Source: Leifsonia sp. 466MF (GTDB lineage: Bacteria > Actinomycetota > Actinomycetes > Actinomycetales > Microbacteriaceae). From it: DNA of 64,000 nt. Position 1 is the first letter of the stretch; every line of letters begins with the position of its first letter. Of this stretch, positions 1-64,000 are shown piece after piece. Made by a program: the position numbers and the translations under genes. The stretch covers positions 1,612,001-1,676,000 of the forward strand of contig NZ_LT629696.1 in assembly GCF_900100265.1 (NCBI RefSeq). Reading direction: 5' to 3'. Under the pieces are notes generated by a model. The model was not told the DNA's origin and did not search any database. It saw only the letters and a list, made by a program, of their open reading frames with translations.

Positions 1-18
1 GACGCGTGGGCGGTCGGG

Positions 19-864
19 TCAGGCCAACCGTTCGGCCAACTCGACCAGTGTTTCCGTCGTCCCACCGTCCAGCTTAATGGTCGCGCGACCGTCGCCCTTG
101 GTCGCGCCCCGGTTGACGATGACGATGGGGAGCCGGCGGCGCCGGGCCTCCTCGAGGAGCCGGATGCCGGAGTTGACCACCAGCGACGAACCGGCGATCA
201 CGAGGGCGTCGGCCGAACGGACCAGCGCGCTGGCCTCGCGGTACTTCTCGGCGGGCACGAACTCGCCGAAGAAGACCACATCCGGCTTCAGATGGCCGCC
301 GCAGACGGTGCAGTCCGGGACGACGAAGGCGTCGATGTCGGTGACGATGGCGTCGCCGTCCGGTGCGATCTCGACGGCGCCCTCGGTGTCGAGCCACGGG
401 TTCGCGGCGTCGATCCGCGCGGTGATCGCCTCGCGGGCGAAGATCTGGCCGCAGACGAGGCAGAGGACGCGGTCCATGGCGCCGTGGAGGTCGACGACCT
501 TGCGCGACCCGGCCTGCTTGTGCAGCCCGTCCACGTTCTGGGTGATGACGCCGTTGGCGGCGCCCGCGGCCTCCAGCGCCGCCAGAGCACGGTGGCCGTC
601 GTTGGGATGCGCTGCCGCGAACCGGCGGTAGCCCAGGTGGCTGCCGGCCCAGTAGCGCTTGCGGAAGCGGTCGTCGGAGAGGAACTGCTGGAACGTCATC
701 GGGGTGCGCTTCGGAGCGCCCTCGCCGCGGTAGTCCGGGATGCCGGAGTCGGTGGACACGCCAGCGCCGGTCAGAACGGCGAAGCGGCGGCCGGAGAGCA
801 GCTCGACGGTCTGGTCGATCCCGCGGGCGAGTTCCGGCGGGAGCTCGGTCGTCAGCGTGGTCAC
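19..864 (-). CDS. Sir2-family NAD-dependent protein deacylase
   Basis: A sirtuin that would remove acyl groups from lysines using NAD+, giving nicotinamide and O-acyl-ADP-ribose; it acts in the cytoplasm. The NAD-binding motif GAGVSTDSGIPDYRG begins near residue 33, the catalytic QNVDGLH follows, and two CxxC pairs (CLVC, CTVC) form the zinc knuckle. At 281 residues it has normal bacterial length. I prefer GTG at 864 because a GGAGG sequence lies a few bases upstream; in-frame starts at 870 and 897 also exist. It diverges from the SpoU gene across about 75 bases, and a TAGACT-like box sits upstream at about 886-891. The family call is secure; the substrate is unknown. Confidence 0.93.
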   Translation of the reverse strand: MTTLTTELPPELARGIDQTVELLSGRRFAVLTGAGVSTDSGIPDYRGEGAPKRTPMTFQQFLSDDRFRKRYWAGSHLGYRRFAAAHPNDGHRALAALEAAGAANGVITQNVDGLHKQAGSRKVVDLHGAMDRVLCLVCGQIFAREAITARIDAANPWLDTEGAVEIAPDGDAIVTDIDAFVVPDCTVCGGHLKPDVVFFGEFVPAEKYREASALVRSADALVIAGSSLVVNSGIRLLEEARRRRLPIVIVNRGATKGDGRATIKLDGGTTETLVELAERLA

Positions 865-941
865 AGGCACCTCCAGATCCTCTCTGAGTCTAAACACCCC
901 AGTTTTCCGATTTGTTTCGTGCGGCTGGCAGTGTTGACGTC

Positions 942-1766
942 ATGCTCCTGTACCGCATCGACGACCTGGAGGCCGAAGGCCTCGCCGACTACTCGCGCCT
1001 GACCGACGTGGCGCTGCGGCGGGTGACCGAACCGGCGGGCGGGCTGTACATCGCCGAGTCGACGAAGGTGATCACGCGCGCCCTGGCCGCCGGTCACCGG
1101 CCGCGCTCCGTGCTGCTGCAGGAGCAGTGGCTCCCGGATATCGAGCCGCTGCTGGAGCCGTATCCCGACGTCCCCGTCTTCGTCGGCGACGCGGCAGTGC
1201 TCGAGCGGCTCACCGGGTACCACCTGCACCGGGGCGCGCTGGCGGCGATGCACCGCCCCGAGCTGCCCGATCCGGCCGAGCTGCTGCGGGATGCGCGGCG
1301 CGTGGTCGTGCTGGAGGACATCGTCGACCACACCAACGTCGGGGCGATCTTCCGCGCGGTCGCGGGCCTCGGCGCGGACGCCGTGCTCGTCACGCCGCGG
1401 TGCGCCGACCCGCTCTACCGGCGCAGCGTCCGCGTCTCCATGGGCACGGTGCTCCAGGTGCCGTGGACACGACTGCCGGAGTGGGATGAGGCCGTGCCGT
1501 TGCTCCACGGCGCCGGGTTCGACATCGCCGCGCTCGCGCTCTCCGACGAGGCCGTGACGCTCGACGCGTACGCAGCCGACCCGCCGGAGCGCGTGGCCAT
1601 GGTGTTCGGAGCGGAGGGAGACGGGCTCAGCAGGCGCGCGCTGACTGCGGCGGACACGGTGGTCACCATCCCGATGCTGCACGGCGTCGACTCGCTCAAC
1701 GTGGCCTCCGCGTCCGCTGTCGCGTTGTGGGCGCTCCGCGCGCGTTCTCAGCCGTCGCAGGGATAG
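942..1766 (+). CDS. TrmH/SpoU-family RNA 2'-O-methyltransferase
   Basis: A SPOUT-class enzyme that would transfer methyl from S-adenosylmethionine to a ribose 2'-OH in tRNA or rRNA. The N-terminal part resembles the substrate-binding domain that precedes the knot. The C-terminal half carries the SpoU motifs: VVVLEDIVDHTNVGAIFRA (motif 1), VFGAEGDGLS (motif 2) and IPMLHGVDSLNVASASAVAL (motif 3), which make the trefoil-knot SAM site. Length 274 residues from ATG 942; a TTG at 912 would add ten residues. The target nucleotide cannot be read from sequence. Confidence 0.93.
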   Translation: MLLYRIDDLEAEGLADYSRLTDVALRRVTEPAGGLYIAESTKVITRALAAGHRPRSVLLQEQWLPDIEPLLEPYPDVPVFVGDAAVLERLTGYHLHRGALAAMHRPELPDPAELLRDARRVVVLEDIVDHTNVGAIFRAVAGLGADAVLVTPRCADPLYRRSVRVSMGTVLQVPWTRLPEWDEAVPLLHGAGFDIAALALSDEAVTLDAYAADPPERVAMVFGAEGDGLSRRALTAADTVVTIPMLHGVDSLNVASASAVALWALRARSQPSQG

Positions 1767-1773
1767 CCGTCGC

Positions 1774-1779
1774 TAAAAT
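1774..1779 (+). promoter_or_regulatory. Predicted -10 box of the D,D-carboxypeptidase gene
   Basis: TAAAAT ends six bases before the GTG at 1786, so the transcript would begin at or next to the start codon (leaderless). It overlaps the end of the SpoU intergenic space, and no Shine-Dalgarno sequence is needed. Confidence 0.55.
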
Positions 1780-1785
1780 CCGAGG

Positions 1786-3042
1786 GTGCCCCAGCAAGTT
1801 CTCGTCGATCCGCCGCGCCGTGTCTCCCGGAAGGTGTACCGCCGGCGCCGCATCGTGGTCTTCGGGACGCTGATCGCCATCCTCGTCGCTTTCGTCTATG
1901 TGGTGGGGTCGCTCGTCGCGCCGGTCCCGGCGACCGCGGCGGTCACGGCGCACGGCAAGCAGCTCGTGCAGCCCGCCGTGCAGCTGGCCTGGCCCGGATA
2001 CGGCTCAGCCGCGATCGTCGCGCCCGACTATCCGGGAGCATCGGCGTCGCACGGGAGCGACGCCAGTGTGCCGATCGCGAGCATCACGAAGACGATCACA
2101 GCGCTCGTCGTGCTGGAGAAGAAGCCGCTGAACGGCAACGATCAGGGGCCGGACATCTCGTTCACGCAGCGGGATGTGGACATCTGGAACGACGTCGTCG
2201 CGGCGGGCGGATCGTGGGCGCCGGTGGTCGCGGGCACGTCCATGACCGAGAAGCAGGCGCTGGAGGCGATGCTGCTGCCGTCGGCGAACAACTACGCGAT
2301 CTCGCTGGCGAACTGGGCGTACGGGTCGACGAGCGCCTACGTGTCGGCCGCCAACGACTGGCTGGCGAAGAACGGCTTCACCGGCACGAAGGTCACAACG
2401 CCCGACGGCCTCGACCCGGGGAACGTGAGCACGACGAAGGACCTGATTGGCATCGGAAAGCTGGTGCTCGCGTCGCCCGCGCTGTCGTCGATCGTGTCGC
2501 AGAAGAACGCCACCCTCCCCGGCGCCGGGTCGCAGGACAACACCAACACGCTCCTCGGGTTCGAGGGCATGGACGGGATCAAGACCGGGAACACCGACGA
2601 GGCCGGCAACTGCCTGCTGTTCTCGGCGGAGCTGCCGGTCGGGTCGACGAAGGTGCGGGTGCTCGGCGTGGTGCTGGGTGCGCCGACCCACGACGATCTG
2701 TGGGCGGGGGTTCAAGCGCTGATGACCAGCATGAAGAGCGGGTTCCACCAGGTGACGCCGGTCGAGAAGGGCCAGGTGTTCGGCACCTACACGACCGCGT
2801 GGGGAGCGTCGTCGAAGCTGATCGCGACCGAGACGAAGTCGTTCCTGGTGTGGTCGGATACGCCGATCACCGTGGATCTGCAGACGCGACCGCTGTCGTC
2901 CGGGTTCAAGGGCGACATCCTCGGTCAGGGGACGTTCACGCTCAACGGGACGACCGCGACGGTGCCGTTGGCACTCGCGCGGGACGTGCCCGACCCTGGG
3001 TTCGGGTGGCGGCTGGCGCATCCGGGCGGGCTCGGGACGTAG
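1786..3042 (+). CDS. D-alanyl-D-alanine carboxypeptidase (S11, low-molecular-weight PBP)
   Basis: A serine peptidase that would trim the terminal D-alanine from peptidoglycan stem peptides outside the cell. The three penicillin-binding motifs are visible: SITK (nucleophile serine, about residue 100), SANN (about 166) and KTGNT (about 266). An Arg-rich N-terminus followed by a hydrophobic segment (about residues 25-48) looks like a signal anchor. The protein has 418 residues with a GTG start right after a -10-like box. No downstream partner gene exists; it converges on the SGNH hydrolase. The family call is firm, the physiological role (maturation or recycling) is inferred. Confidence 0.93.
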   Translation: MPQQVLVDPPRRVSRKVYRRRRIVVFGTLIAILVAFVYVVGSLVAPVPATAAVTAHGKQLVQPAVQLAWPGYGSAAIVAPDYPGASASHGSDASVPIASITKTITALVVLEKKPLNGNDQGPDISFTQRDVDIWNDVVAAGGSWAPVVAGTSMTEKQALEAMLLPSANNYAISLANWAYGSTSAYVSAANDWLAKNGFTGTKVTTPDGLDPGNVSTTKDLIGIGKLVLASPALSSIVSQKNATLPGAGSQDNTNTLLGFEGMDGIKTGNTDEAGNCLLFSAELPVGSTKVRVLGVVLGAPTHDDLWAGVQALMTSMKSGFHQVTPVEKGQVFGTYTTAWGASSKLIATETKSFLVWSDTPITVDLQTRPLSSGFKGDILGQGTFTLNGTTATVPLALARDVPDPGFGWRLAHPGGLGT

Positions 3043-3055
3043 CGTCGCGCGTCTG

Positions 3056-3105
3056 TGGGACGCACTCGCCGTTATGGGGTGGCCGTAACGGCGTGTTGCG
3101 ACCCA
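3056..3105. terminator. Imperfect dyad between convergent genes
   Basis: Arms at 3056-3077 and 3083-3105, about 22 bases each with a five-base loop, pair with one indel and a few mismatches (CCGTTATGG opposite CCGTAACGG). It lies between the convergent carboxypeptidase and SGNH hydrolase genes. It has no T-run, so it is either a hairpin terminator of the high-GC type or a dispersed intergenic repeat. Confidence 0.45.
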
Positions 3106-3139
3106 CGGAGGTGGCGCGGCGGGTGCTGGTGCGGGCGCG

Positions 3140-3928
3140 TTAGTCGCGGCTGAGGAGGAACGGGCCGGCCTGCGGTCGCTTCGGGGTGACGTGGTCTCCG
3201 GAGGACTGGTGGCGGATGCGGCGGATCACCCAGGGCACGAGGTACTCGCGAGCCCAGGAGAGGTCCTCGGCGCGGGCGCGACGCCAGGTGCGCGGAGGGA
3301 GCGGCTCGGGCTGGAGCGGCTGCAGGTCGTTCTCGACGTTGAGCGCGGCGAGGACCATCCGCGCGACGGTGTGGTGGCCGAGGGGCGCGAGGTGCAGCCG
3401 GTCGGGAGCCCACATCCGCTGGTCCTGGATCTCGGCCAGCGACCACTGGTCGGCGACGATGCAGTCGTGGCGCGCGGCGATCGCGCGCACGTTCTCGTTG
3501 TAGATCGCGACCTTGCCGCGGATACCGCGGAAGACCGGCGAGAAGCCGACGTCGACGCCGGTGAACACGACGATCGTCGCGCCGTCGACGCTGAGTCGCG
3601 AGACGGCCTCGTCGAACAGCAGCGCGATCTGATCGGGATCGGTGCCGGGGCGGATCACGTCGTTGCCGCCCGCCGAGATGGTGATGAGGTCGGGGCGGAG
3701 GGCGACCGCCGCATCCACCTGCTCGTCCAGGATCTGGCGGATCAGCTTGCCGCGCACAGCGAGGTTCGCGTACGCGAAGTCGTCGGTCTGCTGGCTGAGG
3801 ACTTCGGCGACACGGTCGGCCCAGCCGCGGTGGCCTCCGGGGCTGCCGGGCTCCGGATCGCCGATGCCTTCGGTGAACGAGTCTCCGAGGGCGACGTAGC
3901 GGGACCAGGGATGCCGTGCTTCTGCCAT
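3140..3928 (-). CDS. SGNH/GDSL-type hydrolase
   Basis: A 262-residue esterase/lipase-like protein. The block-I motif ALGDSFTEG gives the nucleophile serine near the N-terminus; SAGGNDV supplies block III (Gly and Asn); APDRLHLAPLGHH holds the catalytic Asp and His. There is no signal peptide, so it is probably cytoplasmic. I chose ATG 3928 (MAEARH); an in-frame ATG at 3943 is possible. It diverges from the helicase gene by about 55 bases. The substrate is unknown. Confidence 0.9.
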   Translation of the reverse strand: MAEARHPWSRYVALGDSFTEGIGDPEPGSPGGHRGWADRVAEVLSQQTDDFAYANLAVRGKLIRQILDEQVDAAVALRPDLITISAGGNDVIRPGTDPDQIALLFDEAVSRLSVDGATIVVFTGVDVGFSPVFRGIRGKVAIYNENVRAIAARHDCIVADQWSLAEIQDQRMWAPDRLHLAPLGHHTVARMVLAALNVENDLQPLQPEPLPPRTWRRARAEDLSWAREYLVPWVIRRIRHQSSGDHVTPKRPQAGPFLLSRD

Positions 3929-3969
3929 TGCTCCATTCTGCATCGGACTCCGCTGTCGGCGGGCTCCGG

Positions 3970-3975
3970 TAGATT
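3970..3975 (+). promoter_or_regulatory. Predicted -10 box of the DExH helicase gene
   Basis: TAGATT lies eight bases before GTG 3984 and supports a leaderless message; it argues for GTG 3984 over the TTG at 3975. Confidence 0.5.
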
Positions 3976-3983
3976 TGATCCAA

Positions 3984-5831
3984 GTGGAGACGTCAGCAAC
4001 ACCCGAGCCGGAAGAGGCCCCCGGTGACCCCGAACTCAGTGGTCTCGAGCGTCCCGGCGTGCACGCGGGAAGCTTCGCGGCCGAGCATCTCTCGCCGTCC
4101 TTCCCGGAGCGCGCGGCCTGGGGGACCGCGGGCAAACTGCGTGCCTGGCAGGCGGAGGCGCTCGACGCGTACTTCGTCCACGAACCCCGCGACTTCCTCG
4201 CGGCGGCGACGCCGGGCGCCGGTAAGACGACGTTCGCGCTGAGGCTCGCGACCGAGCTGCTGTCTCGGCGCGTCGTCGAACGCGTGACCGTCGTTGCGCC
4301 GACCGAGCACCTCAAGCGCCAGTGGGCGGAGGCCGCCGCTCGGGTCGGTCTGCACCTCGATCCGGACTTCAAGAACTCCGACGGGCGCTACGCGCGGCAC
4401 TATCGCGGTGCGGCGGTCACCTACGCACAGGTGGCCATGCGCCCGAGCCTGCACAAGGACATCACGGAGGCATACAAGACGCTGGTGATCCTGGACGAGG
4501 TGCATCACGGCGGCGACGCGCTCAGTTGGGGTGACGGCATCCGGGACGCGTTCGAGCGCGCGACCCGACGGCTGTCGTTGACGGGTACGCCGTTCCGCTC
4601 CGACACGGCGCCGATCCCGTTCGTGACCTACCTGCCGGACAGGCAGGGCATCCGCACCTCGGTCACGGACTACAACTACGGCTACGGCCGGGCGCTCGAG
4701 GACGGCGTCGTCCGTCCCGTGATCTTCATGGTCTACGCAGGCCACATGCGGTGGCGGACCAAGACCGGCGACGAGATGGAGGCACGTCTCGGCGAGGGCA
4801 ACACGAAGGACATCACGTCGCAGGCGTGGCGGACGGCCCTCGATCCTCGCGGCGAGTGGATTCCCGCTGTGCTGGCCGCCGCCGACCGCCGCCTCACCGA
4901 GGTGCGCAACTCGATCCCCGACGCCGGCGGCCTGGTGATCGCGACGGACCACTACGCCGCCCGCGCCTACGCGGACCTGCTGCACCAGATCAGTGGGGAG
5001 CCGGCCACGGTCGTGCTGTCGGACGAGAAGGAGGCGAGCGACCGGATCGCGGAGTTCTCGCAAGGCGACTCGCGGTGGATGGTCGCGGTGCGGATGGTGT
5101 CGGAGGGCGTGGACGTGCCGCGGCTGTCCGTCGGCGTGTACGCGACCAGCGCATCCACACCGCTGTTCTTTGCCCAGGCGATCGGCCGTTTCGTCCGTGC
5201 GCGTCGCCGCGGCGAAACGGCGTCGGTTTTCCTGCCGAACGTGCCGACGCTGATGGCGCTGGCGAACGCGATGGAGCTGGAGCGCGATCACGCGCTCGAC
5301 CGCGTCGAGGAGAACGTCGAGGGCGACCTGTGGAACCCCGAGGACGCGATGATGGCCGAGGCGAACCGCGAGGAGCGCGCGTCCGAGGCGCTGACGGAGG
5401 AGTTCGCGTTCGAGGCGCTGGGGTCGGAGGCCAACTTCGACCGTGTGCTGTACGACGGGAAGGAGTTCGGCAGCTTCGCGGTGCCCGGAACGGACGAGGA
5501 GCTGGACTTCATCGGCCTGCCGGGGATCTTGGAGCCGGAGCAGGTGCACGAGCTGTTGCTGCAGCGGCAGCAGCGGCAGGCGCGCCGGCACTCCTCGCGG
5601 CCGACGACGGCGGAGGGGCATCCCCCTGCTCCGCTGCACCGCACGCTGAAGGAGCAGCGCCAGTTGCTGAACAGCCTGGTGGGGTTGTATTCGAAGAACT
5701 CGGGGGAGCCGCACGGCCTCATCCACGCCGAGCTTCGCCGGGTGTGCGGGGGCCCGGCGGTGGCGCAGGCCAGCGTGACGCAGCTGCAGGCGCGCATCGA
5801 CTTCCTGCGCAAGCGGCTCGGCAGTCATTAG
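3984..5831 (+). CDS. DExH-box helicase, SSL2/ResIII type
   Basis: A superfamily 2 ATPase of 615 residues, probably acting on DNA. Walker A is TPGAGKTTF (about residue 76), the Walker B/DExH motif is DEVHHGG (about 170), motif III is SLTGTPFRSD, and motif VI is QAIGRFVRARRRGE. A C-terminal extension of roughly 170 residues has no motif I recognise; it is charged and contains a Gln/Arg-rich stretch. It stands alone in its own transcription unit and no nuclease or methylase neighbour suggests a restriction or defence system. The role (repair or transcription-linked) is not shown. Confidence 0.88.
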   Translation: METSATPEPEEAPGDPELSGLERPGVHAGSFAAEHLSPSFPERAAWGTAGKLRAWQAEALDAYFVHEPRDFLAAATPGAGKTTFALRLATELLSRRVVERVTVVAPTEHLKRQWAEAAARVGLHLDPDFKNSDGRYARHYRGAAVTYAQVAMRPSLHKDITEAYKTLVILDEVHHGGDALSWGDGIRDAFERATRRLSLTGTPFRSDTAPIPFVTYLPDRQGIRTSVTDYNYGYGRALEDGVVRPVIFMVYAGHMRWRTKTGDEMEARLGEGNTKDITSQAWRTALDPRGEWIPAVLAAADRRLTEVRNSIPDAGGLVIATDHYAARAYADLLHQISGEPATVVLSDEKEASDRIAEFSQGDSRWMVAVRMVSEGVDVPRLSVGVYATSASTPLFFAQAIGRFVRARRRGETASVFLPNVPTLMALANAMELERDHALDRVEENVEGDLWNPEDAMMAEANREERASEALTEEFAFEALGSEANFDRVLYDGKEFGSFAVPGTDEELDFIGLPGILEPEQVHELLLQRQQRQARRHSSRPTTAEGHPPAPLHRTLKEQRQLLNSLVGLYSKNSGEPHGLIHAELRRVCGGPAVAQASVTQLQARIDFLRKRLGSH

Positions 5832-5870
5832 GGTCGCCGAACCTTGCTGGCGGGCGATCGGCGTGGTTCT

Positions 5871-5876
5871 TAGGCT
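5871..5876 (+). promoter_or_regulatory. Predicted -10 box of the VIT-family gene
   Basis: TAGGCT lies six bases before ATG 5883; leaderless start predicted. Confidence 0.5.
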
Positions 5877-5882
5877 GGGCGC

Positions 5883-6695
5883 ATGGGCGACACTGGATCG
5901 GATGACCTGACGGCGAGCGGGGCGGCGGCGGATCGCGCGGCGGCGGATCGTGCGGCACCGGACCGCGCGGCGGCCGACGAGGCGGCGAGCGGGCCGCACC
6001 CGGACGAACCGCACCGCGGTGGCTTGGCGCAGCGCCTGAACTGGCTGCGCGCCGGCGTCCTCGGGGCGAACGACGGCATCGTCTCGGTCGCCGCCGTCGT
6101 GGTCGGCGTGGCGGGGGCGACGGCCTCTGTTGCGGCGATCGTGACGGCAGGGCTGGCGGCACTCGTGGGTGGGGCGATCTCGATGGCTCTGGGCGAGTAC
6201 GTCTCGGTGAGCAGCCAGCGTGACAGCGAACGATCGCTGATCGCGAAGGAGCGCCGCGAACTTGCGGAGATGCCGGAGGAGGAACTGGACGAGCTGACGG
6301 GTCTGTACGAGCAGCGGGGGCTGACGCCGGCCACGGCGCGACAGGTCGCCGTGGAGCTCACCGCGCATGACGCCCTCGCCGCGCACCTGTCGGCGGAGCT
6401 CGGAATCGACCAGGACGACGTCGTCAGCCCGTGGCATGCCGCGCTCGCATCGGCCGTCGCGTTCACGTGCGGCGCCGTGCTCCCGATGCTGACCATCCTG
6501 CTTCCCGCTGCGTTCCGCATCCCGGTCACGTTCGTCGCGGTGCTCGTCGCCCTGGCCGTCACCGGCTATGTCGCGGCGTGGATCGGGGGCAGTTCCCGCG
6601 GTCGTGCCATGGTACGAGTGGTGGTGGGAGGCGCGTTGGCGCTGGCTGCGACGTTCATCGTCGGGTCTCTGCTCGGCACCACCGTCGCCGGCTGA
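5883..6695 (+). CDS. VIT1/CCC1-family metal transporter
   Basis: A 270-residue membrane protein of the vacuolar-iron-transporter family, which moves Fe2+ or Mn2+ in exchange for protons. The signature GVLGANDGIVSVAAVVVG starts the first membrane helix, and a second helix pair holds SMALGEYVSVSSQRD. A cytoplasmic acidic helical hairpin (AEMPEEELDELTGLYEQRG) matches the family's metal-binding region. Three further helices follow. The first 45 residues are an unusual Ala/Asp/Arg-rich repeat (AADRAA units). A second VIT protein, with a ferritin-like domain, is encoded at 22675-23763. Confidence 0.9.
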   Translation: MGDTGSDDLTASGAAADRAAADRAAPDRAAADEAASGPHPDEPHRGGLAQRLNWLRAGVLGANDGIVSVAAVVVGVAGATASVAAIVTAGLAALVGGAISMALGEYVSVSSQRDSERSLIAKERRELAEMPEEELDELTGLYEQRGLTPATARQVAVELTAHDALAAHLSAELGIDQDDVVSPWHAALASAVAFTCGAVLPMLTILLPAAFRIPVTFVAVLVALAVTGYVAAWIGGSSRGRAMVRVVVGGALALAATFIVGSLLGTTVAG

Positions 6696-6725
6696 CCGGC
6701 GGCGGACGAGAAAGGGAGACGCAGG

Positions 6726-7559
6726 ATGGTGGATGCGCAGGACCGCGAGGCCGCGGTGAATGTGATGCCCAGCGAGGGCGGCATGAAGGACAAGGAGGCC
6801 ATCGTCCGCGACTGGCTCCCGCGCTACACCGGCACTCCGTTGGAGGAGTTCGGCGAGTACATTCTGCTGACCAACTTCGGCGACTACGTGCAGCGCTTCG
6901 CCGACTGGTACGGCGCCGAGGTGCGCGGGCTGGATCGCTCGATGCCGAATGCGACGGCGGACGGGATCACGATGGTCGACTTCGGGATGGGCAGCCCGAA
7001 TGCGGCGACGATCATGGACCTGCTGACCGCTGTGTGTCCGAAAGCCGCCCTGTTTCTGGGCAAGTGCGGCGGGGTGAAGCGTAAGAACAAGCTCGGCGAC
7101 CTCGTGCTGCCGATCGCGGCGATCCGCGGCGAGGGCACGTCGAACGACTACCTGCCTCCCGAGGTGCCAGCGCTCCCGGCGTTCCAGTTGCAGCGCGCCG
7201 TGTCGTCCACCATCCGCGACTTCCAGCAGGACTACTGGACGGGCACCGTCTTCACGACGAACCGCCGAGTCTGGGAGCACGACGAAACCTTCAAGGAGTA
7301 CCTGAAGCGGACGCGGTGCATGGCCGTCGACATGGAGACGGCGACGGTGTTCGCAGCGGGTTTCGCCAACCGCATCCCGAGCGGGGCGCTGCTGCTCATC
7401 TCGGATCAGCCGATGACGCCGGAGGGCGTGAAGACGGCGGAGAGCGATCTCGGGGTGACGCGCGATTTCGTCGAGCGTCACATCCGGATCGGCGTGGAGG
7501 CGCTCCGTCTGGTCCGCCGCAACGGTCGCAGTGTGCGGCACCTGCGGTTCGAGGAGTGA
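6726..7559 (+). CDS. amn: AMP nucleosidase, short form
   Basis: Predicted to hydrolyse AMP to adenine and ribose 5-phosphate, a cytoplasmic purine-salvage step. It belongs to the nucleoside-phosphorylase fold: FLGKCGGVKRKNKLGDLVLP provides the phosphate-site region and AVDMETATVFAAG the conserved Met-Glu nucleoside site. It has 277 residues, against about 480 in E. coli Amn, so the N-terminal regulatory domain is absent, as in other short bacterial forms. ATG 6726 has an AAAGGGAG Shine-Dalgarno upstream. It converges with dnaE2. Confidence 0.88.
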   Translation: MVDAQDREAAVNVMPSEGGMKDKEAIVRDWLPRYTGTPLEEFGEYILLTNFGDYVQRFADWYGAEVRGLDRSMPNATADGITMVDFGMGSPNAATIMDLLTAVCPKAALFLGKCGGVKRKNKLGDLVLPIAAIRGEGTSNDYLPPEVPALPAFQLQRAVSSTIRDFQQDYWTGTVFTTNRRVWEHDETFKEYLKRTRCMAVDMETATVFAAGFANRIPSGALLLISDQPMTPEGVKTAESDLGVTRDFVERHIRIGVEALRLVRRNGRSVRHLRFEE

Positions 7560-7585
7560 CGGTACGCGCTGCGGCCTGAGGCGGC

Positions 7586-10500
7586 TCATCGGAAGTCCCT
7601 CGAGACGGTTCGGATGCCGGTGTCGAGTGCTTCGAGCCGGTCGGCGAGCACATTGACGACGCCTTCCTCGCTGCGCTCCAGAATGCCGCGGACGATCATC
7701 GCCGGTGCCTGGCGGGCGACCCGGCGATAGCGATTCCAGACCCCGACCGGGCAGATGACGTTCACCATCCCGGTCTCGTCCTCGATGTTGAGGAACGTGA
7801 CTCCTGCCGCCGTCGCCGGACGCTGTCGATGCGTCACCACGCCGCCCACCTCGATGCGCCGGCCGGATTCGCCCGCGGCGAGCGTGTCGGCCGGGCGGAC
7901 GCCGCGGGCGGCGAGCGCCGGGCGCAGGAAGCGGATGGGATGGTCGTCGGTCGAGATACCGGTCGCCCACAGGTCGCTGGCGAGCTGTTCGGCGGGGGAG
8001 AGCATCGGCAGCAGGGGCGGCTGCACGGTGATCGCCGTGCCGGCGAGGTACTCCGGTCGCTCCTGGGCGGCGTTGCCGGCCTCCCAGATCGCCTGCCGCC
8101 TGCTCAGGTCGAAGCCGTCGAACGCGCCGGCGGCGGCGAGCGCCTCCAGCTGACCGGTGTTGAGTCCGGTGCGCCGGGCGAGGTCGCCGAGGTCGCGGTA
8201 GGGGCCGTACGCTTCGCGCTCGGCGACGATGCGCTCCGCGACCTTCTCGCCGATCGAGGTGACCGCCGCGAGGCCGAGGCGTACCGCGTGACCGGCGTCG
8301 CGACGGTGCGCGGCGAAGTCGAGCGGGACCGCGGGATCGAAGGGGTCGATCGGCGGCTGATCGGTCTGCAGGCACGGATCGGATCCGGTCGGCCCGCGCT
8401 GGGCGTCCGGATCGTCGAGCGGCTCGAGGAGCGGGAAGACGCCGGAGCGCTGGATGTCGGGGCGGTGCACGGTCACGCCGTGCCGGCGTGCGTCGGCGGT
8501 GAGGGTGCGCGGTGAGTAGAAACCCATGGGCTGGGCGCGCAGCAGCCCGGCGAGGAACGCGCCCGGGTAGTGCAGCTTCATCCACGAACTGACGTAGACG
8601 AGTAGCGCGAAGCTGATCGCGTGGCTCTCCGCGAAGCCGAAGTTGGCGAACGCCTCGATCTTCTCGTAGATGGCGTCGGCGTCGGCTCCGGTGATGCCGT
8701 TGTTCGCCATCCCGTCGTACAGCTTCGCTTTGAGCGCTTCGATCTTCTCCACCCCGCGTTTGGACCCCATTGCGCGGCGCAGCAGGTCGGCGTCTTCCGC
8801 CGTGCAGTCGCCGACCGCGACCGCCATCTGCATCAGCTGCTCCTGGAACAGAGGGACGCCCATCGTGCGCTCCAGCACCGGCACGAGTGAGGGGTGCAGG
8901 TAGGTGACCGGTTCCTTGCCGAGCTTCCGGCGGATGTACGGATGCACCGCCCCACCTTGGATGGGACCGGGGCGGATGAGCGCGATCTCGATCACGAGGT
9001 CGTAGAAGCTGCGGGGCTGAAGTCGCGGCAGGGTGCCGATCTGGGCGCGGCTCTCCACCTGGAAGACGCCGATCGAGTCGGCTCGGCAGAGCATGTCGTA
9101 GACGCCCTGCTCCTCCTTCGGGATGCTGTCGAGCGTCCACTTCTCGCCGAGCGACGCCTCGATGGTGCGCATCGAGTAGTCGAGCGCCGACAGCATCCCG
9201 AGGCCGAGGAGGTCGAACTTGACCAGCCCCATCCACGCGCAGTCGTCTTTGTCCCACTGCAGCACGGTGCGGCCCTCCATGCGGGCGTGCTCGATCGGGC
9301 ACACCTCGCCGACGGGCCGGTCGGTGAGGACCATCCCGCCCGAGTGGATGCCGAGGTGCCGTGGGAACTTGAGCACCTGTTGCGCGAGACCCACCACGTC
9401 GTCCGGGATGTCGTGGTCGTCGCTGGTCTGGACGGTGCCCCACGAGTCGATCTGCTTGCTCCAGGCGTCCTGCTGGCCGGTGGAGTAGCCGAGTGCCTTC
9501 GCCATGTCGCGCACGGCGTTCTTGGGGCGGTAGGTGATCACGTTGGCGACCTGCGCCGCGTTGTGCCTGCCGTACTTGGCGTAGACGTACTGGATGACCT
9601 CCTCCCGGCGATCGGAGTCGAAGTCGACGTCGATGTCGGGCTCCTCCTCGCGCATGCTGGAGAGGAACCGCTCGAACGGCAGGTCGTACTTGATCGAGTC
9701 GACGGCGGTGATCCCGAGCAGGTAGACGACCGCCGAGTTCGCCGCGGATCCGCGACCCTGGCAGAGGATGCCGCGGCTGCGGGCGAACCGGACGATGTCG
9801 TGGACGATGAGGAAGTAGCCGGGGAAGTCCTTCGCCTCGATCACATCCAGCTCGCGTTCGATGCGCTCGCGTTTCGCCGGGTTGCTGTCGAGGTCGGGAT
9901 ACCGTTCGGCGGCGCCCTGCCAGGTGAGCTCGCGCAGCCAGCTCATCGGCGTGTGGCCCTCAGGGACGTCCTGTTTCGGCAGCCGGGGGCGTGCGCTGCG
10001 GAGACGGAAGGAGAGGTCGTCGGCGATCTCGACGGTCCGTTCGACGGCGCCGGGGTAGCGCGCGAACCGGCGGGCCATCTCGGCACCGCTGCGCAGGTGG
10101 GCCGCTCCGGCGGCGGGCAGCCAGCCGTCGAGTTCGTCGAGGCTGCGGCGGGCGCGCACGGCGGCGACGGCGGTCGCCAGGGGGTATTGCGCCGGGCTCG
10201 CATAGTGGACGTTGTTGGTCGCAACGGTCGGCAGCCCGAGCCGGCCGGCGATACGGGTGAGGATGTCGTTGTCGGTCGAGTCGCGCGGGGCGCCCTGATC
10301 GATCAGCTCGACGAGCACGTTGTCGTGCCCGAACAGGTCGGCGAGCCGCGCGACCTCCCGCTCCGCTGCACGTTCGCCGTGCTCGGCGAGGGCCAGCCGG
10401 ACGTCGCCCTTCCGGCATCCGGTCAGCACCATCCATTCGCCGCCCGACTGCTCGGCGAGCTCGTCGAGCCGGTACACCGGCCGCCCCTTCTCCTCGCCGG

Positions 10501-10978
10501 CGAGTTGCCCCGCGGTGATCGCGGCGGCGAGCCGATGGTAGCCGCCCTGCCGGCGGCCGAGCACGACCAGGTGGCTGCCCTCTGGATCGGGCTCGCCGTT
10601 CTGCGGCTTGGTGAGCGACAGCGACAGCTCGGCGCCGAAGACGGTCTTCACCCGGTCGTACGCCTCTGCCGCTTCGGCCAGGTGCACGACCCCGTACATG
10701 CCGTCATGGTCGGTGAGGGCGAGCGCGTGCAGGTTCAGCCGGGTGGCCTCTTCGAGCAGTTCCTCCGGGGAGGACGCGCCGTCGAGGAAGCTGAAGTTGC
10801 TGTGCGCGTGGAGCTCGGCGTACGGGACCGCGTCCTCGGGCGTCTCCGGGATCGCCTGCGGCACGTATTTCTGCCGCTTGCGCGACGACGGGCGTTCGTC
10901 TGCCTGCTGTCCGGTGCGTCGTCCGGAGAGCCGCCGCTCGAACTCGGCCCACGGGATCGGCGGATTGTTCCACCCCAT
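7586..10978 (-). CDS. dnaE2: Error-prone DNA polymerase III alpha subunit DnaE2
   Basis: A C-family polymerase used for mutagenic lesion bypass with ImuA' and ImuB. An N-terminal PHP domain is visible (YAELHAHSNFSFLDG near residue 50; ALTDHDGMYG). The palm contains PDIDVDFD near residue 448, which supplies the catalytic aspartates. Finger-region motif FGFAESHAISFA and a C-terminal OB-fold follow. At 1130 residues it is slightly shorter than replicative DnaE1 and lacks its tau-binding tail, typical of DnaE2. It is the last gene of an operon imuA'-imuB-dnaE2 (15 bases after imuB) led by a LexA box, so SOS induction is expected. Confidence 0.96.
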   Translation of the reverse strand: MGWNNPPIPWAEFERRLSGRRTGQQADERPSSRKRQKYVPQAIPETPEDAVPYAELHAHSNFSFLDGASSPEELLEEATRLNLHALALTDHDGMYGVVHLAEAAEAYDRVKTVFGAELSLSLTKPQNGEPDPEGSHLVVLGRRQGGYHRLAAAITAGQLAGEEKGRPVYRLDELAEQSGGEWMVLTGCRKGDVRLALAEHGERAAEREVARLADLFGHDNVLVELIDQGAPRDSTDNDILTRIAGRLGLPTVATNNVHYASPAQYPLATAVAAVRARRSLDELDGWLPAAGAAHLRSGAEMARRFARYPGAVERTVEIADDLSFRLRSARPRLPKQDVPEGHTPMSWLRELTWQGAAERYPDLDSNPAKRERIERELDVIEAKDFPGYFLIVHDIVRFARSRGILCQGRGSAANSAVVYLLGITAVDSIKYDLPFERFLSSMREEEPDIDVDFDSDRREEVIQYVYAKYGRHNAAQVANVITYRPKNAVRDMAKALGYSTGQQDAWSKQIDSWGTVQTSDDHDIPDDVVGLAQQVLKFPRHLGIHSGGMVLTDRPVGEVCPIEHARMEGRTVLQWDKDDCAWMGLVKFDLLGLGMLSALDYSMRTIEASLGEKWTLDSIPKEEQGVYDMLCRADSIGVFQVESRAQIGTLPRLQPRSFYDLVIEIALIRPGPIQGGAVHPYIRRKLGKEPVTYLHPSLVPVLERTMGVPLFQEQLMQMAVAVGDCTAEDADLLRRAMGSKRGVEKIEALKAKLYDGMANNGITGADADAIYEKIEAFANFGFAESHAISFALLVYVSSWMKLHYPGAFLAGLLRAQPMGFYSPRTLTADARRHGVTVHRPDIQRSGVFPLLEPLDDPDAQRGPTGSDPCLQTDQPPIDPFDPAVPLDFAAHRRDAGHAVRLGLAAVTSIGEKVAERIVAEREAYGPYRDLGDLARRTGLNTGQLEALAAAGAFDGFDLSRRQAIWEAGNAAQERPEYLAGTAITVQPPLLPMLSPAEQLASDLWATGISTDDHPIRFLRPALAARGVRPADTLAAGESGRRIEVGGVVTHRQRPATAAGVTFLNIEDETGMVNVICPVGVWNRYRRVARQAPAMIVRGILERSEEGVVNVLADRLEALDTGIRTVSRDFR

Positions 10979-10993
10979 CAGGCATCACCTCGC

Positions 10994-12679
10994 TCAGTCA
11001 TAGCGCGCCTCCGCGAACCAGCCGGAGCCCGCCAGTGCGAGCAGCCAGGCGGTGCCGTCGGCGTCGACCAGCTGGAAGCGGTGCATCGCCCGGGAGAGGG
11101 TGGCGTCCCACCACCGCTCCCGCACGGGCCAGGGCCCGGCCCAGGAGTCGACCGGCCGGGCGTCCCGTGCCTGGCCGGTGGCGGAGAAGCGGGCGATCGG
11201 CGCGGTCACGTCTCCGCGATCGGTCACCTCGACCGGCGCGCCCTCTTCGGTGAGCACCGCGACGGGACGCGGGACCTCGAACACGGTCGACGGCGCAGGT
11301 GCCGGCAGCGATCCGGGCCACGGCTGGTCGGCGCGGGCCACCCCCACAGGCCGGTCGCCCCACGGCACCAGCACCTGCCGTTCACCGGGCGCGCGGCCAC
11401 CGCCGATCGTGGCCGTGACCACCGCTTCGTGCCCGAGCATGCTCTGCACCCGGGTGAGGCCGTGGTGGATGCGCTCGTCGGCGCCGCCGCCCCACAGTCC
11501 GTCTTCGTGATGGCCGATGTCGTCGACCGCCTCCGGCTCCAGCACCACCCGGGAGATCGGGGACGCCAGCCCGGAGTCGATCGCGCCGGAGCCCTGCAGC
11601 TGCCAGCGGACGCGGTCGACCACGTCGGGCGGAGAGAACAACCGGGGGTGGAGCCAGGTGCGCTCGCTGACCCGCCCGGACTCGTCGGTGACCTCCACCC
11701 GCAGTGACGTGCACACGAGCCCGGCCTTGGTGAGCCCGCCGATGAACTGCTCGGCCGTGCCGCGCACGGCGAAGGTCACCTGGTCGACACGGTCGAGGGG
11801 AGGTTCGAACTCGATGGAGCGGTCGAGCTGCTTCGGCGGAGTCCGCGGCACCACCGCCGTGCCGTCGAGTCCGCTGGCGAGGGTGTGCGCGAGCTCGCCC
11901 CGCTCGCCGAACCGCTCCCGCATGTCCACGCGCGAGAGCGCGGCGATGTCGCCGAGGGTATGCAGCCCCAACCGGCGCAGCAGCGGCGTGAGCTCGGCGA
12001 AGCCCAGGTGGGCGACCGGGAGCGGTGCCAGGAACCGTGGGGAGCCGCCGGACGGGATGATGCGCACACGACTGCGGGCCCAGAAGTGCGGGGCGGGGGG
12101 ATCAGCGGCGCGACCGGTGGTGGCATCGGTCGACGCGGCGGCATCGGTCGACGTCGTCCCGGTGGAGGTGGCGCTGACGAGCGGCCGGGCGGCTCCCGTC
12201 GAGCGCGCGGCCTGCTCGGCGGCGAAGGGACCGTCGGCGATCCCGACCCGGGCATCCGGCAGGCCCAGCCCTTCCAGGCAGCGCAGCAGCTCGGCGGTCG
12301 CCTGCTCCTCGCCGCCGTAGTAGCGCGCCGGTCCGCGCGCCCGGAGCACGCAGGTGCCGGGGCGGACCGGCTGTACGCCGGGGGTGATCTCCTCGATCGC
12401 GGCGAGCACCGGCTCGAACGCCCGGGCATCGAGCACCGGATCGTACGGCAGCACGTTCAGCTGGGGGCAGCGCGCCTGCGCCTCGCGCATCCGCAGCCCG
12501 CGCTTCACCCCGTCGGCTCGAGCGGCCGGGGAGCAGGCGAACACGACGCCCTTCTCGACCAGGGCGAGTGGCTCGTCGGGTGGCAGGTCGAGCGCCTGCT
12601 GCGCAGCGATGACCGGCCAGTCGGGGCACCAGAGCACGATCGCCCGGGTGACGACGGCTTCGCGTGTTCCGTTCGTCAT
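10994..12679 (-). CDS. imuB: ImuB, catalytically inactive Y-family polymerase homologue
   Basis: The adaptor of the mutasome, bringing DnaE2 to the sliding clamp. The N-terminal 350 residues follow the Y-family (UmuC) fold: IVLWCPDWPVIAAQQA at the start, VEKGVVFACSPAARADGVK and the helix-hairpin region LHTLGDIAALSR near residue 235. The first-motif position that holds the metal-binding Asp in active Y polymerases lies in CPDWPV, and the later DE pair is not apparent, consistent with ImuB being inactive. The 561-residue length fits. An insertion rich in Ser/Thr/Ala/Asp (SATSTGTTSTDAAASTDA) is unusual. Its ATG immediately follows the stop of imuA'. Confidence 0.94.
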   Translation of the reverse strand: MTNGTREAVVTRAIVLWCPDWPVIAAQQALDLPPDEPLALVEKGVVFACSPAARADGVKRGLRMREAQARCPQLNVLPYDPVLDARAFEPVLAAIEEITPGVQPVRPGTCVLRARGPARYYGGEEQATAELLRCLEGLGLPDARVGIADGPFAAEQAARSTGAARPLVSATSTGTTSTDAAASTDATTGRAADPPAPHFWARSRVRIIPSGGSPRFLAPLPVAHLGFAELTPLLRRLGLHTLGDIAALSRVDMRERFGERGELAHTLASGLDGTAVVPRTPPKQLDRSIEFEPPLDRVDQVTFAVRGTAEQFIGGLTKAGLVCTSLRVEVTDESGRVSERTWLHPRLFSPPDVVDRVRWQLQGSGAIDSGLASPISRVVLEPEAVDDIGHHEDGLWGGGADERIHHGLTRVQSMLGHEAVVTATIGGGRAPGERQVLVPWGDRPVGVARADQPWPGSLPAPAPSTVFEVPRPVAVLTEEGAPVEVTDRGDVTAPIARFSATGQARDARPVDSWAGPWPVRERWWDATLSRAMHRFQLVDADGTAWLLALAGSGWFAEARYD

Positions 12680-13372
12680 CTAGCTCACCGCCTCGAGCCG
12701 CGTGGGCCCGGAAGCGCGGAAGCTCTCGTCGACGGCCGGCAGCCACAGCTCGGCGGTGCGGCGTGGCCCCGTCCCGCCGCGTGGCGCCGACTCCACGGTG
12801 ACGCGCCGGGACGACAGGTAGCCGTTCCCGGTGCCGAGGCCGTCCCACCCGCTGCGCGCGACGGTGAGCGTCGCTTCCACCTGTGGCCAGTCGCCGGCGA
12901 CGATGAGAGTCGCTTCGCGCTGCCGCAGCCGGGCGGTGAGCCGGGCGACGTCGCCGTCTTTCGCACGGGCGGGCGGCGCGACGACCACCACGCTGAGCAC
13001 ATCGACGACCGCCGCGGTCACGGTGAGCCAATGGTCGCCGGGGTGGGGCACCAGCACGAGCCGTTCGAGGTCGATGCCGAACCGCCCGGCGGCCTCTGCC
13101 CCGAAGTCGGGCATCCCGATCACACCGCACCATGCCCCGGCCGCGCTCGGACCGGCCAGCATGGCCATCAGCAGTGTCGTGGAACCGCGGACCGAGTACG
13201 CCGCCCCTGCCTTGAGCGAACCTCCTGGCAGGAGGGGCGAGAGCGCTGGATGCGTCTGCAGGGTCCGGCTCTCGAGCTTGGTTGCCTGCATCTGCCGGAT
13301 GCGGGTCTGCAGCTCGTGCACCTGCGCCCGGTCGGCGACCGGTTCATCGAGGTGCGGAGCTGCGAGGGACAT
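12680..13372 (-). CDS. ImuA'-type RecA-fold mutasome protein
   Basis: A 230-residue protein at the head of the mutasome operon. It resembles actinobacterial ImuA', a RecA-like fold protein needed for DnaE2-dependent mutagenesis. Visible pieces are the N-terminal helix (HELQTRIRQMQATKLESRT), a degenerate P-loop area around YSVRGSTTLLMAML, and a hydrophobic strand VVDVLSVVVVAPP where the Walker B strand would lie. A canonical GxxxxGKT is absent, as in other ImuA' proteins. ATG 13372 is preceded by an SOS-controlled promoter placed so that the mRNA is leaderless. An in-frame GTG further upstream lies inside the promoter and is unlikely. Confidence 0.85.
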   Translation of the reverse strand: MSLAAPHLDEPVADRAQVHELQTRIRQMQATKLESRTLQTHPALSPLLPGGSLKAGAAYSVRGSTTLLMAMLAGPSAAGAWCGVIGMPDFGAEAAGRFGIDLERLVLVPHPGDHWLTVTAAVVDVLSVVVVAPPARAKDGDVARLTARLRQREATLIVAGDWPQVEATLTVARSGWDGLGTGNGYLSSRRVTVESAPRGGTGPRRTAELWLPAVDESFRASGPTRLEAVS

Positions 13373-13378
13373 GAGTCC

Positions 13379-13407
13379 ATTTTCGAACGTATGTTCGAAC
13401 AACGCAA
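13379..13407 (-). promoter_or_regulatory. Promoter of the imuA'-imuB-dnaE2 operon
   Basis: On the minus strand TTGCGT (13402-13407) and GAAAAT (13379-13384) are separated by exactly 17 bases, and GAAAAT ends six bases before the imuA' ATG at 13372. The LexA box fills the spacer, the classic arrangement for repression by blocking RNA polymerase. Confidence 0.7.
13383..13398. promoter_or_regulatory. LexA (SOS) box of the mutasome operon
   Basis: TCGAACGTATGTTCGA matches the actinobacterial/Bacillus-type LexA consensus CGAACRNRYGTTYG. It lies between the -35 and -10 boxes of imuA'. The divergent NUDIX gene starts about 100 bases away and could also be affected. Confidence 0.9.
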
Positions 13408-13494
13408 ATGGAATTTCGACGCTGTGGACAACCGCCCCGTGTGGAGAAGAACAGTACGCCACCCGACCGACAGTCGTCGGCGCACAATGGACGC

Positions 13495-13925
13495 GTGCGC
13501 CCGACCTATCCCGCCGCCGTGTACCTGTGCCTGTTCGACGGCGACCGCATCCTGCTGCAACGCCGCGCGGGGACGGGGTATCGGGACGGCGAGCTGTCGC
13601 TCCCCGCCGGACACATCGAGCCGGGGGAGTCGGCCACGGCCGCGCTGCTCCGTGAGGCGCGGGAGGAGATCGGCCTCGCGCTCGGTCCCGATCAGGTGCG
13701 GCTCGCCCTGGTCCAGCATGGTCGCGCGGACGGTGACGCCTACATCGACTTCTTCTTCGCTGCCGCACTCCCCGCGGGTGCGGTTCCCGTGATCGGGAGC
13801 CGGAGAAGGCTTCCGAGCTGGTCTGGGCGCCGCTGCGCGTGCTCCCGGGCGATGTCATCCCGGTGATCCGGCATGGCATCGAGGCGCTCGAACGGGGCGA
13901 GTCGTACACCGAATACGGCTGGTGA
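13495..13925 (+). pseudogene. NUDIX hydrolase, frameshifted
   Basis: The first frame from GTG 13495 (MRPTYPAAVYLCLFDGDR) holds a complete NUDIX box, GHIEPGESATAALLREAREE, followed by IGL, and runs to FFFAA. At about 13765-13782 homology jumps to another frame, which reads GSRDREPEKASELVWAPL and ends IEALERGESYTEYGW at 13925, the expected C-terminus of this family. The first frame instead ends at 13866 with an unrelated tail. One base gained or lost explains it: true mutation, or a sequencing error. A CACAAT box six bases before GTG suggests a leaderless start. An intact enzyme would hydrolyse a nucleoside diphosphate derivative. Confidence 0.78.
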
Positions 13926-13946
13926 GCGTCGCCAGCCAGGCCGCGT

Positions 13947-14792
13947 CTACCGCGCTTGGGGTTCGGTGACGAAGTCGATCAGCTGCTCGACCCGGCCGAG
14001 CAGCTCGGGCTCGAGATCGGTGTAGGAGCGGACCTGGCCGAGGATGCGCTTCCAGGCGCGTGCGATGTCGGCCTGCGTCTCGTGGGGGAGGCCGAGGGCG
14101 GCGCAGATGCCGTGCTTCCAGGAGATCGAGCGGGGGATGCTCGGCCAGGCGTCGAGGCCGACCCGCTGCGGCTTCACCGCCTGCCAGATATCGATGTAGG
14201 GGTGGCCGACGACGAGGACGTGCGCGCCGTACGGCCCGCGTGCCACCTGCTCGGCGATCCGGCTCTCTTTGGACCCGGGGACGAGGTGGTCGACGAGGAC
14301 GCCGATGCGCCGTCCGCGGTCCGGCTGGAACTCGCGGACGATCGCGTCGAGGTCGTCGACGCCTTCGAGGTATTCGACGACGACGCCTTCGACGCGCAGG
14401 TCGTCGCCCCAGACTCGCTCGACCAGTTCGGCGTCGTGGCGACCCTCCACGAAGATGCGGCTGGCGCGGGCGACGCGTGCCTTCTGGTCGCCGACGGCGA
14501 ACGATCCGGATGCGGTCCGCGTGGGGCCGGCCGGGGTGCGGGATGGGACGACCAGGCGTACCGGCTCTCCGTCGATGAGGAACGAGCCTGTCAGTGGGAA
14601 GACGCGCTTCTTGCCGAAGTAGTCCTCGAGTTCGACCGTCTGCGCCTCGAGTCGCGTGATCGCGCCGCAGAAGCCGGATGCTGCGTCCTCGAGGACGAGG
14701 TCTCGTACGGCTTCGACGGTGGGGACGGGCTTCTTGCCGGCGCTTCTCCAGTCGCCGGCGAGCACATCGGTTCCGTAGCGGTCGTCCATCAC
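13947..14792 (-). CDS. DUF3097 family protein
   Basis: A 281-residue actinobacterial protein of unknown function. The sequence is globular and charged, has no signal peptide or membrane helix, and carries the family-typical VLVDHLVPGSKESRIAEQV and VVGHPYIDIWQAVKP blocks. The IGVLVDHL and GAHVLVVGHPYIDIW stretches look like Rossmann or Toprim-type beta strands with acidic ends, which would fit a nucleic-acid enzyme, but this is inference. GTG 14792 lies seven bases after a TAGCCT box. It sits between two SOS-box genes, but no LexA box precedes it. Confidence 0.85.
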   Translation of the reverse strand: MMDDRYGTDVLAGDWRSAGKKPVPTVEAVRDLVLEDAASGFCGAITRLEAQTVELEDYFGKKRVFPLTGSFLIDGEPVRLVVPSRTPAGPTRTASGSFAVGDQKARVARASRIFVEGRHDAELVERVWGDDLRVEGVVVEYLEGVDDLDAIVREFQPDRGRRIGVLVDHLVPGSKESRIAEQVARGPYGAHVLVVGHPYIDIWQAVKPQRVGLDAWPSIPRSISWKHGICAALGLPHETQADIARAWKRILGQVRSYTDLEPELLGRVEQLIDFVTEPQAR

Positions 14793-14799
14793 CCGATGG

Positions 14800-14805
14800 A
14801 GGCTA
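14800..14805 (-). promoter_or_regulatory. Predicted -10 box of the DUF3097 gene
   Basis: TAGCCT on the minus strand, seven bases before GTG 14792; leaderless start predicted. Confidence 0.5.
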
Positions 14806-14843
14806 TGCGACGGGATGCGCGGCGCGGGTGAGCCACGCTGCGG

Positions 14844-15134
14844 TCAGTCGAAAACGCGGACCAGCCGCCACGATCGGGCGCTCGCGTCGTGCCGGACGTC
14901 GAAGACGTGGGCCTCGCCGTCTTCGCTGGTCCCCTGGAATCGCCAACCGCCGATCGACCGGGGGACGCTGCCGATGGGGTAGCGATGCTCGCCGAAGGGG
15001 CGCCACCAGGCACAGGCCTCCGCCCAGACGGTCGGGGTGTCGGACACCCGGTATCGAGTGGATCTCCACACGAGCCGGATGGGGACGCCCTCGTCGGTCG
15101 TCCAGACGGTGACGGTCTCGTCGATCTCGGTCAT
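14844..15134 (-). CDS. DUF6504 family protein, SOS-controlled
   Basis: A small protein of 96 residues (MTEIDETVTVWTTDEGVPIR at the start, RSWRLVRVFD at the end). It is Trp- and Arg-rich with alternating beta-strand pattern and no membrane segment. I recall the family as occurring near actinobacterial imuB/dnaE2 genes; its function is unknown. A GAGGTGAG Shine-Dalgarno (15139-15146) fixes ATG 15134, and a perfect LexA box lies just upstream. Location within 1.8 kb of the mutasome operon and its own SOS control make a role in lesion bypass a reasonable guess. Confidence 0.8.
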   Translation of the reverse strand: MTEIDETVTVWTTDEGVPIRLVWRSTRYRVSDTPTVWAEACAWWRPFGEHRYPIGSVPRSIGGWRFQGTSEDGEAHVFDVRHDASARSWRLVRVFD

Positions 15135-15138
15135 GCTG

Positions 15139-15146
15139 CTCACCTC
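15139..15146 (-). promoter_or_regulatory. Ribosome binding site of the DUF6504 gene
   Basis: GAGGTGAG on the minus strand, four bases before ATG 15134. It decides this start over the in-frame upstream GTG at 15200, which would place the LexA box inside the coding region. Confidence 0.75.
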
Positions 15147-15151
15147 GTCTG

Positions 15152-15167
15152 TCGAACATATGTTCGA
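15152..15167. promoter_or_regulatory. LexA (SOS) box of the DUF6504 gene
   Basis: TCGAACATATGTTCGA is a perfect 16-base palindrome and the ideal actinobacterial LexA site. It lies 18-33 bases upstream of ATG 15134, overlapping the expected transcription start or -10 region. Confidence 0.93.
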
Positions 15168-15233
15168 ACGAGAGTGTACCTCTACCTCGCGACATCGCAC
15201 CTCCTGTCATCGTTCGTCGTCGACTCCGCATGC

Positions 15234-18200
15234 TCATCCGGACACCGCGGGGAGTGACTGTCGCGAGAGTGGAGTGTCGACCGAAGCGGGCGGAGTGGTG
15301 GTCCTCTCACCGGACGGAGGAGTACCCACCGCGACGGCGGTGTTCTGGACATGGCCCGCAGCGAGGTCGGCGTTCGTGAGTCGATAGTCGGCCGTCGCCG
15401 TCACCGATTGCCCCGGTTCCAGCCGCCCGGCAACGCCGGGCCACGCGTATGTCAGCGACGACAGCCCGGCGAGAGGATCTGCGACCGACACTCCGTCGAT
15501 CGTCACGTTCCCCGTATTGCTCACGACGAAGCGATACGTGACGGTGTCGCCGACCATCGCGGGGGACTGCACCCGGCCGGCATCGGCCGTCTTGATCAGC
15601 GTGAGCCGAGGATCGGCCGCCAGCGGCACTTCTGCCGACGCTTCGTCCGTGACGGCGACGCCCGAAGGCGGCGTTCCCGCGGTCGACGCCGTGTTCGCGA
15701 TGTGGCCGGAATCGATGTCCGCCTGGGTGAGCAGGTAGGTCGCGGTCGCGGTGACGCTCTCGTCGGGGGCGAGGACTCCCGGCGCTCCTGGCCATGAGTA
15801 CGCGAGCTCGGACAGCCCGGCGAGCGGATCCGTGATGGTCACTCCGGTCAGGGTGACGTTCCCGTCGTTCTTCGATCGGAATGTGTAGGTGATCACATCA
15901 CCGGGGCGAGCAGGCGAGTGCACGGCCACCGTGTCGGCGGTCTTGACCAGCTCGATCGAGGGGGACGGAGCCAGAGGCGTGTCGGTGCTCGCGGGGGGCG
16001 GCGTGACGACGACTCCGGACGGCGGCGTTCCGGTTGCCCGTGCCGTGTTCGCCACGTGCCCCGCGTCGATGTCGGCCTGGGTCAGCACGTAGGTGGCCGT
16101 GGCGATCACGGTCTCCCGTGGCGCCAGCGTTCCCGGCGCGCCGGGCCAGGCATAGGTGAGCGGTGAGAGGCCGACCATCGGGTCGGCGACGCTCACTCGG
16201 GTCATCGTCACGTTCCCCGTGTTGGTCACCGTGAACGTGTACGTGATCGTGGTGCCGGCGCCGGCCGGAGTCTGTATCCCAATGGTGCCCGCGGACTTCG
16301 CCACGGTCAGGGCGGGATCGGCGGGGAGAGGGATCGTGACGGTGGCTACGTCTGTCACGTCGTCTCCGGACGGCGGGGTCCCGGTCGTGGTCGCGGTGTT
16401 GACCAGCTCTTCGGCGTCGAGGTCCGCCTGCGTCAGACGATAGGTCGCCGTGGCCGTGACGGTCTCACCCGGCGCGAGCACTCCCGGTGAACCCGGCCAC
16501 GTGTACGTGAGTGACGACAAGCCCGGCAGGGGGTCCTGGATGACCACGTTCGTCAGGGTGACGTTTCCGATGTTCTGAGACGCGAACGTGAAGGTGACCG
16601 TGTCGCCGCTCTCGGCCGGTGATTGGACGAGTGCGGTATCCGCCTTCTTCACGAGCCGGATGCCGGGCTTCGTGGTGAGCGGGATGTCGACGGAGGCTTG
16701 GTCGGTGACCTTGGTTCCGGTGGGTGGGGTGCCCTCGGTGCCTGCGGTGTTGGCCAGGTGTCCGGAGTCGATGTCCGCCTGGGTCAGCTGGTATGTCGCG
16801 GTGGCGGTGACCTTCTGTTTCGGTGCCAGTGTGCCCGGGGTGCCCGGCCAGGTGTAGGTCAGGGCGGACAGGCCCGGCTTCGGGTCGCTGATCGTGACAC
16901 CGGTGAGGGTGACGTTGCCGGTGTTCTCCGCCTCGAAGGTGTACGTGACGGTGTCGCCCGCCCGGGGCGGCGATTGGACGGCGGCGAGGTCGGCCGCCTT
17001 GACCAGGTCGATGCTCGGGACCGTCACCAGCGGCAGGTCCGCCGATGCCCCGTCGGTGACCTTCGTGCCGGTGGGCGGGGTGCCCTCGGTGCCGGCGGTG
17101 TTGGCCACATGCCCGGCGTCGATGTCCGCCTGCGTCAGCTGGTACGTGGCCGTCGCGGTGACCTTCTCCTTCGGGGCCAGCGTGCCCGGGGTACCCGGCC
17201 AGGTGTAGGTCAGAGCGGACAGGCCCGGCAACGGGTCGGTGATGCTGACGCCGGTCAGCGTCACGTTGCCGGTGTTCTCCGCCACGAAGGCGTACGTGAC
17301 GGTGTCGCCCGCCTGCGGCGGGGTCTGCACCGTTGACGGATCGGCCAGCTTCGTGAGATCGATGCTCGGCGCCGGCGGAAGGTCCACTGTGGCTGTTCCC
17401 TCATCGGTCACCGGGGTGCCCACGGGCGGCCTCCCGATCGTGGTGGCCGTGTTGACGACCGTCCCGGCGTCGATGTCGGCCTGGGTGAGCTGGTATGTCG
17501 CTGTCGCGGTGACCTTCTGGCCCGGGGTCAGCGTGCCCGGGCTGCCCGGCCAGGAGTAGGTCAGTGCCGACAGACCGGGGAGGGGGTCGTCGATGGTGAC
17601 ATCTGTCAGCGTGACGTTGCCGATGTTCTGCGCAGCGAAGTGGAAGGTGACGAGGTCGCCGACCTTGGCGGGACGGGACAGGCCGTCGGTGAGAGTGACC
17701 TTCGTGAGGTCGAGTCCCGGGCCGGTTGTGAGCGGGACGTCGTTGAGCGCAGGTGGCGGAACCACCGCTGGACCCGTGGGCGGCGTTCCGGCGGTTGTCG
17801 CAGCATTGGCGACGTGACCGGTGTTGAGGTCTGCCTGGGTGAGCGTGTAGACGGCGGTGGCCGTGACCTTCTGGTCCGGAAGGAGCGTGCCGGGAGTTCC
17901 GGGCCAGGAATAGGTCAGTGGCGAAAGCCCGGGCAGCGGGTCGACGATGTCGACGTTCGTGAGCGTCACGTTGCCGGAGTTGTGCGCCGTGAAGCGGTAC
18001 GTGATCTGGTCGCCGACACGGGAAGGGCTGTTGAGCCGATCACGATCGGCCGTCTTGACCAGGGTCATGTCGGGGTTGGCGACGAGTGGTGTGTCGGTCA
18101 CGGAGGGAGGCGGCGTCACATCGGGCCCGGCCGGGGGAGTGCCGCGCGTGGTGGCCGTATTGACGACGTGGCCGGTATCGATGTCAGCTTGCGTCAGCGT

Positions 18201-19487
18201 GTAGGTCGCCATCGCCGTGACCGTCTCTCCGGGCAGCAGCGTGCCCGGAGTTCCCGGCCAGGTGTACGTCAGCGCGGACAGTCCCGGGAGGGTGTCGGTG
18301 ATCGTCACACCGGTGAGAGTGACGTTGCCCTCGTTCTTCGCCGTGAACCGGTAGGTGACGGTGTCTCCCACGGTGGAGGCGGTGCCGACCGGCAGGGGAT
18401 CGGCCGTCTTCGTAGAGGTGAGTTTCGGGCCGGCGGTCAGCGGGACGGGCACGGTGGCGGGGGGTGTGGTGACGTTCTGGCCGGTGGGTGGTGTGCCGGT
18501 GGCGGTGGCCTGGTTGATGACCTGGCCGGTGTTGATGTCGGCCTGGGTGAGCTGGTAGGTCGCGGTCGCGGTGACGGTCTGGCCGGGGGTGAGGGTGCCG
18601 GGGGTGCCGGGCCAGGTGTACCTGATCGCGGACAGGCCCGGGAGCTGGTCGGTGATGCTGACCCCGGTGAGGGTGACGTTGCCGGTGTTCTCGGTGACGA
18701 ACGTGTAGGTGATCACATCCCCGACCGCGGCCGGGATCTTCACCTGGGAGTTGTTGACGCCCTTGGTCAGCGACAGGCCCGGACCCTGGGTCAGCGGGGT
18801 GTCCGTGGTCGACGGCGGCGGCGTCACCGGAGGACCGGTGGGCGGGTTCCCGGAACTGGTGGCCGTGTTGGACACTATGCCCACATTCAGGTCCGCCTGC
18901 GTCAGCACATACTGCGCCTGCGCGACGACCTCCTGCGACGGCTGCAACACCCCCGCCACCCCTGGCCAGGTGTACACCAGGTTCGACAGACCCGGCTTCG
19001 GATCCGTGATCGTCACCCCGGTCAACGTCGTGTTCCCGGTGTTCTTCGCCTTCAGCACGTAGGTGATCACATCACCCACCTTCGCCGGCGAGGACACCCC
19101 CGAACTCACCGCATCCTTCGTGAACGTCAGATCCGGACCCTGCGTCAATGGGACATCGGCAGCGGCCGGAGGAGTACTCACCGACGGGCCTGTGGGCGGG
19201 TTGCCGGATGCGGTCGCGGTGTTCGGCACGAGTCCGTTGTCGATGTCGGCCTGCGTCAGCTGGTACGTGGCCGTCGCGGTGACCGTCTCATCCACCTGCA
19301 GAGCTCCAGCGGTACCTGGCCAGCTGTATGTCAACGGGGACAGTCCGACATGGGGGTCGCTGATGGTGACGCCCGTCAACGTGGTCTGGCCGGTGTTCTT
19401 CGCCGAGAAGCGGTACGTGATCGTGTCGCCGACCTTCGCCGGCTTCGTCACGGCTGAGTCGTCCGCCACCTTGGTGACCGTCAGATC
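15234..19487 (-). repeat. Twelve tandem coding repeats of about 350 bp
   Basis: In-frame repeat array inside the giant surface-protein gene. Units are about 117 codons; several neighbours (units 7 and 8, around 16700-17350) are nearly identical in sequence, while outer units have diverged. Such an array can expand, contract or be collapsed in assembly. Confidence 0.9.
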
Positions 19488-21998
19488 GGATACCGGCACC
19501 GTCGACGTGCACTTCGCGTCGGCCGAACCGGCTGCACAGTTGCTCCCGACGGTGGGAGACACGACGGTGTTGCGGAGGGAGTGGTCCCCGGGAGTCGGAT
19601 TCTTCACCGTCACCGAGTAGGTGATCGTCGCGGTGTCACCAGGCGCGAGAGGGCCCGACCACGCCAGGGTGGGGGCGGTGTACGCCACGGCACCCTGCGA
19701 TGCCCTCGCCTCGCCCGTGTAGCTGGCGTCCTTCAGGACATCGGTCAGGTCATCCGTGAGCGAGGCGGTGTCGTACGCCTGCGTGCCCGTGTTCTTGACG
19801 GTGACCGTGTAGGTCACCGTGTCTCCTGGTCGGGCCGATTGCACCGACGAGTCCTTGGTGATCGCGAGGGAACAGGATGCGGGATTAGCCTCCACGGTGA
19901 AGCGCGCGCCGCCGGACGTGTTGCCGTTCGGTGCGTCGGTCCCGGCGGGGGAGGTCGTGACGGCGTTCGCCGTATTGGTCAGGATCAGGGGCGTCGGAGC
20001 GTCGCAGGACACCGGGGGAGCCGTGGTCTGGAAGCAGAGTTGGGGGGCGTCGCCGGACCAGGTGATGCCCACCTGCGCGCTTTCGACACCGGCGGGGTCG
20101 GTGACGGCGTTGACCGTGACGGTCGCGGTGATGGAGGTCACCGTCGTCGGGATCCCCGACAGGTCGACGGACGCCCCGGGATTGACCGTGACCGCTTCGA
20201 ACCCGGAGATGACCGCGTCGTTCTGGTCGCGCAGCGACACCGTGGCGTTCGCATACGAGCCGTCCGTGAGCCCCGGAAGCGTCAGCGCACGCCAGCCGCG
20301 GAAGGACGTCGCTCCCGTGCCGCAGTAGTACCCGCTCGGCGTGACGGTGACCTCTCGCGGCTCCGTCGGTCCGGCGCATTCCTTGCCCGTCGTCGCGTCG
20401 AAGAGCACGAACTGGGCGGCGTCTCCCGTGGCCACCAGGCAGTTCGTCGCGACATCCGTCGCGGGCCGGATGGTGTAGTTGAGGCCGTTGTTGACGTTGC
20501 TGAATCCGGCGCACGGCGGGACCGTGCCGGTTCCGGACCACTGTCCGAAGTCGCGACACATCACCTGGTTGCCGTTCGACAGGTACACGCGGGTGCCGAT
20601 GACGTAGGCCTCGCCGGCGCCGTTGCCGCCGGCGGCGTAGTTCGCGCCAGTTCCTGCGTAGGGGTTGGCGGCAGCGGCGCCCGCGACGGTGACGCAGTTG
20701 GAGGCCGTTCCGGGGCCGTTCGTGATGGTGCAGACACCGGAGACCGCGCCCGTGCGGGACAGGATGGGCGCCATCGGCGATCCGGCCTTGGTGTTCGCCG
20801 CCGATCCGTTCACAGGCCAGCTGCCGGTGCAGAGCGCCTTGGTGTTGGTGTTGTAGCAGTAGTTCTTCCATGCGCTGGTCGACGTCTGCTGGATGCTCGC
20901 GAAGACGTAGGGGCCGTAACTCGACGAGGTGTAGATCGACGTGGTCGTGACGCCGCTCGCGATCAGGGTGACGCCCGGGCACGAGCCCATGTCGGGCGTC
21001 GTGCAGACGAGGGCGGCCTGATTGCGGCTGACGACGACGCTATAGGTGTTGCCGTCATCGGAAGGAAGCCCGGTCCCGTTCATCTGGGCGGCGAACGCGG
21101 TGTTGCTGACGGCCGCTCCCGATCGGGCGGTGTAGCCGCAGCTGCTCGGCGTCTTGGTCGACAGGTCGAGGCACGCGATGCCGTTGCTGCTGCCGTCGGT
21201 GAGTCCGGCGTACCAGTACAGCCTGTCGCCCGCGAGCCACGTGCCGCCCTGCTGCGGGGTGATCCCCGCGAAGGACGTGCCCGTTCCGATCGGTGTGCCC
21301 GGTACCGACGACCACGTCTGGACGTTGCTGCCGGTCGGCCAGCCCGGGCAGGTCGTCCCGTCGTGCTGTGCGCAGAAGACGACCGCCCCCTTGGCGTGGT
21401 GGTAGATCGCGTAGAGGAGGTCTTTCCGCGCGACCACGTTGTACGCGTCTCCGCCTCCCATGGCGATGACCTTCGACGGGGGCACGACGAACGGCGGCGA
21501 GAGCTGCTGTGTGCCCTGCGGGACGGGTGTCGCCACGAACCCGATTCCCGTGGCGTCGGCGGGGGGCGTGCCGGTGACCCAGCCCGGTCCGCCCGCGCGG
21601 TACTGGGGAGTCACCGAGCCGGCCGGGTTCTGGTTCGGGGGCAACCGGAGCGAGCCGGGGACGTACGTGCCCGCCGTGCTGATGTCGTCTTTGAGATCCA
21701 CGACCGCGTTGGCGCTGGTGTTGTTCTGCGACTCGACGACCCAGTCGATCACGTCGCCCGGTCGGGCAGTGCCGGTGGAGGGGCCGCCCGGAGCATCGTC
21801 CGAGGCCGCAGTGGACCCGTTGGCCGCGTTCTTCCCGGTGGTGAACACCGTCGACACGGCGGTCGTCGCGGCGTCCGAGTAGTGCTGCGGCAGCAGGAGC
21901 ACGCCGACGAGCGCGCCGACGGTCACGCACGCCCCGAATGACAGCGCGACTCGCCAGCGGCGGGCTCGGCGAGCAGCGGATCCGGAACGACGCGCCAT
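15234..21998 (-). CDS. Giant secreted protein with 12 tandem DUF11/DUF7507-type repeats
   Basis: A 2254-residue exported protein. An Arg-rich start and hydrophobic segment (WRVALSFGACVTVGALVGV) form a signal peptide. Next come a DUF11-like domain, a roughly 440-residue region of Trp/Gly-rich strands with scattered Cys pairs (about residues 150-590) that looks like a beta-propeller, another DUF11-like domain (about 720-840), then 12 repeats of about 117 residues. Each repeat holds a GNVTLTGVTITDPLPGLS-like segment, a YTWPGTPGTL-like segment, and LTQADI. It ends PLSRQSLPAVSG with no membrane helix or basic tail, so no sortase anchor is visible. ATG 21998 follows AGAGGAAG. Such proteins often act as stalks or adhesins; that role is inferred. 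Confidence 0.85.
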   Translation of the reverse strand: MARRSGSAARRARRWRVALSFGACVTVGALVGVLLLPQHYSDAATTAVSTVFTTGKNAANGSTAASDDAPGGPSTGTARPGDVIDWVVESQNNTSANAVVDLKDDISTAGTYVPGSLRLPPNQNPAGSVTPQYRAGGPGWVTGTPPADATGIGFVATPVPQGTQQLSPPFVVPPSKVIAMGGGDAYNVVARKDLLYAIYHHAKGAVVFCAQHDGTTCPGWPTGSNVQTWSSVPGTPIGTGTSFAGITPQQGGTWLAGDRLYWYAGLTDGSSNGIACLDLSTKTPSSCGYTARSGAAVSNTAFAAQMNGTGLPSDDGNTYSVVVSRNQAALVCTTPDMGSCPGVTLIASGVTTTSIYTSSSYGPYVFASIQQTSTSAWKNYCYNTNTKALCTGSWPVNGSAANTKAGSPMAPILSRTGAVSGVCTITNGPGTASNCVTVAGAAAANPYAGTGANYAAGGNGAGEAYVIGTRVYLSNGNQVMCRDFGQWSGTGTVPPCAGFSNVNNGLNYTIRPATDVATNCLVATGDAAQFVLFDATTGKECAGPTEPREVTVTPSGYYCGTGATSFRGWRALTLPGLTDGSYANATVSLRDQNDAVISGFEAVTVNPGASVDLSGIPTTVTSITATVTVNAVTDPAGVESAQVGITWSGDAPQLCFQTTAPPVSCDAPTPLILTNTANAVTTSPAGTDAPNGNTSGGARFTVEANPASCSLAITKDSSVQSARPGDTVTYTVTVKNTGTQAYDTASLTDDLTDVLKDASYTGEARASQGAVAYTAPTLAWSGPLAPGDTATITYSVTVKNPTPGDHSLRNTVVSPTVGSNCAAGSADAKCTSTVPVSDLTVTKVADDSAVTKPAKVGDTITYRFSAKNTGQTTLTGVTISDPHVGLSPLTYSWPGTAGALQVDETVTATATYQLTQADIDNGLVPNTATASGNPPTGPSVSTPPAAADVPLTQGPDLTFTKDAVSSGVSSPAKVGDVITYVLKAKNTGNTTLTGVTITDPKPGLSNLVYTWPGVAGVLQPSQEVVAQAQYVLTQADLNVGIVSNTATSSGNPPTGPPVTPPPSTTDTPLTQGPGLSLTKGVNNSQVKIPAAVGDVITYTFVTENTGNVTLTGVSITDQLPGLSAIRYTWPGTPGTLTPGQTVTATATYQLTQADINTGQVINQATATGTPPTGQNVTTPPATVPVPLTAGPKLTSTKTADPLPVGTASTVGDTVTYRFTAKNEGNVTLTGVTITDTLPGLSALTYTWPGTPGTLLPGETVTAMATYTLTQADIDTGHVVNTATTRGTPPAGPDVTPPPSVTDTPLVANPDMTLVKTADRDRLNSPSRVGDQITYRFTAHNSGNVTLTNVDIVDPLPGLSPLTYSWPGTPGTLLPDQKVTATAVYTLTQADLNTGHVANAATTAGTPPTGPAVVPPPALNDVPLTTGPGLDLTKVTLTDGLSRPAKVGDLVTFHFAAQNIGNVTLTDVTIDDPLPGLSALTYSWPGSPGTLTPGQKVTATATYQLTQADIDAGTVVNTATTIGRPPVGTPVTDEGTATVDLPPAPSIDLTKLADPSTVQTPPQAGDTVTYAFVAENTGNVTLTGVSITDPLPGLSALTYTWPGTPGTLAPKEKVTATATYQLTQADIDAGHVANTAGTEGTPPTGTKVTDGASADLPLVTVPSIDLVKAADLAAVQSPPRAGDTVTYTFEAENTGNVTLTGVTISDPKPGLSALTYTWPGTPGTLAPKQKVTATATYQLTQADIDSGHLANTAGTEGTPPTGTKVTDQASVDIPLTTKPGIRLVKKADTALVQSPAESGDTVTFTFASQNIGNVTLTNVVIQDPLPGLSSLTYTWPGSPGVLAPGETVTATATYRLTQADLDAEELVNTATTTGTPPSGDDVTDVATVTIPLPADPALTVAKSAGTIGIQTPAGAGTTITYTFTVTNTGNVTMTRVSVADPMVGLSPLTYAWPGAPGTLAPRETVIATATYVLTQADIDAGHVANTARATGTPPSGVVVTPPPASTDTPLAPSPSIELVKTADTVAVHSPARPGDVITYTFRSKNDGNVTLTGVTITDPLAGLSELAYSWPGAPGVLAPDESVTATATYLLTQADIDSGHIANTASTAGTPPSGVAVTDEASAEVPLAADPRLTLIKTADAGRVQSPAMVGDTVTYRFVVSNTGNVTIDGVSVADPLAGLSSLTYAWPGVAGRLEPGQSVTATADYRLTNADLAAGHVQNTAVAVGTPPSGERTTTPPASVDTPLSRQSLPAVSG

Positions 21999-22067
21999 GT
22001 GCAGCACTTCCTCTCAGGACATGCCGGGAGGAGTCAGCCCCGGTCACGTGGTCGAGAGCACGGTTGC

Positions 22068-22081
22068 CCTCATTTATGAGG
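22068..22081. promoter_or_regulatory. Palindrome upstream of the giant repeat-protein gene
   Basis: CCTCATTTATGAGG has perfect six-base arms around TT and is one of the few AT-rich spots in the 215-base divergent gap. On the minus strand it contains CATAAAT, a plausible -10 box for the repeat-protein gene, so it may be both promoter and operator. Confidence 0.4.
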
Positions 22082-22200
22082 ACACGGTGAGGTGACGTTC
22101 GTTACGGGATGCGCGATCCAATGCAAGCAAGGTGGTCTTTCCATGCGAGGCGTGCGCTCCAGGCGCATCCGAACCAGTGCGATCACGCGCGGGCCGCTGC

Positions 22201-22206
22201 CATACT
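22201..22206 (+). promoter_or_regulatory. Predicted -10 box of the DUF1707 gene
   Basis: CATACT, seven bases before ATG 22214; leaderless start predicted. Confidence 0.45.
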
Positions 22207-22213
22207 GGCGTCT

Positions 22214-22651
22214 ATGTCGGACATCACAGACCCTTCCGGCGCCTCCCTGCGCCTCAGCAACGACGAGCGCGAACGCGCGGTCGCGGCTCTGCAGTCGCAC
22301 GCCGCACAGGGGCGGCTCACCGACGTCGAGCTGCAGACGCGGTCGGCTGCGGCCCGATCCGCCGTGACACGCGGAGATCTCGCACCGCTCTTCACGGACC
22401 TCCCCGGCGGACTGCAGCTCGCGGGTCATCCCCAGGCGGCGCCCTCCGTTCCCGCCGGCGCGGGCGCGACAGGTCGCGAGCCGTCGTCCCGTTGGGGCCT
22501 CCTGGCGGTCTCGATCATCCCGTTCGTCTCGGTCATCCTGTTCTTCCTGACCGGGATGGCGTGGGGATACCAGTATTCGTGGCTGTGGTTCCTGCTGATC
22601 CCGCTGGTCGGCGCGATCGCATACGGCACCGAGGGCGGCCGCCGGCGCTAG
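22214..22651 (+). CDS. DUF1707 (SHOCT-like) membrane protein
   Basis: A 145-residue protein. The first 60 residues are a DUF1707 domain (LRLSNDERERAVAALQSHAAQGRLTDVE, split here by no gap; then RSAAARSAVTRGDLAPLFTDLP), a short helical module common in actinobacterial envelope and regulator proteins. Two membrane helices follow (GLLAVSIIPFVSVILFFLTG and SWLWFLLIPLVGAIAYG). Function is unknown; it diverges from the giant repeat-protein gene and converges with the ferritin-VIT gene. Confidence 0.82.
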   Translation: MSDITDPSGASLRLSNDERERAVAALQSHAAQGRLTDVELQTRSAAARSAVTRGDLAPLFTDLPGGLQLAGHPQAAPSVPAGAGATGREPSSRWGLLAVSIIPFVSVILFFLTGMAWGYQYSWLWFLLIPLVGAIAYGTEGGRRR

Positions 22652-22674
22652 CCGCGGAGCCGCGGAACCGAGCC

Positions 22675-23763
22675 TCAGCCGACGGTGGCGCCGAACAGCA
22701 GACCGAGGAGGTACGTGGCGGCCGCCGCTCCGTATCCGATGAGCAGCTGACGGATGGCGCGCTTCAGCGGTGACGCACCGGAGAGCAGCCCGACGATGGC
22801 TCCCGTGCCGAGCAGGACGATCCCGACCAGCAGGGCGGAGACGATGATCGCGGCCGTCCCGGTCAGCCCGAAGAGGAAGGGCAGGATCGGGATGAGCGCA
22901 CCGGAGGCGAAGAAGCAGAAGCTGGAGATCGCGGCGTTCCATCCGGTCCCGATCGCCTCGTGCTCGTCCTCCGCGACCGCGGGAGTGATCGGGATGGGCG
23001 AAGTCACCGCCTGCAGGCCGGAGAGCACCTCGCGTGCGTGCTCGGCCGCCTCCTCCGCCGTCATTCCGCGTGCGCGGTAGACCAGGGTGAGCTCGTTCGC
23101 GTCGACGTCGAGATGCGGCAGCGCCGATCCGGTGGCGGGGTTGGGGGTGGATGCCTCCAGCAGTTCGCGCTGTGACCGCACCGACACGTACTCTCCCGCG
23201 CCCATGCTCAGCGCTCCGGCGAGGAGTCCGGAGATGCCGGTGAGCAGCACCACGTGGGTCGGGACGCCGCTGGCGCTGACGCCGAGGACGAGCGCCAGGT
23301 TGCTGACGAGGCCGTCGTTCGCCCCGAAGACCGCGGCACGGAACGTGCCGGAGAGCCGCTGTCTGCCGCGTGCGGCGAGGGCCCGGACGACCTCTTCGTG
23401 CACCTGTTCGTCCGCCGCCATCTGCGGCGTCGCGTCGGAGTCGGACGCGTAAGGGGACCGGGCCTCGGCCCGCTGTGCGAGAGCGAGCACGAACACCGAG
23501 CCGAACCGCCGTGCGAGCCAGCCGAGCAAGCGCGTACGGACGTCGCCCTTCAGCGGGCGGCCCGCCTGGTCGCCGAGCAGGTCGACCCAGTGCTGTTCGT
23601 GGCGTCGTTCTGCTTCGGCCAGTGCGAGCAGGATCTCGCGTTCCTCGCCCTCACGCCGGCCGGCGAGGTCGCGGTACACGGAGGCTTCCGCGCGCTCGTC
23701 GGCGAGGTAGCGACGCCACCGCCTGATGTCGGCGGGGCTCGGGGTTCGGGCTGTTGTCGTCAT
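22675..23763 (-). CDS. Ferritin-like domain fused to VIT1/CCC1 transporter
   Basis: A 362-residue protein. The N-terminal 130 residues form a rubrerythrin/ferritin-like four-helix domain: DERAEASVYRDLAGRREGEE and AEAERRHEQHWVDLL supply ExxY and ExxxxH-type metal ligands. The C-terminal part is a VIT transporter with FGANDGLVSNLALVLG, SMGAGEYVSVRSQRE and three later helices. The fusion suggests iron or manganese oxidation or sensing coupled to export from the cytosol (family knowledge of membrane-bound ferritin A). ATG 23763 follows a TAGACT box by seven bases. Paralogue of the VIT protein at 5883-6695, which lacks the ferritin-like part. Confidence 0.9.
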   Translation of the reverse strand: MTTTARTPSPADIRRWRRYLADERAEASVYRDLAGRREGEEREILLALAEAERRHEQHWVDLLGDQAGRPLKGDVRTRLLGWLARRFGSVFVLALAQRAEARSPYASDSDATPQMAADEQVHEEVVRALAARGRQRLSGTFRAAVFGANDGLVSNLALVLGVSASGVPTHVVLLTGISGLLAGALSMGAGEYVSVRSQRELLEASTPNPATGSALPHLDVDANELTLVYRARGMTAEEAAEHAREVLSGLQAVTSPIPITPAVAEDEHEAIGTGWNAAISSFCFFASGALIPILPFLFGLTGTAAIIVSALLVGIVLLGTGAIVGLLSGASPLKRAIRQLLIGYGAAAATYLLGLLFGATVG

Positions 23764-23770
23764 CCCCTCA

Positions 23771-23776
23771 AGTCTA
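23771..23776 (-). promoter_or_regulatory. Predicted -10 box of the ferritin-VIT gene
   Basis: TAGACT on the minus strand, seven bases before ATG 23763. It overlaps the last bases of the WYL regulator gene just upstream. Confidence 0.5.
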
Positions 23777-24775
23777 CGAGGTCGCCGCCGGCTCTCTCGG
23801 GGCGGTGGCCTCAAGGCTGAGCGCCAGCGTCGACCGGGTGAACCGCTCGCCCCACTCGGTGGCGGCGACGATGGCCTCGTCCGGACCGAGGATGCGGAAG
23901 GGCGCGTCGACAGCGGCGAGCCCGAAGAGCGCCCACTCGGCGCTGTCGGCGGTGATCCGGACCGCGCACGTGCCGTCGCCGCGGTCGTCGACCGTCGCCC
24001 AGCGTCCGAGCACCTCGACGACGCGGTCGTTGGGCGCCTCGATGACGGCCTCGACGACCATCGGCTCGACCGCGCTGTGCAGCGACGCGCGCACGTACTC
24101 CGCCGCGTCCTCCGCGGGCAGCGCTCGCGGCCGGAACCGCACGCCGGTGGGGTGCGGCTCGGCGATGCGGTCGAGGCGGAAGCTGCGCCAGTCGAACCGG
24201 GTGAGGTCGTAGGCGACGAGGTACCAGCGGCGTTCGATGGAGACCAGCCGGTGCGGCTCGACCGTCCGGTTGGAAGCCTGGCCGTCGCGGGCCACGTAGG
24301 CGAACTCGATCCGCTCCTCGTCGCGGCACGCCTGGGCGAAGGCGGTGAGGATGCCGGGATCGGTCATCGGGGTCGGCCCGAGCGTGGTGGACAGCGTCGT
24401 CATCCGCAGTGCGTCGACCCGGCGCCGGAGCCGGGGCGGCATCACCTGGACGACCTTGGCGAGCGCCCGGACGGACGCCTCGTCGACGCCCGCAATGCCG
24501 CTCTGCGCCGCGGTCCGGAGGCCGACGGCGAGCGCGACGGCCTCGTCGTCGTCGACGACCAGGGGAGGGAGGGAGGCGCCGGCAGCGAGCTGGTAGCCGC
24601 CCGAGACCCCGCGGGTGGCGTCGACCGGGTACCCGAGGTCGCGCAGTCGTTCGACGTCACGGCGGAGGGTGCGCGGCGAGACTCCGAGGCGGTCGGCGAG
24701 TTCCTGTCCTGGCCAGTAGCGGTGCGTCTGGAGGAGGGAGAGGAGCTGGAGCGAGCGGGAGCCGGTACTTGCCAT
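23774..24775 (-). CDS. WYL-domain transcriptional regulator (DeoR/YafY type)
   Basis: A 333-residue one-component regulator. An N-terminal winged helix is clear (YWPGQELADRLGVSPRTLRR, then DVERLRDLGYPV), and the WYL domain follows at about residues 135-220 (SIERRWYLVAYDLTRFDWRS, then FRLDRI). WYL domains bind nucleic-acid or nucleotide ligands. A WCX-like C-terminal domain ends the protein. ATG 24775 lies six bases from CACAAT; a GTG at 24790 is also in frame. It is only 10 bases upstream of the ferritin-VIT gene, so it could control it. Confidence 0.9.
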   Translation of the reverse strand: MASTGSRSLQLLSLLQTHRYWPGQELADRLGVSPRTLRRDVERLRDLGYPVDATRGVSGGYQLAAGASLPPLVVDDDEAVALAVGLRTAAQSGIAGVDEASVRALAKVVQVMPPRLRRRVDALRMTTLSTTLGPTPMTDPGILTAFAQACRDEERIEFAYVARDGQASNRTVEPHRLVSIERRWYLVAYDLTRFDWRSFRLDRIAEPHPTGVRFRPRALPAEDAAEYVRASLHSAVEPMVVEAVIEAPNDRVVEVLGRWATVDDRGDGTCAVRITADSAEWALFGLAAVDAPFRILGPDEAIVAATEWGERFTRSTLALSLEATAPREPAATS

Positions 24776-24781
24776 GCATCC

Positions 24782-24787
24782 ATTGTG
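24782..24787 (-). promoter_or_regulatory. Predicted -10 box of the WYL regulator gene
   Basis: CACAAT on the minus strand, six bases before ATG 24775. It would rule out the GTG at 24790 as start. Confidence 0.4.
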
Positions 24788-24814
24788 CACATCCTTGCGG
24801 TCGGAAACTGACCG

Positions 24815-25792
24815 CTAGCTGCGTACGGCAGCCTCCGGACCCGAGCCGCTCGCGGCGGGAGGCAGGGGCGCGGCGCCGGGCCGCGAGAGCGTGATCACGG
24901 CCTCCGTGATCCACTCCGACTCCTCGAGCGAGGCCTCGACCGCCTGCAGGTCGGCGGCGACGTCCGACTCCCGGTCGTTGCCGACGAGGTCGACCGCCGC
25001 CACGAGGTAGAACCGCTCGGGGCCGACGTACTCGAGGTGCAGATAGGTGACCGTCTCGACCTCGGGATGTGCGAGCAGTGCGCCGAGGGCGGCCTCCGAG
25101 GCGCGGTCCGAGCCGGGCTGTCCGACCAGGAACCGCCGGTTGCGCTCGATGAGCACGACCGCGACGATCGCCAGGAGCACCCCGACCAGGATGGAGCCGA
25201 GCGCATCCCAGAACGGGTTGCCGGTGAGTTCGTGCAGCAGCAGGCCGAGGAAGGCGATCACCAGGCCGACGAGGGCCGCGGAGTCCTCGGCGAACACGGC
25301 CCGCAGCGTCGGATTCGAGGTGCTGAACACGTGCTCGAACGTGCCGGTGCCCGAGGACTCGGCCTTCGCGTGCGCCTGCCGGTACGACTGGATGAACGAG
25401 ATGCCCTCGAAGACGAAGGCCGCCGCCAGGACGAGGTAGCCGACGAGGTAGTCCGAGTCCGCCTCTTCCGAGCCGAGCGCCTGGACGCCGTGCATGATCG
25501 ACACCACCGCCCCAGCGGTGAAGAGCCCGACGGCCGCGAAGAGACTCCAGACGTAGGCGTCGCGGCCGTACCCGCCGGGATGCGACGCGTCGCGCGGCCG
25601 CACGGCGGAACGCTCGGCCTGGATGAGGAAGATCTCGTTGCCGGCGTCCGCCCACGAGTGCGCGGCCTCGGCGACCAGGGAGGCGGATCCGGTGAGGATG
25701 GCGGCGAAGGTCTTGGCGATCGCCACGAGGATGTTCGCTGCGAAGGCGAGCAGCACGGTGAACAGACTCGAGGATCGTTTGCTGCGGGGCAT
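24815..25792 (-). CDS. Cation diffusion facilitator family transporter
   Basis: A 325-residue metal/proton antiporter of the inner membrane. Six helices are predictable. Helix II carries AEAAHSWADAGNEIFL, corresponding to the HxxxD metal site, and helix V carries EDSAALVGL, supplying the second D. The C-terminal 90 residues form the cytoplasmic ferredoxin-like domain. The GYGRDAYVWSL block after helix II is typical of the family. Likely substrate is Zn2+, Co2+ or Mn2+, undetermined. ATG 25792 gives a start next to the hydrophobic first helix. Confidence 0.9.
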   Translation of the reverse strand: MPRSKRSSSLFTVLLAFAANILVAIAKTFAAILTGSASLVAEAAHSWADAGNEIFLIQAERSAVRPRDASHPGGYGRDAYVWSLFAAVGLFTAGAVVSIMHGVQALGSEEADSDYLVGYLVLAAAFVFEGISFIQSYRQAHAKAESSGTGTFEHVFSTSNPTLRAVFAEDSAALVGLVIAFLGLLLHELTGNPFWDALGSILVGVLLAIVAVVLIERNRRFLVGQPGSDRASEAALGALLAHPEVETVTYLHLEYVGPERFYLVAAVDLVGNDRESDVAADLQAVEASLEESEWITEAVITLSRPGAAPLPPAASGSGPEAAVRS

Positions 25793-25829
25793 GGCGACAC
25801 CATAGTCCTGCGGCAGAGCGGGAATGCAG

Positions 25830-25858
25830 AAGGCCCCGGTCGTTGTGACCGGGGCCTT
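25830..25858 (-). terminator. Hairpin terminator after tRNA-Leu
   Basis: AAGGCCCCGGTC and GACCGGGGCCTT form a perfect 12-base-pair stem with a five-base loop (25842-25846), 22 bases beyond the tRNA 3' end in the direction of transcription. The tail is only weakly T-rich. Confidence 0.75.
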
Positions 25859-25879
25859 CCGTCCGCTTTCGCGGTTCTG

Positions 25880-25964
25880 TGTCCGAGGGGGGACTTGAAC
25901 CCCCACGCCCTATACGGGCACTAGCACCTCAAGCTAGCGCGTCTGCCATTTCCGCCACCCGGAC
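25880..25964 (-). tRNA. tRNA-Leu (anticodon GAG)
   Basis: Minus-strand cloverleaf: acceptor GTCCGGG pairs with CTCGGAC, the D-arm region is GGCGGAAATGGCAGACGC, the anticodon stem-loop is CTAGC-TTGAGGT-GCTAG giving anticodon GAG (reads CUC), a long variable arm (TGCCCGTATAGGGCGT) marks it as class II, and the T-arm has GGTTCAAGTCC. The discriminator is A; the CCA end is not encoded. Confidence 0.96.
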
Positions 25965-26085
25965 GAGGTGAGATGACCGCCGAACTGCTCCGGCTGCCGA
26001 AGAAAGACGATAGCACGGATTCTCCACAGAGGATCACTCGTCCACACACCTCGGGCGTGGCGGGGCGGTCGTCGTATGCGGCAGG

Positions 26086-26091
26086 TAGCGT
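26086..26091 (+). promoter_or_regulatory. Predicted -10 box of the M20 peptidase gene
   Basis: TAGCGT, six bases before ATG 26098. The adjoining GGAGGG lies too close to the ATG to work as a Shine-Dalgarno, which favours a leaderless message. Confidence 0.4.
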
Positions 26092-26097
26092 GGAGGG

Positions 26098-27417
26098 ATG
26101 ACCGACGAACTCCGCGCGACCGAGCCCGACCTCGACGAGACCGCGATCATCGCCCGGGACCTCATCCGGTTCGACACGACGAACTACGGCGAGGGCCGCT
26201 CGAACGGCGAGGCGGAGGCCGCCGCCTATGTCGAGGCGAAGCTGTCCGAGCTGGGCCTCCGGCCGCAGGTGTTCGAGTCCGATCCGGGCCGCGCGAGCGT
26301 GGTGGCCCGTGTCGAGGGCGCCGACCCGGGCAAGCCGGCCCTCGTCGTCCACGGTCACCTCGATGTCGTTCCGGCCGACCCGCGCAACTGGTCCGTCGAC
26401 CCGTTCGGCGGCGAGATCAAAGACGGCCTGCTCTGGGGCCGCGGCGCCGTCGACATGAAGAACATGGATGCGATGATCCTGACCGCGGTCGGCGACATCC
26501 TGCGCGCGGGGCAGCGTCCGGCACGTGACCTCGTCGTGGCGTTCTTCGCCGACGAGGAGGACGGCGGCCGTCGCGGATCCCACCACCTGGTCGACACGCA
26601 TCCGGAGCTGTTCGCGGGCGCGACGGAGGCGATCAGCGAGGTCGGCGGCTACTCGATCGACCTCGCGGGCCGCCGTGCGTACCTTCTGCAGACGGGGGAG
26701 AAGTCTCTTGTCTGGATCAAGCTCATCGCACGCGGCCGGGCCGCGCACGGTTCGCGGCTCATCCGCGAGAACGCGATCACGCGGCTGGCGGAGGCCGTCG
26801 TCGCCCTGGGTCGCGAGGACTGGCCGATCCAGCTGACCGCCACGACGACCCGGCTGATCGGCGAGCTCGGCAGGCTGCTCGACGTCGACCCGCAGCGGAT
26901 CGGGCCGGACGAGGTGGTGATCCGCACCGGCACGGCCGCCGGCTTCATCCTGGCGACCCTGCGGACGACGACGAACCCGACGCTGCTCGAGGCCGGCTAC
27001 AAGCACAACGTCATCCCGGACACCGCGGAGGCTCTGATCGACATCCGCACGCTGCCGGGCGAGGAGGACGCCGTGCTCGCACGCGTCCGCGAGCTGATCG
27101 GCGACGACGTCGAGATCGAGGTCATGCACCGCGACATCGGCCTCGAGGCCGAGTTCGGCGGCGGCCTGGTGGAGGCGATCACCGACACGCTGCAGCAGCA
27201 CGACCCGGGCGCGCCCGTCCTGCCGTACCTCCTCTCGGGTGGCACCGACAACAAGGCGCTCAGCAAGCTCGGCATCACGGGATACGGCTTCGCGCCGCTC
27301 CGGCTGCCCGCCGATCTCGACTTCCCCGGCATGTTCCACGGGGTGGACGAGCGGGTCCCGCTCGACGCGCTAGTGTTCGGTAGGACCGTGCTCCGCGACC
27401 TCCTCCGCGCCTACTGA
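26098..27417 (+). CDS. M20-family metallopeptidase/deacylase
   Basis: A 439-residue di-zinc hydrolase of the ArgE/DapE/CPG2 group. Metal-site motifs are visible: VVHGHLDVVPAD (His, Asp), WGRGAVDMKNMDA (bridging Asp), FFADEEDGGRRGS (catalytic Glu and Glu ligand) and the C-terminal SGGTDNKALSKLG region. A dimerisation domain occupies roughly residues 210-330. It is cytoplasmic, with no signal peptide. Substrate (peptide or N-acyl amino acid) is not readable. It is followed by uppP after 21 bases. Confidence 0.9.
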   Translation: MTDELRATEPDLDETAIIARDLIRFDTTNYGEGRSNGEAEAAAYVEAKLSELGLRPQVFESDPGRASVVARVEGADPGKPALVVHGHLDVVPADPRNWSVDPFGGEIKDGLLWGRGAVDMKNMDAMILTAVGDILRAGQRPARDLVVAFFADEEDGGRRGSHHLVDTHPELFAGATEAISEVGGYSIDLAGRRAYLLQTGEKSLVWIKLIARGRAAHGSRLIRENAITRLAEAVVALGREDWPIQLTATTTRLIGELGRLLDVDPQRIGPDEVVIRTGTAAGFILATLRTTTNPTLLEAGYKHNVIPDTAEALIDIRTLPGEEDAVLARVRELIGDDVEIEVMHRDIGLEAEFGGGLVEAITDTLQQHDPGAPVLPYLLSGGTDNKALSKLGITGYGFAPLRLPADLDFPGMFHGVDERVPLDALVFGRTVLRDLLRAY

Positions 27418-27438
27418 CCCCGGGATTCGACGCTTCGT

Positions 27439-28302
27439 ATGGACTTCATCAACGCCCTGATCCTCGGCCTCGTTCAGGGGCTCACCGAGTTCCTCCCCAT
27501 CTCGTCGTCTGCGCACATCCGCATCGTCGGCGAACTGCTGGGCACCGGTGCCGACCCGGGGGCGCGCTTCACCGCGATCATCCAGCTGGGCACCGAAGCA
27601 GCGGTGCTGCTCTACTTCTGGCGCGACATCACACGGATCATCGCGCAGTGGTTCCGCGCGCTGTTCGGGCGTATCCCGCGCAACGACCCCGACGCACGGA
27701 TGGGGTGGCTCGTCATCCTGGGCAGCATCCCGATCGTGGTCCTCGGGCTGTTCTTCCAGGACCAGATCGAGACGACGTTCCGCTCGCTGTGGATCGTCGC
27801 GACGACGCTCATCGTGTTCGGCATCCTGCTGGGGATCGCCGACTGGGTGGGGTCGAAGCGCAAGCGGCTGCGCGAGCTGACCTGGGGCGACGGCATCATC
27901 TTCGGGCTCGCGCAGGCGCTCGCGCTCATCCCCGGCGTCTCCCGCTCCGGCGGCACGATCACCGCCGGGCTGTTCATGGGCTACCAGCGCCGCGCGGCCG
28001 CCCGCTACTCGTTCCTGCTCGCGCTGCCCGCTGTCTTCGGCAGCGGTTTCTACCAGCTGTACAAAGCGGTCAAGGAGCCGTGCACCGAGGCGCTCGCGAA
28101 GGCAGGAACGTGCACGCCCGAGGTGTTCGGACCGGTGGAGACAGCGGCTGCGACCGTCGTCGCGTTCGTGGTGGGCCTGCTGGTGATCGCGTTCTTCATG
28201 GGCTACATCTCGCGCCGCAGCTTCCTGCCGTTCGTGATCTACCGGATCGCGCTCGGCGTGCTGCTGATGATCCTGCTCGCCGCCGGCGTCCTCCAGGCGT
28301 GA
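27439..28302 (+). CDS. uppP: Undecaprenyl-diphosphate phosphatase
   Basis: Membrane enzyme that dephosphorylates undecaprenyl pyrophosphate to recycle the cell-wall lipid carrier; overproduction is known to give bacitracin tolerance. Diagnostic motifs: [17 protein letters not shown] (Glu and Ser region, near the N-terminus) and [14 protein letters not shown] (catalytic Arg/Ser region). Eight hydrophobic helices fit the 287-residue length. It is probably co-transcribed with the M20 peptidase upstream and mshC downstream. Confidence 0.96.
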
Positions 28303-28333
28303 CCCGCATGCCCGCGACGACGAACCGCTGACC

Positions 28334-29602
28334 GTGCGCGCCTGGAACGCCCCGGAGGTCCCGGCGGTGCCGCGACCGGATGGCACGGCAGTCGACGTCC
28401 CGTTGCTGTACGACACCGCCTCCGGTCAGCTCGTGGAGGCCCGTCCCGACGACGTCGCCCGCCTGTACGTCTGCGGCATCACGCCCTACGACGCCACCCA
28501 CCTCGGCCACGCAGCCACCTACCTGGCGTTCGACACGCTCCAGCGGGTGTGGCGCGACGCCGGTTATCGCGTGCACTACGCCCAGAACATCACCGACGTC
28601 GACGATCCGTTGCTGGAGCGTGCCGCCCAGACCGGCGTCGGCTGGCGCGCGCTGGCGGACGAGCAGATCGACCTGTTCCGCCGCGACATGGAGGCTCTCC
28701 GCATCCTTCCGCCGGACGACTACGTCGCTGTCACCGAGGTGATCGAGCAGATCGGACGAGCAACGAGCATCCTGCTCGATCGCAGGATGGCGTACCGGCT
28801 CGACGATGACGTCTACTTCGACATCCAGGCCGCCCAGGACGCGGCGCCGTGGGTGCTCGGCGAGGAGAGCGGGCTCGACCGCGCCACCATGCTCGCCCTC
28901 TCCGCCGAGCGCGGCGGTGACCCCGACCGCGCCGGGAAACGCGACCCGCTCGACCCGCTGCTCTGGCGCGGTCCGCGACCGGGGGAGCCGAGCTGGCCGT
29001 CGGAAGCGGGGGAGGGCCGACCCGGCTGGCACATCGAGTGCTCGGTCATCGCGCTCATGCACCTCGGCCGCGACTTCACCGTGCAGGGCGGCGGCTCCGA
29101 TCTCGTCTTCCCGCACCACGAGCTGAGCGCGGGCCACGCCGCCGCGCTGAGCGGCCATCCGCTGGCCCGGGTCTACAGTCACGCTGGGATGGTGGCCTAC
29201 GACGGCGAGAAGATGAGCAAGTCCCTGGGCAACCTGGTGCTCGTATCCGGCCTCCGGGAGCAGGGCGCGGACCCGCGCACGATCCGCTTGGCGCTCCTTG
29301 CGCACCATTACCGCAGCGACTGGGAGTGGTTCGACTCCGCGCTCGACGAAGCCCGACTCCGGCTGACGGCCTGGCAGTCGGCGATCAGCCGGCGCGCAGA
29401 CGAGGTGGATGCCGAGGCAACGCTCGAGGAGGCGGCCCTCGTCGCCCGCATCCGGGCGGCATTGCGGAGCGACCTCGACACGCCGTCTGCCCTGCGAGCC
29501 GTCGACCAGTGGGCGGCCACCCGCCCCGCCGAGACCACCGACCTGGTGCCGCGCGCGATCGACGCGCTGCTCGGCATCCCGCTCGCGACCGCCCCGGAGT
29601 GA
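28334..29602 (+). CDS. mshC: Mycothiol ligase MshC (cysteine:GlcN-Ins ligase)
   Basis: ATP-dependent ligase joining L-cysteine to 1-D-myo-inosityl 2-amino-2-deoxy-glucopyranoside in mycothiol synthesis. It is a cysteinyl-tRNA synthetase paralogue: [12 protein letters not shown] replaces [15 protein letters not shown] gives the first zinc Cys, [15 protein letters not shown] and PHHELS give the other zinc ligands, and KMSKSLGN is the ATP loop. The 422-residue length lacks the anticodon-binding domain, which separates MshC from CysS. GTG start at 28334, 31 bases after uppP. Confidence 0.95.
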
Positions 29603-29609
29603 GCCGCGG

Positions 29610-30545
29610 TCAGCCGCGGCGCGGGTCGTCCGGCGCGCGCCCGGCGGTTCCGCCGTCGCGGCCGTCACCGCGGCGGCGCAGGTAGCGCTCGAACTCCTGC
29701 GCGATCGCCTCGCCGCTCGCCTCGGGCGAGTCGACCGTGTCGCGCGCCTGCTCGAGCTGCTGGATGTAGGAGGCCATCTCCTCGTCGTCGGCCGCGAGAG
29801 CGTCGATCCCGGACTCCCAGGCGGCCGCCTCGTCGACGAGGGTGCCGCGGGGGATCGTCACGTCGACGAGCTCTTCGAGCTTGTCGATGAGTGCGAGAAC
29901 GGCCTTCGGGCTGGGCGCGTTGTGCACGTAGTGCGGTACCGACGCCCAGATCATCAGGGTCGGGATGCCGACGTCCTCTGCGCCTTCGGCGAGCGCGCTG
30001 AGGATGCCGACCGGCCCCTCGTACGTGGAGCGCTCGAGGCCGAGCTCGGCCCGGACGGCCGCGTTGTCACTGGAGGCGAACACCGAGATCGGCCGCGTGT
30101 GCGGAACGTCCGCGAGCATCGCGCCGAGGAAGACGACGGCTCCGATGTCGGCGGCGAGCGCCACATCCATGATCTCGGCGGTGAAGCTGCGCCAGCTGCG
30201 CGACGGCTCGGTGCCGAGCAGCAGGAAGATGTTGCCGGCGTTGTCGCCGGTGACCGTGAGCTCGGCGTCGCCGGCCAGGTCCTCCCCGACGCGCCCGGGA
30301 AGCGACGGTCCGTACATGACGGCGGAGGGCCAGATCAGCCGTCTGCGGCCGTCGTCGTCCGTCACCACCGGCCGGTTGAACTGGAAATCGAAATAGAGCT
30401 CGGGGTCGACCTCGGCGATGGGAACCACGTCGAGCTGCTCCTTGAGCGTCTTGACCGCGCCGCTGGCCGCCTCGCCCGCGTCGTTCCATCCCTCGAAGGC
30501 CACCACGAGGATGCGCCCGCCGAGGATGTTCTGTCCGTCTGTCAC
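29610..30545 (-). CDS. PAC2 family protein
   Basis: A 311-residue member of the PAC2 (proteasome assembly chaperone 2-like) family, common in actinobacteria with proteasomes or Pup relics. Conserved blocks are VVAFEGWNDAGEAASGAV near the N-terminus, LLLGTEPSRSWRSF, and TLMIWASVPHYVHNAPSPKA. The protein is soluble. Function in bacteria is not established. I chose GTG 30545 (VTDGQNILGG) with a GAGG stretch upstream; an in-frame ATG lies about 40 bases further upstream. Converges with mshC with seven bases between stops. Confidence 0.85.
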   Translation of the reverse strand: MTDGQNILGGRILVVAFEGWNDAGEAASGAVKTLKEQLDVVPIAEVDPELYFDFQFNRPVVTDDDGRRRLIWPSAVMYGPSLPGRVGEDLAGDAELTVTGDNAGNIFLLLGTEPSRSWRSFTAEIMDVALAADIGAVVFLGAMLADVPHTRPISVFASSDNAAVRAELGLERSTYEGPVGILSALAEGAEDVGIPTLMIWASVPHYVHNAPSPKAVLALIDKLEELVDVTIPRGTLVDEAAAWESGIDALAADDEEMASYIQQLEQARDTVDSPEASGEAIAQEFERYLRRRGDGRDGGTAGRAPDDPRRG

Positions 30546-30619
30546 GAAGCTGTCCCTCGTCCCTTCCTGGCGTCCGGTCGGGACGCCATCCATCCAGGAT
30601 AGGCCCGCGGCTCTCCCGA

Positions 30620-30625
30620 TAGACT
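30620..30625 (+). promoter_or_regulatory. Predicted -10 box of the HAD gene
   Basis: TAGACT, eight bases before GTG 30634; leaderless start of the HAD-trmI unit predicted. Confidence 0.5.
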
Positions 30626-30633
30626 TGCCCGTT

Positions 30634-31359
30634 GTGACCGCGTCTTCCCCCCGCAGCGAACATACCCGTAGCGACACCGGCTCTGCCGACCTGCCCGCCG
30701 CCGTGCTGTGGGACATGGACGGCACCCTCGTCGATACCGAGCCGTACTGGATGGCGTCGGAGGTGGAGCTCGTCCACTCGTTCGGCGGTACCTGGACGCA
30801 CGACGACGGTCTTCTGCTCGTCGGCCTCGGCCTCTGGAACTCGGCGGAGATCCTCCGCTCGCGCGGTGTGGCGATGGAGCCGGACGAGATCGTGCACTGG
30901 CTGACCGACCGGGTGCAGCAGAAGCTGGATGCGGACGGCGTGCCGTGGCGCCCGGGCGCCCGCGAGCTGCTCGAGTCGCTGCGCGAGCGCGGCATCCCGA
31001 CGGCACTGGTGACCATGTCGGTGCGGAGGATGGCGGAGCAGATCGTCGCACACATCCCGTTCGACGCGTTCGATGTGATCGTGAGCGGTGACGAGGTCGA
31101 CGAGCCGAAGCCCGCGCCGGAGCCGTACCTGCGCGCCGCCGAGCTGCTCGGCGTGGAGATCCGCGACACCGTCGCCCTGGAGGACTCCCTGGTGGGCCTC
31201 GCGTCCGCCGTGGCGTCCGGCGCGACGACGATCGGAGTGCCGCACATCGTGCCGCTGCCGGAGTCGGAGGAGCACACGCTGTGGTCGTCGCTGGACGGCC
31301 GCACCGCGGAGGACGTCTTCGCCGTCGCCCGCGCACACCGTGAGGCGGCGAACCGGTGA
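30634..31359 (+). CDS. HAD-superfamily hydrolase (beta-phosphoglucomutase-like)
   Basis: A 241-residue phosphatase. Motif I is WDMDGTLVDTEPYW (nucleophile Asp), motif II is TMS, motif III/IV is DEPKPAPEPYLRAA plus ALEDSLVGLASAVASG. The helical cap between motifs I and II is of the C1 type, as in phosphoglycolate phosphatase and beta-phosphoglucomutase. Substrate is unknown. Its stop overlaps the trmI start (GTGA), so the two are translationally coupled. Confidence 0.88.
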   Translation: MTASSPRSEHTRSDTGSADLPAAVLWDMDGTLVDTEPYWMASEVELVHSFGGTWTHDDGLLLVGLGLWNSAEILRSRGVAMEPDEIVHWLTDRVQQKLDADGVPWRPGARELLESLRERGIPTALVTMSVRRMAEQIVAHIPFDAFDVIVSGDEVDEPKPAPEPYLRAAELLGVEIRDTVALEDSLVGLASAVASGATTIGVPHIVPLPESEEHTLWSSLDGRTAEDVFAVARAHREAANR

Positions 31360-32366
31360 ACGAGACTCCGCGCAGCTCCGGCCCGTTCCGCGCGGGCGAC
31401 CGCGTGCAGCTCACCGGTCCGAAGGGCCGGATGAACACCATCACGCTGCAGCCGGGAAAAGAGTTCCACAGCCACCGCGGTGTCCTGCAGCACGACGCCA
31501 TCATCGGCCTGCCGGATGGTTCGGTCGTCACCAACAACGCGGGCGTCGAGCACCTCGCGCTGCGTCCGCTGCTCACCGACTTCGTCATGTCGATGCCGCG
31601 AGGCGCGGCCATCGTCTACCCGAAGGACGCTGCGCAGATCCTCGCGCTCGCGGACATCTTCCCCGGCGCGACCGTCGTCGAGGCGGGTGTCGGCTCCGGT
31701 GCGCTCTCGCTCTGGCTGCTGCGTGCGATCGGTCCGGAGGGCCGGCTGCTGTCGTTCGAGCGCCGCGAGGAGTTCGCCGACGTCGCGCGCGACAACGCTG
31801 CGACGTTCCTCGGCAGCGAGCCCGCCAACTGGACGCTGACCGTCGGCGATCTGCAGGATGCGCTGCCCGCCGCTGTCGAACCGGGAACCGTCGACCGCGT
31901 GGTGCTGGACATGCTGGCGCCGTGGGAGACGCTCGATGCGGTCACCAGCGCGCTCAAGCCCGGCGGCGTCGTGATCTGCTACGTCGCCACCGTGACCCAG
32001 CTGTCCCGCGTCGCCGAGGCCATCCGCGCCTCCGGCGACTACACGCACCCGCAGTCGAACGAGACGATGGTCCGCGGCTGGCACGTGGAGGGGCTGGCCG
32101 TCCGTCCCGACCACCGGATGATCGCCCACACCGGCTTCCTGATCACCGCCCGCCGGCTCGCCCCGGGGACCGTCCTGCCCGAGCTGAAGCGCCGTCCGTC
32201 GAAGTCCGACTACTCCGACGAGGATGTCGAGGCCTGGACGCCCGGCGCTCTCGGCGAGCGGCAGTCCAGCCCGAAGAGCCTCCGCAAGCGGATGCGCGAG
32301 GCGGCCGCCAGCGCAGAGCTCGCGAAGGGCCGTGAGGCGGACGAGGACGCTCCGGGCGTCGGCTAG
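31356..32366 (+). CDS. trmI: tRNA (adenine-58-N1)-methyltransferase TrmI
   Basis: SAM-dependent enzyme that makes m1A58 in the T-loop of tRNA. Motif I is VVEAGVGSGALSLWLL, followed by the acidic end LSFERREEF; the catalytic-region block DRVVLDMLAPWET and KPGGVVICYVATVTQLSR are typical. An N-terminal beta domain binds tRNA, and the C-terminus has an extra basic/acidic tail of about 60 residues seen in actinobacterial versions. Starts with GTG overlapping the HAD gene by four bases. Confidence 0.93.
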   Translation: MNETPRSSGPFRAGDRVQLTGPKGRMNTITLQPGKEFHSHRGVLQHDAIIGLPDGSVVTNNAGVEHLALRPLLTDFVMSMPRGAAIVYPKDAAQILALADIFPGATVVEAGVGSGALSLWLLRAIGPEGRLLSFERREEFADVARDNAATFLGSEPANWTLTVGDLQDALPAAVEPGTVDRVVLDMLAPWETLDAVTSALKPGGVVICYVATVTQLSRVAEAIRASGDYTHPQSNETMVRGWHVEGLAVRPDHRMIAHTGFLITARRLAPGTVLPELKRRPSKSDYSDEDVEAWTPGALGERQSSPKSLRKRMREAAASAELAKGREADEDAPGVG

Positions 32367-32436
32367 CATGAATGCGGGAACGCCGGGCTCGCCCGCTGCT
32401 GTCCCGAACCCCACTGATCGGATCGAAAGAGGACCC

Positions 32437-33384
32437 GTGCCCAACGCAACTGCTCGCCGCGTGTCTGCACTCGGACGAACCGCCGCCGTCATCGGAGCCG
32501 CCGGCCTCGTGGCAGTGGCTCTGTCGGCATGCTCGACGAACCCGAACAACGACTGCAGCTCGGCATTGTCTTCGGGCAAGGCGTCGCAGCTGGTCGAGGC
32601 GACGGGGAAGATCGGGTCTCGACCGAAGGTGACGGTGCCGACGCCCGTCGATGCGACGAAGTCGCAGCGTTCTGTGCTCAGCGAGGGTAGTGACAGCACT
32701 GTCGTGCACAAGGGGCAACAGGTCGAGGTCGGTTTCACGGTCATCGACGCGGCGACCGGAAGCGTCCTCGGCAGCGGTTACGGCGATCAGGGTGCGGTCG
32801 TCCCGGTCGGATCGGATGTGATCAGCCGCGGATTGATCTGCGCACCCGTCGGGTCGCGGGTCGCGATCGTGGTGGCGCCCAAGGATGCGCCCCAGCAGGC
32901 GGATTCCGCCCCCGGCACGCAGATCTATGTCCTCGACGTGCTCAAGACCTCCTTGAACGCCGCCAACGGTGCGGTCCGTCCTGCGGCCGCGGGGTTCCCG
33001 ACTGTCGTGCTCGCGCCCACGGGCCAGCCGGGCATCACCATCCCGTCGTCGGGCTCGGCACCGACGAAGGTCCGCAGCGAGGTCCTCAAGCAGGGTGACG
33101 GCCCGGTCGTGAAGAAGGACAGCACCGCGGTTCTGCAGTACACCGCGGTCGGATGGGACAGCAAGCAGGTCGTGACCAGCAGCTGGACCAGCGGAGGGCC
33201 CGATCGGGTCGACATGGCCAGCGGCCAGAGCCAGATCCAGAATCAGAACGGCTCCGTCCTTCCGCAGGCGATGCTCAAGGAGCTCGTGGGGCAGAAGATC
33301 GGCTCGCAGCTGGTGATCGAGACGCCGTCCCAGGGGCAGTTCCCGGCCTCCGCCTGGGTGGTTGACATCCTCGGCATCCACTAG
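32437..33384 (+). CDS. FKBP-type peptidyl-prolyl isomerase lipoprotein
   Basis: A 315-residue exported lipoprotein. The signal peptide ends in a lipobox (VALSAC), so the mature protein would be anchored by Cys32 and acylated by Lgt/Lnt (lnt is at 39460). Two FKBP-like halves are visible; the C-terminal one (LQYTAVGWDSKQVVTSSW, then LPQAMLKELVGQKIGSQLV) is better conserved. Proline isomerase activity of the degenerate first half is doubtful. GTG 32437 follows GAAAGAGGA. Confidence 0.85.
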   Translation: MPNATARRVSALGRTAAVIGAAGLVAVALSACSTNPNNDCSSALSSGKASQLVEATGKIGSRPKVTVPTPVDATKSQRSVLSEGSDSTVVHKGQQVEVGFTVIDAATGSVLGSGYGDQGAVVPVGSDVISRGLICAPVGSRVAIVVAPKDAPQQADSAPGTQIYVLDVLKTSLNAANGAVRPAAAGFPTVVLAPTGQPGITIPSSGSAPTKVRSEVLKQGDGPVVKKDSTAVLQYTAVGWDSKQVVTSSWTSGGPDRVDMASGQSQIQNQNGSVLPQAMLKELVGQKIGSQLVIETPSQGQFPASAWVVDILGIH

Positions 33385-33393
33385 CGCGCGGAC

Positions 33394-33399
33394 TAGGAT
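33394..33399 (+). promoter_or_regulatory. Predicted -10 box of the pafBC unit
   Basis: TAGGAT, six bases before the pafB GTG at 33406; leaderless start predicted. Confidence 0.55.
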
Positions 33400-33405
33400 G
33401 GACGG

Positions 33406-34482
33406 GTGTCCCGTTCCCCCTCTTCGCCCGCGCGCGTCCCGGTCGAGGAGCGCCTGTTCAGCCTCGTGCTGGCACTGCTCGCGACCGAGAACGGCCTGAC
33501 CAAGAGCGAGATCCTCTCGACCGTCCAGGGGTACCGCCAGCGGTATGAGCCGCACGGCGACAACAGCAGCCTGGAGCGGCAGTTCGAGCGCGACAAGGAC
33601 GACATCCGCGAGCTCGGCGTCCCGCTGGAGACGGTGGAGGCGCCCGAGGCGTCCGGCAACAATCAGCTGCTGCGCTACCGCATTCCCAAAGGGGCATACG
33701 ACCTTCCGGCCGATGTCAGCTTCTCGCCCGAGGAGCTGACCCTGCTCGGGCTCGCGGCCGCCGTCTGGCGCGAGGGGTCGCTGTCGGGGGAGTCGCGGCG
33801 TGCGCTGATGAAGCTGCGATCGCTCGGCGTCGAGGCGGATGATCCGGTCGTCGGCTATGCACCGCGGCTCCGCGTCCGCGAGAGCGCCTTCGAGCCGCTC
33901 AGTCAGGCGCTGGAGCGTCACGTCATGGTGCAGTTCCCGTACCTCAAGCCCGGCGAGAGCGCGTCGCGTCAGCGCACCGTCGCACCCCTCTCGCTCGTGC
34001 AGCACCAGGGTCGGTGGCACCTGCAGGGGATCGACCAGGACGCCCGCGGCTCGCGGACCTTCCTTCTCTCCCGCATCGTCGGGCCCGTCAAGCTGACGTC
34101 CCGCGTCTTCGACCCGGAGCAGTACCGCGTCGACGGCGAGGCCTTCGCCGAAAGGGCACTGCTCGAACTCGAGCACATCTGGGAGTCGAACGTCGCCGAG
34201 ATCGAGGTGACCGCCGGCACGGATGCGGCGACGCGCCTGGGCAAGCGGTACGGCGATGCTGTGCCGGTCGGCGCCGAGGGCGAGCCCGTCCGGCTCACCG
34301 TCAACTTCTCGGACATCAACATCCTCGCCGACCAGCTGGCCTCCTTCGGGCCCGAGGTCCTGGTCCTCGCGCCGCCGGAACTGCGCGACCAGGTGCTCCA
34401 GCGACTCCAGGCGACGGTCGCCGCGCACACCGCGCCCGGCGGCTCGGCAGGCGCGGAGACGGGGGAGGCCAGCGATGGCTGA
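33406..34482 (+). CDS. pafB: PafB, WYL-domain DNA-damage regulator subunit
   Basis: With PafC forms the heterodimeric activator of the LexA-independent DNA-damage response in actinobacteria. An N-terminal winged helix (LFSLVLALLATENGLTKSEI, SLERQFERDKDDIRELGVPL) precedes the WYL region (QHQGRWHLQGIDQDARGSR) and the WCX domain. At 358 residues it is normal in length. The stop lies inside the next gene start, so pafB and pafC are coupled. Confidence 0.93.
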   Translation: MSRSPSSPARVPVEERLFSLVLALLATENGLTKSEILSTVQGYRQRYEPHGDNSSLERQFERDKDDIRELGVPLETVEAPEASGNNQLLRYRIPKGAYDLPADVSFSPEELTLLGLAAAVWREGSLSGESRRALMKLRSLGVEADDPVVGYAPRLRVRESAFEPLSQALERHVMVQFPYLKPGESASRQRTVAPLSLVQHQGRWHLQGIDQDARGSRTFLLSRIVGPVKLTSRVFDPEQYRVDGEAFAERALLELEHIWESNVAEIEVTAGTDAATRLGKRYGDAVPVGAEGEPVRLTVNFSDINILADQLASFGPEVLVLAPPELRDQVLQRLQATVAAHTAPGGSAGAETGEASDG

Positions 34483-35449
34483 GCGCCGCAAGCCGATGCA
34501 GGCGCAGGACAAGCTCGCCTTCCTGCTCGCCCTCGTGCCCTACCTCATGGATCGCGACCGCGTGAGCGTCGCGGAAGCCGCCGAGCATTTCGGCGTCGAC
34601 CAGGACCAGTTGCGTGACGCCGTGCGGCTGATCGCCGTCTCCGGCATCCCCGGCGAGACCAACGCGTACCAGCCGGGCGACCTGTTCGACATCGCCTGGG
34701 ACGACTTCGAGGAGAACGACCAGATCGTCCTCACCCACCAGGTCGCCATCGACGACTCGCCGAGGTTCTCGGCACGCGAGGCGGCAGCCCTCATCGCCGG
34801 GCTGCAGTACCTCACCGCTCTGCCGGAGAACGCCGACCGGGATGCGATCGGCTCGCTCATGGCCAAGCTCGCCCGCGGCGCATCGGCGGCGCCGAGCCAG
34901 CTCGCGGTCGCGCGGTCCGAGACCGACGAGGCCCTGGCGACGATCCGGGATGCGGTCATCGCGGGAGTGCAGGTCGAGTTCGACTACCTCAGCTCACGTG
35001 GGGAGCGCGAACGGCGCCGCGTCGACCCGCTGCGCATCGAATCCGTCGACCAGGACTGGTATCTGCGCGGCTGGGATCACCTCCGCACGGCCATCCGCAC
35101 CTTCCGTCTCGACCGGATCGACGACCTGGTCGCAACGCAGGAGGCGATCACCTACCGGCCGGGCGACGTGAAGCTGCCGGAGACGCTGTTCACCGGCACG
35201 CCGGAGGACCAGCTGGTGACGGTGGAGGTGTCGGCGTCGGCGATCACGCTGATCGAGGACTACATCCCTGAGGGGGCAGAGCGCGAGGAGCGGGACGGCG
35301 TCATCCGCACGAGCGTCCGCGTCGCGCACTTCCACGGTCTCAAGCGCCTGGTCGCCGGGCTGTCGGGCGTGCTCACGGTGCTCGACCCGCCCGAGGCGCG
35401 CCAGGTGGTCGCCGGCTGGGCCCGCGCGGGCGTCGAACGCTACCTCTGA
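34475..35449 (+). CDS. pafC: PafC, WYL-domain DNA-damage regulator subunit
   Basis: The partner of PafB, 324 residues. A divergent N-terminal HTH (VSVAEAAEHFGVDQDQLRDA) is followed by a canonical WYL block (RIESVDQDWYLRGWDHLRTA, then FRLDRIDDL) and a C-terminal WCX domain. It starts at ATG 34475, overlapping pafB by eight bases. The following order (small membrane protein, tatA, tatC, helY) is the conserved actinobacterial arrangement. Confidence 0.93.
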   Translation: MAERRKPMQAQDKLAFLLALVPYLMDRDRVSVAEAAEHFGVDQDQLRDAVRLIAVSGIPGETNAYQPGDLFDIAWDDFEENDQIVLTHQVAIDDSPRFSAREAAALIAGLQYLTALPENADRDAIGSLMAKLARGASAAPSQLAVARSETDEALATIRDAVIAGVQVEFDYLSSRGERERRRVDPLRIESVDQDWYLRGWDHLRTAIRTFRLDRIDDLVATQEAITYRPGDVKLPETLFTGTPEDQLVTVEVSASAITLIEDYIPEGAEREERDGVIRTSVRVAHFHGLKRLVAGLSGVLTVLDPPEARQVVAGWARAGVERYL

Positions 35450-35466
35450 CCCGGCGGCGGGCCGGG

Positions 35467-35472
35467 TAGGCT
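35467..35472 (+). promoter_or_regulatory. Predicted -10 box before the small membrane protein
   Basis: TAGGCT, six bases before ATG 35479. Confidence 0.5.
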
Positions 35473-35478
35473 GAGCCC

Positions 35479-35838
35479 ATGCCCTGGTGGTCGTGGCTGG
35501 TGATCTGGATCGTGCTCGTGCTCGGTCTCCTCGGCATGCTCGCGTTCTTCGCCTGGTGGCTGTTCCGCAAGGTGGTCGCCGCCGGTCGCGAGGCCGCGGC
35601 GCTGATGGAGAAGGCCGAGGTGCTGTCGCGCCGAGCCGAGGAGCTCCACGACACCTTCGAGCCGGCCGTGCTGGCGGATGCCGACGAGCTCCGTGCGCAG
35701 CGGCAGGATCACCTCACCGAGCGGGCGTTCGCCCGGCAAGCTCGCAGGGACGCCCGCGTCCGGCGCGGTAGACTACTGGTCGATGTGGACCCCGCAACGG
35801 TGCCCGCTCGCTTCGCCCACCTTTTGAGAAGGACCTGA
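35479..35838 (+). CDS. Small single-pass membrane protein
   Basis: A 119-residue protein of unknown function in the pafC-tatA interval. It has one N-terminal membrane helix (about residues 4-28, Trp-rich), then a charged, probably coiled-coil segment (LMEKAEVLSRRAEELHDTF) and a basic C-terminus. Similar small proteins are often found at this place in actinobacterial genomes. Start follows a TAGGCT box; its stop is four bases before tatA. Confidence 0.7.
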   Translation: MPWWSWLVIWIVLVLGLLGMLAFFAWWLFRKVVAAGREAAALMEKAEVLSRRAEELHDTFEPAVLADADELRAQRQDHLTERAFARQARRDARVRRGRLLVDVDPATVPARFAHLLRRT

Positions 35839-35842
35839 TCTC

Positions 35843-36127
35843 ATGTTCGCAGGACTGACCGGATGGCATCTGCTCATCATCCTCGCCGTGATCCTGCTGC
35901 TCTTCGGTGCGCCCAAGCTCCCGGCGCTCGCCAAGAGCATCGGCCAGTCGATGCGGATCTTCAAGGGTGAGGTCGACGAGCTGAAGAAGGACGGCAAGGA
36001 CGGCAAGTCCGACCAGGCTTCCGACGGCACCGCCACCACCCCCGCCGCGCAGAGCACCGCAGCGCCGACGGTGACGCCCGCCCCGGCTCCCGTCGACCCC
36101 TCGACCGAGTCGAACCCGAAGCCGTAG
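35843..36127 (+). CDS. tatA: Twin-arginine translocase subunit TatA
   Basis: Pore-forming subunit of the Tat system for export of folded proteins. The N-terminal helix GWHLLIILAVILLLFGAPKL, with the FG-P hinge, and the amphipathic helix ALAKSIGQSMRIFKGEVDEL are diagnostic. The C-terminal 45 residues are Ala/Pro/Thr-rich and disordered. At 94 residues it is normal. It is four bases upstream of tatC; no tatB is present in the window. Confidence 0.95.
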   Translation: MFAGLTGWHLLIILAVILLLFGAPKLPALAKSIGQSMRIFKGEVDELKKDGKDGKSDQASDGTATTPAAQSTAAPTVTPAPAPVDPSTESNPKP

Positions 36128-36131
36128 TCCG

Positions 36132-36923
36132 GTGGCCTCCACGAAGCGAGGCAAGAGCCGCGAAGGACGGATGACGCTCGCCGAGCACTTCATCGAGCTT
36201 CGCAAACGCCTCTTCCGTTCCGCCCTCGCTCTGGTGGGTGGCGCGGTCATCGGCTGGTTTCTCAGCGGCTATGTGATGGATGCGCTGCGCGGTCCGATCA
36301 CCGACATCGCGAAGCAGCAGGGCCGCGAGGCGATGCTCAACTACGACAGCATCACGGGCGCGTTCGACCTGAAGATGCAGGTCGCGATCACCATCGGCGC
36401 GATCATCTCCAGCCCGGTCTGGCTCTACCAGATCTGGGCGTTCTTCGTCCCGGCGATGACGCGCAAGGAGCTCCGCTACGGCTTCGGCTTCTTCTTCACC
36501 GCCGTCCCGTTGTTCATCGCGGGCGGTGTGACCGGGTGGCTGCTCGTCCCGCACATCGTGAGCCTGCTGACGAGCTTCGCGCCGGAGCCGGACTCGGCGA
36601 TCATCCAGGCGAAGACCTACTTCGATTTCATCCTCAAACTGGTCATCGCCGTCGGCATCGCGTTCGTCCTCCCGGTCTTCCTGGTGCTGCTGAACTTCGT
36701 CGGCGTGCTGAGCGCGAAGTCGATCATCGCGTCGTGGCGCTGGGCGCTCATCCTGATCGCCCTGTTCACCGCCATCGCCACGCCGGCCGCCGACGTGCTC
36801 TCGATGTTCCTCCTGGCCATTCCGATGGTCGCCCTGTACTTCGCCGCGTACGGCGTCGCCTGGCTGCACGACCGCCGGGCTGCCAAGCGCGAGCTGCGAC
36901 TCGAGGCCGAGCTCGCCGCCTGA
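36132..36923 (+). CDS. tatC: Twin-arginine translocase subunit TatC
   Basis: The signal-peptide receptor of the Tat system, a six-helix membrane protein of 263 residues. The N-terminal motif MTLAEHFIELRKRLFRS carries the conserved HLxELRxR element (here with F for L), and the FxxxxxF-PxW region is seen at VWLYQIWAFFVPAMTRKE. GTG start four bases after tatA's stop. Confidence 0.95.
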   Translation: MASTKRGKSREGRMTLAEHFIELRKRLFRSALALVGGAVIGWFLSGYVMDALRGPITDIAKQQGREAMLNYDSITGAFDLKMQVAITIGAIISSPVWLYQIWAFFVPAMTRKELRYGFGFFFTAVPLFIAGGVTGWLLVPHIVSLLTSFAPEPDSAIIQAKTYFDFILKLVIAVGIAFVLPVFLVLLNFVGVLSAKSIIASWRWALILIALFTAIATPAADVLSMFLLAIPMVALYFAAYGVAWLHDRRAAKRELRLEAELAA

Positions 36924-36934
36924 CCGCGCGGGCA

Positions 36935-36940
36935 TAGGCT
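36935..36940 (+). promoter_or_regulatory. Predicted -10 box of helY
   Basis: TAGGCT, six bases before GTG 36947; leaderless start, making helY separable from tatAC. Confidence 0.5.
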
Positions 36941-36946
36941 GGTGGG

Positions 36947-39379
36947 GTGACCGACCAGACGCTCTCACCGGCGGAGCGGTTCGCCGCCTCGCGCGACCGG
37001 GCCCGCCAGCCGCTGCTCGAGACCTTCCGCGCGAGTCTCCGGTTCGACCTCGACCCGTTCCAGCGGGAGGCATGCGGGGCTTTGGAGCGCGGGCGCAGCG
37101 TCCTCGTCGCCGCCCCCACCGGCGCCGGCAAGACGATCGTGGCCGAGTTCGCCGTCTTCCTCGCGATGCGCGAGGCCAACGCGAAGGTCTTCTACACGAC
37201 GCCGATGAAGGCGCTCAGTAACCAGAAGTTCCAGGAGTTCGTCGAGGCGTACGGCCCCGAATCCGTCGGGCTCCTCACCGGCGACACGAACATCAACTCG
37301 CACGCCCGCATCGTCGTCATGACGACCGAGGTGCTCCGCAACATGCTCTACGCGGACTCCGACCTGCTCACCGACCTCGCCTACGTGGTCATGGACGAGG
37401 TGCACTACCTGGCCGACCGGTTCCGGGGCGCCGTGTGGGAGGAGGTCATCATCCACCTGCCGTCGGAAGTGCGGATGGTGTCGCTGAGCGCCACCGTGTC
37501 GAACGCCGAGGAGTTCGGCGACTGGCTGCAGGCCGTCCGCGGCGACACCGATGTCGTTGTGTCGGAGGAGCGCCCGGTGCCGCTGGAGCAGCACATCCTG
37601 ATGCGCTCCAAGCTCATCGACCTGTTCGACTCGTCGGGGCTCGCCGCCACCAACCGGGTCAACCCGGAGCTCGTGCAGATGGCACGCTACGGCGGCCGGG
37701 TGCTGAGCAGCCGGCAGATGCGGGATGTGGGCCGCTACCACTCCAAGGGCGGTCGTCCGGACACGTTCCGGATGAGCCGGTCGGATCTTGTCGCGCTGCT
37801 CGACGACCGCAACCTGCTGCCTGCGATCTTCTTCATCTTCAGCCGCAATGGCTGCGACCAGGCGGTGCGGCAGGTGCTCCGGGCCGGCGTGCGCCTGACC
37901 GAGAAGCACGAGCGGGACGAGATCCGCGCGATCGTGGAGGAGCGGTGCCGCACGCTGCTCGACGAGGATCTGGCGGTGCTCGGCTACTGGGAGTGGCTGG
38001 AGGGGTTGGAGCGCGGTGTCGCCGCCCACCACGCCGGCCTGCTGCCGGCCTTCAAGGAGGTCGTCGAGGAGCTGTTCCGCCGGAAGCTCGTCAAGGTCGT
38101 CTTCGCGACAGAGACGCTGGCGCTCGGGATCAACATGCCCGCCCGGACGGTGGTGCTGGAGAAGCTGGAGAAGTTCAACGGCGAGGCCCGCGTCCCGATC
38201 ACACCGGGGGAGTACACCCAGCTGACCGGTCGAGCCGGTCGCCGCGGCATCGATGTGGAGGGCCACTCCGTCATCCAATGGGAGGACGGGCTGGACCCGC
38301 AGTCGGTCGCCTCTCTCGCCTCCCGCCGCAGCTACCCGCTGAACTCCAGCTTCCGGCCGACGTACAACATGGCGGTGAACCTGATCGACCAGTTCGGCCG
38401 ACCGCGCACGCGCGAGATCCTCGAGTCGTCGTTCGCCCAGTTCCAGGCCGACCGGGCCGTGGTCGACCTCGCCCGCAAGGCCATGCAGCAGGAGCAGTCG
38501 CTCGCCGGCTACGAGGAGGCGATGACGTGCCACCTCGGCGACTTCCGGGAGTACTTCGCCATTCGCCGAGAGCTGACGGACCTGGAGCGGTCCGGTTCCC
38601 GCATCGAGTCGGCATCCAACAGCGACCGTGAGAAGCGGCAGCGCCAGCTGGCCGCGCTGCGCAAGCGGATGAAGGACCACCCCTGCCACCGCTGCCCCGA
38701 GCGTGAGCAGCACGCCCGGTGGGCGGAGCGCTGGTGGAAGCTGAAGCGCGACACCGACCGGCTGCGGTCGCAGATCCAGTCGCGGACGGGCGCGGTCGCG
38801 AAGGTCTTCGACCGCGTGTCCGACGTGCTCCTGGAGCTCGGCTACCTGGCGAAGGAGGAGGGCGACACCGTGCTGACCGTCCACGGCCGCACCCTCAAGC
38901 GCATCTACGGCGAGCGGGACCTCCTGGTCGCCGAGTGCCTGCGTCGCAACGCCTGGAAGGATCTGGATGCGCCGGGCCTCGCCGCCATGGCGTGCGCCCT
39001 CGTCTTCGAGCCGCGACGCGACGACGGCCTGGCCAACGACCGCACATTACCGCGCGGTGCGTTCCGCCCGGCGCTCGAGAAGACGACGACGTTGTGGAGC
39101 ACCCTCGACGACCTCGAGCAGGACAATCGGCTCCCGGGTAGCGAGCCGCCGTCCACGGCGTTGTCCCTCGCGATGTGGATGTGGTCACGCGGCTCCGGGC
39201 TCGATGCGGTGCTGAGGGAGGCCGACATGGCGGCGGGCGACTTCGTCCGCTGGGCCAAGCAGACGATCGACCTCCTCGATCAGCTGTCGCTCGTCGCCCA
39301 GGGCAACGTCGGCCGGGTCGCCCGGCAGGCGCTGGAGTCCATCCGGCGCGGGATCGTCGCCTACTCCTCGGTCGCTTGA
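36947..39379 (+). CDS. helY: HelY/Ski2-like DEAD-box RNA helicase
   Basis: An 810-residue SF2 helicase of the Ski2/Mtr4 type. Walker A is AAPTGAGKT (about residue 55), Walker B is MDEVHYLADR (about 150), motif III is SLSATVSNAEE, motif VI is QLTGRAGRRGID. The C-terminal half has helical domains and a CxxCxxxxxH-type segment (HPCHRCPEREQH). HelY is the standard neighbour of tatAC in actinobacteria. Presumed function is RNA unwinding or turnover. Confidence 0.92.
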   Translation: MTDQTLSPAERFAASRDRARQPLLETFRASLRFDLDPFQREACGALERGRSVLVAAPTGAGKTIVAEFAVFLAMREANAKVFYTTPMKALSNQKFQEFVEAYGPESVGLLTGDTNINSHARIVVMTTEVLRNMLYADSDLLTDLAYVVMDEVHYLADRFRGAVWEEVIIHLPSEVRMVSLSATVSNAEEFGDWLQAVRGDTDVVVSEERPVPLEQHILMRSKLIDLFDSSGLAATNRVNPELVQMARYGGRVLSSRQMRDVGRYHSKGGRPDTFRMSRSDLVALLDDRNLLPAIFFIFSRNGCDQAVRQVLRAGVRLTEKHERDEIRAIVEERCRTLLDEDLAVLGYWEWLEGLERGVAAHHAGLLPAFKEVVEELFRRKLVKVVFATETLALGINMPARTVVLEKLEKFNGEARVPITPGEYTQLTGRAGRRGIDVEGHSVIQWEDGLDPQSVASLASRRSYPLNSSFRPTYNMAVNLIDQFGRPRTREILESSFAQFQADRAVVDLARKAMQQEQSLAGYEEAMTCHLGDFREYFAIRRELTDLERSGSRIESASNSDREKRQRQLAALRKRMKDHPCHRCPEREQHARWAERWWKLKRDTDRLRSQIQSRTGAVAKVFDRVSDVLLELGYLAKEEGDTVLTVHGRTLKRIYGERDLLVAECLRRNAWKDLDAPGLAAMACALVFEPRRDDGLANDRTLPRGAFRPALEKTTTLWSTLDDLEQDNRLPGSEPPSTALSLAMWMWSRGSGLDAVLREADMAAGDFVRWAKQTIDLLDQLSLVAQGNVGRVARQALESIRRGIVAYSSVA

Positions 39380-39445
39380 CGCGGCTCGAGAGCGGCCCGC
39401 GCGACCGTGTCGCGCATCCTGAACGGCCCCCACACGCGGATGCTT

Positions 39446-39451
39446 TAGGCT
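39446..39451 (+). promoter_or_regulatory. Predicted -10 box of lnt
   Basis: TAGGCT, eight bases before GTG 39460. Confidence 0.5.
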
Positions 39452-39459
39452 CTCCCTTC

Positions 39460-41028
39460 GTGCAGACCGTCCCGCGAGCCCCCCTTCCGCTCTGGCTCGC
39501 GGTGCTGGTCGCTGCGGCCGCCGGCCCGGTGCTCGATGCGGGGTTCCCGGACAAGGACTGGTGGCCGCTGACGTTCGTCGGCATCGCGATGGTGCTGCTC
39601 GCGCAGCGCGGCCGCCGCGCAGGCTCGGCATTCCTGGTCGGGTGGGTCGCGGGGGAGGCGTTCTACCTCGTCCACGTGTCGTGGACGGCGTTGTACTTGG
39701 GCCCGGTGCCCTGGGTGGCCCTCTCGACACTGGAGGCCCTGTTCTGGGGTGTCGGCGGCATCCTGATCACGCTTGCGTACCGGTGGGTGCCGCGGGCTTT
39801 CCCGACCCTGCTCGGGCGGCTCGGACTGCTGCCGGTGATCGTGAGCGGCCTCTGGGTGCTGCGGGAGTTCGTGACCGGCACCTGGCCGTACGGCGGCTTC
39901 TCCTGGGGGCGCGTCGCCGAGTCGCAGTCCCTCAGCCCGCTCGCCCCGATGGTCGCGTGGATCGGTATCTCGGGTGTGAGCTTCGTGATGGTGTGGCTGG
40001 TGGCGTTCCTGCTTGAGCTTCCCGGCGCGCTGGATGTGCGAACGGTGCAGCGCTGGCTCCTGGCGGGAGCGGCAGTCGCCCTCGTGTTCGCGATTCCCGC
40101 CTGGCCCGCGACGACCAGCGGATCGACGCGGATCGCCGCCGTGCAGGGCAACGGACCGGCCGGGTACTTCGACAACGCGCCCGTCGGCGCGGTGTTCAAC
40201 TCGCAGGTCGCGGAGACACTGCGCATCCCGTCGTCGCAGGTGTCCGGCGCGAAGAAGGTCGACATGGTGGTCTGGCCGGAGGGGTCCGCCCTGCCGGACC
40301 CGACGCGGGACCCCGACAATGCGGCGATCCTGGATGCGCTGAGCCGCAAGTTCGGAGCCCCGTTCGTCGTCGGAACGATCACCTCGCGTGACGACCGTCT
40401 CTACAACACCTCGCTCCAGTGGGAGGCCGGGAAAGGCGCCGTCGATTACTACGACAAGAAGCACCCCGTGCCGTTCGGGGAATACGTTCCCGACCGCGCG
40501 TTCTGGCGTCCCTTCGCTCCGCAGCTCATCGACCTAATCGGTCGCGACTACACGCCGGGGACGCGGGACAACGTCTTCGACGTCGGCGGCGTCCGCGCCG
40601 GCATCTCCATCTGCTTCGACATCGTCGACGACCAGCTGCTGACGGACATGATGCGCGGGGGAGCGCAGGTGATCCTCGCTCAGACCAACAACGCGGACTT
40701 CGGCGAAACGGACGAGAACCAGCAGCAGCTCGCGATCGCCCGACTGCGCGCGATCGAGGCGGGTCGGTCGCTGGTGAACATCTCGACGGTGGGAAGCAGC
40801 CAGATCATCGGGCCCGACGGTCGCACGATCAGCTCCATCCCGCCGTTCAAGCCAGGGCACATGGTCGCGGACGTCCCGCTCGGGACCACGACGACGCCTG
40901 CGACGCTGCTCAGCCGCGGGATCGAATTCCTGGTCGCCGGCCTCGGGCTGTTCGGCTTGATCGTCGCGTTCACCGCCCGGCGCGGGCCCCTGCCGACGAC
41001 GAAAAGGCCGCTCCCACCGCAAGGGTGA
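39460..41028 (+). CDS. lnt: Apolipoprotein N-acyltransferase
   Basis: Membrane enzyme that adds the third acyl chain to the N-terminal Cys of lipoproteins. Six to seven helices cover the first 210 residues; a nitrilase-fold domain follows. Its triad is visible: Glu in VVWPEGSALPD, Lys in YYDKKHPVPFGEYVPDR, Cys in AGISICFDIVDD. After the Cys the sequence is FD rather than the usual YE, a mild variation. Length 522 residues. The 3' end overlaps the rbpA terminator hairpin. Confidence 0.92.
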   Translation: MQTVPRAPLPLWLAVLVAAAAGPVLDAGFPDKDWWPLTFVGIAMVLLAQRGRRAGSAFLVGWVAGEAFYLVHVSWTALYLGPVPWVALSTLEALFWGVGGILITLAYRWVPRAFPTLLGRLGLLPVIVSGLWVLREFVTGTWPYGGFSWGRVAESQSLSPLAPMVAWIGISGVSFVMVWLVAFLLELPGALDVRTVQRWLLAGAAVALVFAIPAWPATTSGSTRIAAVQGNGPAGYFDNAPVGAVFNSQVAETLRIPSSQVSGAKKVDMVVWPEGSALPDPTRDPDNAAILDALSRKFGAPFVVGTITSRDDRLYNTSLQWEAGKGAVDYYDKKHPVPFGEYVPDRAFWRPFAPQLIDLIGRDYTPGTRDNVFDVGGVRAGISICFDIVDDQLLTDMMRGGAQVILAQTNNADFGETDENQQQLAIARLRAIEAGRSLVNISTVGSSQIIGPDGRTISSIPPFKPGHMVADVPLGTTTTPATLLSRGIEFLVAGLGLFGLIVAFTARRGPLPTTKRPLPPQG

Positions 41029-41036
41029 GAACGGCC
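41006..41036 (-). terminator. Rho-independent terminator of rbpA
   Basis: On the minus strand GGCCGTTCTCACC pairs with GGTGGGAGCGGCC (two G.U pairs, five-base loop) and is followed by TTTT (41002-41005). It begins 16 bases after the rbpA stop and overlaps the end of lnt. Confidence 0.75.
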
Positions 41037-41052
41037 CGGTGGCCTGACGTGG

Positions 41053-41424
41053 TCAGGCGGTGTGCTTGTGCTCGCTGGTTCCGCGACGCGACCGCAGGTA
41101 CTGCAGGCGCTCCTCGAGGAGTTCCTCGAGCTCGGCGCGGGTGCGGCGCTCCAGCAGCATGTCCCAGTGGCTGCGGGGGGTCTTGACGTCGGAGTGGTCG
41201 ACCTCGACGGGGGTGTCGCCGATCAGCAGGCGCGCCTCCTGGCCGCAGTGCTTGCACTCCCAGGTCTCGGGGGCCTCGGCCTCGGCCGAGAACACGACGT
41301 CGGTCTCCTTGCCGCAGGTGAGGCAAAGATAGTTGTAACGGGAACGCGGAGAGTAGACGACGCCTTCTTCACTCTGTAGGCTTTGGGCGCCGATTCTCAT
41401 GCCGCGCAAGCTTCGATCTGCCAT
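41053..41424 (-). CDS. rbpA: RNA polymerase-binding protein RbpA
   Basis: Essential actinobacterial transcription factor that binds sigma-A and promoter DNA and stabilises open complexes; it also affects rifampicin sensitivity. The N-terminal tail is followed by a zinc-ribbon-like core with CLTCGKE and CKHCGQE, then the basic linker and sigma-interacting helix (HWDMLLERRTRAELEELLEE). 123 residues. ATG 41424 has an AGAGGAG Shine-Dalgarno upstream. Confidence 0.95.
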   Translation of the reverse strand: MADRSLRGMRIGAQSLQSEEGVVYSPRSRYNYLCLTCGKETDVVFSAEAEAPETWECKHCGQEARLLIGDTPVEVDHSDVKTPRSHWDMLLERRTRAELEELLEERLQYLRSRRGTSEHKHTA

Positions 41425-41465
41425 TGTGTGGTCTCCTCTAGTGCGCGCGAATCCTCACAGTTATA

Positions 41466-41492
41466 AACGGTCAAGCTGGGGATTCTCTTTCC
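41466..41492 (-). promoter_or_regulatory. Possible SigH/SigR-type promoter of rbpA
   Basis: Minus strand GGAA (41489-41492) and GTT (41466-41468) are 20 bases apart, near the GGAA-N18-20-GTT spacing of oxidative-stress ECF sigma factors. A TATAAC box overlaps (41461-41466), so a housekeeping promoter is equally possible. Confidence 0.3.
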
Positions 41493-41548
41493 AGGAGAGC
41501 GTTTCTCCCAGTGCCCTCTCAGAGTCGGCAGCGCGAGGTCGCCGGTCG

Positions 41549-42298
41549 TCAGGTTCTTGACGCCACCACGGACTTCAGGATGTCGCAGCGGTCCGTGACG
41601 ATGCCGTCGACCCCGAGGTCGAGCAGCCGGACCATGTCGGCGGGATCATTGACCGTCCACACGTGCACTTCGGCCCCGGCCGCGTGGATGCGCTCGACGG
41701 CCCGCCGTGTGACGATCCGCAGCGGACCACGTCGCTCGGGGACCTGGACGGCGACGAAACCGCGCAGAGCCCGTCGGACCAGAGGCACGATCCCGAACCG
41801 GGCGCCGATCAGGGCGGGGAAGAACTCAGACACGGCGGGGGAGGAGGCGACACCGGGGAGCGCGTCGGCGACGGCGCGTCTCCGCTCGCTCGAGAAGCTG
41901 GTGATGAGCACCCGCCCGGTCGCCCGGGCATCGCGGATGGCCGCCACCGCCGGTGCAGCTGCGCGCGCATCCTTCACGTCGATGTTGAAGCGCGCCTGCG
42001 GGGACGCATCAAGGGCCTCCGCGAGAGAGCAGAAGCCCTGCCCGTGACCCAGTTCGATGCGGCGCAGCTCGGTCATCGTCAGCTGGCCGACCTTCACGTT
42101 GCGCCCGGCGACCCGGGCGAGGTCCGGGTCGTGGGCGATGACGGCGACGCCGTCCGCCGAGGCGTGGATGTCGGTCTCGAGGTGCGTCGCACCCGCTGAG
42201 AGGGCGCGGAGGAACGCGAGGAGCGTGTTCTCCGGCGCGTCGAGGGCGAGGCCGCGATGCGCGATGACGCGCGTCGCGGCTCCGTCGAGGAACGTCAC
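41549..42298 (-). CDS. Glycerophosphodiester phosphodiesterase
   Basis: A 249-residue TIM-barrel enzyme releasing glycerol 3-phosphate from glycerophosphodiesters. The catalytic motif RVIAHRGLALDAPENTLLAF holds the His and Glu; THLETDIHASADGVAVIAHD gives the metal-binding Glu/Asp and second His. HVWTVNDPADMVRLLDLGVD,GIVTDRCD at the C-terminus is typical. No signal peptide, so it is cytoplasmic. GTG start overlaps the SPFH gene stop by four bases. Confidence 0.92.
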   Translation of the reverse strand: MTFLDGAATRVIAHRGLALDAPENTLLAFLRALSAGATHLETDIHASADGVAVIAHDPDLARVAGRNVKVGQLTMTELRRIELGHGQGFCSLAEALDASPQARFNIDVKDARAAAPAVAAIRDARATGRVLITSFSSERRRAVADALPGVASSPAVSEFFPALIGARFGIVPLVRRALRGFVAVQVPERRGPLRIVTRRAVERIHAAGAEVHVWTVNDPADMVRLLDLGVDGIVTDRCDILKSVVASRT

Positions 42299-43290
42299 GG
42301 CGCGGTCGGCGCCGCCGGCCCGGTCTCGGCTGCCGGAGCGACCGGCGGCACCGACCCGGCCGCGGCTCCCGTCGCCGGTGGCCGTGGCGCGCCGGTGGTC
42401 GGGCCGAAGGCCTGACCGATGCCCTTCAGCGCCTCGGTCAGCTCGCTCGGGATGATCCACAGCTTGTTCGCGGGACCCTCGGCGAGCTTCGGCAGCGTCT
42501 GGAGGTACTGGTAGGCGAGCAGGAGGTTGTCCGGGTTGCCCTGGTGGATCGCACCGAAGACCGTCGTGATCGCCTGCGCCTCGCCCTCGGCGCGGAGGAC
42601 CGCCGCCTTCGCGTCGCCCTCCGCCTTGAGGATCGCGGCCTGTCGCAATCCCTCGGCGTTGAGGATCTCGGACTGCTTGGTGCCCTCGGCCGTCAGGATG
42701 ACAGCGCGCCGGTCACGTTCCGCGCGCATCTGCTTCTCCATCGAGTCCTGAATGGAGAGGGGCGGCTCGATCGCCTTGAGCTCCACGCGCGCCACACGGA
42801 TGCCCCACTTCCCGGTGGCCTCGTCGAGCACGACGCGCAACTGTCCGTTGATGTTGTCGCGGCTGGTCAGCGCCTCTTCGAGGTTGAGGCCGCCGACGAC
42901 GTTACGCAGCGTCGTGGTGGTGAGCTGCTCCACCGCGCCCAGGTAGTTGGCGATCTCGTAGGTCGCGGCGCGCGCATCGTTCACCTGGAAGTAGACGACC
43001 GTGTCGATCGACACGACCAGGTTGTCTTCGGTGATGACCGGCTGCGGCGGGAAGGAGACCACCTGCTCGCGCATGTCGATCAGCGGTCGCACCTTGTCGA
43101 TGAACGGGACGACGACGTTGAGCCCCGGCATCAGTGTCTTGTGGTACCGGCCGAGCCTCTCGACGACGCCCGCCCGCGCCTGCGGGATGATGCGGATCGC
43201 GCGGAACAGCGTGACCAGCACGAAGATCGCGATGATCAGGACGATGACGCTGACCACGATGGTCAGGACCAGCTGGCTCGGATCGTTCAC
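42295..43290 (-). CDS. SPFH/Band 7 (stomatin-like) membrane protein
   Basis: A 331-residue flotillin/stomatin-type membrane scaffold. An N-terminal helix (LVLTIVVSVIVLIIAIFVLV) is followed by the Band 7 domain (IIPQARAGVVERLGRYHKTL, then PFIDKVRPLIDMREQVV) and a coiled-coil Ala/Glu-rich segment with repeated AEG motifs. The tail is Pro/Ala-rich. Encoded with an NfeD partner upstream; the GTG overlaps the NfeD stop by four bases. The pair organises membrane microdomains or regulates FtsH-type proteases in other bacteria (family knowledge). Confidence 0.92.
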   Translation of the reverse strand: MNDPSQLVLTIVVSVIVLIIAIFVLVTLFRAIRIIPQARAGVVERLGRYHKTLMPGLNVVVPFIDKVRPLIDMREQVVSFPPQPVITEDNLVVSIDTVVYFQVNDARAATYEIANYLGAVEQLTTTTLRNVVGGLNLEEALTSRDNINGQLRVVLDEATGKWGIRVARVELKAIEPPLSIQDSMEKQMRAERDRRAVILTAEGTKQSEILNAEGLRQAAILKAEGDAKAAVLRAEGEAQAITTVFGAIHQGNPDNLLLAYQYLQTLPKLAEGPANKLWIIPSELTEALKGIGQAFGPTTGAPRPPATGAAAGSVPPVAPAAETGPAAPTAP

Positions 43291-43796
43291 GGAGTGATCC
43301 TCTCGGTGAGGCCGTCGCTGCCTGCGGAGACCGGTGCGGGCGCGACGACGGCGGTCGCACCCTCGATCGAGACCACGATCACGTGCTCCCCGGGCACGAG
43401 CTCCCCGCGACCGCCGCCGGTGAAACCGCTGTCGGCGAGGCGCGAGGTCCAAGTCTCGCCGACCTGCAGCTTCACCAGGCCCGTCGTGGGCGTGACGGTC
43501 GAGACGACGACGCCGCCCATCCCGATCAGGCGGTCGATGTTGCTCTTCGCGGGGTCTCCGCCGCGCTTCAGTGCGCGGAGGAGCGGCGGCCGGATGAAGA
43601 AGATGAGGACGACGGAGAGGATCGCCGCGATGATCAGCTGGAGCCACCAGGGCGCTCCGAACAGGCCGGAGACGAGGCCGCCGAGGCTGCCGATGGCGAT
43701 CATCAGGAAGACGAAGTCGAGCGTCAGCATCTCGATGATCACGAAGATCAGGATGAGGACGAGCCAGACGATCCAGGCGAAGGACGTGATGTCCAT
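43287..43796 (-). CDS. NfeD-family membrane protein
   Basis: A 169-residue partner of the SPFH protein. Three or four membrane helices fill the first 80 residues (AWIVWLVLILIFVIIEMLTL and following). The C-terminal 80 residues form the OB-fold NfeDC domain (MGGVVVSTVTPTTGLVKLQV, then GETWTSRLA). First gene of a three-gene minus-strand unit NfeD-SPFH-GDPD in which all junctions overlap by four bases. Confidence 0.9.
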   Translation of the reverse strand: MDITSFAWIVWLVLILIFVIIEMLTLDFVFLMIAIGSLGGLVSGLFGAPWWLQLIIAAILSVVLIFFIRPPLLRALKRGGDPAKSNIDRLIGMGGVVVSTVTPTTGLVKLQVGETWTSRLADSGFTGGGRGELVPGEHVIVVSIEGATAVVAPAPVSAGSDGLTERITP

Positions 43797-43902
43797 GACG
43801 TCCCCCTTTCACTGCTTTCTCCGACCGTATCAGGTGCGGCCCACGCCGATTCCACCCCTCTTGGTAGTCTCAGGATGCAGACATCGACGCCGAGGAGTTT
43901 TC

Positions 43903-44673
43903 GTGGCAAACCCCCTTTCACCTGGTTCGCTGACGGGCAAGCGTGCCCTCGTCACCGGCTCGTCGCGCGGGATCGGCGCCGACACCGCGCAGTACCTCGC
44001 CGAGGCGGGCGCGAGTGTCGTCATCAACTACCGCAATAAGGAGGCGCGGGCCCAGAAGCTCGTCGACTCCATCGTCGAGCAGGGCGGGACGGCCATCGCG
44101 GTCGGTGCCGACCTGACCGACCCGGACTCCGTCGAGGCCATGTTCCGGACAGTCGCCGACGCGTGGGGCGGCCTCGACATCCTGGTGCTCAACGCCTCCG
44201 GCGGCATGGAGTCCGGCATGGCCGTGGATTACGCCATGCAGCTCAACCGCGACGCGCAGGTGAACACGCTCACCGCGGCCCTCCCGCTGCTCGGCGAGAG
44301 TGCGCGCGTCGTCTTCGTCACCAGCCACCAGGCGCACTTCATCCGGACGACGCCGACCATGCCGGAGTACGAGGCCGTGGCACTGAGCAAGCGGGCGGGG
44401 GAGGATGCGCTGCGCGCGCTGCTCCCGTCGCTCACCGAGAAGGGCGTCGAGTTCGTCGTCGTCTCCGGCGACATGATCGAGGGCACCATCACGGCGACCC
44501 TGCTCAACCGTCTCAACCCGGGCGCCATCGACGCGCGCAAGGAGGCGGCCGGCCGCCTCTACAACGTCAGCGAGTTCGCGGCCGAGGTCGCCGCGGCCGT
44601 CGTCGACCCCATCCCCGCCGACCACACGCGCCTCGTCGGCGACGTGTCCAGCTTCACGCCGGTCGTCGAGTGA
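43903..44673 (+). CDS. SDR-family oxidoreductase
   Basis: A 256-residue Rossmann enzyme. The cofactor motif TGSSRGIGADTA begins near residue 20 and NASGG (NAG-like) follows. In the catalytic area the usual YxxxK reads YEAVALSKRAGE (Tyr-x6-Lys), and TSHQAHF precedes it, so spacing differs from classical SDRs and activity should not be assumed. GTG 43903 has a GAGGAG Shine-Dalgarno. Four-base overlap with the S9 peptidase suggests coupling. Confidence 0.86.
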   Translation: MANPLSPGSLTGKRALVTGSSRGIGADTAQYLAEAGASVVINYRNKEARAQKLVDSIVEQGGTAIAVGADLTDPDSVEAMFRTVADAWGGLDILVLNASGGMESGMAVDYAMQLNRDAQVNTLTAALPLLGESARVVFVTSHQAHFIRTTPTMPEYEAVALSKRAGEDALRALLPSLTEKGVEFVVVSGDMIEGTITATLLNRLNPGAIDARKEAAGRLYNVSEFAAEVAAAVVDPIPADHTRLVGDVSSFTPVVE

Positions 44674-46664
44674 AGCCCGCCGACCTCGGTCTGCTGACCG
44701 GCGTCTCGACGCCCACCGTCCACCCCGGCGGCGCGAAGGCCGTCGTGTCGGTGACCCGCCCATCCCTGGAGGCGGACGCCACGGTCGGGCAACTGTGGAG
44801 CATCCCACTCACCGGTCACGCCGCTCCGCGCCTGCTGACCCGCGGGTTCCGCGACACGGCGCCGCGATTCTCGCCCGACGGACGCCTGCTCGCCTTCCTC
44901 CGCGCCGAGCCGAAGAAGGCGCCGCAGCTGTTCGTCGTCGACGCCGCCGGCGGCGAGCCGGTCGCCGTCACCGACCGCACCCTCGGCGTGTCCGAGTTCG
45001 CCTGGTCGCCCGACGCGCGGACGCTCGCCTTCGTCAGCCGTGTGCCCGAACAGGGCCGCTACGGCACGGTCGAGGGCATCGACCCGAACGGGGAGCCCGC
45101 CCGTCGGATCGACACCCTGAAATATCAGGCGAACGGCCTCGGCTACGTCACCGATCGGCGTGCCCACGTCTTCACCGTGCCGGTGCCGGACGTGTGGGCT
45201 GCGCCCATCCCGGACCCCGCGCCGAAACCGGACGGGTCGACCGACCTGGCGCCGTCAGTCACCGAACCGCGTCAGCTGACCGACGGGCCGTGGGACGACG
45301 GCGCGATCTCGTTCTCGCCGGACGGCCGGAGCATCGCCTTCATCTCCGAACGGCATGCCAGCCGCGACCTCGACCTCCGGTCGAACGTTTTTGTCGTCCC
45401 GGTCGACGGGGGAGAGGCGCGCGATCTGACCGGCTCGCACGGGTCGTACAGCGTGATCGCCGCGCACTACGCCGGCGGTGGCGCCCTGTTCTTCACCGCA
45501 CAGGACGTCGGCCAGACCGGGCGCGACTTCGTCGCCAAGAACGCCGCGCTCTACGTGATCGACGCCGCGGGCTCCGCGCCGCGCCGGCTGACCGACCCGG
45601 AGTCGGTCGACTTCACCGAGTCCGACATCGCGCCGCGAGCCGACGACTCGGTGCTCCTCGTCGACCGCAGCCGCGGAGCGCTCGTCCTGACCGAGGTGAA
45701 CGCGGGCGGGGGGAGCCGGCGCCTCACCGACGACCACACGGTCGTGGGCGGTGCGGATGCGGCGGGCGAGACGATCGTCGTCTCCTTCGCCGACGCGCGG
45801 ACGACCGGAGACGCTGCCGTCGTCGAGGGTGCCGGTCTGCGCCGCCTGACCGACTTCTCGGCTCCGCTGCGCTCGACAGGCATCATCGAGCCGCGCGAGC
45901 TCACTCTCACCGGCCGCGACGGCTATCCCGTGCACGGCTGGGTGCTGGTCCCCGAGGGCGAAGGGCCGCATCCCGTGCTGCTCAACATCCACGGCGGGCC
46001 GTTCGCCTCGTACACGCACGCGCTCTTCGACGAGGCTCAGGTGTATGCCGCCGCGGGCTACGCGGTCGTCATGTCGAACCCGCGCGGTTCGGCGGGGTAC
46101 GGCCAGGAGCACGGCCGGGTCATCCGTCAGCGGATGGGCACGGTAGACCTCACGGACGTGCTCGACTTCCTCGACGGCGCGATCGCCGAGGTCCCGGGCC
46201 TCGACGCCGAGCGCGTCGGGATCATGGGCGGCTCGTACGGCGGCTACCTCACGGCCTGGACGATCGCGCACGATCACCGTTTCGCTGCGTCGATCGTGGA
46301 GCGCGGATTCCTCGACCCGGACGCGTTCGTCGGGACCAGCGACATCGGCAGCTTCTTCGGCGACGAGTACACCGGCACGGACCCGGAGCTGATGCGGTCG
46401 CAGAGCCCGCAGGCCGTGGTCGACCAGGTGCGCACGCCGACGCTCGTGCTGCACTCATCCCACGACCTGCGCTGCCCGCTCGGGCAGGCCGAGCGCTACT
46501 ACGCGGCGCTCAAGCGCAGGGGAGTGGAGACGGAACTCGTCATCTTCCCGGGCGAAGACCATGAGCTGAGCCGGAGCGGGCGTCCGCGCCACCGCCAGGA
46601 ACGCTTCGACATCATCCTCGACTGGTGGGCGCAGCACCTCCCGAGCCGCAGCAACCACCGCTGA
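44670..46664 (+). CDS. S9-family prolyl oligopeptidase/acylaminoacyl peptidase
   Basis: A 664-residue serine peptidase. The N-terminal 400 residues form a beta-propeller with repeated FSPDGR-type strands. The catalytic alpha/beta domain carries MGGSYGGYLTAW (Ser), HSSHDLRCPLGQAE (Asp) and FPGEDHELSRSGRP (His). No signal peptide, so it is cytoplasmic. GTG overlaps the SDR stop. Followed by a strong inverted repeat. Confidence 0.92.
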   Translation: MKPADLGLLTGVSTPTVHPGGAKAVVSVTRPSLEADATVGQLWSIPLTGHAAPRLLTRGFRDTAPRFSPDGRLLAFLRAEPKKAPQLFVVDAAGGEPVAVTDRTLGVSEFAWSPDARTLAFVSRVPEQGRYGTVEGIDPNGEPARRIDTLKYQANGLGYVTDRRAHVFTVPVPDVWAAPIPDPAPKPDGSTDLAPSVTEPRQLTDGPWDDGAISFSPDGRSIAFISERHASRDLDLRSNVFVVPVDGGEARDLTGSHGSYSVIAAHYAGGGALFFTAQDVGQTGRDFVAKNAALYVIDAAGSAPRRLTDPESVDFTESDIAPRADDSVLLVDRSRGALVLTEVNAGGGSRRLTDDHTVVGGADAAGETIVVSFADARTTGDAAVVEGAGLRRLTDFSAPLRSTGIIEPRELTLTGRDGYPVHGWVLVPEGEGPHPVLLNIHGGPFASYTHALFDEAQVYAAAGYAVVMSNPRGSAGYGQEHGRVIRQRMGTVDLTDVLDFLDGAIAEVPGLDAERVGIMGGSYGGYLTAWTIAHDHRFAASIVERGFLDPDAFVGTSDIGSFFGDEYTGTDPELMRSQSPQAVVDQVRTPTLVLHSSHDLRCPLGQAERYYAALKRRGVETELVIFPGEDHELSRSGRPRHRQERFDIILDWWAQHLPSRSNHR

Positions 46665-46675
46665 GCCCGGGGCGC

Positions 46676-46730
46676 GATTCGTGCCGAATGTGCGTTTTGG
46701 GCCTGCCTTTCCGCACATTCGGCACGAATC
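46676..46730. repeat. 19-bp perfect inverted repeat (REP/terminator-like)
   Basis: Arms 46676-46694 and 46712-46730 are perfect complements (GATTCGTGCCGAATGTGCG) separated by 17 bases. Each arm itself contains the near-palindrome ATTCGTGCCGAAT. It lies between the convergent S9 peptidase and HdeD genes. It could end both transcripts or be a dispersed REP-like element. Confidence 0.8.
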
Positions 46731-46740
46731 TACCGCGCTA

Positions 46741-46754
46741 GATCGTATACGATC
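46741..46754. promoter_or_regulatory. Perfect 14-bp palindrome
   Basis: GATCGTATACGATC overlaps the end of the HdeD-family gene, 11 bases after the long inverted repeat. GTATAC cores occur in GntR-type operators, but no promoter faces it; role unknown. Confidence 0.35.
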
Positions 46755-47394
46755 AGGCGACGCGCGGCGTAGCGGCAGGGGAGTCGGTCGCCTTCAGCAC
46801 CTCGCGTCCGAAGGTGAATGCCCGCACGATCCCGATCACGCCCAGGACGATCAGCGAGAACGCCGCGAAGAACAGCAGGAACACCGCGGACGACGCCGGC
46901 AGCACCAGCACGACGATGCCGGCGATGATGCTCAGGATGCCGAACGCGATGGCCCAGCCGGACGATGCGGCGCGTCCGGCTTCGGCCAGCGCCATGACGC
47001 CGTCGATGATCCAGCCGACGCCGATGAAGGCGATGGCGAAGATCACCAGCGTGACCGCTGCGGCCGAAACGTTCTTCAGTGCGACGATGCCGGCGAAAAT
47101 GAGCAGGACTCCGAGAACGATGTTGAGCGCTCGGGAGCCGCCGCGCATACCGCGGCTGAAGATGCCGATCCCGAGGCGCATGATCCCGGCGACCAGGAAG
47201 TAGATCCCCAAGAAGATCGCCAGCACCGACAGCGTCTTCTCGGGCCAGAACAGCAGGACGATGCCGAGGATCAGTGCGACGGCGCCGCTGACGCCCAGCG
47301 CCGTGCGGATGGCGTTGATGGCCCCACGGGTCATGTTCCGGGCATCCAGCGAGAACTCGTGCAGCATCGGGTCGGTCGGATCTGTAGCGCTCAT
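46753..47394 (-). CDS. HdeD-family (DUF308) membrane protein
   Basis: A 213-residue protein with six predicted membrane helices in pairs. The repeated DUF308 pattern is seen at LGVSGAVALILGIVLLFWPE and LNIVLGVLLIFAGIVALKN. In enterics HdeD contributes to acid resistance; in actinobacteria the function is unknown. The start ATG 47394 is preceded by GAAGGGATG. Confidence 0.85.
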   Translation of the reverse strand: MSATDPTDPMLHEFSLDARNMTRGAINAIRTALGVSGAVALILGIVLLFWPEKTLSVLAIFLGIYFLVAGIMRLGIGIFSRGMRGGSRALNIVLGVLLIFAGIVALKNVSAAAVTLVIFAIAFIGVGWIIDGVMALAEAGRAASSGWAIAFGILSIIAGIVVLVLPASSAVFLLFFAAFSLIVLGVIGIVRAFTFGREVLKATDSPAATPRVA

Positions 47395-47513
47395 GACGTC
47401 ATCCCTTCGAGAGCGGCGGCCGCTTCACAGGCGGTTCGTTGCTGACACTAGCGCGCCGCATGCGTGCTGTCAGGAGTCGGGATGTGCCGTGTCGTCGCGG
47501 GATATCGTTACGC

Positions 47514-47533
47514 TGATAATGCACATTATGTCA
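47514..47533. promoter_or_regulatory. AT-rich dyad upstream of the HdeD gene
   Basis: TGATAATGCACATTATGTCA contains six-base arms ATAATG/CATTAT around CA, unusually AT-rich for this genome. It is about 120 bases upstream of ATG 47394 and could be a MarR-like operator or an upstream promoter. Confidence 0.35.
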
Positions 47534-47557
47534 GATAGAGAACCGCGCGGCGCCTGG

Positions 47558-48283
47558 TCAGCCCTGCGCGCCGCCACTGCCGGCCACGGCGCGTTCGATG
47601 ACGTCCACGACGTCCTGCGGGTTGGTCTGCATCACCAGGTGCGGCGCCTTCAGCTCGGTGACGTCGGCGATGCCGGCCCGGGTGTAGCCGAACCGTTCGA
47701 CGTCGGGGTTGATGGTGTGGTCATCAGCCGAGACGATCCCCCACGCCGGCTTGGTCTTCCATGCTGCCGCGGACGCCTCTTCGGCGAACACGGATGCAGC
47801 CAGCGGTCGCTGGGAGACAGCGAGGACCTCGCTGACCCGCGGGTCGAGGCCCGCGGCGAAGATGTGCGGGAAAGCGTCGATCTTCACGGAGACGTCGGAG
47901 CCGTCCTCTTGGCCCGGAATGGGGAACGGCGTGAAGACGAGGTTTGCGATGAGCTCTGAATCGGGGAATCCTCCCTGCAGCTTCGAGATCGTCTCTCCGG
48001 TATCGAGGGCGTAGCCGGAGACGTAGACGAGCCCGACGACGTTGGCCGCCTCACCCGCGATCGTGATGACCGCTCCCCCGTACGAATGCCCCGCGAGCAG
48101 GACGGGTCCGTCGATGTGCTCGACGAGAGCCCGCAGGGATGCGGCGTCGGCAGCGAGGCTCCGCATGTACAAAGGTGGCGCGATCACGGTGTGGCCTCGA
48201 TCGAGCAGGAGGCGGGTGACGGGCGCCCAGCTGGCGGCGTCGGCGAACGCTCCGTGGACGAGGACGATCGTTGGTGACGGCAT
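47558..48283 (-). CDS. Alpha/beta hydrolase
   Basis: A 241-residue alpha/beta-fold hydrolase of the EstC/MenH-like kind. The oxyanion strand is VLVHGAFADAASW, the nucleophile elbow is LAGHSYGGAV, the acid lies in VSADDHTINPD and the base in KAPHLVM. Substrate unknown. ATG 48283 has an AGGAG Shine-Dalgarno in a leader almost identical to that of the monooxygenase at 49132-49443. Confidence 0.88.
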   Translation of the reverse strand: MPSPTIVLVHGAFADAASWAPVTRLLLDRGHTVIAPPLYMRSLAADAASLRALVEHIDGPVLLAGHSYGGAVITIAGEAANVVGLVYVSGYALDTGETISKLQGGFPDSELIANLVFTPFPIPGQEDGSDVSVKIDAFPHIFAAGLDPRVSEVLAVSQRPLAASVFAEEASAAAWKTKPAWGIVSADDHTINPDVERFGYTRAGIADVTELKAPHLVMQTNPQDVVDVIERAVAGSGGAQG

Positions 48284-48298
48284 GACATTCTCCTATCG
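48284..48298 (-). promoter_or_regulatory. Shared leader/RBS of the alpha/beta hydrolase
   Basis: Minus strand CGATAGGAGAATGTC directly before the ATG. It differs by one base from the leader of the quinol monooxygenase-like gene (49444-49458). Confidence 0.6.
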
Positions 48299-48305
48299 CT
48301 CTGTA

Positions 48306-48341
48306 ATTGGTCAGCAGGTTGGCCTGCGATTGGTCGGCAGG
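48306..48341. promoter_or_regulatory. Direct repeat upstream of the alpha/beta hydrolase
   Basis: ATTGGTCAGCAGG (48306-48318) and ATTGGTCGGCAGG (48329-48341) repeat with 23-base spacing, about two helical turns, 23 bases upstream of the start codon. This looks like a tandem operator. Confidence 0.45.
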
Positions 48342-48431
48342 GTAGCCTCGGCCAATCCTGGGCGGCAAGCGAATTCCTGCTGAACCACGGCGTTGAGGAC
48401 AGTCGTGTCGTGGACCTCGGAGAGCAACTCC

Positions 48432-48947
48432 TCAGTTGATGGTGTGAATCCGCGTGGCCGCAAGCGCGACGAACTCCGAGCCCCAGCCGGGGTTCTGTGA
48501 CCAGATGGTCTCCTCCGTGTCCGCGATGTAATCGGCCGGAGTTCCCCGTGTGGCGGGGCTCGTACCAAGCCGGACCTCCACGTCGGACGCCGTGAAGCGA
48601 AGCTCACCCTGCTGCCTGAACAGCGGATGAAGCGTGACGGTGGTCTTGTCACCGAAGGTGGACGCCGTGGCTCCCCCGAGCGTCCAGTTGTACCAAGCCC
48701 CCTTCGGAGTGGTCGCGCCCAGATCAACACTCGATACGTCCGACGCCACAATGAGTGCAGCATCGTACGAAGGAATGCTCCCCTGGCCCAGAATGACGCC
48801 TAGTCGACCGCGGTGCACGACGAGGCGAACATCGAACAGAAGGAACTCCTCGAGGCTCGATGCGTCAGCCATGTCTACAGACGGAACCGGGAGCTCGCTT
48901 CTGGACCTGACCTGAAGCTCGTCACCGAATGTCGCCATGGCAGACAT
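48432..48947 (-). CDS. Hypothetical protein
   Basis: A 171-residue protein I do not recognise. It is soluble, rich in beta-strand pattern and acidic, with no Cys, no signal peptide and no obvious catalytic motif. The centre (GAWYNWTLGGATASTFGDKT) is Trp/Gly-rich, and the end reads WGSEFVALAATRIHTIN. ATG 48947 has AGGGGGAG upstream; upstream codons to 49019 are in frame but less likely. Its unit is separated from neighbours by about 150 bases on either side. Confidence 0.6.
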   Translation of the reverse strand: MSAMATFGDELQVRSRSELPVPSVDMADASSLEEFLLFDVRLVVHRGRLGVILGQGSIPSYDAALIVASDVSSVDLGATTPKGAWYNWTLGGATASTFGDKTTVTLHPLFRQQGELRFTASDVEVRLGTSPATRGTPADYIADTEETIWSQNPGWGSEFVALAATRIHTIN

Positions 48948-49131
48948 CTCCCCCTCTTGCTGCGTGCACTGAGAGCCCGGGTCGACCGGGCACGTTCTCC
49001 GCGGAGGGATGTGCCGCATCCGTCCGCTCAGAAGCTATCACCCTCCATAAACTCCCCTGGCGATCCTCGCTCACGTCGAACAGGGCGGAATGCGCCGCTC
49101 GGCATGACGCACGCTCACGGCTCGATCCGGC

Positions 49132-49443
49132 TCAGTCGCCTCTCTCGTGCTTGACGGCGAGCAGGTCGACGGTGTTCAGCTCAGGGTCCTTCGCGAGCAG
49201 ATTCGGACCCACCTCGCCGAGTGCCTGTGGGATCGCGCCGTTCAGGTGCGCTTGCCGCGCATCCTCATCGCCGAAGGTGTCGAAGATGCCGAAATGGGTG
49301 TCGTCGATCTGGAAGGCGTACCAGGTGCGGGTTCCCGGCTCCTGGTCCACCACGGCTTTGCCCCCGATCAGGAATTCCTTCACCTCTGCCGCCTTGTCGG
49401 GCTTCGCTTCGAGCAGCGCCAGTACACCGAGCCTGAGTTCCAT
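49132..49443 (-). CDS. ABM-domain (quinol monooxygenase-like) protein
   Basis: A 103-residue antibiotic-biosynthesis-monooxygenase fold protein, a small dimeric ferredoxin-like barrel. EPGTRTWYAFQIDDTHFGIF and FGDEDARQAHLNG are the characteristic strand and helix. Such proteins oxidise quinols or reactive aldehydes without cofactor, or act in detoxification. Substrate unknown. A perfect palindrome lies 17 bases before its ATG. Confidence 0.85.
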   Translation of the reverse strand: MELRLGVLALLEAKPDKAAEVKEFLIGGKAVVDQEPGTRTWYAFQIDDTHFGIFDTFGDEDARQAHLNGAIPQALGEVGPNLLAKDPELNTVDLLAVKHERGD

Positions 49444-49458
49444 GAGATTCTCCTATCG
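49444..49458 (-). promoter_or_regulatory. Shared leader/RBS of the ABM gene
   Basis: Minus strand CGATAGGAGAATCTC directly before ATG 49443; the near-identical sequence precedes the alpha/beta hydrolase at 48284-48298. Confidence 0.6.
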
Positions 49459-49459
49459 G

Positions 49460-49475
49460 GTCGGGACGTCCCGAC
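49460..49475. promoter_or_regulatory. Perfect 16-bp palindrome upstream of the ABM gene
   Basis: GTCGGGACGTCCCGAC, followed by the further half-like copies CCGACATCCGACATCGG. It lies just before the Shine-Dalgarno of the ABM gene (49443), a position suited to a repressor that blocks the promoter or start of transcription. Confidence 0.55.
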
Positions 49476-49640
49476 ATCCGACATCGGAGGCGTCACGCCG
49501 GACGGTACCCCTCGGCGGGTGCGGCGGCCATTGCCCACTCGTCGCGACGCACCACTCGCCCGCTATTCCTGGTGGTGGTGCTGCTCACACTGGTATCAGC
49601 GGCACTGGACTCTGATCTTCCCTGCGGGTGGGGCCCCTCT

Positions 49641-49646
49641 TAGCCT
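49641..49646 (+). promoter_or_regulatory. Predicted -10 box of the VOC gene
   Basis: TAGCCT, seven bases before ATG 49654. Confidence 0.45.
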
Positions 49647-49653
49647 CGTTGCC

Positions 49654-50010
49654 ATGACCGCAATCATCGACACCGTGATGTCCCGCATCGAGGTCACCGA
49701 CCTCGATGCGGCGCTGCCCGCCTACGAGACGCTCGCCGGCCCCGGTGACGTTCGCCGACTGGAGTTTCCTCAGTTCCGCATGGCGATCGTCGGCCCCTTC
49801 ATGCTCATCGAGGGGACGCCGGAGCAACTCGCTCCCTACCGCCGAGCTGCGACGATCATGGCCGCCGACCACGAGGCGGCCGTCGCCGCATTCACGGGCG
49901 CAGGCGGTCGCGTTCTGGATGGTCCGACGCCGTCTGCCGGCGGAACGCGCACCATCGTTGCAGACCGGGATGGGAACCCGTTCGAGGTGTTCACGCCCGC
50001 GTCGTCCTGA
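49654..50010 (+). CDS. VOC-family protein
   Basis: A 118-residue glyoxalase/bleomycin-resistance fold protein. A beta-alpha-beta-beta-beta unit starts MSRIEVTDLDAALPAYETL; the second ends in GTRTIVADRDGNPFEVF, the usual C-terminal strand with a metal-ligand Glu. The first unit lacks an obvious His ligand, so metal binding is uncertain. Substrate unknown. Confidence 0.78.
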   Translation: MTAIIDTVMSRIEVTDLDAALPAYETLAGPGDVRRLEFPQFRMAIVGPFMLIEGTPEQLAPYRRAATIMAADHEAAVAAFTGAGGRVLDGPTPSAGGTRTIVADRDGNPFEVFTPASS

Positions 50011-50038
50011 GCACGCGCCAGTAGCAACGGCATCAGGT

Positions 50039-50929
50039 TCAGCCGGCGTCGAGCTCGTGGACGCCACCATACGGAACGAAGCGGCTCCCGAGCTTCTCCG
50101 CCGTCTCCTCGTCGGCCGGGAGGAACACCAGCATGGCGAGATCGTTCTGCTCGGCGACGTCGAGCTTGACGTAGTCGAGGTGCAGGACTCCGAGGCGATC
50201 GTGGCGCAGCTGTTTGCGGGCGGGCTCGAACCGCCGCGCCTGCTGTTCGCGCCAGAGTTCTGCGAACCGGGGGCTCGCCCCGATCAGGACATCACGCAGT
50301 TCTCCCCCGCGTGGGTCCTGGGGGTGCTGGGCGAGGTTGATCCGGAACTGACCCACCAGTTGGCGCGCCTCGGCCTCCCAGTCCACGAACAAGTTCCACG
50401 ACCGCTTCTGGGTGAAGGTGAGCCAGAGGATGTTGCGCTCAGCGACGGGACGTTCGTCGTACCCGCCGAGGAGCTCCGCGTACATGTCGTTGCAGGCCAG
50501 GACGTCCCACCACACGTTCGTGACGTAGGCCGGATTCGGTTGCATGGTCTGCACAAGCCGTCGCAGTGCGTCATTCACCTGGGGAGGCTCCGGCGCCGCC
50601 GTCGGCAATGCCAGGCCGGCGAGAGTGAACAGCATGTCCCGGTCGTCTCGGCCGAGGCGGAGCGCGCGGGCGAGCGCTTCGATGACCTGCCGGCTCACCC
50701 CGATCTCCCGCGCCTGCTCCAACCAGGTGTACCAGGTCACGCTCACGCCGGAGAGCTGCGCGAGCTCCTCCCGCCGCAATCCGGGCGTCCGCCGTCGAGG
50801 GCCTCGAGGAAGGCCCACCGAGACGGGGTCGGTGGCTTCCCTGCGGGCGCGGAGAAAGGATGCGAGTTCATGGCGTTGGATCACATCGGACAATGTCATC
50901 ACTCCTGACGGCGGGAAGCCTGGTGGCAT
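50039..50929 (-). CDS. MmyB-like HTH regulator
   Basis: A 296-residue one-component regulator. The N-terminal XRE-type HTH (TPGLRREELAQLSGVSVTWY) is followed by the MmyB-type ligand-binding PAS-like domain, seen at QPNPAYVTNVWWDVLACNDM and ILWLTFTQKRSWNLFVDWEA. Homologues bind fatty acids. The ATG at 50929 lies seven bases from TATGCT (leaderless); ATG 50899 is an alternative. It diverges from the MFS gene, with a repeated operator between them, and most likely represses it. Confidence 0.9.
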   Translation of the reverse strand: MPPGFPPSGVMTLSDVIQRHELASFLRARREATDPVSVGLPRGPRRRTPGLRREELAQLSGVSVTWYTWLEQAREIGVSRQVIEALARALRLGRDDRDMLFTLAGLALPTAAPEPPQVNDALRRLVQTMQPNPAYVTNVWWDVLACNDMYAELLGGYDERPVAERNILWLTFTQKRSWNLFVDWEAEARQLVGQFRINLAQHPQDPRGGELRDVLIGASPRFAELWREQQARRFEPARKQLRHDRLGVLHLDYVKLDVAEQNDLAMLVFLPADEETAEKLGSRFVPYGGVHELDAG

Positions 50930-50932
50930 TCA

Positions 50933-50964
50933 TACCAGCATAATCACCATCTGTACCAGGATAA
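50933..50964. promoter_or_regulatory. Tandem operator between the MmyB regulator and MFS gene
   Basis: TACCAGCATAA (50933-50943) and TACCAGGATAA (50954-50964) repeat with a 21-base period, two helical turns. The first overlaps the minus-strand -10 TATGCT of the regulator and the second overlaps the GATAAAT -10 of the MFS gene, so binding would block both. Confidence 0.65.
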
Positions 50965-50986
50965 ATAGCCGCAGCACCATGATGGC

Positions 50987-52195
50987 ATGACCATTCACAC
51001 CACCTCTCAGATCCGCTCCCCCGAGCAGAGCCTGCGGCCGGATCACTGGGTCTTTCCCGTCGTCCTGTTGGCCGTCGGCACCTTCGCTATCGGAACCGAC
51101 TCCTTCGTCTTGGCCGGGATCCTGCCCCAGCTGGCCAGCGGGCTTCACATCTCCGAAGGCGCGGCCGGCCAGGTCGTCACCGCTTTCGCGATCACCTACG
51201 CCATCGCCGCGCCGTTCCTTTCGGTGCTCACTCACCGGGTGCCACGGAAAGCCTTGATAGCGATCGGCCTCGCCGTGTTCGTCGTGATGAACGCCGCCGG
51301 CGCGTTCGCCCCCACCTTCGCGGTTCTTCTCGTCACGCGCGTTCTGTGCGCACTGGGGGCTGCCAGCTTCACGCCCACTGCGAACGCGGTCTCGACGGTT
51401 TTCGCCGGACCGGCGGCCCGCGGTCGCGCCCTCTCGATCACTCTCGGCGGCATCGCCCTGGGCACGGTGTTCGGTGTGCCTGTCGGAACAGCCATCGGGC
51501 AGCACTTCGGCTGGCAGGCCAGCCTGCTGTTCGTCGCCGCAGTCGGCCTGGTAGCGCTCATCGCCCTGTCCGTCGTCCTCCCCCACCTCGCCGGCGAGGC
51601 GGTCGTTCCCCTCCGCCGGCGTTTCGGCGTGATGGGAGACCCGCGGGTCATCCTGGTCGTCCTGGTGACGGCGGTCGCCACCGGATCCGGCATCCTCGTG
51701 TACACCTACATCGCTCCGATCGTGCACACCATCGCCGGGATCTCCGGTGGAACACTCGCGATCGCCTTGCTGATCTGGGGCGTCGGAGGCGCCGTCGGCG
51801 CCTTCGGATGCGGATGGTTCACCGACCGGATCGGCGCGGGGCCGACCTCCGCGCTCGGCATCGCCGTGCTCGCGGCGGCGCTGGCCGTCATCGCGTTCGC
51901 CGGCTCACCTGTCGTAGTGCTGATCGCGATGTTCTTCGGTGGAGTGGGCAGCTGGGCGTTCGTGGCCCCGAACAACCACATGCTCACCGGCCTCCACCCG
52001 ACCATGGCGAGCGTCGTGATCTCCTTCAACTCGACGGGCACGTACGTCGGTCAAGCTGCTGGTGCTGCGGTGGGCGGCGTTCTGCTCGTGAGCGGCCTCG
52101 GCGCCACGCCCACCGTGCTCATCGCGGTCGCCGGACTGGTCGTCGCCGCCATCCTCGCGCTTGCAGCGTGGCGCGCTACCCGGGTACGCGGCTGA
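50987..52195 (+). CDS. MFS transporter, DHA1 drug-efflux type
   Basis: A 402-residue, 12-helix exporter of the AraJ/Cmx group. The motif A loop between helices 2 and 3 reads HRVPRKALIAIGLAVFVVMN (degenerate), and helix 5 contains GGIALGTVFGVPVGTAIGQH, the motif C of drug/H+ antiporters. Substrate unknown; chloramphenicol and sugar exporters are the nearest named relatives. It is the first gene of a unit with the SnoaL-like gene 13 bases downstream. Confidence 0.9.
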   Translation: MTIHTTSQIRSPEQSLRPDHWVFPVVLLAVGTFAIGTDSFVLAGILPQLASGLHISEGAAGQVVTAFAITYAIAAPFLSVLTHRVPRKALIAIGLAVFVVMNAAGAFAPTFAVLLVTRVLCALGAASFTPTANAVSTVFAGPAARGRALSITLGGIALGTVFGVPVGTAIGQHFGWQASLLFVAAVGLVALIALSVVLPHLAGEAVVPLRRRFGVMGDPRVILVVLVTAVATGSGILVYTYIAPIVHTIAGISGGTLAIALLIWGVGGAVGAFGCGWFTDRIGAGPTSALGIAVLAAALAVIAFAGSPVVVLIAMFFGGVGSWAFVAPNNHMLTGLHPTMASVVISFNSTGTYVGQAAGAAVGGVLLVSGLGATPTVLIAVAGLVVAAILALAAWRATRVRG

Positions 52196-52208
52196 GGGGG
52201 TGGACGAT

Positions 52209-52697
52209 ATGGCACGCATCACGGACGCGGCAGACCCCGCCGCCCTTCAATACGTCCTCGACCGTCTCGCGATTCAGGATCTGATCGTCCAATACGCCTT
52301 CGGCCAGGACCTTCACGAAAACGGGGATAACGAGGTCCAGCAGCAGTGGGATGTCGTCTTCTCCCCCGACGCTGTCCTCGACTACCGCGCGGGCGGCGCA
52401 GCCGCAGACATCGACTACCGCACACTGATCGCCACGATGCGCGGGCCGGGAGGCACGATGTCGGGGCTCGAGAACTGGCAGCACTTCCAGGGCTTCGCCG
52501 CCGTCGACATCGACGGCGACACCGCCACGGCTCGCACGCAGCACCTGCACACCCACTCCGGAATGACGGACGGCGCGGGATGGAACCTCATGCAGACGGG
52601 ATTCTTCGTCGACCGCCTCGAGCGCCGCCCTGAAGGATGGCGCATCGTCCACCGGACCCTCGAGATCCTGTGGATGCAGACCTTTCCCGCTCTCTAG
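52209..52697 (+). CDS. SnoaL/NTF2-like protein
   Basis: A 162-residue protein of the nuclear-transport-factor-2 fold. The N-terminal helix ALQYVLDRLAIQDLIVQYAF and the strands ending WRIVHRTLEILWMQT are typical of the SnoaL-4 group, which includes dehydratase- and isomerase-like enzymes. A GAGGGGGTG Shine-Dalgarno supports ATG 52209. Co-transcribed with the MFS exporter, so it may modify the exported compound. Confidence 0.8.
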   Translation: MARITDAADPAALQYVLDRLAIQDLIVQYAFGQDLHENGDNEVQQQWDVVFSPDAVLDYRAGGAAADIDYRTLIATMRGPGGTMSGLENWQHFQGFAAVDIDGDTATARTQHLHTHSGMTDGAGWNLMQTGFFVDRLERRPEGWRIVHRTLEILWMQTFPAL

Positions 52698-52713
52698 CCG
52701 ACCGACGCCGGCT

Positions 52714-52759
52714 CGCACGCCCGTCCTCAGCGCGTTGATCGCGCCGAGGCGGGCGTGCG
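52714..52759. terminator. Possible hairpin between convergent genes
   Basis: CGCACGCCCG (52714-52723) and CGGGCGTGCG (52750-52759) are perfect complements with a 26-base loop, placed at the convergent ends of the SnoaL-like and TetR genes. Confidence 0.35.
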
Positions 52760-53305
52760 GGTCCCGTCGATCAGCACACCCAGCCACGGATGCGCGTCCG
52801 CCCCGCGGCGCAGCCCTTCGGGAAGGCCGGCGACGACGGCCAGGAGATCGTTCGCCGTGATGTCCTCGCGAACCATGCCGGCCACTTGGGCATCCTCGAG
52901 GATCCTGGCCGTCTCTTCCTTCATGGGGCCGCATGCGGTGGCGATCACCGACGCGTCGTCGCCGAGGGCCTCGACGAGCACGCTCCTCAGGCCGCGGTAG
53001 CCCGCGGGCATGCGATCGAACTCGGCCAACCATGCTTCGTAGGCCTGCATCGGTTCCAGCTCGGCACGGAGCTGCGCAGCTCGGTCGGCCAGGTCTGCGA
53101 ATGTCGAGGCGAGCAGCGCAGCGAGCAGATGCTCCCGCGTGGGAAAGTGCCGGTACAACGTGCCCTTCCCGACTCCGGCGACGCGGGCCACCTCTTCGAG
53201 AGGCAGCGCCGTGCCGGTCGACGCGAACACCTGCGCACCAGCCTCCAGAAGGCGTTTGACGTTCCGTTCGGCGTCGGCTCGTCGCGGTCTCTCCGTCGTC
53301 GTCAT
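52727..53305 (-). CDS. TetR/AcrR-family regulator
   Basis: A 192-residue repressor. The HTH reads ALPLEEVARVAGVGKGTLYR, then HFPTREHLL, at residues 35-65. The C-terminal domain (FADLADRAAQLRAELEPMQA) matches the SbtR-like ligand-binding fold. Divergent from the SDR gene, with two identical-pattern dyads between them, so it probably represses that gene and itself. Confidence 0.9.
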   Translation of the reverse strand: MTTTERPRRADAERNVKRLLEAGAQVFASTGTALPLEEVARVAGVGKGTLYRHFPTREHLLAALLASTFADLADRAAQLRAELEPMQAYEAWLAEFDRMPAGYRGLRSVLVEALGDDASVIATACGPMKEETARILEDAQVAGMVREDITANDLLAVVAGLPEGLRRGADAHPWLGVLIDGTRTPASARSTR

Positions 53306-53322
53306 GACCCTCCTTGCAAAAC

Positions 53323-53360
53323 GGACGCGCCGTCCATATCGTTAATCGGACGTAGCGTCC
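53323..53360. promoter_or_regulatory. Twin TetR operators GGACG-N3-CGTCC
   Basis: GGACGCGCCGTCC (53323-53335) and GGACGTAGCGTCC (53348-53360) have identical five-base arms and three-base centres, 25 bases apart, in the 76-base divergent promoter region. Both are followed by AT. Confidence 0.8.
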
Positions 53361-53381
53361 ATTTTACGCATAGGAGAGAAC

Positions 53382-54158
53382 ATGGCAGACCGCCTCACGG
53401 GAAAGACCGCCCTCGTCACGGGTGCGACGAGCAACATCGGCGCCGCGATCGCCGAACGATTCGCCGCGGAGGGAGCCACGGTCGTCGTTTCGGGGCGTTC
53501 CGCCGAGCGTGGCCAAGCGGTGGTCGACCGCATCATCGCAGCGGGCGGGCGCGGCAGCTTCGTCGCCGCCGACCTCGACGGGACCAAGCATGCATCGGAG
53601 CTCCTCGCCGACCAGGCGCGGGAAGCGCTCGGCGGCCGCGTCGACATCCTCGTGAACAACGCGGGCGTCTTCCCCGGCGGCCCGACTCCCGCCATCACCG
53701 AAGAGATGGCCGACCTGGTCTACGCCGTCAACGTCAAAGCACCGTTCTTCCTCGTTGCCGCCTTGGCCCCGGCGATGGTCGAACGCGGAACGGGGAAGAT
53801 CATCAACATGGGTTCCTGGGGCGCGCGGCTGGGTATCGCCGGCTCGGCGCTCTACACCTCCTCGAAGGGGGCGATCGAGTCGCTGACCCGCGCGTGGGCC
53901 GCGGAGTTCGGGCCGGCGGGTGTCAACGTGAACGCCATCTCCCCCGGGGTGATCCGCGAGACGGAACCCGGGCCGGGAGAGCGCGGTGAGACGCTCATGT
54001 GGGGCACGCCTGTCGGTGCGAGCGGCCGTCCGGACGTGATCGCGGCTGCTGCCGTGTACCTGGCAAGCGACGAGTCGGATTTCGTCCACGGCTCGGTCCT
54101 GGACATCGACGGTGGACGGACCGGCGTCGCCGTCCGCGGAGCCGCCCCCGCGGCGTGA
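53382..54158 (+). CDS. SDR-family oxidoreductase
   Basis: A 258-residue classical SDR. TGATSNIGAAIA (TGxxxGIG type, with N for G), NNAG at VNNAGVFPG, the active-site Ser in MGSWGAR and Tyr-Lys in YTSSKGAIES are all present; SPGVIRETEPG follows the Lys as in FabG-like enzymes. It is expected to be NAD(P)-dependent. Substrate unknown. An AGGAGA Shine-Dalgarno precedes ATG 53382. Confidence 0.92.
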   Translation: MADRLTGKTALVTGATSNIGAAIAERFAAEGATVVVSGRSAERGQAVVDRIIAAGGRGSFVAADLDGTKHASELLADQAREALGGRVDILVNNAGVFPGGPTPAITEEMADLVYAVNVKAPFFLVAALAPAMVERGTGKIINMGSWGARLGIAGSALYTSSKGAIESLTRAWAAEFGPAGVNVNAISPGVIRETEPGPGERGETLMWGTPVGASGRPDVIAAAAVYLASDESDFVHGSVLDIDGGRTGVAVRGAAPAA

Positions 54159-54164
54159 CGGGTT

Positions 54165-54201
54165 GGGCGGCCTGCCCGGCAGCGTTGCCGGCAGGCCGCC
54201 C
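54165..54201. terminator. Bidirectional hairpin terminator
   Basis: GGGCGGCCTGCCCGGCA and TGCCGGCAGGCCGCCC pair over 16 positions with one bulged base and a four-base loop. It separates the convergent SDR and EthD genes. No T-run on either side. Confidence 0.75.
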
Positions 54202-54220
54202 TGTCACCGATGGGTCGGTG

Positions 54221-54562
54221 TCATGACGGCGTCACGGTGCGTTCCACCCGGACCGAGTGGATCCCTACCGTGGTCGGGCGCATGAAGTTCTCCCGCGCCC
54301 GATGCGCGCGTCGATACGCCTCGGTGTCGAGGGCCTGTGCCATCGCCTCGGCGGAATCGAAGGTGATCTCGACGACCGCATCGATCGGGTCCTCGGATCC
54401 GTCGTTGAACTGATCGACGACGTAATGCTGGCGATACGACTGCACCTGCGGCATCCGCGTGTACGTGGGTCCGTACTCGAGCTCCATGAAGTGACGGAAC
54501 TCCCCGGTGCTGACAGTAGGCAGCTTTCGGATCAGGGTGATCAAGCGCAGCGGCTCAGACAT
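54221..54562 (-). CDS. EthD-domain protein
   Basis: A 113-residue ferredoxin-like dimeric protein of the EthD family. LITLIRKLPTVSTGEFRHFM and DAVVEITFDSAEAMAQALDT are diagnostic. Relatives include EthD, needed for ethyl tert-butyl ether breakdown, and polyketide cyclases. Function here unknown. ATG 54562 is chosen over the longer in-frame ORF because the fold begins there. Confidence 0.8.
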   Translation of the reverse strand: MSEPLRLITLIRKLPTVSTGEFRHFMELEYGPTYTRMPQVQSYRQHYVVDQFNDGSEDPIDAVVEITFDSAEAMAQALDTEAYRRAHRARENFMRPTTVGIHSVRVERTVTPS

Positions 54563-54725
54563 GAGCGTCCGCCTTCCGGGAGGTGAGGTCGTCGGCGATG
54601 GATGAGTTGTCATGGGGTGCTGTGGTCACCTGACTGATGTTCGCAGCGTTCCGACACGTCATCCTGGTGCCGGTTGCACCACGCTGACGGCGTATCGCAC
54701 GTTGACCGGGTCGGGTCCACGAGTT

Positions 54726-54761
54726 AGGTTAACGACGTTTACCTGATCAACTGCGTTTACC
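54726..54761. promoter_or_regulatory. Operator dyad of the VOC-TetR unit
   Basis: AGGTTAACGACGTTTACCT (54726-54744) is a 19-base palindrome with one mismatch pair; a further half-site CGTTTACC lies at 54754-54761, 18 bases downstream of the matching half. It sits directly before the Shine-Dalgarno AAGGAG of the VOC gene, whose unit ends in a TetR gene. Confidence 0.7.
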
Positions 54762-54771
54762 AAGGAGTCTC

Positions 54772-55182
54772 ATGACCCACCACGACCACGTCGGTCTTTC
54801 CGTAGCGGACCTCGATGCGCAGAGAGCCTTCTACGCGGCGGCCCTCGGCCTCAGCGAGGTCGAGGAAGAATTCTCCATGCCCGAGGCCGGAGTACGGTCG
54901 ACGATCATCCGCTCCCCGCAAGGGCTCAAGCTCGAGCTCATCGAGCGAGTCGGCTCAATCCCCCAGCGATTCGCCGACCCGTACGACGGAGCCGGAACTC
55001 AGGGATACTTCCACTGGGCCATCGCTGTGGACGATCTCCAGACCACATTCGACGCGATGCTCTCTGCCGGCGCTGGCATCGTCAGCCCTCCGGCCGACGC
55101 TGTCCGACCGGGCCAGCGCTTCGCATACGTGCGCGACCCCGAGGGCAACCTGCTCGAACTCATTCAACCCGCTCGGCCGTAA
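54772..55182 (+). CDS. VOC-family protein (glyoxalase-like)
   Basis: A 136-residue VOC protein with two beta-alpha-beta3 units. HDHVGLSVADLDAQRAFYAA gives the first metal His, GYFHWAIAVDDLQTTFDAML the second, and PEGNLLELIQP the Glu. All metal ligands are present, so a metal-dependent lyase or dioxygenase-type function is possible. Substrate unknown. Followed after 17 bases by a TetR gene in the same direction. Confidence 0.88.
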   Translation: MTHHDHVGLSVADLDAQRAFYAAALGLSEVEEEFSMPEAGVRSTIIRSPQGLKLELIERVGSIPQRFADPYDGAGTQGYFHWAIAVDDLQTTFDAMLSAGAGIVSPPADAVRPGQRFAYVRDPEGNLLELIQPARP

Positions 55183-55199
55183 GCGATACGGTCACTCAC

Positions 55200-55787
55200 A
55201 TGACCGCCACGCCTCGCCCCGTCGGGCACCACCACGGAGACCTCCGCAATGCGCTTGAGGAAGCCGCCCTCGAACTGGTTGCCGAGCGCGGAGCGAACGG
55301 TTTCAGCCTCAGCGAGGCCAGTCGTCGCGCCGGTGTCACGAAGGCCGCGCCCTACCGTCATTACGCCGATCGAGAGGATCTGCTGGCATCGCTCGTTCTG
55401 CGCTGCTATCGAATGCAGGAACAACGGTTCGGCGCCGCGATGGAGTCCGCCTCCGATCCCGCAGACGCCCTCGCAGCCTTCGCCAGGGCGTACGTCCAAT
55501 TCGCTGCGGACGAGAGCGCACTGTTTCAGCTCACCTTCGGCGGATCGATCCGAAAACACGACCACCCGGACGTCCAAGAGGCAGGCGACAGACTGCTCCA
55601 CACACTCACGGAAAAGCCCCGGGCGCTCGGCCTTGAAGACGAACGCTCACTGGACCTCGTCCGTAACGTCGCGGCCAGCTCCCACGGGTTCGCCGTGTTC
55701 CACCTCGAGGGCGTGATCCCGGACCTTTCCTCCGCCCTCGATGTGGCGGAGGTCGCTGCTCGGCATTTAGCCGGCGACGTGTCCTGA
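55200..55787 (+). CDS. TetR-family regulator (WHG C-terminal domain)
   Basis: A 195-residue regulator. The HTH is GFSLSEASRRAGVTKAAPYR, then HYADREDLL. The C-terminal domain (YVQFAADESALFQLTFGGSI) fits the WHG-type ligand domain. It is downstream of the VOC gene and presumably autoregulates through the dyad at 54726-54761. Confidence 0.9.
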   Translation: MTATPRPVGHHHGDLRNALEEAALELVAERGANGFSLSEASRRAGVTKAAPYRHYADREDLLASLVLRCYRMQEQRFGAAMESASDPADALAAFARAYVQFAADESALFQLTFGGSIRKHDHPDVQEAGDRLLHTLTEKPRALGLEDERSLDLVRNVAASSHGFAVFHLEGVIPDLSSALDVAEVAARHLAGDVS

Positions 55788-55809
55788 CGCCGCTGTCGTC
55801 GGGCACTCG

Positions 55810-55815
55810 TAAAGT
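55810..55815 (+). promoter_or_regulatory. Predicted -10 box of the arginase-family gene
   Basis: TAAAGT, seven bases before GTG 55823, supports that codon over the earlier in-frame GTGs at 55814 and 55817. Confidence 0.45.
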
Positions 55816-55822
55816 GGTGGCG

Positions 55823-56743
55823 GTGATCACGATCGTCTCTGCTCCCACCAACCTGGGACTCCGACCGCCACAGCCCGGAAGCGTCCCCGGAGCGGCGAAG
55901 GCCTCGGAAGCCTTGCGCGAGGCCGGGATGTACGACCGGCTCTCCTCGACGGGTGCGCGGGACGGCGGTGTGGTGCTGCCCGGCCGTTACGTGGACGACG
56001 ACGCGACGCGCGCACCGGGCCGCATCCGGAATCACGATCAGCTCGTCGATCACACCGGGCGTCTGGCGGAGCGGATCGAGGACGTCTGGGATGCCGGGCG
56101 CACTCCCCTCGTGCTCGGCGGCGACTGCAGTGTGCTCCTGGCTGGCGGGGTGGCGACCGCTCGGCGCGGACGCGCGGGACTGATCCACATCGATGGTCAC
56201 ACTGACTTCCGCCACCCGGGCAACAGCGACGCGTGCGCCAGCTTGGCGGGAGAAGACCTCGCAGCCGTCGTCGGCCTGCACTACAGCGAGCTCGCCGACC
56301 TCGGGGGCCTCTCCCCCTACGTCGAACCCCGCCGCGCCGCTCACTTCGGTCACCGTGCGAACGATGAGCACGCTGCGGAGGCGCGCGAGCGGCTGGGCGA
56401 GGTCGTGCCAGCGGCAGCACTCACCGATTCAGGGGTCGAGGCGGTGAGCGAGCGGTTGCGGCGCGCGGCGGGCCCGGCCTATTGGTTGCAGGTCGACGTG
56501 GATGTGCTCGATCCGTCGATCATGCCGGCGGTGGACAGCCCGGACGACGGCGGGATCACCGCATCCCAGCTCACCGAGCTTCTCCGAGCTCTGGCGCCGG
56601 ATGCCGTCGGCGCCTCTGTGACCGTGTTCGACCCGGATCTCGACCCGCACGGAGACTATGCCCGCCTCCTCGTCGATGTCCTGGTGTCCGGCCTCTCATC
56701 GCTCGGTGCTCGCAGCAGGCGCCCCGGGAACGGGGATCGGTAA
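55823..56743 (+). CDS. Arginase/agmatinase-family hydrolase, variant site
   Basis: A 306-residue ureohydrolase-fold protein. The di-manganese site is mostly intact: HIDGHTDF (Asp, His, Asp) and DVDVLDPSIMPAVDSPDDGG (Asp, Asp). The first ligand, normally His in GGDHS, is Cys here (LGGDCSVLLAG). This Cys variant recurs in some bacterial arginase-like proteins and may change metal or substrate. Possible substrates are agmatine, guanidino acids or formiminoglutamate; not determined. Convergent with nothing; followed by the protease. Confidence 0.85.
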   Translation: MITIVSAPTNLGLRPPQPGSVPGAAKASEALREAGMYDRLSSTGARDGGVVLPGRYVDDDATRAPGRIRNHDQLVDHTGRLAERIEDVWDAGRTPLVLGGDCSVLLAGGVATARRGRAGLIHIDGHTDFRHPGNSDACASLAGEDLAAVVGLHYSELADLGGLSPYVEPRRAAHFGHRANDEHAAEARERLGEVVPAAALTDSGVEAVSERLRRAAGPAYWLQVDVDVLDPSIMPAVDSPDDGGITASQLTELLRALAPDAVGASVTVFDPDLDPHGDYARLLVDVLVSGLSSLGARSRRPGNGDR

Positions 56744-56795
56744 GCCGCTGGCGAACGCTCCCCCGGCGTCGGTTTCTGGCGCGCACACTCGTTGC

Positions 56796-57731
56796 ATGTC
56801 GAATGCCGATGCCGATGCCGATGCGCTGGACGCGTACTCCACTGTGGTCGTGCGCGTCGCCGCCGCCGTGAGCCCGGCGGTCGCCGCCGTGACCGCGCGC
56901 ACCGCTCGAGGGGTGGGTCTCGGCAGTGCCACGGTCGTCTCTGCCGATGGGCACCTCCTGACCAGCGCGCACGTCGTGGAGAGCGCGACGAGCGTCGATC
57001 TGGCGTTCGGAGATGGAACCCGCGTGCACGCGCGGGTCGTCGGCAGGGACCCGCTGTCCGACCTCGCCATTCTGAAAGCCGACGAACCCACGCCGCCACC
57101 GGTGGCGTTGGGCGACGCCGCCGCGCTTCAGGTGGGCCAGCTCGTCGTCGCTGTCGGCAATCCGTTCGGTCTGGCGGGAAGCGTGACAGCCGGGATCGTA
57201 TCGGCGCTCGGCCGTTCACTGCCGACCCGGGCGGGTCGGGTGGTCGACGAGGTCATTCAGACCGATGCAGCCCTCAACCCCGGGAACAGCGGCGGAGCGC
57301 TCGCCGACAGTTCGGCCCGCATGATCGGTGTGAACACCGCCGTCGCGGGCACAGGCCTGGGGCTCGCCGTGCCCGTGAATGCCACGAGCAGGCGGATCAT
57401 GGAGACCCTCATGCGCGAGGGGCGCGTGCGCCGCGGCTGGCTGGGCATCGCCGGTGCGGAGATCGCGCTCCAGGATGCGATCGCGCGGAAGGCCGGCGCG
57501 CGGACCGGCATCCAGGTCATGACCGTCGTGCCGAGCAGCCCGGCGGACCTCGCGGGTATCCGACCCGGCGACGTTCTGATCTCCCTCGACCGGACGCCGA
57601 TCCACTCCGTGGCAGACCTGCAGCGCCTGATGATCGCGAGCACCATCGGCCGCCGCCTCGAGCTGACCGTCTGGCGCAACGGCGCCCTCGTCGACGCGGT
57701 CGTCGAGCCCACTGAGCTCGCCGACGCGTGA
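56796..57731 (+). CDS. HtrA/DegP-like serine protease with PDZ domain
   Basis: A 311-residue trypsin-fold protease plus one PDZ domain. The triad is LTSAHVVES (His), LSDLAILKA (Asp) and NPGNSGGAL (Ser). The PDZ (about residues 215-305) has GIQVMTVVPSSPADLAGIRP and GDVLISLD. No signal peptide or membrane helix precedes the protease, so the protein appears cytoplasmic, unlike most HtrA proteins. The N-terminus has a short repeat, three GCCGAT copies at 56805-56822. ATG 56796 is six bases from CACACT. Confidence 0.9.
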   Translation: MSNADADADALDAYSTVVVRVAAAVSPAVAAVTARTARGVGLGSATVVSADGHLLTSAHVVESATSVDLAFGDGTRVHARVVGRDPLSDLAILKADEPTPPPVALGDAAALQVGQLVVAVGNPFGLAGSVTAGIVSALGRSLPTRAGRVVDEVIQTDAALNPGNSGGALADSSARMIGVNTAVAGTGLGLAVPVNATSRRIMETLMREGRVRRGWLGIAGAEIALQDAIARKAGARTGIQVMTVVPSSPADLAGIRPGDVLISLDRTPIHSVADLQRLMIASTIGRRLELTVWRNGALVDAVVEPTELADA

Positions 57732-57752
57732 TCGGACGCCAACGCCTCCGTC

Positions 57753-58091
57753 ATGATGCAGGTGAACACCATCGGGGCGTTCGTGCGCGCCCTGCTGCCC
57801 ATCCACCTGACCGCCGGCCACACGATCACCTACGGCGTCTGGGTCGCCATCAACCCCGACGACCTCGGGCGAGTGTTCGATACGTGGTGGTCGGCGGAAT
57901 ACCCGGACCTCGTCGTCGATGGTCTCCTGGCCAACACCATCGAGCCGTGGGGGCTTCTGGGCGCGCCGGTGAAACTGAGGGTGATCGATCCGGACCACAC
58001 GCCGTACTGTGTCGACAGCGTCGACGGCCGGATGCGCTCAGTCCTCACGGACGAGTGGGATCACGACCTCGTCCTCTCCATGCTCAGCTGA
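57753..58091 (+). pseudogene. DUF2199 C-terminal fragment
   Basis: 112 residues resembling the C-terminal part of DUF2199 proteins (FVRALLPIHLTAGHTITYGV, then GLLANTIEPWGLLGAPVKLR). The family's N-terminal zinc-binding part (CxxCG) is missing, and the frame is open only back to the protease stop, 24 bases upstream. It is therefore probably a remnant. If translated, ATG 57753 is the only start, with no good Shine-Dalgarno. Confidence 0.55.
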
Positions 58092-58114
58092 TCGCAGGCG
58101 CCGACGCGTCGTGG

Positions 58115-58768
58115 TCAGAGCCCGTCAGGCTTCCGCCACTCGATGACCTCCAGGTCGGGCTGAGCCTCCAGACTGAGCATCAACCCTTCTGATCCGCTCA
58201 CCTTCGTGCCCAGCAGATCCCAATCCGTCCAGACGAACCAGCTGTGATCCGTCGGCCAGAGGTTGCTGGGTGTCGCCCGGAACTTCCCGCCGTTGTCGGA
58301 CAACAGCTCCGGGACCCGGCGCAGCGGGAGCTGGTACATGTTCACAGTGTCGAAATCCATCGTGGACAACCCGCCGAAATAAGCGATGCACTCCTGCTCG
58401 GGGCCGTCCGCCGAGTGGGTGGCGAGCACATCCAGCAGTGCGTCGAGGTCTTCGGCTTCGAGAGATCCTTCTTCGGGCGGCAAGATATTCGTGGGCCACG
58501 GTTGCCAGGGAAACCACGCCAGGCTCGGCGGTAGGTCCTGTGCGCTCGGATTCACCCCGAGGTCGGCCAGGAGCGGGACCCATCGCAGGCGATCCGCGTC
58601 GTCAGGCGCCGTGAGGGAGCCGAGCCCTGCTGTCCGATACATCCTGTGCAGTACCCAGCGAGACGCCGGCCAGCCGACCTGATCGAAACCTGTGGTGACC
58701 TGCCATTTCGGCAGAGCAGCAAACCACTTCAGCTCGCGGCGCGCTTGCCCACGACGCAACTCACGCAT
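58115..58768 (-). CDS. Hypothetical protein
   Basis: A 217-residue protein I do not recognise. It is Trp-rich (WFPWQPWP, WFVWTDWDLLG), acidic and soluble, with no signal peptide or Cys clusters except one. The C-terminal segment (TDHSWFVWTDWDLLGTKVSG) resembles small-cargo or immunity-type proteins only superficially. It starts at ATG 58768 and ends 23 bases from the DUF2199 fragment, convergent with it. Confidence 0.6.
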   Translation of the reverse strand: MRELRRGQARRELKWFAALPKWQVTTGFDQVGWPASRWVLHRMYRTAGLGSLTAPDDADRLRWVPLLADLGVNPSAQDLPPSLAWFPWQPWPTNILPPEEGSLEAEDLDALLDVLATHSADGPEQECIAYFGGLSTMDFDTVNMYQLPLRRVPELLSDNGGKFRATPSNLWPTDHSWFVWTDWDLLGTKVSGSEGLMLSLEAQPDLEVIEWRKPDGL

Positions 58769-58825
58769 GATCTGAAACTAACAGTCGACGCGATACCTTC
58801 CGCCGTGCCTGCCCTGGCCACCCCG

Positions 58826-59440
58826 TTAGGCGGACCACGGCTCCGCAGCGTGCGCGAGCCACACCTGCTGCGGGTCGAGGGAGCGGATGAGGCGCTGGCC
58901 CTCGGTCTCCGGCGCGTCGAGTTCTCCGAACCACACGGCGGTGTCGCCGGCGATGACGATGGGCCGCTCCCCCGTCTCCACCACGACGATCTGCGAGCCG
59001 CGGGTGTGCCCGGGCGCCGGGACCAACCGGATGCCGGGCAGCAGCTCGAGTTCTCCGTCGACCGGCGTGTACTCGACGCCGGGCGCATCCACCCACTCCC
59101 GGATCGTGTAGTCGTCCCGGGTGCGCGCATCCTCGAGTTCCGCCCTCTGCACATAGATCGGGCGTCCGGCGAAGAGATGGTTTCCGCCGCAGTGGTCGAA
59201 GTGCAGGTGCGTGTTGACGACCGCGGTGATGCTGTCGAGGTCGACGTCCGCGTGCTCGCTCAGAGGCTCCAGCTGCGGGTCCATGTCGGCGACAGCAGGA
59301 TGCAGCGCGGTGAGCCCGGTGTCGACCAGGATGCGACCGTCGGGGTGATCGATGAGGTGGACGAACACCGGAAGCCGCCGGTCCTCCCCCACGAGAAGGC
59401 TCGCGACGCGGACAGGAGTGACGGTGACGGACGTTGTCAT
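58826..59440 (-). CDS. MBL-fold metallohydrolase
   Basis: A 204-residue metallo-beta-lactamase-fold enzyme. The metal motif is NTHLHFDHCGGN (HxHxDH), then PAPGHTRGSQ supplies the next His and GDTAVWFGE the bridging Asp. A final His is in WLAHAAEPW. The N-acyl homoserine lactonase/quorum-quenching group and glyoxalase II share this plan; substrate not determined. ATG 59440 lies six bases from TACTGT. Divergent from the reductase-HelR operon. Confidence 0.88.
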   Translation of the reverse strand: MTTSVTVTPVRVASLLVGEDRRLPVFVHLIDHPDGRILVDTGLTALHPAVADMDPQLEPLSEHADVDLDSITAVVNTHLHFDHCGGNHLFAGRPIYVQRAELEDARTRDDYTIREWVDAPGVEYTPVDGELELLPGIRLVPAPGHTRGSQIVVVETGERPIVIAGDTAVWFGELDAPETEGQRLIRSLDPQQVWLAHAAEPWSA

Positions 59441-59446
59441 GCGGTC

Positions 59447-59452
59447 ACAGTA
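59447..59452 (-). promoter_or_regulatory. Predicted -10 box of the MBL gene
   Basis: TACTGT on the minus strand, six bases before ATG 59440. It implies that the dyad at 59470-59496 is upstream of transcription start. Confidence 0.4.
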
Positions 59453-59469
59453 CCGGCAATGGGCACAAA

Positions 59470-59496
59470 AAATGCGAGGAATATCACCTCGCATTT
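59470..59496. promoter_or_regulatory. 10-bp inverted repeat before the MBL gene
   Basis: AAATGCGAGG (59470-59479) and CCTCGCATTT (59487-59496) form a perfect stem with a seven-base spacer. On the minus strand it ends in a six-T run, like a terminator, but it overlaps the -35 position of the MBL promoter, so an operator is also possible. It lies 20 bases from the RAE-like element. Confidence 0.55.
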
Positions 59497-59514
59497 CCAG
59501 AATATATCAGGCCA

Positions 59515-59537
59515 GGGGGCTTGCCACAAGAGTCCCC
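59515..59537 (+). promoter_or_regulatory. RAE-like (rifamycin-associated element) dyad
   Basis: GGGGCTTGC, two bases, CAAG, three bases, CCCC. From memory the actinobacterial RAE is GGGGCTTGCGGCAAGGCCC, an inverted repeat found before rifamycin-resistance genes such as rph and helR. The left nine bases match exactly and the CAAG...CCC half is conserved. TTGCCA inside it could be a -35, with CAGACT (59546-59551) as -10 at 19-base spacing. It lies about 50 bases upstream of the first reductase start. Confidence 0.7.
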
Positions 59538-59588
59538 TCCCCCGGCAGACTGCACTCTCGGCCGATTCCAGCAGGAGGGCACAGCACC

Positions 59589-60218
59589 GTGAGCATCGTC
59601 GTCGCCAGTCAGACCATCACCGCCGACGGGTACGCCGCCGGCATCAACCAGACCGAGGAGCGCCCCTTCGGCGAGGACGGCGGAGACGGATGGGGTGACC
59701 GGCTCCACGCGTGGATGTTCGACCAGGGCGACGAGAACCGGGCGGAGGTCGAGCAGATGGCCGGCGCCCGCGCGCACATCATGGGCCGGAACATGTTCGG
59801 GCCGGTTCGCGGCGAGTGGGATCGCGACTGGAACGGGTGGTGGGGCGACGATCCGCCCTTCCACGGTCCCGTCTTCGTGCTCACCCACCACGCGCGCGAG
59901 CCGCAGCGGATGGAGGGTGGCACCACTTATCACTTCGTCACCGACGGCATCGAGTCGGCATTGGCGCAGGCGCGGGAGGCCGCGGGTGACGGCGAGATCT
60001 CCATCCAGGGCGGCGCGGACACGATCAACCAGTACCTCGCGGCTGGGCTGGTCGACGAGCTGCGGCTGCACATCGTCCCGTTCACTCTCGGTGCCGGCGC
60101 CCGCCTGTTCGACGGGGTGCCTCCGCTGAACCTGGAACAGGTCTCCGCCCGAGCGGCGAGCACGGTCGTCCACGTCACCTACCGGGTACTGCGGGATGCA
60201 ACGAGAAGGAGCAAGTGA
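59589..60218 (+). CDS. RibD-C/'dihydrofolate reductase family' reductase 1
   Basis: A 209-residue member of the RibD C-terminal/DHFR-like superfamily. MSIVVASQTITADGYAAG at the start and ISIQGGADTINQYLAAGLVD at about residue 140 are the family signatures. It is not a classical folate DHFR: the folate-site Asp/Glu is not visible. Likely NADPH-dependent reduction of an unknown substrate. GTG 59589 has CAGGAGG upstream. First gene of an operon; its stop overlaps the ATG of the second reductase. Confidence 0.87.
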   Translation: MSIVVASQTITADGYAAGINQTEERPFGEDGGDGWGDRLHAWMFDQGDENRAEVEQMAGARAHIMGRNMFGPVRGEWDRDWNGWWGDDPPFHGPVFVLTHHAREPQRMEGGTTYHFVTDGIESALAQAREAAGDGEISIQGGADTINQYLAAGLVDELRLHIVPFTLGAGARLFDGVPPLNLEQVSARAASTVVHVTYRVLRDATRRSK

Positions 60219-60790
60219 TGGCGACAGTCCTCTACATGTCGGTTTCGCTCGACGGATACGTGTCGACGCCCGACGACTTCCTCGGCGGCACCGACGGCAA
60301 CCGCCTGCACGACTGGTACGAACCCGGTGGAGACCCGGACGCGCTGACCGGGGAGGCGAAAAACCTCGCGGGAGAGCTCGACCAGATCGGCGCCGTGGTC
60401 ACCGGCCGGCGCACCGCCGAGCTGATGGACCACTGGGGCGGGGACGTGCACAACGGCGTTCCCATCTTCGTCCCGAGCCACCGGCCGCCCGGGCCGGCAG
60501 CCCGCTGGGGCTACCCGAACGTCACGTACGTGCTCGACGGCATCGCGAGCGCGATGAAACAGGCGGTCGCCGCGGCCGGTGAACGCAACGTCTACGTCCA
60601 GGGCGGCTACACCGCGCAGAAGGCGCTCGAAGAAGGGGTGCTGGATGAGATCCAGATCCATCTGATCCCGGTGCTGCTGGGCGGCGGGCATCGCCTGTTC
60701 GACGTGCTCCCCGCCGAGATCGAGCTCGAGATCGTGAAGGTCATCGACACGCCGCACGCCACCCACATCCGCTACCGGGTGCTGCGCTGA
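60218..60790 (+). CDS. RibD-C/'dihydrofolate reductase family' reductase 2
   Basis: A 190-residue paralogue of the preceding reductase. ATVLYMSVSLDGYVSTPDDF opens the fold, VVTGRRTAELMDHWGG and NVYVQGGYTAQKALEEGVLD match the cofactor-site blocks. The start ATG overlaps the first reductase stop (TGATG); an in-frame GTG at 60215 adds one residue. HelR follows 46 bases later. The two paralogues are only moderately alike, so an old duplication. Confidence 0.87.
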   Translation: MATVLYMSVSLDGYVSTPDDFLGGTDGNRLHDWYEPGGDPDALTGEAKNLAGELDQIGAVVTGRRTAELMDHWGGDVHNGVPIFVPSHRPPGPAARWGYPNVTYVLDGIASAMKQAVAAAGERNVYVQGGYTAQKALEEGVLDEIQIHLIPVLLGGGHRLFDVLPAEIELEIVKVIDTPHATHIRYRVLR

Positions 60791-60835
60791 TCCCCTGACG
60801 CTTCCCTTCCCCGTTTCTCCACTGATTGGACCGCG

Positions 60836-63178
60836 ATGACCCTTGCCCTCCTGACCCCGTTCGCTCTCGACGCACATCCCGCCAAGGCCGCACCCGAGCT
60901 GATCGACGACGACGTTCGCCACTTCGCCCGGATCGAGGCGCGCCTGGCAGCCGAGCGCACGGAGGTCGATAGTCGCCTCGCGGTGCTGCTGGCGACACCC
61001 GGCGGGAACGGGCAGGAGGCGTACGAGCGGGAGGTGGAGATCGTCCGGCTGAACCGGCGCGCGCGGTTGCTGCGCCGGTTCGGGGCCGACCTCTGCATCG
61101 GGCGGGTGGTGGCCGACGCGGGAACGATTTACATCGGTCGCGCCGGCTTGGCGGACGCCCACGGCGACCGGCTGCTGGTCGACTGGCGCACCCCCGCGGC
61201 CGAGCCGTTCTTCGGTGCCACGCTCGCGCACCCGATGGGACTGACATCCCGGCGCCGCTATCGATGGACCGACCGCCGCGTGACGGACTACTGGGACGAG
61301 GCCTTCACCGAGGCGGCCGCCTCCTCCCCCGCCGCGCTCGACGACCAGTCTGCGTTCATCGCCAGCCTCGGTGCGAGCCGGACTCCGCGGATGCGGGATG
61401 TGCTGGGCACCATCCAAGCGGACCAGGATGCGATCATCCGCGCCGACGGCCAGGGCACCCTGGTGGTCGACGGCGGACCGGGCACGGGGAAGACGGTGGT
61501 CGCGCTGCACCGCGCCGCCTACCTCCTGTACTCCGACCCGCGGCTGCAGAGCGGGCATGGCGGCGTACTGTTCGTCGGACCGTCCCACGCCTACACCGAC
61601 TACGTCGCCGACATCCTGCCGGGCCTCGGCGAGGAGGGCGTGCGCACCTGCACCCTCACCGACCTCGTGCCGCAGGGTGGAGAAGCCGTGCCCGAGCCGG
61701 ACCGCCGTGTCGCGCTGCTCAAGGGCGACGGCCGGATGCCCGGGGTCGTCGAAGCCGCGATCCGGCTCTCTGAGCGCCCGCCGTCGCGTCCGACCGTGCT
61801 CGACACCCCCTGGGGCGAGCTCCGCATCGGCCAGAGGGAGTGGGCCGAGGCGCTCGCCGCGGCAGACCCGGCCACACCGCACAACGACGCTCGGGCGGAG
61901 ATCCGGGAGGCGCTGCTCGACATCCTGGTCGATATCGTCTCCACCCGGAACGGCGAGAGCGACGCAGTGGGTCACGGCCGGTGGAGCGGCGAAGGGTGGG
62001 GCGACGCGGGATGGGACGACGGGGACTGGGATGACGCAGCGTCCTCTCGTGACGACGACGCCCCGCGCTGGGGGTTCGATGACGAGGAGGAGTTCGACGC
62101 CTATGGGCTGGCCGGCGGAAGGACGGACGCCGACGCGATCCGGCGCACGCTGACCGACGACACCGACCTGCTTGCGGTGTTCGACACGGTGTGGCCGCTC
62201 CTCGACCCGGCCGCGATCGTCCGCAGGCTGTGGAGCTCCCCCGCTTTGCTGCTTCGCTGCGCGCCGTGGCTGACCACCGATCAGGCCGCGATGCTCCAGA
62301 GATCGCCGTCCGACCCGTGGACGGTGGGCGACCTCCCGTTGCTCGATGCGGCCCTGCAGCGCGCGGGAGACCCCGAGCGGGATCGCCGCCGCCGCGCGGA
62401 AGCAGCGCGTGCCGCCGCGGACCGGGCCGTGATGGATGACGTCATCCACGACCTCATCGCGACCGACGACTCCGACCTCAAGACGATGTCGATGCTGCGA
62501 GGCCAAGACCTCCGTGCTGCGCTTGACACGTACACCGGCCAGCCCGCCTCCTCCACCGAGCTGCTCGCCGGGCCGTTCGCCCACATCATCGTGGACGAGG
62601 CGCAGGAGCTGACGCCGGCCGAGTGGACGATGGTCACCCGCCGCGTTCCGTCGCACAGCCTGACGGTCGTCGGCGATCGCGCGCAGGCCCGGCACGGTTT
62701 CCCGGAGAGTTGGATCGAGCGGCTCGCCGACGTCGGGCTGCCGGGCGCGACGGTGGCGACACTGTCCGTCAACTACCGGACGCCGGTAGCCGTCATGGAG
62801 CAGGCCGCGCCCGTGATCCGCGCCGTCCTGCCCGACGCCAACGTGCCGACGTCGATCCGGGACAACGGCATCCCGGTGCGGCATGCGCAGGCGTCCGACC
62901 GCGACCGCATCCTCCGCGACTGGCTCGACGCCCATGCCGAGGGCACCGCCTGCGTCATCGGCGACGACGCCTTCGCGGGGATGCCGCGCGTCCGCTCGCT
63001 CAGCGCCGTCGAGGCCAAGGGACTCGAGTTCGACCTCGTGCTCCTCGCGGCGCCCGGCACACGTCAGGACGGTGCCGCGCTCGATCGCGCGTGCGACATC
63101 GAGTCGGCGGTCGATCGCTACGTGGCCATGACCCGGACGACCGGCGAACTCGTCATCCTCGATGAGTCGGACTACTGA
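60836..63178 (+). CDS. helR: HelD/HelR-type RNA polymerase-recycling ATPase
   Basis: A 780-residue UvrD-like SF1 ATPase of the actinobacterial HelD class. It removes stalled RNA polymerase and, as HelR, displaces rifamycins (family knowledge). An N-terminal coiled coil (about residues 25-80) is followed by the 1A domain with Walker A GGPGTGKTVVALHRAAYLL (about 212). An acidic Trp/Gly-rich insertion (about 372-427, GWGDAGWDDGDWDDA) sits where the primary-channel loop is expected. DEAQELTPAEW (about 587) is Walker B, and the C-terminus has VEAKGLEFDLVLLAAPG and YVAMTRTTGELVIL. Gene symbol rests on the RAE-like element and the acidic loop. Confidence 0.85.
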   Translation: MTLALLTPFALDAHPAKAAPELIDDDVRHFARIEARLAAERTEVDSRLAVLLATPGGNGQEAYEREVEIVRLNRRARLLRRFGADLCIGRVVADAGTIYIGRAGLADAHGDRLLVDWRTPAAEPFFGATLAHPMGLTSRRRYRWTDRRVTDYWDEAFTEAAASSPAALDDQSAFIASLGASRTPRMRDVLGTIQADQDAIIRADGQGTLVVDGGPGTGKTVVALHRAAYLLYSDPRLQSGHGGVLFVGPSHAYTDYVADILPGLGEEGVRTCTLTDLVPQGGEAVPEPDRRVALLKGDGRMPGVVEAAIRLSERPPSRPTVLDTPWGELRIGQREWAEALAAADPATPHNDARAEIREALLDILVDIVSTRNGESDAVGHGRWSGEGWGDAGWDDGDWDDAASSRDDDAPRWGFDDEEEFDAYGLAGGRTDADAIRRTLTDDTDLLAVFDTVWPLLDPAAIVRRLWSSPALLLRCAPWLTTDQAAMLQRSPSDPWTVGDLPLLDAALQRAGDPERDRRRRAEAARAAADRAVMDDVIHDLIATDDSDLKTMSMLRGQDLRAALDTYTGQPASSTELLAGPFAHIIVDEAQELTPAEWTMVTRRVPSHSLTVVGDRAQARHGFPESWIERLADVGLPGATVATLSVNYRTPVAVMEQAAPVIRAVLPDANVPTSIRDNGIPVRHAQASDRDRILRDWLDAHAEGTACVIGDDAFAGMPRVRSLSAVEAKGLEFDLVLLAAPGTRQDGAALDRACDIESAVDRYVAMTRTTGELVILDESDY

Positions 63179-63262
63179 CTTCCCGCCCCGCTCCCCCGCT
63201 GCGATACTTCGGACGACCATCCGCCCGGCCGCTGCGCCGGCACGGATCAGGAAGGCGGCCGC

Positions 63263-64000
63263 ATGAACGGTGATCAGCTCTCGTTGCTCGGCGGCATCCT
63301 GATCCTCGCCGACCTCGCCATCCGTATCGCGGCCCTCATCATCGTGCCGCGCGACCGCAAGCCGACCGCTGCCATGGCGTGGCTTCTGGCGATCTTCCTC
63401 ATCCCGTTCATCGGCATCCTGCTGTTCCTGCTCATCGGCAATCCGCGTCTGCCGAAGAAGCGACGGGAGAAGCAGGATGAGCTGAACCGCATCATCACGG
63501 ACCGAGCCCAGGGCATCGAACTCGTCGACGGGCGCGGGTCCTGGCCGGACTGGTTCGCCTCGCTCGTGCGGCAGAACCACGAGCTCGGCGCCCTCCCCGC
63601 GGTGGGCGGCAACGCGGCCACGCTGATCGGGGACTACCGCGCGTCGATCGACGCGATGACAGCGGACATCGAGACCGCAACCCGTTTCGTCCACGTCGAG
63701 TTCTTCATCGTGTCGTGGGATGCGACCACGAAGCCGTTCTTCGCGGCGATGGAGCGCGCGGTGCAGCGCGGAGTGACCGTGCGTCTCCTCGCCGACTACG
63801 TCGCCTCCCGTCGGGCGGTCGACAGCGACAAGACGTTCGCGGAACTCGACCGGATCGGCGTGAAGTGGAGCTGGATGCTCCCGGTCCGCCCGTTCTCCGG
63901 CGAGTACCAGCGGCCGGATCTGCGCAACCATCGCAAGCTCGTCGTCGTCGACGGCCTCGTCGCCCACATGGGGTCGCAGAACCTCATCGACCGCAGCTAC
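63263..64000 (+). CDS. Cardiolipin synthase, N-terminal part
   Basis: Runs off the right edge after 246 residues. Two N-terminal membrane helices (LLGGILILADLAIRIAALII and AMAWLLAIFLIPFIGILLFL) are the PLDc_N anchor, and the first HKD-type motif NHRKLVVVDGLVAHMGSQN is present near residue 222. This is the bacterial PLD-type cardiolipin synthase plan: phosphatidylglycerol condensation at the membrane. The second HKD motif lies beyond the window. ATG 63263 has AGGAAGG about 10 bases upstream. Confidence 0.92.
   Translation, partial: MNGDQLSLLGGILILADLAIRIAALIIVPRDRKPTAAMAWLLAIFLIPFIGILLFLLIGNPRLPKKRREKQDELNRIITDRAQGIELVDGRGSWPDWFASLVRQNHELGALPAVGGNAATLIGDYRASIDAMTADIETATRFVHVEFFIVSWDATTKPFFAAMERAVQRGVTVRLLADYVASRRAVDSDKTFAELDRIGVKWSWMLPVRPFSGEYQRPDLRNHRKLVVVDGLVAHMGSQNLIDRSY

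Follow-up and report, generated by a model that had tools for sequence, protein, structure and literature searches.

A rifamycin-associated element (RAE) in Leifsonia sp. 466MF points into a tight, co-directional row of three genes: two encoding RibD_C-type reductases, which we designate R1 and R2, and helR. On balance, we favor the reading that this locus, which lies in a 64-kb window (the whole stretch of DNA analyzed), is a rifamycin-response operon: the RAE would drive R1-R2-HelR, HelR would shield the drug target, and the reductases would form an accessory layer recruited in one Leifsonia lineage.

An RAE is a 19-bp palindrome with a CTTG...CAAG core and G/C arms, located upstream of a resistance gene. 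The window element (plus strand, 59516-59537) reads GGGG-CTTG-CCA-CAAG-AGT-CCCC, with its core, CTTGCCACAAG, at 59520-59530 and its right arm broken by the AGT interruption; a palindrome with this core and these arms, ahead of a resistance gene, is by its anatomy a genuine RAE. A loose gapped dyad pattern had a single match in the 4.14-Mb genome, but we dropped it as sole evidence because a backward control pattern matched as often (once forward and once reverse). We scored the site with a matrix of 132 other RAE promoters (145 sites remained after removal of duplicates, of which 137 were oriented), from which the window lineage's own five sites were excluded. The element scored 52.3 on the plus strand, while the runner-up in the 64 kb, at −12.3, was the same site on the opposite strand; with the dyad masked, the promoter matrix still gave 30.6 here versus 7.3 for the next site in the window. 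The composite promoter, as scored by the matrix, is the decisive sequence evidence for the RAE; the loose dyad alone proves little. No Rfam family matched within 58500-63400.

Candidate promoter boxes stand at conserved spacing around the element. Upstream, CAGAAT (59498-59503, plus strand), within the conserved box CATTTCCAGAATAT, is a candidate −10 for a promoter P1; CAG[AG]AT starts 22 bases 5′ of the RAE core at 34 of 137 sites. Within the RAE, TTGCCA (59521-59526, plus strand) is a candidate −35 for a second promoter, P2, lying 19 bp from a conserved −10-like box, CAGACT (59546-59551, plus strand), which would serve as its −10; at 81 of 137 sites, a box of the form [CT]AG[AG][AC]T begins 15 bases 3′ of the core. 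Compared by sequence alone, this candidate layout resembles that of mycobacterial helD, where, in the available text of PMC10719064, the RAE overlaps the P2 −35. Directly upstream of the promoter we read a 10-bp inverted repeat, AAATGCGAGG-N7-CCTCGCATTT (59470-59496); a comparable repeat precedes the RAE at only 5 of the 137 oriented sites, those of G000, G217, G207, G208, and G216.

The initial annotation, which proposed an RAE-like dyad ahead of two RibD_C reductases and HelR in one tight operon, is borne out both for the element and for the genes behind it. R1 (59589-60218, plus strand; 209 amino acids) and R2 (60218-60790, plus strand; 190 amino acids) both match PF01872 above its gathering score (E = 8.4e-27, 94.7 bits, and E = 7.5e-10, 39.4 bits, respectively) with conserved columns intact, and are about 33 to 35% identical to each other. 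The R1 stop and R2 start share one base (TGATG), a 45-bp gap separates R2 from helR, and all three reading frames are open. HelR (60836-63178, plus strand; 780 amino acids), by family an RNA polymerase recycling, rifamycin-displacing ATPase, scores 1003.1 bits against a cutoff of 750 with the curated motor_HelR model NF041254, by which it is a true HelR; it also aligns with Mycobacterium smegmatis HelD (6yxu_H, E = 4.1e-90). Read by alignment alone alongside the accessible portion of PMC11464796, HelR residues 529 to 553 (62420-62494, plus strand) correspond to the primary-channel-loop region, whose acidic tip, TDDSD, falls close to D485 of the M. smegmatis protein.

Divergent from the operon lies a gene for a metallo-β-lactamase-fold, lactonase-like hydrolase (58826-59440, minus strand, with its start codon probably at 59440; PF00753, E = 5.8e-22) that falls far below the cutoffs of named lactonase models; its relatives adjoin the RAE in G217, G207, and G208, as a first-gene cluster of four loci. 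Elsewhere in the Leifsonia sp. 466MF genome, a second RAE precedes a Rox-like gene whose product scores 781.9 bits with NF033145, just under the cutoff of 800.

In work on this family elsewhere, sub-inhibitory rifamycin induces RAE promoters, and HelR ejects rifamycin from RNA polymerase via its primary-channel loop. Carried over to Leifsonia, sub-inhibitory drug would induce the composite promoter, which by its sequence reads into R1-R2-HelR, and HelR would eject the drug through the same loop, protecting the target. R1 and R2, recruited under RAE control as the accessory layer in one lineage, may then reduce the drug, a redox-stress metabolite, or a drug oxidation product, for example, one made by this genome's own Rox-like monooxygenase, which is RAE linked. 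Both reductases are probably NADPH dependent, and since their genes are overlapping paralogs, they possibly form a heterodimer. Reductive detoxification of rifamycin by R1 and R2 is plausible, if unproven.

How closely is this cargo tied to the element? Among 99 distinct pattern-derived RAE sites (the window's and G217's own lie outside this set), the cargo was HelR at 57, Rox-like at 27, Rgt at 5, Rph at 5, and unassigned at 5; first genes were assigned by a best-frame rule, as an earlier gene caller had missed many HelR starts. Because the cargo of 94 of the 99 is HelR, Rox-like, Rgt, or Rph, the RAE marks rifamycin resistance genes here. RibD_C was the first gene at none of the 99, and no reductase intervened between RAE and helR in the other units that we looked at. 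Six further RAE sites have a co-directional RibD_C gene as immediate neighbor (6 of 141 versus 0.84 expected by chance; P of about 2e-4, or 2e-3 at higher gene density, in a post hoc calculation that ignores shared ancestry), a moderate excess over chance. Against the accessory-layer reading, RibD_C genes are common, with 592 matches across 40 genomes that total 208 Mb.

Within Leifsonia, all 17 HelR loci above the cutoff carry the composite promoter, at 35 to 86 bits, and 9 of these lie outside the matrix training set. Pattern searching had suggested that the RAE was absent in G214 and G206, a result overturned by the matrix, which reveals an element with a degraded right arm. R1-R2 lies between RAE and helR in 3 of 28 Leifsonia genomes (G000, G217, and G207). 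The reductase-reductase-HelR order, which the initial annotation suggested seeking across relatives, thus recurs under an RAE in this genus but is no general Microbacteriaceae feature, and we reject R1-R2-HelR as a widespread cassette, given the first-gene count above and orthologs elsewhere that lack RAE and HelR. In G216, R1-R2 is kept under an RAE promoter of this type, with a comparable upstream repeat, behind a major facilitator superfamily (MFS) exporter (TIGR00711, above cutoff) and a third RibD_C gene; no HelR above the cutoff was found in that genome. Branch support in the R1 tree is weak inside Microbacteriaceae and speaks firmly neither for nor against a separate gain of R1 by G216.

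It is possible, rather than probable, that R1 and R2 are passengers, RibD_C enzymes of a general actinobacterial kind that came to lie behind a strong inducible promoter and are expressed with no role in resistance, so that HelR works alone. In the stretches examined, neither RAE nor HelR adjoins the R1 orthologs (74 to 84% identity) of 11 other genomes (0/11 for each) or the R2 orthologs (70 to 74% identity) of 6 genomes (0/6 for each); the best RAE matrix score around them is −27 or lower. R1 and R2 orthologs lie apart from each other, for example, in G583 and G564; in G592, an R1 ortholog stands in a RibD_C tandem with an R2-like gene, again without an RAE. The initial annotation had counted reductases in HelR-free contexts in most relatives against its idea; in part this is what we see, and drug alteration by R1 and R2 is weakened because the close orthologs of both that we examined live without RAE or HelR. 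Furthermore, R1 at ≥87% identity occurs in only 4 of 28 Leifsonia genomes, and G208 has deleted both reductase genes while keeping RAE-HelR. Against a passenger role, R1 and R2 are open and, as judged from dN/dS among four genomes (0.08 to 0.15 for R1; 0.05 to 0.13 for R2), under purifying selection; they stay with the RAE promoter while their partner changes from HelR to an MFS exporter; and RAE sites have RibD_C neighbors more often than expected.

We consider it rather unlikely that R1 and R2 leave the drug alone and instead repair its consequence, either quinone or oxidative damage or a pterin- or flavin-type metabolite disturbed by blocked transcription. Solved relatives of the RibD_C/DHFR-like domain bear names such as deaminase-reductase, yyaP, and dihydrofolate reductase, and many relatives, among the matches listed, lie outside resistance loci, which favors repair; however, recurrence beside rifamycin cargo would then require damage specific to rifamycin. 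It is very improbable that R1-R2 entered between RAE and helR in a separate gain, with G208 representing the older state. In its favor, the other RAE-helR units that we looked at have no intervening reductase; against it, G208 retains about 16 to 18 bases of the R1 coding start, its sequence resumes about 6 bases past the R2 stop, and its HelR nests with those of G000 and G217, G207 being placed outside this group (97/97 support). By these sequence traces, G208 lost R1-R2 by deletion inside the RAE-R1-R2-HelR clade, and it offers a ready comparison genome.

The accessory-layer reading matters because, in a genome, an RAE flags rifamycin resistance, and nearly all cargo beside it here is target protection or known drug-modifying enzymes. 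Reductase cargo that keeps its RAE promoter, with HelR as partner in some genomes and an exporter in another, is a directly testable candidate for further resistance chemistry. Tentatively, and with considerable doubt, RibD_C reductases might even be an unrecognized rifamycin-response enzyme class, RAE-recruited and paired with HelR or MFS export, that reductively inactivates the drug or its Rox-type oxidation products. As a search query, the composite layout (an upstream CCACTTCCAA..TATA-type box, the RAE, and a −10 box 19 bp from a TTGNNN hexamer) is more discriminating than the bare dyad.

Like the RAE-controlled Rox, Rgt, and Rph genes, sites of which we recovered, R1 and R2 encode enzymes directly under an RAE promoter, but they are RibD_C reductases rather than a monooxygenase, glycosyltransferase, or phosphotransferase. 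They share their domain and conserved columns with the RibD_C/DHFR-like reductases 3kgy, yyaP (2gd9), and SfcH (7xh2); SfcH-type enzymes act on an antibiotic. A literature search of limited reach, which weighs little on print as a whole, found no paper coupling RibD_C reductases with RAE or HelR. RAE-controlled HelR is known from Streptomyces venezuelae and Mycobacterium abscessus (Surette 2022 and Hurst-Hess 2022, via the available portions of PMC10719064, PMC8655204, and PMC12802891), and PMC8655204, in the part available, already describes a potential helR group with two Microbacterium strains among its members. As far as those portions describe them, the Leifsonia locus matches the S. venezuelae and M. 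abscessus systems in that an RAE precedes a gene for a class II HelD/HelR and that the protein fits the HelR model, with a candidate promoter overlap of the same kind; it differs in that helR is the third gene rather than the first, and its novelty is the pair of RibD_C reductases, R1 and R2, between the element and helR.

At positions 59516-59537 (+ strand), the window carries a dyad of the rifamycin-associated element (RAE) type, followed on the same strand by two genes whose products match the RibD_C reductase domain, R1 (59589-60218) and R2 (60218-60790), and by that of HelR (60836-63178), which meets the NCBI curated HelR model, so the gene order proposed in the initial annotation was confirmed in this 4.14-Mb single-contig genome. 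R1 and R2 are about a third identical, and their reading frames overlap by one base. Sequence inspection also revealed a 10-bp inverted repeat from 59470 (+), an upstream box, CATTTCCAGAATAT, between this repeat and the RAE (+), and a −10-like box, CAGACT, at 59546 (+). Four Leifsonia genomes have a divergent metallo-beta-lactamase-fold hydrolase gene adjoining the RAE (58826-59440 in the window), and this gene might share the control region. Mycobacterium smegmatis HelD aligned with the window HelR in two stretches that include the loop region, described for HelD as reaching the rifamycin pocket (PMC11464796). HelR residues about 373-432 (61952-62131) form an acidic, tryptophan-rich stretch (WSGEGWGD...WDDGDWDD) longer than its M. 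smegmatis counterpart.

A loose dyad alone was rejected as proof of an RAE, with one genome match versus one backward-control match per strand. The stricter pattern, by which we searched for the dyad across Microbacteriaceae as the initial annotation had suggested, occurred in 84 of 398 genomes (control, 11 of 398), and another form occurred in 165 of 394 class-level genomes (control, 14 of 394). After removal of duplicates, the fetched loci held 145 distinct sites, 137 of which could be oriented (the other eight had no assigned gene or lay too near an end); these face HelR (n = 96), Rox-like monooxygenase (n = 27), Rgt glycosyltransferase (n = 5), Rph phosphotransferase (n = 5), R1 (n = 3), and MFS (n = 1) genes. 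Many of the loci had entered the set because they encode HelR. Using a matrix of 132 sites that left out five of the window's own lineage, the window RAE scored 52.3 versus −12.3 for the next best site in the 64 kb; with the dyad masked, the scores were 30.6 and 7.3.

The site logo has a common layout: a CCAcTTCCAa..TATA-type box, then the dyad, then a −10-like box, which starts exactly 15 bases past the core in 81 of 137 sites, i.e., 19 bp after the TTGNNN hexamer within the RAE. By these sequence criteria, the RAE is part of a putative fixed-spacing composite promoter. This promoter was found at 17 of 17 genus HelR loci passing the HelR cutoff, nine of them outside the matrix training set; at two such outside loci (G214 and G206), the RAE right arm is degraded and the rest of the promoter kept. 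Window positions 59488-59551 exemplify an RAE promoter with an upstream CCACTTCCAA..TATA-type box.

Among 99 distinct pattern-derived sites, the first gene was HelR at 57, Rox-like at 27, Rgt at 5, Rph at 5, and unassigned at 5. The Rph representative matched the rifamycin phosphotransferase model above its curated cutoff, whereas the Rox-like and Rgt representatives matched the rifampin monooxygenase and rifamycin glycosyltransferase models below theirs; for one member (L217) of the 28-member Rox-like cluster, general monooxygenase models fit slightly better than the rifampin model. Elsewhere in the genome that contains the window, a second RAE (C1:961416; L174/L205) lies directly ahead of a Rox-like FAD monooxygenase gene. 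Genes for a hemerythrin-domain protein (L247, 4039-5244), an LtrA protein (L155, 167-1471), and another MFS transporter (L165, 1579-2922) start near RAE-like sites, the first at a site otherwise without an assigned gene and the other two at sites that also have an assigned gene on the opposite side; none of the three belongs to the known rifamycin cargo, and they are either other cargo or chance neighbors. In one relative (G203; L133, about 6084-8470), the matches to HelR are spread over more than one frame toward each end, through either sequencing error or decay.

R1 was present at ≥87% identity in 4 of 28 genus genomes (G000, G217, G207, and G216), three of which have the order RAE-R1-R2-HelR. 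The fourth, G216, has no HelR above the cutoff in its genome; its RAE, with an upstream repeat of the same kind as the window's, precedes an EmrB/LmrB-like MFS exporter, a third RibD_C protein, R1, and R2 (L119, 5966-9493), a possible RAE-linked export cassette. In G208, an RAE lies directly upstream of a HelR gene (88.7% protein identity to that of the window), and the leader keeps the first 16 to 18 R1 bases, with the sequence picked up again about 6 bases past the R2 stop. Because of this remnant, and because G208 HelR nests with those of G000 and G217, with G207 outside (97/97), we conclude that G208 lost the reductases and kept RAE-HelR. dN/dS values were 0.08 to 0.15 for R1, 0.05 to 0.13 for R2, and 0.15 to 0.22 for HelR, and the conserved columns of the RibD_C family are intact in both reductases.

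Searches that scored the best 8000 candidates found relatives of R1 (78 to 97% identity) and R2 (70 to 93%), among the best 120 matches listed for each, spread over the Actinomycetota. Around 11 R1 orthologs (74 to 84%), 9- to 10-kb stretches contained no RAE (best matrix score, −27) and no HelR match, and 17 R2-type loci (52 to 74%; six at 70 to 74%) had neither within 1.5-kb flanks. In G583 and G564, the R1 and R2 genes are widely separated or lie on separate contigs, and G592 carries a tandem pair, an R1 ortholog and an R2-like gene (40%), that has no RAE. Thus, R1 and R2 are widespread enzymes for which, in this analysis, an RAE was seen in Leifsonia only; this counts against a drug-specific role. 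The tie to HelR implied by the initial annotation stood in three Leifsonia genomes but not at these 11 R1 and 17 R2-type loci.

With G216 and the three sites of the R1-R2-HelR order excluded, a codirectional RibD_C gene was the immediate neighbor at 6 of 141 RAE sites. It precedes RAE-HelR in G168 and G631 and RAE-Rox in G207 and G474, and it directly follows HelR in G069 and G203. All six exceed the PF01872 cutoff. With a background of 592 RibD_C matches in 208 Mb (40 genomes of our choosing) and two slots per site, 0.84 were expected (P = 2.4e-4); the expectation rises to 1.3 (P = 2.3e-3) if the background is set near the level of the densest genomes. The test was post hoc, ignores shared ancestry, and includes many loci with 1.5-kb flanks only. 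RibD_C genes upstream of an RAE need not be under its control; the excess is a weaker, independent hint.

RibD_C-like enzymes that act on antibiotics include SfcH, and the solved SfcH chain matches the window's RibD_C reductases in sequence. The sequences compared here show how the promoter is built, the order of the genes, their conservation, the loss of the reductases in one genome, and the change of partner in another. R1 and R2 would supply an accessory reductive step, with the drug, its oxidized form, or a stress metabolite as target. For the families concerned, published accounts describe rifamycin induction via the RAE and ejection of the drug by HelR (PMC10719064, PMC8655204, PMC12802891, and PMC11464796). 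In mycobacterial helD, the RAE is described in a review as overlapping the −35 element of a second promoter (PMC10719064), and the overlap of the RAE with a candidate −35 element in our sites agrees with that description.
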